Shown in pieces: positions 1-32,985 of a stretch of DNA of 32,985 bases. The stretch covers positions 1 through 32,985 of the forward strand of contig CASDWO010000029.1 in assembly GCA_949284575.1 (NCBI GenBank). The letters run 5' to 3'. A program made the position numbers and the translations under genes. The DNA comes from an uncultured bacterium. Its GTDB lineage: Bacteria > Bacillota_I > Bacilli_A > RF39 > UBA660. Numbering within the stretch: position 1 is the first letter of the stretch; the number at the start of each line of letters is the position of its first letter. The notes beneath the pieces were generated by a model, which was given only the letters and a program-made list of their open reading frames with translations, did no database searches and was not told the DNA's origin.

Positions 1-6
1 CACAAT

Positions 7-478
7 TATTTCCCGGGAAATATTTTCTCTATATGTTTCACGTGGAACATTGATCATTATCCTCTACTTTATTAAGTATAATTATTTCCCGGGAAATATT
101 TTCTCTATATGTTTCACGTGGAACATTGATCATTATCCTCTACTTTATTAAGTATAATTATTTCCCGGGAAATATTTTCTTTATATGTTTCACGTGGAAC
201 ATTAGTTATTATCTACTACTTTCTTAAACATAATTATTTCCCGGGAAATATTTTCTCTATATGTTTCACGTGGAACATTAATTATTATCTCTACTTTCTT
301 AAGTACAATTATTTCCCGGGAAATAATTTTCTTCATATGTTTCACGTGGAACATTGATCATTATCCTCTACTATATTAAGTATAATTATTTCCCAGGAAA
401 TATTTTCTTTATATGTTTCACGTGGAACATTAGTTATTATCTACTACTTTCTTAAACATAATTATTTCCCGGGAAATA
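7..478. promoter_or_regulatory. Seven Noc-binding-sequence (NBS) sites
   Basis: Sixteen-base palindromes TATTTCCCGGGAAATA lie at 7-22, 83-98, 159-174, 235-250, 310-325, 387-402 and 463-478. Six are perfect; the one at 387-402 has a single G to A change in the second half. The core ATTTCCCGGGAAAT is the consensus bound by the B. subtilis nucleoid-occlusion protein Noc. The window encodes a Noc homologue at 17131-18561 whose helix-turn-helix has Noc-type specificity residues. Binding itself is inferred from the motif match. Confidence 0.88.
34..429. promoter_or_regulatory. Six identical parS centromere sites
   Basis: TGTTTCACGTGGAACA occurs identically at 34-49, 110-125, 186-201, 262-277, 338-353 and 414-429. 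Its reverse complement, TGTTCCACGTGAAACA, is the classic B. subtilis parS bound by Spo0J/ParB. The flanking spacers vary between units while all six 16-mers are unchanged, which points to selection on the site. The expected seventh copy near 490 is absent. ParB is encoded at 19435-20316 and ParA at 18657-19445. Expected roles are loading CTP-dependent ParB clamps and recruiting SMC for origin segregation. Confidence 0.93.
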
Positions 479-515
479 ATTTTATTCATATTTTGTATAT
501 AAAATGAATAAATTC

Positions 516-549
516 AAAAAAAAGAAATAGATTATTCTAACTCTATTTC
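516..549 (-). terminator. Intrinsic terminator of the recF-gyrB-gyrA operon
   Basis: On the minus strand, GAAATAGA (549-542) and TCTATTTC (531-524) form an 8-bp stem with a 10-base loop, followed by eight U residues (523-516). The left arm lies inside the last gyrA codons, so the terminator overlaps the stop codon. It separates gyrA from the parS/NBS array. Confidence 0.85.
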
Positions 550-2967
550 CTCTTTATCCACAATAGCAATAGTTGCTACCTTTTGATTATCTTTTAAATG
601 AATTAATCTAACACCTTGTGTCGCCCTTTTTAACGTAGATATCTGTTCCATAGGCATTCTCATTATAACACCACTATCTGTAATAATCATTACGTCCTTC
701 TTATCACTTTCATCGGCACCTACACAATTAAGAGAAATCATTGATCCATTTTTATCAGTCATATTTAATGCCTTAACACCCTTACTTCCTCTATGTGTTA
801 ATCTATATTCATCAATACTTGTCTTCTTTCCATAACCATTTTCAGTTACTATTAAAACTTCTTGATCACCAGTAACAACATTGCCGCCAACAACTATGCT
901 TCCATCAAGATCAATTCCTTTAACGCCAGAAGTACCACGACCCATAGAACGAATTTCACTTTCCACAAATCTTACCATTCTACCATTACTTGCTCCAATT
1001 ATAACTTCGTTATCACCTGTAGTTTTATCCACAGAAATTAATTCATCATTATCCTTAAGTATTATTGCAATTTTTCCACTCTTTCGAATATTGTCAAATT
1101 CCCTTATTTCAGTACGTTTAACAAGACCATTTTTAGTAACAAATAACAAATATTTATAGTTTTCCACAGATGGATCTAAGCACACTATCGAACTAATGTT
1201 CTCACCATTTTCTAGTGATAATAAATTAACCACAGGTAGACCTTTAGATTGACGACTAAATTCTGGAATCTCATAGCCTTTAAGCCTATATACCCTTCCT
1301 TTATTAGAGAAAAATAAGATATAATCGTGTGTTTTCATTGAAATTAAATGCTTAACAAAATCTTCTTCATTTGTAGCCATCCCTTTAATACCAACGCCTC
1401 CACGATTTTGACTCTTATAAGTATCGGCTCTTAATCTTTTAATATAACCTTTATTAGTTAAAGTTACAATTACATCTTCAACAGGAATTAAAGATTCATC
1501 TTCAATATATTCTATCGCTGTCATATCAATATTAGTTCTTCTATCATCACCATATTTATCTTTAATTTCTAGAAGTTCTGTCTTAATAACATTAAGAATC
1601 TTAGCATCACTACTTAAAATATCTTTTAAATTAGCAATTAATTCAAGTAAATCATTAAGTTCATTTTCAATTTTTTCTCTTTCTAAACCAGTTAATCTTC
1701 TAAGTCTCATCTCTAAAATTGCATTCGCTTGAATTTCACTTAAACCAAACTTACTCATTAAGCCATTTCTAGCCTCTTCATCAGATTTAGAACCTCTAAT
1801 TAACTTAATTACTTCATCAATATGATCTAATGCTATCTTTAAACCTTCTAATATATGAACACGCTTTTCAGCATTATCTAAATCAAATTTAGTTCTTCTA
1901 ACAATAACTTCCCTTTGAAAGTCAATATACTTTGCAATAATATCTTTTAAACCTAGTGTTTTAGGAACACCTTGATCTAACATTAAGAAAATTATTCCAT
2001 AAGTAGTTTGAAATTGTGTATGTTTATAAAGCTTATTTAAAACAACTTGTGCATTTGCATCCTTTTTCAAGGTAATAGTAATCTTAATACCATCTTTTAA
2101 ATCCGAATGATAATCAGAAATACCCTCTATTATCTTATTATGAACAAGTTCTGCTACTTTATTTTTTAATTCCGATGTATTAACACCATAAGGCACTTCA
2201 TCAATAATTATATATTGTCTACCATTCTTCTCTTCAATTTGGGCTTTACTTCTAATAGTAATTGTTCCTCTACCAGTCTCATAAGCCTTTTTAATACCAC
2301 TATTTCCAAGTATTGAAGCACCTGTTGGAAAATCTGGACCTTTAATATATTGCATTAAACCGTCAACATCAATATCAGGATTATCAATGTATGCAACACA
2401 ACCATCTATAACCTCTTTTAAGTTATGAGGAGGTATATTTGTTGCCATACCAACTGCAATACCAGTAGTACCATTAACTAAAATATTAGGAAAACGTGAT
2501 GGTAAAACTACTGGTTCTTTAGAAGATTCATCAAAGTTAGACATAAAGTCAACTGTATTTTTATTAATATTTCTTAAAAGTTCAAGAGAAATCTTAGAAA
2601 GTCTAGCCTCGGTATAACGCATCGCTGCAGCCCCGTAACCTTCAATATTACCAAAGTTTCCATGCCCATCAATTAACATATATCTATAAGAGAAATCTTG
2701 AGCCATTCTAACCATCGCTTCATAAATTGAACTATCACCATGTGGATGATAATTACCCATAACTTCTCCGACCGTTTTAGCACACTTCTTATGAGGTTTA
2801 TCAGGAGTATAACCAGATTCAAACATTGAATATAAAATACGACGATGAACAGGCTTTAAACCATCCCTTAAATCAGGTATCGCTCTTGATGTAATAACAC
2901 TCATCGAATAATCAAGAAAAGAATCTTTTACTTCTTTTACTATATTATTTTGCTCTAATCTATCCAT
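532..2967 (-). CDS. gyrA: DNA gyrase subunit A
   Basis: This is the DNA breakage and rejoining subunit of gyrase, which introduces negative supercoils with GyrB as an A2B2 complex. It has 811 residues, close to the B. subtilis protein. The catalytic tyrosine is Tyr118 in [11 protein letters not shown]. The quinolone-resistance region reads [10 protein letters not shown] with Ser79 and Glu83, the drug-sensitive type. The GyrA box that marks gyrase rather than topoisomerase IV is QNRGGVG at about 520-526, followed by the beta-pinwheel C-terminal domain. The start is an ATG preceded by GGGAGG, 11 bases after the gyrB stop, so the two are co-transcribed. A terminator overlaps the stop codon. Confidence 0.98.
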
Positions 2968-2978
2968 AACTTACCTCC

Positions 2979-4898
2979 CTATACATCTATCGTTGCATAA
3001 GTAGCATTTTCCTCAATAAACTCACGACGCGGAGCCACTTCTTCACCCATAAGCTCAGAAAATACTTCATCTGCTGCAACTGCATCATCTATTGTAATTT
3101 GTCTTAAAACACGTTTAGTAATATCCATAGTTGTCTCATTTAACTCTTCAGCATCCATCTCTCCTAAACCTTTCATACGAGTAATTTCATATTTAGTATT
3201 AGGAGCAAGAGATGATAAATACTCATCACGTTCTGCATCGTCTAGAACATATTTACGTGTTTTTCCATGAGTAATTCTATAAAGTGGAGGTTGTGCTGCA
3301 TAAACATGCCCCTCTTCAACAATAGGTCTAAAGAAACGATAAAATAATGTTAAAAGTAAAACTCTAATATGTGAACCATCAACATCAGCATCAGTCATTA
3401 TAATGATTTTATTATAACGAAGTTTAGAAATATCAAACTCTTCCCCTATTCCTGTACCAAAAGCTGTAATAATAGTTCTAATTTCTTCATTAGATAAAGC
3501 CCTATCAAGTCTTGCTTTCTCAACATTTAAAATCTTACCACGTAAAGGTAAAATAGCTTGTGTCATACTATTTCTTCCCTTAATAGCAGATCCACCTGCA
3601 GAATCTCCTTCGACCAAGAATATCTCGCATTCAGTTGCATCTTTACTCTTACAATCATTAAGTTTTCCCCATACATTAGTCATATCAAGGTCACCCTTAC
3701 GACGAGTTAATTCTCTTGCTTTCTTCGCTGCTACACGTGCACGTGATGCCGTTATACATTTTTCAATAATAATTCTTGCTTCATCAGGATGTTCTAATAA
3801 AAATCTTTCAAAAGGCTCTGAAAAAATCTTATCAGCAACACTTCTAACTTCACTATTACCAAGCTTTGTTTTAGTTTGTCCTTCAAACTGTGGATTAGGA
3901 TGTTTAATTGATATTATCATTGTAATACCTTCTTTTACATCATCACCCGTTAAAGAATCATCTTTATCTTTTAATAGATTATTATTTTGTGCATACTTAT
4001 TTAAAATCCTTGTTAAAGCACGTCTTACCCCATCTTCATGAGTTCCACCTTCAGGAGTCGTGATATTATTAACAAAAGAATAAATTGAAGCATTATAAGT
4101 TTCATTATATTGTAAAGCTACTTCTAAAGATATATCTTGCAAAACACCAGTTATATCAATAATTGTTGGATGTATTGGATTCTTATTTTTATTAAGCATC
4201 TCTACATACTCACGAATACCACCTTCATAATGAAAACTATCTTTCTTAGGATCTTCCCTATCATCATATAAAGTTATACGAAGTCCTCTATTTAAGAAAG
4301 CTAACTCACGAAGTCTTGTTTTCAAGATATCATAATCATATACTGTTGTTTCCGTAAATATTTGATCATCAGGTTTAAAAGTAACCGTAGTACCAGTTCG
4401 ATTAATATCACATTCTTCTATAACTTTTAAAGGTTCAACTGCTTTACCACCTGTTTGATATCTTTGATAATATACTTTTCCACCACGATATACTTTAACT
4501 TCTAACCAATCAGATAAAGCATTAACTACACTAGCACCAACACCATGTAAGCCACCTGATACTTTATATCCGCCACCGCCGAACTTACCTCCAGCATGAA
4601 GCACTGTATAAACAGTTTCTACTGTACTTTTACCTGTTTTTGGATGGATATCAACAGGAATACCTCTACCATCATCTTTTACTGTAATACTATTATCTTT
4701 ATTAATAGTTACTTCAATATGTGTACAAAAACCAGCTAAAGCCTCATCAATTGCATTATCTACAATTTCCCAAACAAGATGATGTAATCCCCTAGAACTT
4801 GTAGAACCAATATACATACCAGGTCTTTTTCTTACTGCCTCTAGACCTTCTAACACTTGAATAGCCGAAGAATCATAAGCATTCTCTACTTTTTCCAT
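2979..4898 (-). CDS. gyrB: DNA gyrase subunit B
   Basis: This is the ATPase subunit of gyrase. The chosen start is the ATG at 4898 ([10 protein letters not shown]), giving 639 residues. A longer reading frame begins at 4922, but AAAGGAG sits 5 bases before the 4898 ATG, and the longer form would overlap recF. The GHKL ATPase domain has Glu44 and Asn48 ([10 protein letters not shown]), DDGRGIP at 75-81 and GGLHGVG at 115-121. The QTKTKLGN loop with the ATP-contacting lysine is near 345. The TOPRIM domain has [10 protein letters not shown] (Glu430) and DADVDGSH (503-510). The recF stop and the gyrB ATG are one base apart, so translation is probably coupled. Confidence 0.97.
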
Positions 4899-4899
4899 A

Positions 4900-6012
4900 T
4901 TAACTCCTTTCAATTGTTCCATTTTCTACTCTAAAAATAACTGCACTATCTAAAGTTTTTTTAGAAATATTTTTTAAATCTGTTGTTGTAATAATACTTT
5001 GAATATCATCATTTATATACTTAAGTACCCTTTGTCTTTTTATTAAATCAAGTTCACTAAAAATATCATCCAAAAGTAACACGGGATTAGTATTGCTATA
5101 TTCTTTAAATATTGGAACAGAAGAAAGCTTATAAGCTAAAATAGCACACTTTTGCTGTCCTTGAGACGAAAAAGATTTCATATCAAGTTCATTAATAGAA
5201 AACACAAAATCATCTCTATGTGGACCATAAAGTGTCATTCCAAGCTGTAATTCCTTAGAATAATTTTTAGTATAAACCTCCTTCAAATTATCCGCTAATT
5301 TTTCTGTTTCAAAAGACAAAATATTAATATTAGGTTTATAAAGTAATTTAATATCTTTAGAATCCTGAGTAATAAAATTATAAATATCACTAATATGTTT
5401 ATTAATATTATTTATATATTCATTTCTCTTTTGATAAATAATTATAGCTTTTTCTATTAGTTTATCTGTCAAAATATCCAAATAAGTCTTATCTGCCAAT
5501 CCGCTAGTATATAAAATTTTCAAATATTCATTGCGCGTTTTTAAAATTTTATTATATTCATTATAAGTAACTAAATAAGCATAAGAAATTTGTGATAAAG
5601 AAACATTTAATAAGTTTCTTCTAACATTAGGTGATCCCTTAATAATTTCTAAATCAAAAGGCGTAAAAACAATAATATTTAAATTGGCAATATAATCTGT
5701 ATATTTTTTTACCTTTTTATCATCAAGATATATTTTCTTTTCTTTTTGATAAAGTTCTATCTTTAAATCTTTTAACTGTTTCTTATTACTAACTCTAGCT
5801 TCAACGATAGCTTTTTGACGATTAAGTTTAATCATATCCGCTTCTGTAATATTTCTAAAAGATTTTGTTAAACCTAAAAGTGTAACAGCTTCCAAGATAT
5901 TTGTTTTTCCACTACCATTATCACCAATAAAAATATTCATTTTTGAGCCTAAATTAATATTAAATTTATCATAATTACGAAAATTATTAACTTTTAGTGT
6001 CCTAATAATCAT
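4900..6012 (-). CDS. recF: DNA replication and repair protein RecF
   Basis: This SMC-like ATPase helps RecO and RecR load RecA at gapped DNA and acts at stalled forks. It has 370 residues. Walker A is GDNGSGKT (30-37), the ABC signature is SSQGQQ (282-287) and Walker B is LLLDD (312-316). The start [15 protein letters not shown] aligns with the usual RecF N-terminus, yet no Shine-Dalgarno sequence precedes it; the upstream run is a T-tract. In many Firmicutes a small S4-domain gene (yaaA) precedes recF. Here a comK homologue and a strong terminator stand there instead, so recF, gyrB and gyrA form their own transcript. Confidence 0.96.
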
Positions 6013-6080
6013 AATTAGCTAAAAAAAACACCCATATAATCACCCACACCCTATTTTAGTATACCTATACACGCAACACT

Positions 6081-6086
6081 ATTATA
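6081..6086 (-). promoter_or_regulatory. Putative -10 box of the recF-gyrB-gyrA promoter
   Basis: Read on the minus strand this is TATAAT, between the comK terminator and recF. A weak -35 candidate, TTAGTT, lies 18 bases upstream. A promoter is needed here because the terminator at 6109-6141 should stop read-through from dnaN and comK. Confidence 0.5.
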
Positions 6087-6108
6087 TCATATTTACACCC
6101 AAATAACT

Positions 6109-6141
6109 AAAAAACAGCAAATATTTCAAAAATATTTGCTG
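6109..6141 (-). terminator. Strong intrinsic terminator after comK
   Basis: A perfect 12-bp inverted repeat (CAGCAAATATTT at 6115-6126 and AAATATTTGCTG at 6130-6141) with a 3-base loop is followed on the minus strand by six U residues (6114-6109). It starts a few bases past the comK stop codon, showing that this is the native end of that gene. Confidence 0.9.
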
Positions 6142-6146
6142 CTTAT

Positions 6147-6596
6147 CTATCTAGCTTTACGATTTCTTATGATTGACTCTAATCTACTTGCTCTCATAAC
6201 TTGATTATTAAAAGAATTATAGGAAATATTAAGAGTGATTTTCTTATTATTTTTAAATTCTACTATAGTATTACCATCTTTTCCCTTAGTATATTTTTTT
6301 AAGTTCTTTAAAGATATCCAACTACAATCATCATCTGCTGGACTAGATGTAGGGAAAAATATTAAATTATTAGCATCTTCTATCAAAATTGGCAACTTAT
6401 AACCACTATTTAATATATTTTTTGCTCCCTCTTTTCTTCCTGGATAAGAACTTCCAAAATATTTACAACTATAATCTACTATTTCTAAAGGTTTTTGAGA
6501 AACTTCATAATTACCATCATCCTCCAAAACAATAGAATTCCAAATATCATTAGGCAAAATAGCCAAAGTCTCATCATTAATTTCATATTCTTTCAT
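6147..6596 (-). CDS. comK: ComK-family competence transcription factor, short form
   Basis: In B. subtilis, ComK activates DNA-uptake and recombination genes. Conserved ComK blocks appear in order along 149 residues: YEINDETLAILP (4-15), KPLEIVDYSCKYFGSSYPGR (35-54), FFPTSSPADDDCSWIS (80-95) and ISYNSFNNQVMRA (124-136). B. subtilis ComK has 192 residues. This protein ends about 17 residues after the NQVxR block, so it lacks the tail that carries the FMLYPK motif recognised by MecA for ClpCP degradation and that is needed for full activation. The terminator right after the stop shows the short end is not a frameshift. The start has a GAAAGGGG Shine-Dalgarno sequence. The position between dnaN and recF is unusual. 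Homology is clear; a role in competence is inferred. Confidence 0.88.
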   Translation of the reverse strand: MKEYEINDETLAILPNDIWNSIVLEDDGNYEVSQKPLEIVDYSCKYFGSSYPGRKEGAKNILNSGYKLPILIEDANNLIFFPTSSPADDDCSWISLKNLKKYTKGKDGNTIVEFKNNKKITLNISYNSFNNQVMRASRLESIIRNRKAR

Positions 6597-6684
6597 AAAA
6601 CCGTCCCCTTTCAGCTTATCATCATCATTATCAATTATAAAATATCAAATTTTAAATTTAATTTATAAGCTTGCTATCAGTCTA

Positions 6685-6724
6685 CTATATTATATTGTCT
6701 AAATTTGTATTTTTTTGTCAAAAA
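6685..6724 (-). promoter_or_regulatory. Possible comK promoter
   Basis: The 169-base gap between dnaN and comK is almost all A and T. On the minus strand it has TTGACA followed 21 bases later by TATAAT. The spacing is longer than the ideal 17, so this is a weak call. No ComK box pair (AAAA-N5-TTTT) was seen, although AAAA-N7-TTTT arrangements occur. Confidence 0.35.
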
Positions 6725-6765
6725 AAAGAAAAAAAGTAAAAATTTTCTCTTTTTTTTCTCATATA

Positions 6766-7893
6766 TTAATAAGTTCTAATAGGTAAAACTAATTGTGTTA
6801 AGCTTTCATCCTCATCACTTTTCAACAATATTGGCTTAATTTCTCCAACAAAATACAACTCAACATTATCAGTAACAAAAGATTTTAAAGCATCCATCAT
6901 ATATTTAGAACTAAAAGAAACTTTAACATCAATATCTTGATCTTTTGTTATTTCCATTTTCTCTTCTACTCTACCAATTTCAGCACTTGATGATTTCATA
7001 ATCATATGATTACCATCAGTTTCTAAAGTTACAATATTCTTATCCTTATCACTCGTTAAAATACTAACTCTATCTACAACATCATAAAAATCATTAATAT
7101 TGAAATGTAATTTAACTAAATAGTCTTTAGGAAGTAAATTAGATGTATTAGGATATGTACCATTTATTAATCTAGATTGAAATAAAATATTTTGATATTT
7201 AAAAAGTATTTTATTATTAAAGATATGAATTTCTACTAAATCTTTAGTATCATCAACAATTCTTGTGAATTCTACTAAATTTCTACTAGGAATAACAATA
7301 TTTTGATTTTCTTTACTAGCCTTTTCTAATTTAATTACTTTTCTAGCTAAACGATAAGAATCAGTTGCATTACATTCTAAAATATCCCCATTAATATTAA
7401 AATTAATACCACTAAGAATTGCTTTTTTCTCATCAATACTTGTTGCAAAAGAAGTTTGATTAACAATCTCTTTTAGTGTATCAGCAGGAATATTAATAAA
7501 GTTTTTACTTTCCCCTAAATCTATATTAGGATATTCACTTTCACTAATACCATTTAAATTAAACTCACTATTAGGTGTATATACTAATATTTTCAATTCA
7601 TCAACAACTTCAATATTAATATACTTATCAGGTAATTTTCTTACAATATCTGAAATATATTTACCTTGTATAATAATACTTCCCTCTTCTTTAACAGTAA
7701 TAACATCTTCATCATCACAGTCTATAAAGGTTTGAATTGTAATATCATTATCACTTGCTGTTAAAACTAATCTCTTTTTTGTTAATTCAAATTTAATACC
7801 TGCTAATACAGGAATAACATTTCTACTAGATATAGCTTTTGATACTTTATTTAAAGCATCCATTAATACTTCTTTTTTAATTGTAAATTTCAT
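6766..7893 (-). CDS. dnaN: DNA polymerase III beta sliding clamp
   Basis: This is the ring-shaped processivity clamp that tethers the replicative polymerase to DNA. It has 375 residues, the usual length. The N-terminus MKFTIKKEVLMDALNKVSKAIS and the C-terminal LTQLVLPIRTY are typical of the family, and the three clamp-fold repeats can be followed along the protein. The ATG has AAGAAGGA upstream. It follows dnaA in the same direction after 139 bases that contain an extended -10 promoter and DnaA boxes, so it can be transcribed both from dnaA and on its own. Confidence 0.97.
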   Translation of the reverse strand: MKFTIKKEVLMDALNKVSKAISSRNVIPVLAGIKFELTKKRLVLTASDNDITIQTFIDCDDEDVITVKEEGSIIIQGKYISDIVRKLPDKYINIEVVDELKILVYTPNSEFNLNGISESEYPNIDLGESKNFINIPADTLKEIVNQTSFATSIDEKKAILSGINFNINGDILECNATDSYRLARKVIKLEKASKENQNIVIPSRNLVEFTRIVDDTKDLVEIHIFNNKILFKYQNILFQSRLINGTYPNTSNLLPKDYLVKLHFNINDFYDVVDRVSILTSDKDKNIVTLETDGNHMIMKSSSAEIGRVEEKMEITKDQDIDVKVSFSSKYMMDALKSFVTDNVELYFVGEIKPILLKSDEDESLTQLVLPIRTY

Positions 7894-7942
7894 TATTTAT
7901 TCCTTCTTTCTATTAATATATTTATATTTATAAAGTGAATTT

Positions 7943-8031
7943 TGTGGAAAACTCAAATTTCTTAATAATTATAACATAAAATCACATAAAATAACTGTGG
8001 AAAAAAAGTTTAAAAATAAAAGTTATCAACA
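7943..8031. other. DnaA-box cluster between dnaA and dnaN (second half of oriC)
   Basis: Three DnaA-box-like 9-mers lie in the 139-base gap: TGTGGAAAA at 7943-7951, TGTGGAAAA at 7996-8004 and TTATCAACA at 8023-8031. Each differs from TTATCCACA by one base. Between them the DNA is nearly pure A and T. In B. subtilis the unwinding site lies in the same dnaA-dnaN gap, so this segment could hold the unwinding element. That is inference. Confidence 0.65.
7968..7973 (-). promoter_or_regulatory. dnaN promoter, extended -10
   Basis: The minus strand reads TGTTATAAT, an extended -10 element. The position of the -35 element is overlapped by the DnaA box at 7996-8004, which suggests that DnaA could modulate dnaN expression. 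Confidence 0.5.
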
Positions 8032-8032
8032 G

Positions 8033-9415
8033 TTAAGGTTTTAAGTCATTTTCTAATTTTTTAATAATTGCTGCTAAATCACTATTGTTTTTCATTTCTA
8101 ATTCAATTTTTTCAACAGAATGCATTACTGTAGAATGATCTTTTCCTCCAAATTCTGTTCCTATTTTTGGAAATGATTCACTAGTTAGTTTTCTACATAA
8201 ATACATAGCAATTTGTCTTGGAAAAGCAATATTACTGCTTCGCTTCTTGCTTCTTATATCCTCTGTAGAAATTTGAAAATATTCAGCGACGACTTTTTGT
8301 ATTCTTGTAATATCATTCTTCTCCCCTAGCCCTTTACTTATAAAGTCTTTTAAAGCTTCTATTGCTAAATTAATATCTATTTTTGCACCTCCCATAATTG
8401 TAGAATATGCAACTAATCTCGTAATAGAGCCCTCTAATTGTCTAACATCACTCCCCATATTAGAAGCAATATATTCAATAATTTCTTCTGAAATATCCGT
8501 TTCAAAATTACCTGCAATAATTTTTTTTCTTAATATTTCTTTTCTAAGCTCAAAATCAGGCGGATAAATATTAACTGTAAGGCCCCAACAAAATCTAGTT
8601 CTAAGGCGCTCTTCTAAAAGTTTTAAATCATTTGGAGACCTATCAGATGATATTATTATTTGTTTAGAGTCATTATATAAATTAGTAAAGGTGTGGAAAA
8701 ACTCTTGTTGTGTTTGCGTTGCACCACCTAAAAACTGAATATCATCGATAATTAAGACATCTATATTACGATACTTATTTTTAAAAAAATCTATATAACT
8801 AAAATTAGTCCCTGAATCATCCTTTTTATTAATTCCTACAAAATCATCTCTAAATTGATCACTTGTAACATATAAAACTCTTCTATTAGAGTTATTAACA
8901 ATATAATTACCTATGGCATGCATTAAATGTGTCTTCCCTAACCCACTATTTCCATATATAAAAAGTGGATTATACATCTTACCAGGATTTTCTGCTACCG
9001 ATAAAGCAGCTGCTTGAGCAAATTTATTACTATTACCTACAATAAAATTTTCAAAATTATATTTAGGATTAAGATTAGAGCGTTCTTTAAAAGCCTTAGG
9101 AACTCCCTCTTCTTTATTATCTACACTTGTTTCCAGTTTTTCTTTTTTTTTCTCTTCCGCTTTTTCTTTAATTTCATCTGGTAATAAAAAACTAAGTTCA
9201 AAGTTTGTCCCTGTAACTTTATTTAAAGCTTCTTTAATTAAATCAAAATAATTATCCGATAAATGTTTCTTATGAATAGACATAGGAACTTCAATAATTG
9301 CCGTACCCTCTTCTAAAGCTATTAATTTTACTTCACTAAACCAGGTTTCAAAAGCTAAAGATGAAAGCTCATCCTTAATTTCTTTAAGGACATTCTGCCA
9401 TAGAATTTCTACATT
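8033..9415 (-). CDS. dnaA: Chromosomal replication initiator DnaA
   Basis: This AAA+ protein binds DnaA boxes and melts the origin. The chosen start is the GTG at 9415 (MNVEILWQNV), giving 460 residues. An in-frame ATG at 9454 overlaps the -10 box TATAAT and so would precede the transcript, while GGGAGG sits 7 bases before the GTG. Domain I contains the FETWF motif. Walker A is GNSGLGKT (about 155-162) and Walker B is LIIDDIQF with Asp224-Asp225. The C-terminal DNA-binding signature is DHSTVMHSVEKI at about 426-437. The linker between domains I and III is short and rich in Lys and Glu. DnaA boxes on both sides suggest autoregulation. Confidence 0.97.
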   Translation of the reverse strand, partial: NVEILWQNVLKEIKDELSSLAFETWFSEVKLIALEEGTAIIEVPMSIHKKHLSDNYFDLIKEALNKVTGTNFELSFLLPDEIKEKAEEKKKEKLETSVDNKEEGVPKAFKERSNLNPKYNFENFIVGNSNKFAQAAALSVAENPGKMYNPLFIYGNSGLGKTHLMHAIGNYIVNNSNRRVLYVTSDQFRDDFVGINKKDDSGTNFSYIDFFKNKYRNIDVLIIDDIQFLGGATQTQQEFFHTFTNLYNDSKQIIISSDRSPNDLKLLEERLRTRFCWGLTVNIYPPDFELRKEILRKKIIAGNFETDISEEIIEYIASNMGSDVRQLEGSITRLVAYSTIMGGAKIDINLAIEALKDFISKGLGEKNDITRIQKVVAEYFQISTEDIRSKKRSSNIAFPRQIAMYLCRKLTSESFPKIGTEFGGKDHSTVMHSVEKIELEMKNNSDLAAIIKKLENDLKP

Positions 9416-9452
9416 CACCTTATCACCTCCCGCCTGAAATTCATAAATCACC

Positions 9453-9479
9453 ATTATAATACTCTAATTTTGTGGAAAA
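9453..9479 (-). promoter_or_regulatory. dnaA promoter overlapped by a DnaA box
   Basis: The -10 box TATAAT occupies 9458-9453 on the minus strand. The expected -35 region is weak and is covered by the DnaA-box-like sequence TTTTCCACA (9479-9471). Binding of DnaA there would block RNA polymerase, a standard autorepression layout. Confidence 0.6.
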
Positions 9480-9700
9480 GAAAATAGGAAAATTGCATTT
9501 TTAACTTATCCACAATTTTTCGACAATTTTCTCCACAACAATAATCTACAAATATCAACAAAAAAATAAGTTTTCCACATTTTCCACAATTTTTAAATTA
9601 ACAGGTTAATAACATTTTTCCACATGATGTGGAAATAGTGGAAAAAGATAATTGTTTTCATATATATAAATATATGTTAAGATACTATTAGGAATATTTC
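9471..9700. other. oriC: DnaA-box cluster and AT-rich region upstream of dnaA
   Basis: The 410-base gap between dnaA and rpmH holds a dense cluster of DnaA boxes: TTATCCACA (perfect) at 9506-9514; TTTTCCACA at 9571-9579, 9580-9588 and 9616-9624; TTCTCCACA at 9529-9537; and reverse-strand forms at 9471-9479, 9628-9636 and 9638-9646. The boxes at 9571 and 9580 abut exactly, and those at 9616 and 9628 face each other. An alternating A/T stretch at about 9657-9690 follows and is a candidate unwinding region. Genes diverge from this point on both sides, which marks it as the replication origin. Confidence 0.88.
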
Positions 9701-9763
9701 TAATTTAAATATTCTCTTTATACGTAATAGAAACTAAAAGGAAATCCTTGTTAAAATAATTTC

Positions 9764-9793
9764 TTGACAAAATTTCCCTTAAGCTATTATAAT
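9764..9793 (+). promoter_or_regulatory. rpmH promoter
   Basis: A perfect -35 TTGACA (9764-9769) and a perfect -10 TATAAT (9788-9793) are 18 bases apart. This is the strongest-looking promoter in the window. It lies 32 bases before the rpmH start. Confidence 0.9.
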
Positions 9794-9825
9794 AATGTAG
9801 ATTTCAAGTCTGGAGGTGTTATAAA

Positions 9826-9954
9826 ATGAAAAGAACATATCAACCAAACCAAAGAAAAAGAGCTAAAAAGCATGGTTTCTTTGCACGCAAAAATAGTGAT
9901 GGTAAAATTTTAAATAGTCGTCGTAAGAAAGGTCGCAAAGAATTAGTAAAATAA
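9826..9954 (+). CDS. rpmH: 50S ribosomal protein L34
   Basis: This is a 42-residue basic protein of the large ribosomal subunit. It starts [20 protein letters not shown] and ends [12 protein letters not shown], both diagnostic for L34. It is two residues shorter than the usual 44, because the loop after HGFFAR lacks the Met-Ser-Thr segment found in many homologues. The start has a perfect GGAGG Shine-Dalgarno sequence 7 bases upstream and a strong promoter. It is the first rightward gene from the origin, as in most Bacteria, and is followed by a terminator before rnpA. Confidence 0.96.
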
Positions 9955-9957
9955 TAT

Positions 9958-9981
9958 CCACTGTTTTTTCAGTGGTTTTTT
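9958..9981 (+). terminator. Terminator or attenuator between rpmH and rnpA
   Basis: CCACTG (9958-9963), a six-T loop and CAGTGG (9970-9975) are followed by six T residues. It lies 3 bases past the rpmH stop. Partial read-through would give abundant L34 and less RnpA. Confidence 0.85.
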
Positions 9982-9999
9982 ACTTAATAGGAACTTACT

Positions 10000-10329
10000 A
10001 TGAATAAAAAATATATAATAAAATCAAGTCAACTTTTTGATGATATTATTAAAAATGGTAAAAAAGTTAAAAACTATAATTTTATTATTTTTTTTAGGGA
10101 AGAAAACCAAGAATTTAATAAATATGGTATTAGTGTTCCCAAAAAAGTAGGTAAAGCTCATATTCGTAATAATTTAAAAAGAAAAATTCGTGCAATTTTA
10201 AGAAACTATAAGAAAAACTATGAAAAATCTTATAATTGTATTATAATTATAAGAAATAGCTGCTTAGAATTATCTTATCAAGAGCTAGAAAATAGTTTAG
10301 AAAAATTATTAAATAAAATAGATAGGTGA
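10000..10329 (+). CDS. rnpA: Ribonuclease P protein component
   Basis: This is the protein subunit that helps the RNase P RNA bind and cleave precursor tRNAs. It has 109 residues, normal for the family. The RNR motif is GKAHIRNNLKRKIRA at about 51-65, which makes the RNA contact. It ends in TGA, which shows that UGA is a stop in this genome. The Shine-Dalgarno sequence is weak (AGGA, 9 bases upstream). It lies 45 bases after rpmH behind a terminator and only 4 bases before yidC. Confidence 0.95.
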   Translation: MNKKYIIKSSQLFDDIIKNGKKVKNYNFIIFFREENQEFNKYGISVPKKVGKAHIRNNLKRKIRAILRNYKKNYEKSYNCIIIIRNSCLELSYQELENSLEKLLNKIDR

Positions 10330-10333
10330 TATA

Positions 10334-11263
10334 ATGAAACATAAAAAAATTAAGATATTAATTATGATAATGGTCATGTTTTTAGTAACAGGATGTACTA
10401 CAACTTTAGTAGATAAAAATAAAGAACCTGTTCAAAATCCCGAAACAGGCCAATCTTTAACAGAAAATATTCTTTGTCAACCTGAAAATGAACAAACTAG
10501 AAAACTCTATGAAAAAAATGGTGTAAAATTAAAAGATTTACCAAAATGTTCAAAATTCACACCAGGTTCAACAGAATATGATGGCTTATGGACAGGCATC
10601 TTTGTTAAACCACTAGCATTTTTAATCTTAACATTAGGTAAATATATAGGTAGTTTTGCTGTTAGTATTATTATTATAACAATTATCATAAGATTGATAC
10701 TATTCCCATTTACAAGAAAAATGGCTGTTCAAAGTGAGATGATGAAAAAAGCCTCTCCTGAACTAGCTAGAATTCAAAAGAAGTATGAAGGAAAAACAGA
10801 TCAAGATTCTATGTTAAGACAAAATCAAGAAATGATGATGGTCTATAAAAAGTATAATTTTAATCCTTTAACAAGTTGTTTAATATCATTTATTCAATTA
10901 CCTTTATTATTTGCTTTTCTAGAAGCAATAAATAGAGTACCAGCAATCTTTGAAGAAAACTTCCTAGGAATTCAATTAGGAACAACTCCTATAGTAGGAT
11001 TTGGAAGTGAAACATTCTATATGTATATAATTCTTCTACTTATAATTGGTAGCTCTACGATCTTTATGTTTAAGACAACAAATAACGAAGCAAGTGATCC
11101 TTCAATGAAAATGATGCCAATAATGATGAGCGTAATAATAATAATAACTGCCTTCTTTATGCCAGCCGCTTTAGGTATTTATTGGTCAGTAGGAAACATT
11201 TTTGCAATCTGTCAAAACATAATTGTTATGAAAGGAATGGAAAAGCATGGTAAAAAAGCATAA
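10334..11263 (+). CDS. yidC: Membrane protein insertase YidC/SpoIIIJ, lipoprotein type
   Basis: This Sec-associated and stand-alone insertase places membrane proteins into the cytoplasmic membrane. It has 309 residues. The N-terminus carries a lipoprotein signal with lipobox VTGC and Cys21 as the lipidated residue, typical of Gram-positive YidC1. The conserved groove arginine is Arg120 in TIIIRLILFP. Five membrane segments follow the usual arrangement. The extracellular stretch between Cys21 and the first core helix is fairly long (about 70 residues) and contains two further cysteines, Cys48 and Cys72, which could pair. AGGTGAT near the rnpA stop serves as Shine-Dalgarno sequence. Confidence 0.95.
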   Translation: MKHKKIKILIMIMVMFLVTGCTTTLVDKNKEPVQNPETGQSLTENILCQPENEQTRKLYEKNGVKLKDLPKCSKFTPGSTEYDGLWTGIFVKPLAFLILTLGKYIGSFAVSIIIITIIIRLILFPFTRKMAVQSEMMKKASPELARIQKKYEGKTDQDSMLRQNQEMMMVYKKYNFNPLTSCLISFIQLPLLFAFLEAINRVPAIFEENFLGIQLGTTPIVGFGSETFYMYIILLLIIGSSTIFMFKTTNNEASDPSMKMMPIMMSVIIIITAFFMPAALGIYWSVGNIFAICQNIIVMKGMEKHGKKA

Positions 11264-11858
11264 TTATACAGGAAAAACTTATGAAGAAGCATTTAATAAA
11301 GCTAAAATAGATCTTCAAGAATTAGAAGAAAATTTAATTATTATTACAAAAGAAGAAAAAAAGACTCTCTTATCTAAAAAAGTAGATATAGAAGTAATAG
11401 AAAAAAGAGAAATAAAAGATGAGTTAAAGTATTTAATAAAAAATACTCTTAAAGATATGGGCTTTGAAGTAGAAATAGAAATAACTGTAAATAATGATAT
11501 CCCAACTTATCGTTTATATTCTAATAATGATGCTTTATTAATAGGGAAAGATGGTAAAAATTTAAAAGCTCTAAACCTTGTTATAAATCAAATGCTTTTA
11601 AAAGAACTAAATACTAATTATCGTTTTTTTATCGATGTTAATAATTATAAAGAAAAAAATGATAAACACATTATAAGTTTAGCTAAAAAATTAGCCAAAG
11701 AAGTAAAAGAAACTAAAATAGAAGTTAAAATGGACAAGATGAACTCTTATCAACGCCGTTTAGTTCATAATGCTTTAACAAATAGTCGTTATGTTTATAC
11801 AGAAAGTGTAGGAGAAGAGCCAAATCGTTATGTTGTAATAAAGCCTAAACAAAATTAG
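11247..11858 (+). CDS. khpB: RNA-binding protein KhpB (Jag/EloR)
   Basis: This RNA-binding regulator is linked to cell elongation and works with KhpA in other Gram-positive bacteria. It has 203 residues. A Jag-N domain (KTYEEAFNKA) comes first, then a KH domain with IGKDGKNLKALN at about 98-109, then an R3H domain with MNSYQRRLVHNAL near 167-179. It overlaps the end of yidC by 17 bases, a classic coupled pair. A U-rich terminator begins in its last codons. Confidence 0.95.
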   Translation: MVKKHNYTGKTYEEAFNKAKIDLQELEENLIIITKEEKKTLLSKKVDIEVIEKREIKDELKYLIKNTLKDMGFEVEIEITVNNDIPTYRLYSNNDALLIGKDGKNLKALNLVINQMLLKELNTNYRFFIDVNNYKEKNDKHIISLAKKLAKEVKETKIEVKMDKMNSYQRRLVHNALTNSRYVYTESVGEEPNRYVVIKPKQN

Positions 11859-11871
11859 GTTTTATTTTTTT
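11840..11871 (+). terminator. Intrinsic terminator of the rnpA-yidC-khpB operon
   Basis: CCTAA (11844-11848) pairs with TTAGG (11855-11859) and the stem can be extended outward by a G-U pair and A-T pairs. A T-rich run (11860-11871) follows. It overlaps the khpB stop codon. The GC content of the stem is low. Confidence 0.65.
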
Positions 11872-11929
11872 AGTAAAAGATTTTTTCTGTAAAATTTTGA
11901 CTAATTTTTGTTTTATTAGGCCATAAATA

Positions 11930-11958
11930 TTTACAAAAAAATCTTTACTTTATATAAT
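11930..11958 (+). promoter_or_regulatory. Promoter of the mnmE-mnmG operon
   Basis: The -35 TTTACA (11930-11935) and -10 TATAAT (11953-11958) are 17 bases apart. It lies just after the khpB terminator and drives the run of five genes from 11991 to rsmG. Confidence 0.85.
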
Positions 11959-11990
11959 AGTATGATTATAAAAAGGAGGTATGAAAATAT

Positions 11991-12782
11991 ATGGATGAAA
12001 TGATTGAATTAGCTAATGATATGAACGATTTAAAATTTTTTCATGAGATTTTAAAAAGGGAAGAGAAAAAACTTATCGCTCTTTCTAAAGAACTATTAAA
12101 TCTAAAAGAAGTAAGACTATATCAAGATTTGATCAGTAAATCTCAAACTATTAAAGAAAAAAGAGAAAGATCTAGTGGAGATAATAAAGATTTAATTTTA
12201 AAAGAACTTATTTTATTATTAAAAGCTCATAAAAAAGTTTTAGAATATAAAGAAGTAAAAGAATATCAAGAAGTATTAAATACATTAAAAGATTATAATA
12301 ATTATAGAATTGAAATGAAAAACTATCAATTAGATAATGAAGGTCGTATTTATAATAAAGATAATAATCCTGTAAAAGTTTATAATATTGAATTTTTAAT
12401 AACCACTTTAGCTTTATTAAAAAATGATCCAAATATAACTTTAACAGAGTTAATTTTATATCGAGAAAGTGTAGTAAAATATATACAATCTTTTAAACAT
12501 TATAAAGATGATGAGATTGTTACTAATTTTCTAGGAACAAATATATATCAAAATCCTAAAAATTATTTTGTTGAACCCATAAATATAGATAAACTAAAAG
12601 ATCTAGATAATTTAGATTATGATGAAGAGAATAAAAAGATTAAAGTTAGAAATTTTAATAATTCCATAAAGCTTACTACAGAAAGAGAAATTAGTGCGTT
12701 TTATAATTTTGAAACTCTTAAATTATTTGGAATTGAAACTAATGAAAAAATATTAAAGAAAGGACAAAAAAATGATAAATGA
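11991..12782 (+). CDS. Unrecognised 263-aa coiled-coil protein
   Basis: I do not recognise this family. The first 110 residues are highly charged and helical, with two related segments: LLNLKEVRLYQDLISKSQ (about 36-53) and VLEYKEVKEYQEVLNTLK (about 80-97). Both share the pattern KEV-x2-YQ-(D/E)-hydrophobic, which suggests an internal duplication. The C-terminal half looks globular, with NYFVEPINIDKLKD and a beta-like segment. No signal peptide or membrane helix is seen, so it is probably cytoplasmic. GGAGG lies 11 bases before the ATG, somewhat far. It overlaps mnmE by 11 bases and is first in that operon, hinting at a link to tRNA modification or ribosomes. No gene usually stands here in Bacilli. 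Confidence 0.85.
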   Translation: MDEMIELANDMNDLKFFHEILKREEKKLIALSKELLNLKEVRLYQDLISKSQTIKEKRERSSGDNKDLILKELILLLKAHKKVLEYKEVKEYQEVLNTLKDYNNYRIEMKNYQLDNEGRIYNKDNNPVKVYNIEFLITTLALLKNDPNITLTELILYRESVVKYIQSFKHYKDDEIVTNFLGTNIYQNPKNYFVEPINIDKLKDLDNLDYDEENKKIKVRNFNNSIKLTTEREISAFYNFETLKLFGIETNEKILKKGQKNDK

Positions 12783-14130
12783 TACAATTGTTGCAATATC
12801 AACTAAATTAGGAGTAGGGGCTATTTCCATTATAAGAGTAAGTGGAGATAAAGCTATTTACCTAGTAAATAAAGTATTTAGAGGAAAAGATTTAACTAAA
12901 GTAGCATCTCATACCATAAATTATGGTTTTATTAATAATGGTAAAGAAGATATCGATGAAGTTTTAGTAACAGTAATGAAATCCCCTAAAACTTTTACAA
13001 GAGAAGATATTGTTGAAATAAATTGTCATGGAGGAATCGCTACAACTCTTAGTATCTTTGAACTTTTAATAGAAAAAGGAGCAAGGAAAGCAGAAAGAGG
13101 AGAATTTACTAAAAGAGCCTTCCTTAATGGAAGAATAGATTTAACAGAAGCAGAATCAGTAATGGATCTAATAGATAGTAAGACTGATAATAGTAGAAAA
13201 TTAGCTTTATCATCTCTAGAAGGATCTTTAAAAAAATATATCAATAGTTTTAGAGATAAATTAAAACATGTCATAGCAAATATTGAAGTAAATATAGATT
13301 ATCCTGAGTATTATGATATAGAAGAAGTTACTAAAAAAGAATTACAAGAAGTAATAACTGATCTTGAAAAAGATTTACAAAACTTAGTAAAAAAGTCAGA
13401 AGAAAGACAAATTATAAAAAATGGGATCAAGACTATTATTATAGGTAGACCTAATGTAGGAAAGAGTAGTATTTTAAATAGTTTTCTAAAAGAAGATAAA
13501 GCTATTGTTACAGATATTGAAGGAACAACAAGAGATATTGTAGAAGGAAGTATTATTTTTGATGGTATAGAATTATCTTTAATAGATACAGCAGGTATAA
13601 GAGATACTGATAATTTAGCCGAAAAAATAGGAGTAGAGAAGAGCTTATCTTTAATAAACAAAGCTAACCTTATTATAGTAGTATTAAACTCTAGTGAAGA
13701 GTTAAATGATAATGATAAGTTTATCTTAGATAAAGTAAAAGATAAAAATCCAATTATAGTTTTAAATAAGAATGATTTACCAAAGAAAATTGATAAAGAT
13801 AAGTTAGACTTTAAACATATTGTAAGTACTAATACTAATACCCTAGATGGAATAGAACCCTTAAAAGAAGAAATAAAGAGTATGTTTAAACTATCAGAAA
13901 TAGAAGAAGATGATTACACTTATCTTGCTAATGAAAGACAATTAAGTTTAGCCAAGAAAGCTCTTAAGAGTTTAGGAGATGCTAAAATTAGTTTAGAAAA
14001 AGATGCACCTGTTGATATAATAGAAATAGACTTAAAAGAAGTATTTGATATTTTAGGTTCAATCACTGGTGAAAATTATAGTGATGAACTATTAGATGAG
14101 TTATTTGCTACCTTCTGTGTAGGAAAATAA
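12772..14130 (+). CDS. mnmE: tRNA modification GTPase MnmE
   Basis: With MnmG, this makes the 5-carboxymethylaminomethyl (or aminomethyl) group on wobble uridine 34 of certain tRNAs. It has 452 residues. The N-terminal formyl-THF-binding domain spans about 1-118. The G domain inserted in the helical domain has GRPNVGKS (225-232), the GTTRD switch (251-255), DTAG (273-276) and NKND near 337. The C-terminal CVGK (449-452) carries the conserved cysteine. The start overlaps the preceding gene by 11 bases with AAAGGA upstream. The gene partner mnmG follows after one small gene. Confidence 0.97.
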   Translation: MINDTIVAISTKLGVGAISIIRVSGDKAIYLVNKVFRGKDLTKVASHTINYGFINNGKEDIDEVLVTVMKSPKTFTREDIVEINCHGGIATTLSIFELLIEKGARKAERGEFTKRAFLNGRIDLTEAESVMDLIDSKTDNSRKLALSSLEGSLKKYINSFRDKLKHVIANIEVNIDYPEYYDIEEVTKKELQEVITDLEKDLQNLVKKSEERQIIKNGIKTIIIGRPNVGKSSILNSFLKEDKAIVTDIEGTTRDIVEGSIIFDGIELSLIDTAGIRDTDNLAEKIGVEKSLSLINKANLIIVVLNSSEELNDNDKFILDKVKDKNPIIVLNKNDLPKKIDKDKLDFKHIVSTNTNTLDGIEPLKEEIKSMFKLSEIEEDDYTYLANERQLSLAKKALKSLGDAKISLEKDAPVDIIEIDLKEVFDILGSITGENYSDELLDELFATFCVGK

Positions 14131-14152
14131 ATAGATAGGAATGATTATATAA

Positions 14153-14524
14153 ATGGATAAAAATATTTCTAAGAACAATTTAATTGTGTATAATCAATAT
14201 TGGATAAATAAAGCTTTAGAAGATGGTAATAGTTTTGTTTTAATATCTAAAAAAGAAGACGATAGAAGTATCGGTGAAATAATAGAAGAAAGATATTTAG
14301 AAGAAGATTTAGAACCTAAAAGCAAGAAAGTAACTGAACATGATTCAATCCTATTTCAAAGAGAATGGATAGAAAAATTCAGACAAGAACATTTGACTAT
14401 ACCTAATAGAAGATTGTCAAGTAAACATAGCTTAGGTCAAACATTATCTTTTATATACAGCCAAAAACAATTTAGAGAAAAAATAAAGGAAAGACAAAAA
14501 GAAAAAGTACTAGAATTAAAATAG
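14153..14524 (+). CDS. Unrecognised 123-aa protein between mnmE and mnmG
   Basis: I do not recognise this family. It is a soluble, highly charged protein with a basic helical C-terminus (from about residue 104 on, nearly all Lys, Arg, Glu and Gln). Two segments resemble each other: IVYNQYWINK (11-20) and ILFQREWIEK (67-76), each with an aromatic or polar pair before a Trp-Ile-x-Lys. It lies 22 bases after mnmE and 16 before mnmG, with AGGA as weak Shine-Dalgarno sequence, so it is in the same operon. The context suggests a role with RNA or ribosomes, but nothing in the sequence proves it. Confidence 0.85.
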   Translation: MDKNISKNNLIVYNQYWINKALEDGNSFVLISKKEDDRSIGEIIEERYLEEDLEPKSKKVTEHDSILFQREWIEKFRQEHLTIPNRRLSSKHSLGQTLSFIYSQKQFREKIKERQKEKVLELK

Positions 14525-14540
14525 AAAGACGTGATGTTAG

Positions 14541-16397
14541 ATGAATTATGAAGTAATTGTTGTAGGAGGAGGTCATGCCGGTATAGAAGCATGTCTATCT
14601 TGTGCGAGACTTAACCACAAGACACTTTTAGTAACTGGTAATATTAATAATATTGCCGATATGCCATGTAATCCTTCCATAGGAGGACCTGCTAAAGGAA
14701 TAGTCGTAAGAGAAATAGATGCCTTAGGTGGCGAAATGGCTAAAAATACTGATAAGAGTTCCTTACAAATGAAAATGTTAAATACCAAAAAAGGACCTGC
14801 TGTTAGAGCCTTACGTGCCCAAGCAGATAAAGTTATCTATAAAGAAGAAATGTTAAAGACTCTAAAGAGTCAAGATAACTTAGATATTAAAGAAGGATTA
14901 GTAAAAGAACTTATTATAAAAGATAATAAAGCAAGTGGAGTAATATTAGAAAACGGCGAAGAAATAAGTTCTAAAGCCGTTATCTTAACAACAGGAACAT
15001 ATTTAAAAGGAGCAATATTAGTAGGGGACAAAAAAACAGCAGGTGGTCCTCATGGGGAAAAAGCTAGTAACTACTTAAGTCCTTTCTTAAAAAATCTAGG
15101 TTTTAATATCTTAAGATTAAAAACAGGAACTCCTCCTCGTATTGAAAAAGCAAGTGTCGATTTTTCTAAAATGCAAGAAGAATTAGGAAGTAGTGAAGAT
15201 ATAACATTCTCATATGACAACACTACCGCTCTTGCTTATAAATACCAACTACCATGTTACTTAATTTATACTAACGATTTAACTCATAAAATTATCAAAG
15301 AACATCTAAATGAATCTAGTATGTATGGCGGCTATGTTGAAGGAGTAGGACCAAGATACTGCCCATCTATTGAAGATAAAGTAGTAAGATTTAGTGATAA
15401 AGAACGTCATCAATTATTTTTAGAGCCAGAAAGTATTTATTATGATGACCTATATTTACAAGGGTTTTCTACAAGTATGCCTCATTATGTTCAAGAACAA
15501 ATGGTCCATAGTCTATCTGGTTTAGAAAATGCTAAAATTTTAAAATATGCCTATGCTATAGAGTATGATGCCATAGACTCAAGACAAATAAAACCAACTC
15601 TTGAGACAAAGATAATTGAAAATCTTTATACAGCAGGCCAAATAAATGGAACAAGCGGTTATGAAGAAGCAGCAGGACAAGGACTAATCGCTGGAATTAA
15701 TGCATCTTTAAAACTAGAAGAAAAAGCTCCATTAATATTAAAAAGAAATGAATCTTACATCGGTGTTTTAATAGATGACTTAGTAACAAAAGGAGTAAAA
15801 GATCCTTATCGACTTCTAACATCACGTGCAGAATATCGTCTTTTATTAAGAGATGATAATGCTGATTTAAGATTAAGAGAGTATGGTCATAAAATAGGAC
15901 TAATAAAAGATGATATTTATAATAACTTTTTAAAGAAAAAACAAGAAATAGAAGAATTAACCAATATATTAAAAGAAACAAAAATTACTCCTAAAAAAGA
16001 GATAAATAATACTTTATTAAACTTAAATACATCTCCTTTAAAAGATAGCATTACACTATATGATTTATTAAAAAGACCTGAACTATCTATAGAAGATTTA
16101 ACTAACTTTAAAGAATTAAATTATTCTAAAGAAGTCTTAAAAGAAGTAGAGATAAATGTAAAATATGAAGGCTATATTAAAAAATCTATGGAAGATGCTA
16201 AAAAGATGTTAGAATTAGAAGATAAGAAAATACCTGAAAACCTTAACTATCAAGATATTCCTAATATTGCTAGTGAAGCGAAAGAAAAACTAGAAAAAAT
16301 AAGACCAATAACCTTAGGACAAGCAAGTAGAATTAGTGGGGTTAATCCATCTGATATTGCTATTATATCGGTTTATTTAAAGAAAAGAGGAATCTAA
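14541..16397 (+). CDS. mnmG: tRNA uridine-5-carboxymethylaminomethyl modification enzyme MnmG (GidA)
   Basis: This is the FAD- and NADH-dependent partner of MnmE in wobble-uridine modification. It has 618 residues, the normal size. The FAD-binding dinucleotide fold starts VVGGGHAGIEA at 7-17. The family signatures PCNPSIGGPAKG (about 42-53) and GTPPRI (about 195-200) are present, as is the C-terminal helical domain that contacts MnmE (RISGVNPSDIAIISVYLKKR). The Shine-Dalgarno sequence is weak (ACGTGATG). The next gene, rsmG, starts directly after the stop codon. Confidence 0.97.
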   Translation: MNYEVIVVGGGHAGIEACLSCARLNHKTLLVTGNINNIADMPCNPSIGGPAKGIVVREIDALGGEMAKNTDKSSLQMKMLNTKKGPAVRALRAQADKVIYKEEMLKTLKSQDNLDIKEGLVKELIIKDNKASGVILENGEEISSKAVILTTGTYLKGAILVGDKKTAGGPHGEKASNYLSPFLKNLGFNILRLKTGTPPRIEKASVDFSKMQEELGSSEDITFSYDNTTALAYKYQLPCYLIYTNDLTHKIIKEHLNESSMYGGYVEGVGPRYCPSIEDKVVRFSDKERHQLFLEPESIYYDDLYLQGFSTSMPHYVQEQMVHSLSGLENAKILKYAYAIEYDAIDSRQIKPTLETKIIENLYTAGQINGTSGYEEAAGQGLIAGINASLKLEEKAPLILKRNESYIGVLIDDLVTKGVKDPYRLLTSRAEYRLLLRDDNADLRLREYGHKIGLIKDDIYNNFLKKKQEIEELTNILKETKITPKKEINNTLLNLNTSPLKDSITLYDLLKRPELSIEDLTNFKELNYSKEVLKEVEINVKYEGYIKKSMEDAKKMLELEDKKIPENLNYQDIPNIASEAKEKLEKIRPITLGQASRISGVNPSDIAIISVYLKKRGI

Positions 16398-17048
16398 ATG
16401 ACTATTGAAGAATTTATAAAAGAAGTAGAAGCTTTAGGTTTAAAAGTAACAAAAGAAAAACTAGAACAACTAGATATTATTTATAATACCTTAGTAGAAA
16501 CTAATAAAACAATGAATCTAACAAGAATAACAGAAAAAGATGATGTCTATTTAAAACATTTCTATGATAGTTTGACTCTAGCCAAAGTATATGACTTATC
16601 TAAAGTTAATACTCTTTGTGATATTGGAACAGGAGCAGGTTTCCCAGGACTTGTCTTAAAAATATTCTATCCCAATTTAGAAATAACTTTAGTAGATTCT
16701 CTTTTAAAAAGAGTAAATTATCTTAACAACTTAATAGATAAATTACAATTAACCGCTATAAAGGCCTATCATATAAGAGCAGAAGATTTAATTAGTGATG
16801 GTAAAAAGTTTGATATCGTAACAGCAAGAGCCGTAGCAAATTTACCTAAATTATTATTATGGACCATGCCTTTAGTAAATAAAAATGGTAGTTTCTTAGC
16901 TATGAAAGGAAATGTTTTAGAAGAGTTAGAACTATCTAAAGATATTATGAAAAAACATAATTGGTATATTAATAAAAAGGATGTATTTAAATTACCAAAT
17001 AAAGAAGATATACGAACAATTTTAGAAATAAAACATCAAAAAAATTAA
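16398..17048 (+). CDS. rsmG: 16S rRNA (guanine-527-N7)-methyltransferase RsmG (GidB)
   Basis: This methylates N7 of G527 in the 530 loop of 16S rRNA, using S-adenosylmethionine. It has 216 residues. The cofactor motif is CDIGTGAGFPG at 74-84, followed by the acidic TLVDS strand and the VTARAVANLPKLL block. The ATG begins on the base after the mnmG stop, so translation is coupled. It is the last gene of the mnmE operon; no clear terminator was seen before the noc promoter. Confidence 0.96.
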   Translation: MTIEEFIKEVEALGLKVTKEKLEQLDIIYNTLVETNKTMNLTRITEKDDVYLKHFYDSLTLAKVYDLSKVNTLCDIGTGAGFPGLVLKIFYPNLEITLVDSLLKRVNYLNNLIDKLQLTAIKAYHIRAEDLISDGKKFDIVTARAVANLPKLLLWTMPLVNKNGSFLAMKGNVLEELELSKDIMKKHNWYINKKDVFKLPNKEDIRTILEIKHQKN

Positions 17049-17079
17049 ATAAAACCTAGCAAACTAGTACAATTAATGA

Positions 17080-17085
17080 TATAAT
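17080..17085 (+). promoter_or_regulatory. Putative noc promoter -10 box
   Basis: TATAAT lies 45 bases before the noc start, in the 82-base gap after rsmG. No good -35 hexamer is visible at the normal distance, so noc may also be reached by read-through from rsmG. Confidence 0.5.
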
Positions 17086-17130
17086 GAGATTAGTAAAAAA
17101 ATAAAGTATAGAATAAAGAGGGGATTAAAT

Positions 17131-18561
17131 ATGGATACACAAGGAAATGAAGTAGTATATCTACATTTAGATGATATAATTCCTAATAGATTTCAACCTC
17201 GTCAAGTATTTGATGAGAAAGCACTAAAAGAATTAGCTGTTTCTATTAAAGAACATGGAGTAATTCAACCAATTATTGTACGTAATATAGGCAATAAATA
17301 CGAAATAATTGCTGGAGAACGTCGTTATAAAGCTTCCGCTATGGCTGGTCTTACGACAATACCTGCTATTGTTCGCAATTTAGATGATAAAGAAAGTAGC
17401 AAAGTTGCACTTCTTGAAAACTTACAACGTAAAAACCTAAATCCTATTGAAGAAGCTAAGACATATCAAAAAATTCTTGAATTAGATCAAATGACTCAAG
17501 AAGAACTAGCTAAAACTATGGGAAAAAGTCAAGGAGCAGTTGCTAATAAACTAAGACTATTATCTTTAACTGATGAAGTACAGGATGCTCTTTTAAAAGA
17601 ACAAATATCCGAAAGACATGCTAGAGCTCTTTTAAATACAAAGGATCCAAATCTTCAAAAACAACTATTGAAGGAGATAATAAATAATAAAATGACTGTA
17701 AAAGAGTTAGAAGAGAAACTAAGACCTAAAGAAGAACTTAGTACTAACATTGATACTAATACTAATATTCCATTAAATAACAATATTACGCCTATTAATA
17801 TAGGAACAAAACAGATAGATCAAACTCCAAATAATCAATTTAATTTTAATCAAAGCTCAGGTATTGATTATTCAACTCCACCTAAATTTATTGATTATGG
17901 CGTTCCTGATATCAACAATAATTTAGAAAGTACTGCCGATAAACCAATAGATTTAGATGCTTTAAAAGATCAAGCAAAAGATATCAATGTTATAGAAGAA
18001 AAACCAAATATTGATGCCTTTTTTAAAGCTACACCTAAAGAGGAAGAAAAAGAAACACCTCCTAGTACCTTTAAATTTTTTGCAACAGAACCTGAGACTA
18101 AAGAAGATAATAATAATCAAGAAGAAACATCATCTTCTTCTATCTTTCAAAATATTCCAACTCCAATTCAAACTCCAACTGGAGCAACTACATCTTCAAT
18201 TCCTGTTGATCCATTTGCTTTAAATGAAGAGACAAAGAACATAAATGACGATACTAGTACATCAATGGATAAGTTGTTAGCAGGAGTAGAAAAGAAAGAA
18301 GAAAATAACGTTTCTAAAATGACAACTTTTGATAACTTTAATAATCCTTTTGCTAATAATCCAATATTTAAAGATAATATAGAACAACCAAAAACTAATG
18401 TAGATAATGATAAACCTAAATATACCTTAAATGAATCAATAAATATGATTAGAGAAAAAATAAAAGAAATAGAAGCTAGTGGTTTTAAAACAGAAGTAGA
18501 AGAAATGGATTTTGCTAATAATTATCAAATAGTTATCAAAATAGCCAAAGAAAACCAATAA
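17131..18561 (+). CDS. noc: Nucleoid occlusion protein Noc, with long disordered linker and no membrane-targeting N-terminus
   Basis: This is a ParB-family CTP-switch protein; in B. subtilis it binds NBS sites and keeps the division septum off the nucleoid. The ParB-like CTP-binding domain has NRFQPRQVF (19-27), GERRYKA (62-68) and ENLQR (96-100). The helix-turn-helix has Noc-type specificity residues Gln134 and Lys140 (GKSQGAVANKLRLL) and Arg162 (ISERHARAL). The C-terminal dimer domain is 431-476 and matches B. subtilis Noc. Two oddities: the protein starts right at the core, lacking the N-terminal amphipathic helix that tethers Noc to the membrane, and residues 203-430 are a low-complexity linker, making it 476 residues instead of about 283. 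GAGGGG supports the start; no upstream in-frame ATG exists before a stop at 17077. Confidence 0.93.
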   Translation: MDTQGNEVVYLHLDDIIPNRFQPRQVFDEKALKELAVSIKEHGVIQPIIVRNIGNKYEIIAGERRYKASAMAGLTTIPAIVRNLDDKESSKVALLENLQRKNLNPIEEAKTYQKILELDQMTQEELAKTMGKSQGAVANKLRLLSLTDEVQDALLKEQISERHARALLNTKDPNLQKQLLKEIINNKMTVKELEEKLRPKEELSTNIDTNTNIPLNNNITPINIGTKQIDQTPNNQFNFNQSSGIDYSTPPKFIDYGVPDINNNLESTADKPIDLDALKDQAKDINVIEEKPNIDAFFKATPKEEEKETPPSTFKFFATEPETKEDNNNQEETSSSSIFQNIPTPIQTPTGATTSSIPVDPFALNEETKNINDDTSTSMDKLLAGVEKKEENNVSKMTTFDNFNNPFANNPIFKDNIEQPKTNVDNDKPKYTLNESINMIREKIKEIEASGFKTEVEEMDFANNYQIVIKIAKENQ

Positions 18562-18585
18562 AAGTAGATTACCTCTACTTTTTTT
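18561..18585 (+). terminator. Intrinsic terminator after noc
   Basis: AAAGTAGA (18561-18568) and TCTACTTT (18574-18581) form a perfect 8-bp stem with loop TTACC, followed by more T residues. It begins at the last base of the noc stop codon. Confidence 0.85.
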
Positions 18586-18595
18586 GCTAAAAATG

Positions 18596-18624
18596 TTTTC
18601 ATAAAACTATATTTTTGATACAAT
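18596..18624 (+). promoter_or_regulatory. parA-parB promoter
   Basis: The -35 TTTTCA (18596-18601) and -10 TACAAT (18619-18624) are 17 bases apart, just after the noc terminator and 32 bases before parA. It indicates that parAB is transcribed apart from noc. Confidence 0.6.
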
Positions 18625-18656
18625 AATTAAGATGAAAAAAAGAAGAGAGTGATAAT

Positions 18657-19445
18657 ATGGCAAAAGTAATTTCCTTAGTTAATCAAAAAGGTGGTGTAGG
18701 TAAGACTACAACCAGTATCAATTTATCTGCTTCTTTAGCATTCCTAGGAAAAAAAGTTCTATTAATTGATTTAGATCCCCAAGGAAATACCACAACAGGT
18801 GTAGGAATAAATAAAGCTGATATTGATTTAAGCGTTTATGATGTCTTAACAAATAGATGTACCACTAAAGATGCGATAATAAAAACAAAATATAAACAAC
18901 TATATGTTTTACCGGCAACAATAAATTTAGCAGGTCTTGATATAGAATTACTTGAAAAAAGTCAAAGTGAAAAAGGTTTTGCAAAGGGAGCTCAACTTAA
19001 ATATCATATAGAAGAATTAAAAGATGAGAATTTTGATTATATTATAATAGATTGTCCTCCTTCATTAGGTTTAATTACTACCAATGCTTTAACAGCAAGC
19101 AATTCCGTTATTATTCCTGTTCAATGTGAATTTTTTGCCTTAGAAGGAATAATGCAATTACTAAATACAATAAGATTAGCTCAAAAACAATTAAATCCTA
19201 ATCTTGATATAGAAGGTGTTTTATTAACAATGCTTGACTCTAGAACTAATCTTGGTTTTGAAGTAGTAGACGATATAAGGAAATTTTTTAAAGAAAAAGT
19301 ATATAATACTATTATTCCTCGCTTAATCCGTCTAACCGAAGCTCCATCACATGGCGAGCCTATAATAGTCTATGATCCTAAGAGTAAAGGGTCTGAAGCA
19401 TATTTGAATTTGGCAAAGGAAGTGATTGATAGAAATGGAAAATAA
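18657..19445 (+). CDS. parA: Chromosome-partitioning ATPase ParA (Soj)
   Basis: This deviant-Walker ATPase forms ATP-bound dimers on the nucleoid and moves ParB-parS complexes; in B. subtilis Soj also regulates DnaA. It has 262 residues. Walker A is KGGVGKTT (11-18) with the signature lysine, followed by LLIDLDPQGN and the Walker B strand YIIIDCPPSLG. The short N-terminus without a helix-turn-helix marks it as chromosomal type Ib. It overlaps the start of parB, so the two are coupled. Confidence 0.97.
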   Translation: MAKVISLVNQKGGVGKTTTSINLSASLAFLGKKVLLIDLDPQGNTTTGVGINKADIDLSVYDVLTNRCTTKDAIIKTKYKQLYVLPATINLAGLDIELLEKSQSEKGFAKGAQLKYHIEELKDENFDYIIIDCPPSLGLITTNALTASNSVIIPVQCEFFALEGIMQLLNTIRLAQKQLNPNLDIEGVLLTMLDSRTNLGFEVVDDIRKFFKEKVYNTIIPRLIRLTEAPSHGEPIIVYDPKSKGSEAYLNLAKEVIDRNGK

Positions 19446-20316
19446 AAGAAGAGCTTTAGGTAGAGGTTTAGAAGAACTATTTAATAGTGAACCTTTAAAC
19501 TTAGCTCAAGTAGAAGAAGAAATTATTAATAATACCCCAAAAGATCAAATCATAGAGTTAAATATTGATGAATTAAGAAGTAATCCTTATCAGCCAAGAA
19601 AAAACTTTGATGAAGAAAGCTTAAAAGAATTAGCTTCCTCTATTAAAGAACATGGTGTTTTTCAACCTATAATTGCTAAAAAAAGCGTAAAAGGTTATGA
19701 AATAGTAGCAGGAGAACGTCGTGTTAAAGCTAGTAAATTAGCAGGACTAACTAAAATTCCTGCCATAGTTAAAGATTTTAGTGATGAAGAGATGATGGAA
19801 GTAGCACTTCTTGAAAATCTTCAACGTGAAAATTTAAGTGCTCTAGAAGAAGCCGAAGCCTATAATTCATTAAAGAAAAACTTAAATCTAACTCAGGAAG
19901 AATTAGCTTTAAAAGTAGGAAAATCAAGAAGTCATGTAACAAATATGCTAGGTTTATTAAACTTACCATCAGAAATAAAAGATGAAATAGTAAAAGGCGA
20001 ACTTAGTATGGGGCATGCTAGAGTTTTAAGTAAACTAGAAGATAAAGATCAAGTAATTGACTTAGCTGATAAAGTAATAAATGAAAATCTAAGTGTTAGA
20101 AAACTAGAAGAATTAACAAACTCTAAAGAAATATTTCAACGAAAAAAAGAAATAAAACCTAAAGTATCTAAAACTAATGAATTTTCTTATCTTGAAAATG
20201 ATCTTTGTGAAAAACTAGGAACAAAAGTCAAAATAAAAAACAATAAACTTGAGATTAGTTTTACTAACATTAATGATTTAACTAGATTACTTGAAATAAT
20301 GCACTTAGATAAGTAA
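19435..20316 (+). CDS. parB: Chromosome-partitioning protein ParB (Spo0J)
   Basis: This is a CTP-dependent DNA clamp that loads at parS, slides onto flanking DNA and recruits SMC. The preferred start is the ATG at 19435 (MENKRRALGRGLEELF, 293 residues). A TTG three codons earlier is possible, but the partial Shine-Dalgarno sequence GGAAG is only 3 bases before it. The N-terminal helix carrying LGRGLEELF (8-16) is the ParA-stimulating peptide. The CTP-binding motifs are GERR (93-96) and ENLQR (127-131). The helix-turn-helix has ParB-type residues Arg165 (GKSRSHVTN) and Gly193 (SMGHARVL). This fits the six consensus parS sites at the left end of the window. Confidence 0.96.
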   Translation: MENKRRALGRGLEELFNSEPLNLAQVEEEIINNTPKDQIIELNIDELRSNPYQPRKNFDEESLKELASSIKEHGVFQPIIAKKSVKGYEIVAGERRVKASKLAGLTKIPAIVKDFSDEEMMEVALLENLQRENLSALEEAEAYNSLKKNLNLTQEELALKVGKSRSHVTNMLGLLNLPSEIKDEIVKGELSMGHARVLSKLEDKDQVIDLADKVINENLSVRKLEELTNSKEIFQRKKEIKPKVSKTNEFSYLENDLCEKLGTKVKIKNNKLEISFTNINDLTRLLEIMHLDK

Positions 20317-20330
20317 AGGAGGTAATCTCT

Positions 20331-21137
20331 TTGCAAGAATTTTTAGAATCCTCAATCTTTATATATATTGTTAAACCAATAATTTATATTGCTCTTGCTT
20401 TTGTTTTTTATAAAATTTTAACATTCTTATTAAACCGTGCTTTACATACTAAATATTTAAAAAGTAAAAATAAAAAGCGAGTTAATACAACGTTGAGCCT
20501 TATAAATAATTGTCTAAAATATATAATCATATTTTTAACTATTTTAGTTGTTCTTAATAACTTCGGTATCAATGTCAGTAGTATTTTAGCAGGATTGGGA
20601 ATTGTCGCTGCTGTTTTAACTTTAGCTTTTCAAGATTTAGCCAAAGATTTTATCGCTGGTATTTCTATTGTTATGGAAGATCAATTCGAAATAGGTGATA
20701 ACGTTATGATTAATGGCTTTAGAGGTGACGTTATTGAAATGGGTCTAAAGACAACTAGACTTAGAGATTATAAAGGAGCTGTTCAAATAATTTCTAATCA
20801 TATGATTACCGAAGTAACAAATTATAGTTTAAATCCTTCTTTAGCAGAAATCACTATAGCTGTTGATTCTAGTAATGACTTAGATAAAGTTGAAAAAGTT
20901 ATTAAAGAAACAATGACTTCAATTGATAGTAGTTATCAAGGACTAAAAAGTAAAACTGAACTATTAGGAGTAGAAATGATCGATCAAAACGCTGTAACAT
21001 ATAAAATATCTGTAACTACTAAAACAAATCAAAACTTTACTGTTGAAAGAAATATGCGTCGTGATTTTCAAGCTGCTTTACTAAAAGCAAAGATAAAACT
21101 TCCTAAAACACATATGGAGGTTCTAAATGGAAAATAA
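20331..21137 (+). CDS. MscS-type small-conductance mechanosensitive channel
   Basis: This membrane channel opens under high membrane tension and releases solutes on osmotic downshock. It has 268 residues. Helices lie at about 13-36 and 61-79, and the pore helix TM3 is at about 84-111, with the Gly/Ala-rich run ILAGLGIVAAVLTLAFQD. The beta domain follows (FEIGDNVMINGFRGDVIEMG), then the cytoplasmic alpha-beta domain. It starts with TTG, preceded at 8 bases by AAAGGAGG. An mscS-like gene between parB and the DUF951 gene is common in Bacilli. Confidence 0.92.
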   Translation: MQEFLESSIFIYIVKPIIYIALAFVFYKILTFLLNRALHTKYLKSKNKKRVNTTLSLINNCLKYIIIFLTILVVLNNFGINVSSILAGLGIVAAVLTLAFQDLAKDFIAGISIVMEDQFEIGDNVMINGFRGDVIEMGLKTTRLRDYKGAVQIISNHMITEVTNYSLNPSLAEITIAVDSSNDLDKVEKVIKETMTSIDSSYQGLKSKTELLGVEMIDQNAVTYKISVTTKTNQNFTVERNMRRDFQAALLKAKIKLPKTHMEVLNGK

Positions 21138-21330
21138 ACAATATACTTTAAATGATCATGTTATTATGAAAAAAGGGCATCCTTGTGGTACAAATAATTG
21201 GGAAATTGTAAGACTTGGAGCCGATATAAAATTAAAATGTACCGGTTGTGGTAGATTAATATTTATGCCACGTATCGAATTTAATAAAAAACTAAAAAAA
21301 GTAATAGAGAAGGAGAACTCTAATGCGTAA
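21127..21330 (+). CDS. DUF951 family small protein
   Basis: This 67-residue protein belongs to a conserved Firmicutes family of unknown function that usually lies next to ychF. The family pattern is clear: HVIMKKGHPCGTNNWEIVRL at 12-31, then ADIKLKCTGCGRLIFMPRIEF. The CTGC pair together with Cys20 could bind zinc. It overlaps mscS by 11 bases and the AbgT gene by 8 bases. GGAGG lies in the last mscS codons. Confidence 0.9.
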   Translation: MENKQYTLNDHVIMKKGHPCGTNNWEIVRLGADIKLKCTGCGRLIFMPRIEFNKKLKKVIEKENSNA

Positions 21331-22924
21331 TAAAAGAAAACTAAAACTAAAAAAATTTTATTTTCATCCCATAACTATCTATCTAATGTTAATATTTTTA
21401 GTAGTAATACTTAGTGCTATTTTGTCTGCATTTCAAATGCAAGCAACTTATAATACAATAAGTCCTACTACTAATGAATTAGAAAGTAATTTAGTTACTG
21501 TTGAAAGCATGTTAAATTTTGATGGTATGAAATATATCTTTAGTAATGCTATGACTAATTTTTTGAGTTTTGCTCCTTTAGGAACTTTACTTTTAACTTT
21601 ATTTGGTCTAAGTATAACGAAATCAACAGGCTTTCTAGATACATTATGTAAAAGAAATCTTATTAAAATAGATAAGAAAATCTTAACATTTATAATTATT
21701 TTCTTAGCTACAATCTCTTCTTTAATAAATGATGTTGGTTATGTAATTTTAATTCCTATATCTGCTTTATTATTTATGTTAAATAACCGTAATCCCCATC
21801 TTGGAATAATTGCCGCTTTTGCAGGTGTTAGCTTTGGTTATGGAGTTTCTATCTTTGTAGGTAGTATGGAAGTTAATTTAATTCCTGATACTACTTTAGC
21901 AGCTAGATTAATAGATTCTTCTGCACATATTAGTTTAACTTCCAATCTTTTTATAATAATAGCATTTTCTATAATCTTATCAATTGTCGGTACAATCGTA
22001 ATTGAAAAAATTATTGCTCCTCGTTTAGGAAAATATAAAGATAAAGAAGAATTATCTAAAACTGAAGAACTAATAGTAACTGATATTAATGAAAGTGATT
22101 TAGAACAACAAAAAATAGAAAAAGAAAAAAGAGAAAAAAGAGGTATTAAAGCCGCTTTAATAACTGGAATCATAGTAATAGTTTTATTTATCTATATGAT
22201 TATTCCTAATCTTCCATATTCAGGTATGCTTCTTGATATGGAAGAAGATACTTACTTAGGCCAATTATTTGGTGCTAATTCATACTTTCAAGATGGCTTT
22301 ACTTACATGATGGCTTTATTATTAACTTTAGTAGGACTAGCTTACGGTATTGGCTCTAAGAGTATAAAAAATGATAAAGATGTAATAAATGGGATTAAAA
22401 CTACCTTTAGTCCAATGGGAGAAGTATTATTATTAATTTTTATGGCTTCCCAATTTACTGCTATTTTTAGACAAACAAATATTGGAACAGTCATTTGTTC
22501 TTGGTGTGCTAATGCTATTAATAATATTGGTTTTACTGGACTACCTTTAGTAATATTTACTGTAATTATGATAGGACTTGCTAATATTTTTGTCCCATCA
22601 CCTACTAGTAAATGGTCTATATTTGCTCCTGTAGTAGTACCTGTGTTCATGCAATCAAATATATCCGCTCAGTTTGCTCAATTCATATTAAGAGCAGGTA
22701 CTTCTATTACAGCAGGTATAACCCCATTATTAGGTTCTTTCGCTATTTATATAGGTTATTTAAATATCTATAATCAAGATAAAAATAAACCAATTTCTAT
22801 CCATAAAAGTATAGGTTATCTCTTACCTTACTTTGGAATTATTGCCTTAACTTGGATACTATTAATAATAGGTTGGTATTTAATAGGTCTTCCTTTAGGA
22901 CCAGGAGTATCAACAACTCTTTAA
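21323..22924 (+). CDS. AbgT-family transporter
   Basis: This is an integral membrane transporter with 533 residues and about eleven hydrophobic segments. It follows the E. coli AbgT pattern throughout: FHPITIYLMLIFLVVILSA near the start, TNFLSFAPLGTLL, SSLINDVGYVILIP, IAPRLGKY before a charged cytoplasmic loop (about residues 235-275), VPSPTSKWSIFAPVVVP, and a C-terminus reading GLPLGPG. AbgT takes up p-aminobenzoyl-glutamate; other members export sulfonamides or p-aminobenzoate. The substrate here is not known. It overlaps the DUF951 gene and ends at a terminator. A transporter at this point between DUF951 and ychF is not usual in Bacilli. Confidence 0.9.
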   Translation: MRNKRKLKLKKFYFHPITIYLMLIFLVVILSAILSAFQMQATYNTISPTTNELESNLVTVESMLNFDGMKYIFSNAMTNFLSFAPLGTLLLTLFGLSITKSTGFLDTLCKRNLIKIDKKILTFIIIFLATISSLINDVGYVILIPISALLFMLNNRNPHLGIIAAFAGVSFGYGVSIFVGSMEVNLIPDTTLAARLIDSSAHISLTSNLFIIIAFSIILSIVGTIVIEKIIAPRLGKYKDKEELSKTEELIVTDINESDLEQQKIEKEKREKRGIKAALITGIIVIVLFIYMIIPNLPYSGMLLDMEEDTYLGQLFGANSYFQDGFTYMMALLLTLVGLAYGIGSKSIKNDKDVINGIKTTFSPMGEVLLLIFMASQFTAIFRQTNIGTVICSWCANAINNIGFTGLPLVIFTVIMIGLANIFVPSPTSKWSIFAPVVVPVFMQSNISAQFAQFILRAGTSITAGITPLLGSFAIYIGYLNIYNQDKNKPISIHKSIGYLLPYFGIIALTWILLIIGWYLIGLPLGPGVSTTL

Positions 22925-22954
22925 AATATAGGTAAATGCCTATATTTTTCTTTT
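22923..22954 (+). terminator. Intrinsic terminator after the AbgT gene
   Basis: AAATATAGG (22924-22932) and CCTATATTT (22939-22947) form a 9-bp stem with a 6-base loop, followed by a T-rich tail. It overlaps the stop codon and ends the parA-to-abgT transcript. Confidence 0.85.
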
Positions 22955-22970
22955 AAAATAGAAGAAACAA

Positions 22971-22979
22971 TGCTATAAT
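22971..22979 (+). promoter_or_regulatory. ychF promoter, extended -10
   Basis: TGCTATAAT is an extended -10 element, 24 bases before ychF. No strong -35 is visible, which is tolerated by extended -10 promoters. Confidence 0.7.
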
Positions 22980-23003
22980 ACAAAAGAAGAAAAGAGGTAT
23001 ATT

Positions 23004-24101
23004 ATGAGTTTAAAAGCAGGAATTATAGGACTACCAAATGTAGGTAAAAGTACATTATTTAATGCCTTAACTAAAACCCACATTTTAGCAGAAAATTATC
23101 CATTCGCAACAATTGATCCAAATGTTGGGATAGTAAATGTTAAAGATAAAAGAATTGATAAGCTATCTAGTATGTATAATCCTAAAAGAACAATTTATAC
23201 AAGTTATGAATTTATTGATATTGCAGGACTTGTAAAAGGAGCAAGTCAAGGAGAAGGTCTAGGTAATAAGTTCTTATCTCATATAAGAGAAGTAGATGCG
23301 ATTTGTGAAGTCGTAAGATGTTTTGATAATGGTAATATTATCCATGTTGATGGTAATATTGATCCTATAAGAGATATAGAAACAATTAATCTAGAACTAT
23401 CTTTAGCAGACTTAGAAACAGTAATTAATAGAATAAATAGAATTAGTAAAAAAGCTAGAATGAGTAAAGATAAAGATGAACTTTTAGAGTATGAAACCCT
23501 AGAAAAATTAAAAAAAGCTCTAGAAGAAAATACGCCAATAAGACTTTTAGATTTAACTAAAGAAGAGAAAGCTATCATCAAAAGTTTTAATCTTCTAACA
23601 GAAAAGCCTTTAATTTATCTAGCAAATGTTAATGAAAGTGATTTAGGAAATGACAATGATTACGTTAAAAAAGTAAAAGAATATGCTAGTAAAGAAAATG
23701 CTAAAGTCATTACAATCTGTGCTAAAGTAGAAGAAGAATTAAGTGAATTAGAAGATGAGGATGCTAATGAAATGTTAGAAGCCCTAGGACTTGAAAAAAG
23801 TGGCCTAGATTCCCTAATCGCTGCAACTTATGACCTATTAGGACTAGCCACATACTTTACCATAGGACCAGATGAAGTAAGAGCATGGACCTTTAAAAAA
23901 GGAATGAATGCTAAAAGCTGTGCTGGTATCATCCATACAGACTTTGAAAAAGGCTTTATTAAAGCAGAAGTTATCTCATATGAGGATTTAATAAACTGTG
24001 GTAGCGAATTAAAAGCAAAAGAAGCAGGTAAAGCAAGGCTTGAAGGAAAAGACTATCTAATGCAAGATGGAGATATCTGTCACTTTAGATTTAATGTATA
24101 G
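23004..24101 (+). CDS. ychF: Obg-like ATPase YchF
   Basis: This universally conserved P-loop NTPase prefers ATP, binds ribosomes and takes part in stress responses and translation. It has 365 residues, the normal length. The P-loop is GLPNVGKST (9-17), the G3-like motif is DIAGLVKGAS, and the NVNESD segment replaces the usual NKxD that would give GTP specificity. The C-terminal TGS domain ends FRFNV, as in other members. Together with rpsF-ssb-rpsR downstream it forms the standard Bacilli neighbourhood. Confidence 0.97.
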   Translation: MSLKAGIIGLPNVGKSTLFNALTKTHILAENYPFATIDPNVGIVNVKDKRIDKLSSMYNPKRTIYTSYEFIDIAGLVKGASQGEGLGNKFLSHIREVDAICEVVRCFDNGNIIHVDGNIDPIRDIETINLELSLADLETVINRINRISKKARMSKDKDELLEYETLEKLKKALEENTPIRLLDLTKEEKAIIKSFNLLTEKPLIYLANVNESDLGNDNDYVKKVKEYASKENAKVITICAKVEEELSELEDEDANEMLEALGLEKSGLDSLIAATYDLLGLATYFTIGPDEVRAWTFKKGMNAKSCAGIIHTDFEKGFIKAEVISYEDLINCGSELKAKEAGKARLEGKDYLMQDGDICHFRFNV

Positions 24102-24113
24102 GGGGAATAATTT

Positions 24114-24755
24114 ATGTATTATATAGAAGAAACAGATAATGAATTAATAAAATATGAAGTAGAACTAGATACTGAAAAATTAATGAAATTAAGAAAAGAA
24201 ATAGTAGATCAATGTAGTACAATTGAACATATAAAAAATCAAGTAGAAGGATTACTAGAACATAGTTTTTTTGAAGGAAGAGATATTAGAAATTATCATG
24301 AAAGAAGAATAGGCAGAAAAGAATATTTTGATGCTCCAGATAAAGACGTTTATGAAATTGAATATGATTTATATATTCATACATCCCTTGCACATTATAT
24401 AGACAAATTATTAAAAGGAGATACTTCAATTATAAACTCATTAATAAATTATTGCCCATCTATAGAACCTGAGGTATTATTAAGAAAATTAGGAGAAGCA
24501 TTTAAAAATAATTTAATAAATTCTTTAACAAAATCACTTGATGATATTGAAATGGATGCCTTAAAACAGAATATTGATAATGTAAAAACAGTAAAAAAAG
24601 ATATAGAACTTAATAAAAATCAAGTGAGTGATGCAATGTTTTATGATGATGTAATTAAGTGTATAACTCTAAAAGAAGTTAATAGAATAGATAAAGATGC
24701 TATTAAAAGAGTAGAAGAATTTCAAGATATTAGTTATACAAAGAAAAATAAATAA
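24114..24755 (+). CDS. Unrecognised 213-aa protein after ychF
   Basis: I do not recognise this family. It is acidic to neutral, rich in Lys, Asp, Glu and Asn, and has no signal peptide or membrane helix. Predicted character is mainly helical, with a possible coiled coil at 155-185. A central segment (YHERRIGRKEYFDAPDKDVY) is Arg- and Asp-rich. It follows ychF by 12 bases with GGGGGAA as Shine-Dalgarno sequence, so it is co-transcribed with ychF. It has no counterpart in the usual ychF-rpsF gap, where genes are normally adjacent. Confidence 0.83.
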   Translation: MYYIEETDNELIKYEVELDTEKLMKLRKEIVDQCSTIEHIKNQVEGLLEHSFFEGRDIRNYHERRIGRKEYFDAPDKDVYEIEYDLYIHTSLAHYIDKLLKGDTSIINSLINYCPSIEPEVLLRKLGEAFKNNLINSLTKSLDDIEMDALKQNIDNVKTVKKDIELNKNQVSDAMFYDDVIKCITLKEVNRIDKDAIKRVEEFQDISYTKKNK

Positions 24756-24816
24756 GAGCTATAAATTTATAAATACTAAAGATTAACACTAAGTCTCATA
24801 ATTAATCAAAAAAACT

Positions 24817-24848
24817 AAAGAAAAAGATAGACTTTTCTTTTTTCTTTT
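24817..24848 (+). terminator. Possible weak terminator before rpsF
   Basis: AAAGAAAA (24817-24824) and TTTTCTTT (24833-24840) can pair around an 8-base loop and are followed by a T-rich run. The stem has only two G-C pairs, so it may be weak. Confidence 0.45.
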
Positions 24849-24856
24849 GCTATAAT
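24848..24856 (+). promoter_or_regulatory. rpsF-ssb-rpsR promoter, extended -10
   Basis: TTGCTATAAT contains the extended -10 TGCTATAAT ending at 24856. Transcription would begin near 24862-24864, at the start of the structured leader. Confidence 0.7.
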
Positions 24857-24860
24857 ACTA

Positions 24861-24922
24861 CCGAGTATTTAAAATACTCCTTACCTAGAAATAGGTCTAA
24901 TGTCCAAAAGGAGGTGTGTTTA
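24861..24922 (+). promoter_or_regulatory. Candidate S6:S18 autoregulatory mRNA leader
   Basis: The 5' untranslated region of rpsF contains CCG (24861-24863) followed by hairpin 1 (GAGTATT 24863-24869 with AATACTC 24873-24879) and hairpin 2 (ACCTA 24883-24887 with TAGGT 24892-24896) capped by a GAAA tetraloop. CTCCTT at 24877-24882 can instead pair with AAGGAG at 24908-24913, the Shine-Dalgarno sequence of rpsF, giving two alternative folds. In other bacteria the S6:S18 complex binds an rpsF leader with a CCG motif that mimics 16S rRNA. The match is by layout only, and the predicted start of transcription falls on the CCG itself, which weakens the call. Confidence 0.45.
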
Positions 24923-25219
24923 ATGACTAACTATGAAATTATGTTTATTGTTAAACCAGATTTAGAAGAAGCTGCTATTAAAAAAGAAGCTGAAAATCTA
25001 AAAAAAGTTTTAACAAATCATAAGTGTAAAATGGTAGAAGAGAAAGCTATTGGTCAAAAAGAATTAGCTTATGAAATAAAGAAATATAAAAATGGTTATT
25101 ATTTCTTATTCGTAGTTGAAGTACCTGAAGCTAATAATGATGCTATTAATGAAGTTGATCGTATTGCTCGTATTAGTGAAAATATTTTACGTCATTTAAT
25201 CATCAGAGTAGATGATTAG
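24923..25219 (+). CDS. rpsF: 30S ribosomal protein S6
   Basis: This small-subunit protein binds 16S rRNA as a heterodimer with S18. It has 98 residues. The chosen start is the ATG at 24923 (MTNYEIMFIVKPDLEE), 8 bases after AAAGGAGG. An in-frame GTG at 24914 lies inside that Shine-Dalgarno sequence and is rejected. The fold is the usual beta-alpha-beta S6 pattern, ending in RHLIIRVDD. ssb follows after 13 bases and rpsR after that, the conserved S6-SSB-S18 operon. Confidence 0.96.
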   Translation: MTNYEIMFIVKPDLEEAAIKKEAENLKKVLTNHKCKMVEEKAIGQKELAYEIKKYKNGYYFLFVVEVPEANNDAINEVDRIARISENILRHLIIRVDD

Positions 25220-25232
25220 GAAAAGAGGAAGT

Positions 25233-25742
25233 ATGAATAAAGTTTTTTTAATTGGTCGCTTAGCTCGTGATCCTGAATTAAGATATACTGGAAATAACAC
25301 TCCTGTAGCAAGTTTTACAGTAGCTGTTAATAGACCTTTTACTAATCAAGCTGGAGAACGTGAAGCTGACTTTATAAATGTTGTTGTATGGCGTAGACAA
25401 GCTGAAAGTATTAAAAATTATTTATCTCAAGGTAGTCAAGTAGCTATCGAAGGACGTATCCAAGTTAGATCATATGATGATCAAAACGGTCAAAAAAGAT
25501 ATGTTACAGAAGTAATCGCTGATAACGTTGAATTTATTGGTACAAGAAGAGATAATACTAATACATCAAATAATACTAATCAGCATATGAATCAAGATAA
25601 TAACCAATCTATGAATGTTTCTCCTACTCCATATGACTTCAATAATGAACCATCATCTAATCAAGGAACTGATATTTCAGATAATCCATATGCTGACTTT
25701 GGTTCTAGTATTGAAATAAGTGATGATGAATTACCATTTTAA
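25233..25742 (+). CDS. ssb: Single-stranded DNA-binding protein
   Basis: This protein coats single-stranded DNA during replication, repair and recombination. The start is set at the ATG at 25233 (MNKVFLIGRLARDPEL) because that is the family N-terminus and AGAGGA lies just upstream; an earlier in-frame ATG at 25212 lies inside rpsF. It has 169 residues: an OB fold to about residue 105, an Asn/Gln/Thr-rich flexible tail, and the acidic tip DDELPF that docks repair and replication partners. It sits between rpsF and rpsR as in most Firmicutes. Confidence 0.97.
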   Translation: MNKVFLIGRLARDPELRYTGNNTPVASFTVAVNRPFTNQAGEREADFINVVVWRRQAESIKNYLSQGSQVAIEGRIQVRSYDDQNGQKRYVTEVIADNVEFIGTRRDNTNTSNNTNQHMNQDNNQSMNVSPTPYDFNNEPSSNQGTDISDNPYADFGSSIEISDDELPF

Positions 25743-25757
25743 AAAGGAGGAATAAAA

Positions 25758-25973
25758 GTGGCAGAATTTGGTCGCCGTAAAAAGAAAGTATGCTTAATGT
25801 GTACTGGTAAAACTGTTAATTATAAAGACGTTGATACTTTAAAAAAATACATAAATGATAGAGGAAAAATAGTACCACGTCGTGTTACTGGTAACTGTGC
25901 TCGTCATCAAAGATATATTGCAAGAGAAATTAAAAGAGCAAGAGCAATTGCTTTATTACCATATACAAAGTAG
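25758..25973 (+). CDS. rpsR: 30S ribosomal protein S18, cysteine-containing form
   Basis: This is the partner of S6 on the platform of the small subunit. It has 71 residues and starts with GTG, 8 bases after AAAGGAGG. The family block [17 protein letters not shown] is intact. Cysteines in KVCLMC (12, 15) plus Cys47 and His50 (CARH) form a possible zinc site, the ancestral zinc-ribbon form of S18. The 3' end overlaps a terminator. Confidence 0.96.
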
Positions 25974-26002
25974 ATAGTAATAACTATTTACTTTTTTCTT
26001 TT
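25967..26002 (+). terminator. Intrinsic terminator of the rpsF-ssb-rpsR operon
   Basis: AAAGTAGATAGT (25967-25978) pairs with ACTATTTACTTT (25983-25994) over 12 positions with one G-U pair and loop AATA, followed by a T-rich tail. The left arm contains the rpsR stop codon. Confidence 0.88.
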
Positions 26003-26060
26003 AAAAAAACATTTAATATGTTAGACTTAAGTAAATGAAAGCAGGAAAGCAGGTCTTGTT

Positions 26061-26456
26061 ATGAAAAAGAAAATTCTAATTATAATTATTATCTTAATAA
26101 CTATTACTACTATAATTACAGCCTTCATTCTTTTTAATTCTAAAAGACAAAAAGAACTTAATAATAAGAAATACGAAGAAATTTTAAATGCATTAGAAGA
26201 AGCTCTTATATGGGAAATGGATGCTACTGATATAAGCGATAAAAGAAATTGTGGTAGCCCTATAAGTGGTTCTCTAACATCAGAATATCTAATATCCCAA
26301 GGATATTTAAAACGTGAAGACATGAAAGACGTTGATAATAAATCATACTGTAATGGACTAGCTAAAATAAGAAGAAAAGATGGCTGTAAAATTAAGTATA
26401 AACTATATATTAGTTGTAAAGACTATGAAACTAAAAAAGAAGGTTATGTAGACTAA
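26061..26456 (+). CDS. Small membrane-anchored, pilin-like secreted-domain protein
   Basis: The 131 residues divide into a lysine start, one hydrophobic helix at about 4-25 (a signal anchor), and an external domain. The domain has four cysteines (about 64, 97, 108 and 119) and the run TSEYLISQGYLKREDMKDVD, then CNGLAKI and YISCKDYETKKEGY. That arrangement, a helix then GYLK then C-x-G then Y-I-x-C-x2-Y-x-T, resembles the C-terminal domains of type IV pilin-like proteins from gut Firmicutes. The prepilin cleavage motif (Gly-Phe-Thr-Leu-Ile-Glu) is absent, so it is probably a minor or anchored relative. It is a single-gene transcript with its own terminator. The assignment is tentative. Confidence 0.7.
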   Translation: MKKKILIIIIILITITTIITAFILFNSKRQKELNNKKYEEILNALEEALIWEMDATDISDKRNCGSPISGSLTSEYLISQGYLKREDMKDVDNKSYCNGLAKIRRKDGCKIKYKLYISCKDYETKKEGYVD

Positions 26457-26457
26457 T

Positions 26458-26491
26458 AAAAGAATCGAATCTAAAATAACGATTCTTTTTT
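26458..26491 (+). terminator. Intrinsic terminator after the pilin-like gene
   Basis: AAAAGAATCG (26458-26467) and CGATTCTTTT (26480-26489) form a 10-bp stem with a 12-base loop, followed by two more T residues. Confidence 0.85.
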
Positions 26492-26546
26492 AGATATTTA
26501 TATTTTCCTAATATTAAAACTAGCAAGCTCTTTTAATTACTAAGAC

Positions 26547-26575
26547 TTTAAAAAAAAACTAAAATAGTATATAAT
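26547..26575 (+). promoter_or_regulatory. Promoter of the DHH-rplI-dnaB operon
   Basis: The -10 TATAAT (26570-26575) has TTTAAA (26547-26552) 17 bases upstream. It lies 26 bases before the DHH gene and behind a strong terminator. Confidence 0.65.
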
Positions 26576-26601
26576 ATTAATCAAGGAATAAAGGAGGCCA
26601 A

Positions 26602-27594
26602 ATGAAGCTAGTAGAAAAGAAAAGAGAAATAAGACAAAAATTAAAAAAAGCAAAGACTATCTTTATAATGGCACATAAAGATTTAGATCTAGATGCTTTA
26701 GGAAGTTCTATAGGTTTATATTTTATTTTAGAAAAACTAAATAAAAATTGTTTTCTAATTATAAATGATAAAAAACATGAAGCCGGTGTAGCTAAAGTAT
26801 TTCAAGAATTAGAAGGATGCTTAAATATAATAAATAGTAAAGATATAGAAGATAATTTATATTTAAGATCTAAAAAAAATCTTTTAATTATTCTTGATAC
26901 TAATAAAGAAGAATTAGTTCAAGCAAAAGATGCCTTAACTTATTTTGATAAAGAGAATATTATGATTCTTGATCATCATGAATTAGGAGAAACATCAATA
27001 GATGCTGATTTAAGAATAATAGATAATGAAGTATCAAGTACTTGTGAAATGATTACTAATCTAATAGAAACATATAATATAAGATTAGATCCGTATTATG
27101 CAACATTAATACTATCAGGTATTGTTTTAGATACTAATAACTTTACTTTAAAAACTAATTCTGAAACCTATTATGCTGCTTATTATCTATCTAGTATGGG
27201 TGCTAGTAGTAAAAAAGTTCAATACTTATTAAAACAAGATTTAAAAGAATATATAGAACGACAAAAAGTAATTACCAATGTCGATGTTATTGATGAAAAA
27301 ATTGCTATCGCTAAAGGTAGCCCTTATACTAATTATCGCAGGGAAGATTTAGCTAAAATTGCAGATACGCTTCTTTTCTTTAATAGCATTGAAGCTTCCT
27401 TTGTTATCGCTAAAAATAATGCTAATACTATTGCCATTAGTGGTCGTAGTCTTGGTAATTATAACATTTCTAAAATATTAGAACCTTTAGGAGGAGGCGG
27501 CGTTTCTACAAGTGGTGCTGCTAAAATAGAAGATACTACTATTAGTAAAGTAGAAACAAAATTAAAACAGATCTTAAAAAAGGAGGAATACTAA
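26602..27594 (+). CDS. Stand-alone DHH-DHHA1 phosphoesterase, GdpP catalytic-core homologue
   Basis: In Bacilli the gene before rplI is usually gdpP, a membrane c-di-AMP phosphodiesterase of about 650 residues (two membrane helices, PAS, degenerate GGDEF, DHH, DHHA1). This 330-residue protein matches only the catalytic DHH-DHHA1 part. Metal ligands are visible: His25, Asp29 and Asp31 (HKDLDLDA), Asp99 (ILDTN), the DHH triad at 124-126 and Asp177 (VLDTN). Near 296-301 the DHHA1 motif that is normally GGGH reads GGGGV, so the histidine is missing. AAAGGAGG and a promoter directly precede the start, so the front half is truly absent. It may act on c-di-AMP, pApA or nano-RNA; this cannot be decided from sequence. 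Confidence 0.88.
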
Positions 27595-27595
27595 A

Positions 27596-28036
27596 ATGCA
27601 AGTTATTTTTATCAAAGATTTAAAAAATCAAGGTAAAAAAGGAGAAATTAAGCAAGTAAAAGATGGATACGCTGAAAATTTCTTAATTAAAAAAGGTTAT
27701 GCTATTAAAGCTACAGAATCTAACCTTCAAAATCTTGCTAAAGAACAAGCAAATAATCAAAAACAAGAAGAAAAACAAATTATGGAAGCAAAAGACTTAA
27801 AAACAAAATTAGAAAAAGAAACTTTAACTTTTAAAGTTAAAACAGGTCTTGGTGATAAAGTCTATGGTAGTATCAGTATTAAACAAATAAAAGAAGAATT
27901 AGCATCTCTTGGTTATAATATTTCTAAACAACAAATAAAACTAGATACACCTCTATCAACCCTTGGCTTTCATACAATAAATATTGAATTACATAAAAGT
28001 GTTACCGCTAAGCTTAAAATTCACATAATAAAATAG
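27596..28036 (+). CDS. rplI: 50S ribosomal protein L9
   Basis: This two-lobed protein of the L1 stalk base helps keep the reading frame. It has 146 residues. The N-terminal lobe has the signature [20 protein letters not shown] at about 13-32, followed by the long connecting helix and the C-terminal lobe. It starts one base after the stop of the DHH gene with GGAGG upstream. dnaB follows after 12 bases. Confidence 0.97.
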
Positions 28037-28048
28037 GAGGTGTTAAAA

Positions 28049-29392
28049 ATGGCCTTAAAACAACTACCTCATAATCTTGATGCTGAAAAAAGTGTTTTAG
28101 GTTCTTGTTTTTTATCTAATAATGCTCTTTTAATGGCTTTAGAATCCTTAGATGAAAATGATTTTTATGATCAACGTCACCTTAAAATCTTTAAAGCCTT
28201 AAAAGAATTGCAAGAAGAGAAAACTCCTGTTGATTTAACAACCTTATCAACTATGCTAAATAAATTAGGCTATCTAAATGATATAGGTGGTATTCCTTAT
28301 CTAACAGAAATAACTACTTTTGTTCCTACTGCTGTAAATATTGAATACTACATTAAAGAAGTATATGATTCATCTCTTCTAAGAAGATTAATAGAAACAG
28401 CCGAATCTATCGCTACAACAGGCTATAATAGTGAAGAAAGTATTAATGAAATCTTAGATAATGCTGAACGTAAAATACTAACTATCGCTAAAAATAGAAA
28501 AGCTAGTGAATTTAAATCTTTACAAGATGTATTAGTAAAGACAGAAAAAGACTTACAAACATTAGCAGAAACTAAAGGAGAAGTAACAGGTATTCCTACA
28601 GGTTGGTATGATTTTGATAAATTAACAGCAGGTCTTCATGAAAATGAAATGATAATATTAGCAGCACGTCCTGGTATGGGAAAAACAGCTTTTGCTCTAA
28701 ACTTAGCAACCTATGTAACAACGCATACTGATAAAACAGTTGCAGTCTTTAACCTTGAAATGGGAGCAGAGCAATTAGCTAATCGTATTATTTCCTCTGT
28801 AGGACAAATAGAAGGCTATAAATTAAGAACTGGTAAAATGTTAAATAACGATTGGAAAAGATTTGATCAAGCTGTAAGTAGACTAAGTTCTGCTAAATTA
28901 TATATAGATGATACCCCAGGTATTACAATTGGTGAAATAAGAGCTAAATGTAGACGTTTATCATCTAGTACTGATGGCTTAGATCTAGTTATAATTGACT
29001 ACTTACAATTAATATCAGGTGGAAAAAACTATGGTGCTAATAGACAACAAGAAGTTGCCGATATCTCCCGTAGTCTTAAAACTTTAGCTATGGAATTACA
29101 TATCCCTGTAATTGCTCTAGCCCAACTTTCTCGTAGTGTTGAAGGACGTGAAGATAAAAGACCGATGCTATCAGACTTAAGAGAATCAGGTTCAATTGAA
29201 CAAGATGCTGACTTAGTTGGTTTCTTATATCGTGATGATTACTATAATAAAGAAGCCAAAAGTGATGCTACTAGTATCAGTGAATTTATAATTGCAAAAC
29301 ATCGTAATGGTCCTCAAGCTACAATTGAATTATTATTTAAAAAAGATACATCTACATTCTTAAACATGAGTAAAAATGAAAGTGAGGTATAA
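28049..29392 (+). CDS. dnaB: Replicative DNA helicase DnaB (DnaC in B. subtilis)
   Basis: This hexameric 5'-3' helicase unwinds the fork. The start is the ATG at 28049 (MALKQLPHNLDAEKS), 8 bases after GGAGG; an in-frame GTG at 28040 lies inside that Shine-Dalgarno sequence. It has 447 residues. The N-terminal primase-interacting domain comes first, then the RecA-like motor with Walker A ARPGMGKT (206-213), Walker B LVIIDYLQL and the ALAQLSRSVEGR block. No intein is present, although dnaB is a frequent intein host. Confidence 0.97.
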   Translation: MALKQLPHNLDAEKSVLGSCFLSNNALLMALESLDENDFYDQRHLKIFKALKELQEEKTPVDLTTLSTMLNKLGYLNDIGGIPYLTEITTFVPTAVNIEYYIKEVYDSSLLRRLIETAESIATTGYNSEESINEILDNAERKILTIAKNRKASEFKSLQDVLVKTEKDLQTLAETKGEVTGIPTGWYDFDKLTAGLHENEMIILAARPGMGKTAFALNLATYVTTHTDKTVAVFNLEMGAEQLANRIISSVGQIEGYKLRTGKMLNNDWKRFDQAVSRLSSAKLYIDDTPGITIGEIRAKCRRLSSSTDGLDLVIIDYLQLISGGKNYGANRQQEVADISRSLKTLAMELHIPVIALAQLSRSVEGREDKRPMLSDLRESGSIEQDADLVGFLYRDDYYNKEAKSDATSISEFIIAKHRNGPQATIELLFKKDTSTFLNMSKNESEV

Positions 29393-29393
29393 T

Positions 29394-30911
29394 ATGAATA
29401 TAAAACTTCTTATTACAATTATCTGTACTTTAATTATAAGTTTTATTATAGTTTTCTTAACTCCTAATGATAAAGAAGTTTCTCCCCAAAGTGTTTATCG
29501 AGTCTACTTAGCAGGAAAATCAGTAGGACTAATAGAAGATAAAGAAGCTTTAGATCAATATATAGATAATGAACAACAAACTATCAAAGACAAATATAAT
29601 GCTGATAAAGTTTATGCTCCTGAAAGCTTGGAAATAGTTAAAGATATTACCTATAATGAAGAAATATCTACTACTAAAGAAATATATGATAAGATTAAAG
29701 ATATTGAACCATTCACTATTAAAGGTTATGAAATAACTATTGCAGGAATTGATACAGTAAATGAACAAGGAGAAACAGTTGAAGGTAAAGATCAAAAAAT
29801 ATATGTTCTTGATAAGAATGTTTTTGAAGAAGCCATGGACCGAACAATTAGATCTTTTGTAGATAGTGATAGTTATGATAAATACTTAAATAATGAACAA
29901 AAAGAAATAGAATCTGGTAAAACAGGAACTATTATTGAAAATATCTATCTTGAAAATAAAGTAACAGTGAAAGAAACAAATATTCCTTCAGATGAAACTA
30001 TTTATGAAAATGTTGATGATTTAAGTAAATACTTATTATTTGGTTCTCTAGAGGAAAATCAAAAATATACTGTTCAAAGTGGTGATACAATAAGTGATGT
30101 ATCCTTCAATAATAAATTATCTAATGAAGAATTTTTAATAGCAAATCCTGAATTTAGTGATGCGAATAGTCTTTTATATCCAGGACAAGAAGTTACTATT
30201 AGTATCATTAAACCCCAATTTAGATTAATTGAAGTAGAACATCAAGTATCAGTTCAAGATATTCCTTATGAAACAGAAACAAGATATGATAATACAAAAT
30301 TATCAACATATGAAGAAACCATCCAAGAAGGAGTAGTTGGTTCACAACTTGTAACATCGAAGGTGCAAAAAGTAAATGGACAAGTAGAAAATGCTGTTAT
30401 TGATAATAGTGCTACCCAAGTTTTAAAAGAACCAATAAAAAGAATTATTGTAAAAGGAACAAAACAACCAAATTATGGTGGGGGAACAGATAGTGGTTTA
30501 AGTAGTAATACTAAAATAGAAGGTTATTGGTTATGGCCAACAAGAACTCCATATTATATTAGTAGTCCATATGGTTACCGTTGGGGAACTCTTCATGATG
30601 GAACAGATATAGCAGGAGCGGGTTATGGTTCTCCAATTTATGCTTCTAATAATGGAATCGTTGTCGCTTCAACTTATAAATATGATAATGGTGAATATAT
30701 AATTATTAATCATAATAACGGCTACTATACCTTATATGCTCATCTTTCAGCAAGATATGTATCTGTAGGTCAAGAAGTTACTATTGGTGAGACTATTGGA
30801 GCCATGGGTGATAGTGGTTATGCCACAGGACCACATCTTCACTTTGGACTATGGCGAGGCTATCCATATAGTAGAGGTTCATCTTCTCTTAATGCGATGA
30901 GTTTATTCTAA
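29394..30911 (+). CDS. Membrane-anchored cell-wall peptidase with LysM, G5 and M23 domains
   Basis: This predicted peptidoglycan endopeptidase has 505 residues from the ATG at 29394, chosen because GTGAGG precedes it and a start at 29376 lies inside dnaB. Domains in order: a membrane anchor (4-22), an extracellular stretch without a clear family (25-220), a LysM domain (YTVQSGDTISDV, about 225-271), a G5 domain (about 275-354), a Gly/Ser linker, and an M23 peptidase (385-495). Zinc ligands and active residues are present: His401 and Asp405 (HDGTD), His450, and His481/His483 (HLHF). It is therefore likely active. It overlaps walJ by one base. Confidence 0.92.
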   Translation: MNIKLLITIICTLIISFIIVFLTPNDKEVSPQSVYRVYLAGKSVGLIEDKEALDQYIDNEQQTIKDKYNADKVYAPESLEIVKDITYNEEISTTKEIYDKIKDIEPFTIKGYEITIAGIDTVNEQGETVEGKDQKIYVLDKNVFEEAMDRTIRSFVDSDSYDKYLNNEQKEIESGKTGTIIENIYLENKVTVKETNIPSDETIYENVDDLSKYLLFGSLEENQKYTVQSGDTISDVSFNNKLSNEEFLIANPEFSDANSLLYPGQEVTISIIKPQFRLIEVEHQVSVQDIPYETETRYDNTKLSTYEETIQEGVVGSQLVTSKVQKVNGQVENAVIDNSATQVLKEPIKRIIVKGTKQPNYGGGTDSGLSSNTKIEGYWLWPTRTPYYISSPYGYRWGTLHDGTDIAGAGYGSPIYASNNGIVVASTYKYDNGEYIIINHNNGYYTLYAHLSARYVSVGQEVTIGETIGAMGDSGYATGPHLHFGLWRGYPYSRGSSSLNAMSLF

Positions 30912-31696
30912 TGAAAATTAAAGTATTGGCTAGTGGATCTAAAGGTAATTGTTCGATTATAGAAACAGCATCTACTAGCCTTTTAATTGATATTGGTATA
31001 ACCTACCAACGCTTAACAAAAGAATTAGAAGAAATGAACCAAACAATTGATGATTTAGATGCCTTGCTCTTAACCCATTCTCATAATGATCATACTAATG
31101 GTCTAAAAGTCCTTTTAAAAAAAAGTAACTTTAAAATATATGCTACTAGTGAAACTCTAAAAGAATTAAAAGAACCTATAGATGAAGAAAGAATCGTATT
31201 ACTAGAACAAAATCACACTATTAACAATCTAAAAATCACAACTATAAAGACATCTCATGACGCCAAAGGATCAGTAGGCTTTATCTTAGAAGAAGATGCA
31301 TCTTTAGTATATATAACCGATACAGGCTATTTAAACCGTAAATACTTTCCTCTTCTAACAAATAAAGATATATACTATTTTGAAAGTAATCATGATGAAA
31401 AAATGCTAATGGATGGACCATATCCATACTATTTAAAACAACGAATTATTAGTGATGAAGGACATCTTTCGAATAAAACAGCAGCTAGTTATTTAAGTAA
31501 ACTAATAGGAGATAAAACTAAATACATAATACTTGCCCATTTAAGTGAACATAACAATAAAGAAGAATTAGCATATAGAGCCACTAAAGAAGCTCTAGAA
31601 GAAACCAAATATAATCCTGAAATTGTCGTAGCAAAACAAAATCAAGCACTTGATATGATAGAGGTTAAATATGATAAAATTAATATGTATAGGTAA
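30911..31696 (+). CDS. walJ: WalJ (YycJ) metallo-beta-lactamase-fold hydrolase
   Basis: This MBL-fold enzyme is related to exonucleases and lies in the WalRK operon of many Firmicutes, linked to coordination of DNA replication and cell-wall state. It has 261 residues. The metal motif is THSHNDH with His56, His58, Asp60 and His61, and further ligands are in ITDTGY and LAHLSEHNN. The ATG shares a base with the preceding TAA. The two-component genes walR and walK that usually precede it are not in this window; the cell-wall peptidase stands there instead. Confidence 0.93.
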   Translation: MKIKVLASGSKGNCSIIETASTSLLIDIGITYQRLTKELEEMNQTIDDLDALLLTHSHNDHTNGLKVLLKKSNFKIYATSETLKELKEPIDEERIVLLEQNHTINNLKITTIKTSHDAKGSVGFILEEDASLVYITDTGYLNRKYFPLLTNKDIYYFESNHDEKMLMDGPYPYYLKQRIISDEGHLSNKTAASYLSKLIGDKTKYIILAHLSEHNNKEELAYRATKEALEETKYNPEIVVAKQNQALDMIEVKYDKINMYR

Positions 31697-32126
31697 AATA
31701 AAAGAAAAATATTTAATAGATGGTATAAATGAATATCAAAAAAGATTATCTAAATATACTAAGTTAACTATTATAGAATTAAAAGACTCAAGTTATGATG
31801 ATATTGAAAAAATAAAAAAAGAAGAAGCAAATCTTATATTAAAACATTTAAAAGAAACAGACAATATTATCATTTTAGATATTTTAGGACATGAATTAAC
31901 ATCACAAGAATTAACAGAAAAACTAATATCTTTAGAACTACAAAATAGTAATTTAACTTTCATAATAGGTGGTAGTTATGGTTTAGATGAAGAAATAAAA
32001 AGAAAAGCTAATTATACACTATCTTTTTCTAAATTAACTTTTCCTCATCAATTATTTAGATTAATCTTACTTGAACAAATATATCGTACTTATAAAATAA
32101 GAAATAATGAAAGTTATCATAAATAG
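31671..32126 (+). CDS. rlmH: 23S rRNA (pseudouridine-1915-N3)-methyltransferase RlmH
   Basis: This small SPOUT methyltransferase acts on helix 69 of 23S rRNA in assembled ribosomes. It has 151 residues, slightly below the usual 155-159. The cofactor region has FIIGGSYGLDEEIK near 105-118 and the C-terminus is the family-typical EQIYRTYKIRNNESYHK. It overlaps the end of walJ by 26 bases. Confidence 0.95.
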   Translation: MIKLICIGKIKEKYLIDGINEYQKRLSKYTKLTIIELKDSSYDDIEKIKKEEANLILKHLKETDNIIILDILGHELTSQELTEKLISLELQNSNLTFIIGGSYGLDEEIKRKANYTLSFSKLTFPHQLFRLILLEQIYRTYKIRNNESYHK

Positions 32127-32138
32127 GAGGAACATAAA

Positions 32139-32801
32139 ATGATAGGAAATGATTGGGACAATTATTTAAAAGAAGAATTTCAAAAAGATTACTTTAAATC
32201 TCTTCTTAATTTTGTTAATGAAGAATATAAAGAAAAAACGATATATCCCCCTAAAAATGAGATCTTTAATGCCTTTAGACATACTCCATATAAAGATGTA
32301 AAAGTCGTAATATTAGGGCAAGACCCATACCATGGAGTAAATCAAGCAGAAGGACTATCTTTTTCTGTAAAGAATGGTTTAAATAAACCTCCAAGTCTAC
32401 AAAATATCTTTAAAGAATTAAATAACGATTTAGGTATTCCTTTTCCTAAAGCTAATAGTTTAATTCCTTGGGCTGATCAAGGTGTTCTCTTACTAAATAC
32501 TGTTTTAACAGTAGAAGCATCTAAAGCTGCCTCTCATAAAGATAAAGGTTGGGAACAATTTACTGATCATGTTATTGAAATACTAAATAAAAAAAAGACT
32601 CCTGTTGTATTTATCTTATGGGGAAATTTTGCCAAAGCTAAGAAAAATCTAATAACAAATAAAAATCATTATGTTATAGAATCTGCCCACCCATCTCCAT
32701 TTTCTGCAAATAATGGTTTCTTTGGAAGTAGACCTTTTTCTAAGACTAATACCTTTTTAACATCTAAAGGTCTAAATCCTATAGATTGGAAAATAGAATA
32801 A
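32139..32801 (+). CDS. ung: Uracil-DNA glycosylase, family 1
   Basis: This enzyme removes uracil from DNA as the first step of base-excision repair. It has 220 residues. The catalytic motif is GQDPYHG (60-66) with Asp62, the middle block is LLLNTVLTVE (117-126), and the DNA-intercalation loop is AHPSPFSA (183-190) with His184. GGAGG lies 8 bases before the ATG. It is the last gene before a terminator and an apparent group II intron. Confidence 0.97.
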   Translation: MIGNDWDNYLKEEFQKDYFKSLLNFVNEEYKEKTIYPPKNEIFNAFRHTPYKDVKVVILGQDPYHGVNQAEGLSFSVKNGLNKPPSLQNIFKELNNDLGIPFPKANSLIPWADQGVLLLNTVLTVEASKAASHKDKGWEQFTDHVIEILNKKKTPVVFILWGNFAKAKKNLITNKNHYVIESAHPSPFSANNGFFGSRPFSKTNTFLTSKGLNPIDWKIE

Positions 32802-32813
32802 GAATATATAAGA

Positions 32814-32847
32814 AAAGCATTGATTAATTTGAATCAATGCTTTAATA
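32814..32847 (+). terminator. Intrinsic terminator after ung
   Basis: A perfect 12-bp stem (AAAGCATTGATT 32814-32825 with AATCAATGCTTT 32832-32843) has a 6-base loop. Its U-tract is short (TTTAATA) and is cut by the start of the intron four bases after the stem. Confidence 0.85.
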
Positions 32848-32985
32848 GTGTGCCGTGCATGACATATGACTAGGTGGTGTAAGTCCACTACACGCGTAGG
32901 TATCGACGAAGTGTTAGGGAAGCACAACGCATCAATCGTGAGGTTGGGGCTAAAGGAAGTGTGAAACAAAATCGTGGGCCAACGA
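32848..32985 (+). mobile_element. 5' end of a group II intron (cut by window edge)
   Basis: GTGTGCCGTGCATG fits the group II 5' consensus GUGYG and the opening GTGTGCC...GCATG seen in the Oceanobacillus iheyensis group IIC intron. Later segments follow domain I of such introns: GTGTAAGTCCAC, CAACGCA, ATCGTGAGGTTGGGGCTAAA, then GGAAGTGTGAAAC and GGGCCAACGA. Base composition is clearly more GC-rich than the neighbouring genes. It begins four bases after an intrinsic terminator stem, the typical target of group IIC introns. The reverse transcriptase and domains V-VI lie outside the window, so the class is inferred. Confidence 0.82.

Follow-up and report, generated by a model that had tools for sequence, protein, structure and literature searches.

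Noc is understood as a dispersed, membrane-bound guard of the chromosome that arose from ParB. In Bacillus subtilis, about 70 Noc-binding sites (NBS) lie around most of the chromosome, and an N-terminal amphipathic helix, predicted in every Noc examined, is needed for membrane binding and division inhibition (PMC4331003). B. subtilis Noc and Spo0J also jointly delay Z rings (PMC6852036), and the gene order there is rsmG-noc-parA-parB. Staphylococcus aureus is not known to have a Min system. Its NBS are biased to the origin, with 41 loci, all but one spread over the 1.4-Mb origin-proximal half, and its Noc, which associates with the membrane, also restrains replication initiation (PMC5540599); no NBS/parS array is mentioned there in what was read. 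ParB and Noc are CTP-dependent sliding clamps in other species (PMC8429893), and one lysine at position 179 or 184, together with Q173 and R201, suffices for NBS preference (PMC7383237). In chromosomal ParABS centromeres with clustered parS, the sites lie near the origin and are served by ParA and a ParB with the LGRGL motif.

In an uncultured gut-type bacterium (lineage Bacteria; Bacillota_I; Bacilli_A; RF39; UBA660), sites for both proteins are built into one such cluster. The window analysed here is the whole of contig CASDWO010000029.1 (32,985 nucleotides) from a 1.48-Mb draft genome of 110 contigs (GCA_949284575.1). Tandem Repeats Finder (period 76, 6.3 copies, 90% matches) and direct reading show that its first 483 bases contain seven NBS 16-mers (TATTTCCCGGGAAATA) alternating with six identical parS 16-mers (TGTTTCACGTGGAACA, whose complement TGTTCCACGTGAAACA is the usual parS form). 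The features are as follows (no strand is given for the array, the NBS or the ComK-family gene).

4..483, interleaved NBS/parS tandem array, 6.3 copies of a 76-bp unit, truncated by the contig end
7..22, NBS 1, perfect
34..49, minus strand, parS 1
83..98, NBS 2, perfect
110..125, minus strand, parS 2
159..174, NBS 3, perfect
186..201, minus strand, parS 3
235..250, NBS 4, perfect
262..277, minus strand, parS 4
310..325, NBS 5, perfect
338..353, minus strand, parS 5
387..402, NBS 6, one mismatch (CCCAGG)
414..429, minus strand, parS 6
463..478, NBS 7, perfect
532..2967, minus strand, gyrA, whose 3′ end borders the array, the position conserved in the family
6147..6596, ComK-family gene (PF06338, E 5.7e-48), between dnaN and recF in the origin gene group, as across the family
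8033..9454, minus strand, dnaA, the origin marker (an ORF used as tblastn reference), about 7.5 kb from the array
17131..18561, plus strand, Noc orthologue, 476 aa, with ParB_N and HTH_ParB domains, a predicted disordered linker and a C-terminal alpha-beta-beta domain
18657..19445, plus strand, ParA (Soj-like)
19426..20316, plus strand, ParB (Spo0J-like), with the LGRGL ParA-binding motif and parS-type residues R173/G201

The array reported in the preliminary description is therefore real, although that description had all the Noc-type palindromes perfect in uniform 76-bp units, whereas six of seven are perfect and the NBS steps are 76, 76, 76, 75, 77 and 76 bp. All parS steps are 76 bp. The centres are 27-28 bp apart on one side and 48-49 bp on the other. 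Another contig of the genome, C86, begins with five more NBS (two with one mismatch) and four more parS in 75-bp units, followed by SRP RNA (Rfam RF00169, 61.8 bits), tadA and dnaX. As gyrA-[sites]-tadA-dnaX is contiguous in relatives, the two contigs most likely flank one longer array. All exact and one-mismatch sites of either kind found in the genome lie in these two contig ends, while reversed-pattern controls at up to two mismatches give at most two hits per strand. A search of a phage collection gave no match to the array.

Because the contig ends inside the array, in this genome and in several relatives, an assembly or repeat artefact had to be considered, and absence from related genomes had been named beforehand as a refuting outcome. 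For the family this explanation is refuted. Independent genomes show clusters spanned by single contigs between gyrA and dnaX with different repeat units, and two other members of the genus have alternating arrays at the same place with a unit of ~125 bp. In the family, which consists of Bacilli known only from MAGs, an exact NBS with an exact parS at 21-51 bp between centres occurs in 83 of 386 genomes and 52 of 150 genera, with zero reversed-pattern hits. A wide distribution is rejected; outside the family only one genome, of another family and with a single pair, has such a pair among 256 genomes of a class sample and 355 of a phylum sample, which overlap and are all of the same class. Named hits are mostly uncultured Bacilli, Tenericutes and Erysipelotrichaceae MAGs, including Ca. 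Onthousia and Ca. Scybalousia, with a few labelled Clostridia, but these names cannot show absence elsewhere. In nearly all of these loci the sites lie in the gyrA-tadA-dnaX spacers.

The confinement is also seen in 80 family genomes for which the region around gyrA was taken whatever its sites. parS lie in the spacers of 77 of 80. Of 172 exact NBS in these whole genomes, 127 lie in the regions within about 20 kb of gyrA, which are about 1.4% of the sequence (about 2.4 expected from region size). NBS in this family are thus few, usually 1-5 exact sites per genome, and mostly near gyrA, unlike the B. subtilis set distributed around the chromosome except the terminus and the S. aureus set, which is not one cluster. 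Among genomes in which noc was not found, 4 of 11 have NBS, against 154 of 182 of the others (Fisher p 0.0007), but this deserves little weight since a gene missing from a draft genome may be an assembly gap.

One rival explanation is that both site types are merely selected to be close to the origin in a gene-poor spacer, with ParB and Noc working independently. First, many family members have parS clusters with NBS some hundred bases or some kb away, and the 83 genomes with a close pair are a minority. Second, one genome has an NBS-only tandem array downstream of gyrA with a ~71-bp unit, although a member of the same genus has an alternating NBS/parS array, so close pairing is not obligatory. 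Third, NBS also occur without parS inside dnaX and an rsmI-like gene. Roughly 4 in 10 or more of the 61 dnaX genes examined carry an NBS (exact or one mismatch; 30 sites in all, sometimes two in a row) about 1.0-1.2 kb after the start. These nearly always read I-S-R-E-I or I-S-Q-E-I, with codons TCC and CGG, which make up 2.6% of Ser and 1.0% of Arg codons in gyrA of the same genomes; this argues that the DNA site is selected, a point in favour of the composite centromere proposed below. A further NBS recurs about 5.7-6.1 kb past the dnaX start, in several genomes within a stretch that would read GNRKISISREI, which resembles RsmI.

However, NBS lie nearer parS than random placement within the same spacers predicts: 39 of 101 are within 40 bp (26.5 expected, 3 of 2000 simulations as high) and 67 of 101 within 60 bp (42.1 expected, 0 of 2000). 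NBS-parS centre distances collapsed by genus (85 distances, 50 genera) are phased at about 10.5 bp, with Rayleigh z 11.3, jitter-null p 0.0002 (0.001 when the period is scanned) and z about 6.5 with one distance per genus, whereas parS-parS neighbours show no phasing (z 1.45, n 46). The genera are related, so that these p values are optimistic. Same-face phasing is not what is seen; the preferred spacing is about n+0.4 turns (25.4, 35.9, 46.4 and 56.9 bp), and the window's own 27/49-bp spacings lie 1.6-2.6 bp off this optimum. Strict alternation as a family rule is rejected, since it exceeds shuffles only because of the five clearest arrays (85 unlike neighbours against 82.1 expected in the other 31 spacers), although in the own genus it is kept while the unit differs (76 against ~125 bp). 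Mere neighbourhood therefore seems unlikely, though possible.

Both cognate proteins are encoded in the window, where rsmG-noc-parA-parB occupies 16398-20316; noc-parA-parB recurs in relatives. The Noc protein has the ParB_N CTPase domain and ParB-type HTH (PF02195 and PF17762), its best PDB match is Noc (7ng0, E 4e-62), and in a tree it groups with Bacillus and Geobacillus Noc apart from ParB at 100/98 support; six sequences in this tree are Noc by their residues and lack of the ParA motif. It scores 290.1 bits against TIGR04285, below the curated cut-off of 315. It carries Q173, K179, S184 and R201 (Caulobacter numbering); Q and K occur in nearly all relatives read, with R201 replaced by H in one. 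In the window protein and in all relatives read, the chain has too few residues ahead of the NRFQPR motif for the N-terminal amphipathic helix, which is also lacking in the AlphaFold model, although an alternative membrane contact remains possible. The protein also lacks the ParA-binding motif. Instead there is a predicted disordered linker of about 230 residues, with short conserved motifs in an otherwise variable tail (PKFINYGE, DLDSLLN and YFKTPDL; 17731-18430) that look like binding motifs for a protein partner of unknown identity. The structured part of the model matches Noc crystal structures best, though overall model confidence is low (pLDDT 60). MinC is absent from 58 of 58 family genomes searched, while six control genomes were positive.

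The most likely reading, held with only moderate confidence, is that the array is the chromosome's centromere-like site in a composite form. ParB dimers would load at parS and Noc dimers at the interspersed NBS, and both clamps would spread over the same origin-proximal DNA as one mixed domain. ParB would supply segregation through ParA and SMC loading, and Noc would add a second function through its long tail and own C-terminal domain, acting only at the origin because its sites occur almost only there, so that Noc in this family is probably an origin-bound partner of ParB and not a chromosome-wide guard. The most likely second function is coupling origin position to division, or to replication start, in cells without MinC; given the joint action of Noc and Spo0J in B. 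subtilis, an origin-centred division signal is plausible. The sites, their confinement to the origin region, the orthology and specificity residues of both proteins, the missing helix and the non-random nearness and phasing rest on the analysis itself, whereas binding of ParB and Noc to these sites, clamp loading, any ParB-Noc contact, division inhibition and the downstream role are inferred, without binding, localisation or phenotype data for this family.

The interpretation in the preliminary description, a mixed centromere and nucleoid-occlusion locus with cooperative loading or a joint complex, is thus only partly supported. Both site types match the known consensus, the cognate proteins have the right DNA-recognition residues, and the intermixing at the origin recurs across a family, but nucleoid occlusion in the B. 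subtilis sense is not supported: there are no dispersed NBS in this genome, and loss of the helix removes the experimentally supported route to division inhibition. Because these two defining features are missing, the locus is not regarded as ordinary nucleoid occlusion. For cooperative loading or a joint complex, the nearer-than-random placement and helical phasing are only indirect evidence.

Two further possibilities overlap in part with the composite centromere. Noc clamps loaded between parS sites may limit or shape ParB spreading and SMC loading, with no role in division. The intermixed sites, the shared clamp family, the missing helix and the confinement of NBS to the ParB domain fit this view, but it lacks direct evidence, the conserved tail motifs suggest some other partner, and it seems unlikely. 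Alternatively, the array may be a titrating or signalling site for replication initiation, as reported for S. aureus Noc. Its distance of about 7.5 kb from dnaA and the origin-weighted NBS of S. aureus would agree with this, but the spread of the S. aureus loci does not, and this reading is more doubtful still.

None of the papers found, within a search limited to open-licence papers, describes an NBS/parS array, an origin-confined NBS set of this kind or a helix-less Noc family. A bolder reading, possible but tentative, is a heterotypic centromere, in which two different CTP-clamp proteins load from helically phased neighbouring sites and interact on the DNA, and in which Noc has been changed from a chromosome-wide, membrane-bound division blocker into an origin-bound partner of ParB, or keeps an ancestral, pre-membrane role. 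This family is a large natural group in which Noc keeps its DNA-recognition residues but, in the members inspected, has no membrane helix, and has few sites away from the centromere. This separates DNA recognition from membrane anchoring, offers a natural test of what Noc does without dispersed sites or the helix, and provides ready-made DNA with alternating, phased sites on which to ask whether two different CTP clamps help, block or ignore each other. It also bears on how Noc evolved from ParB.
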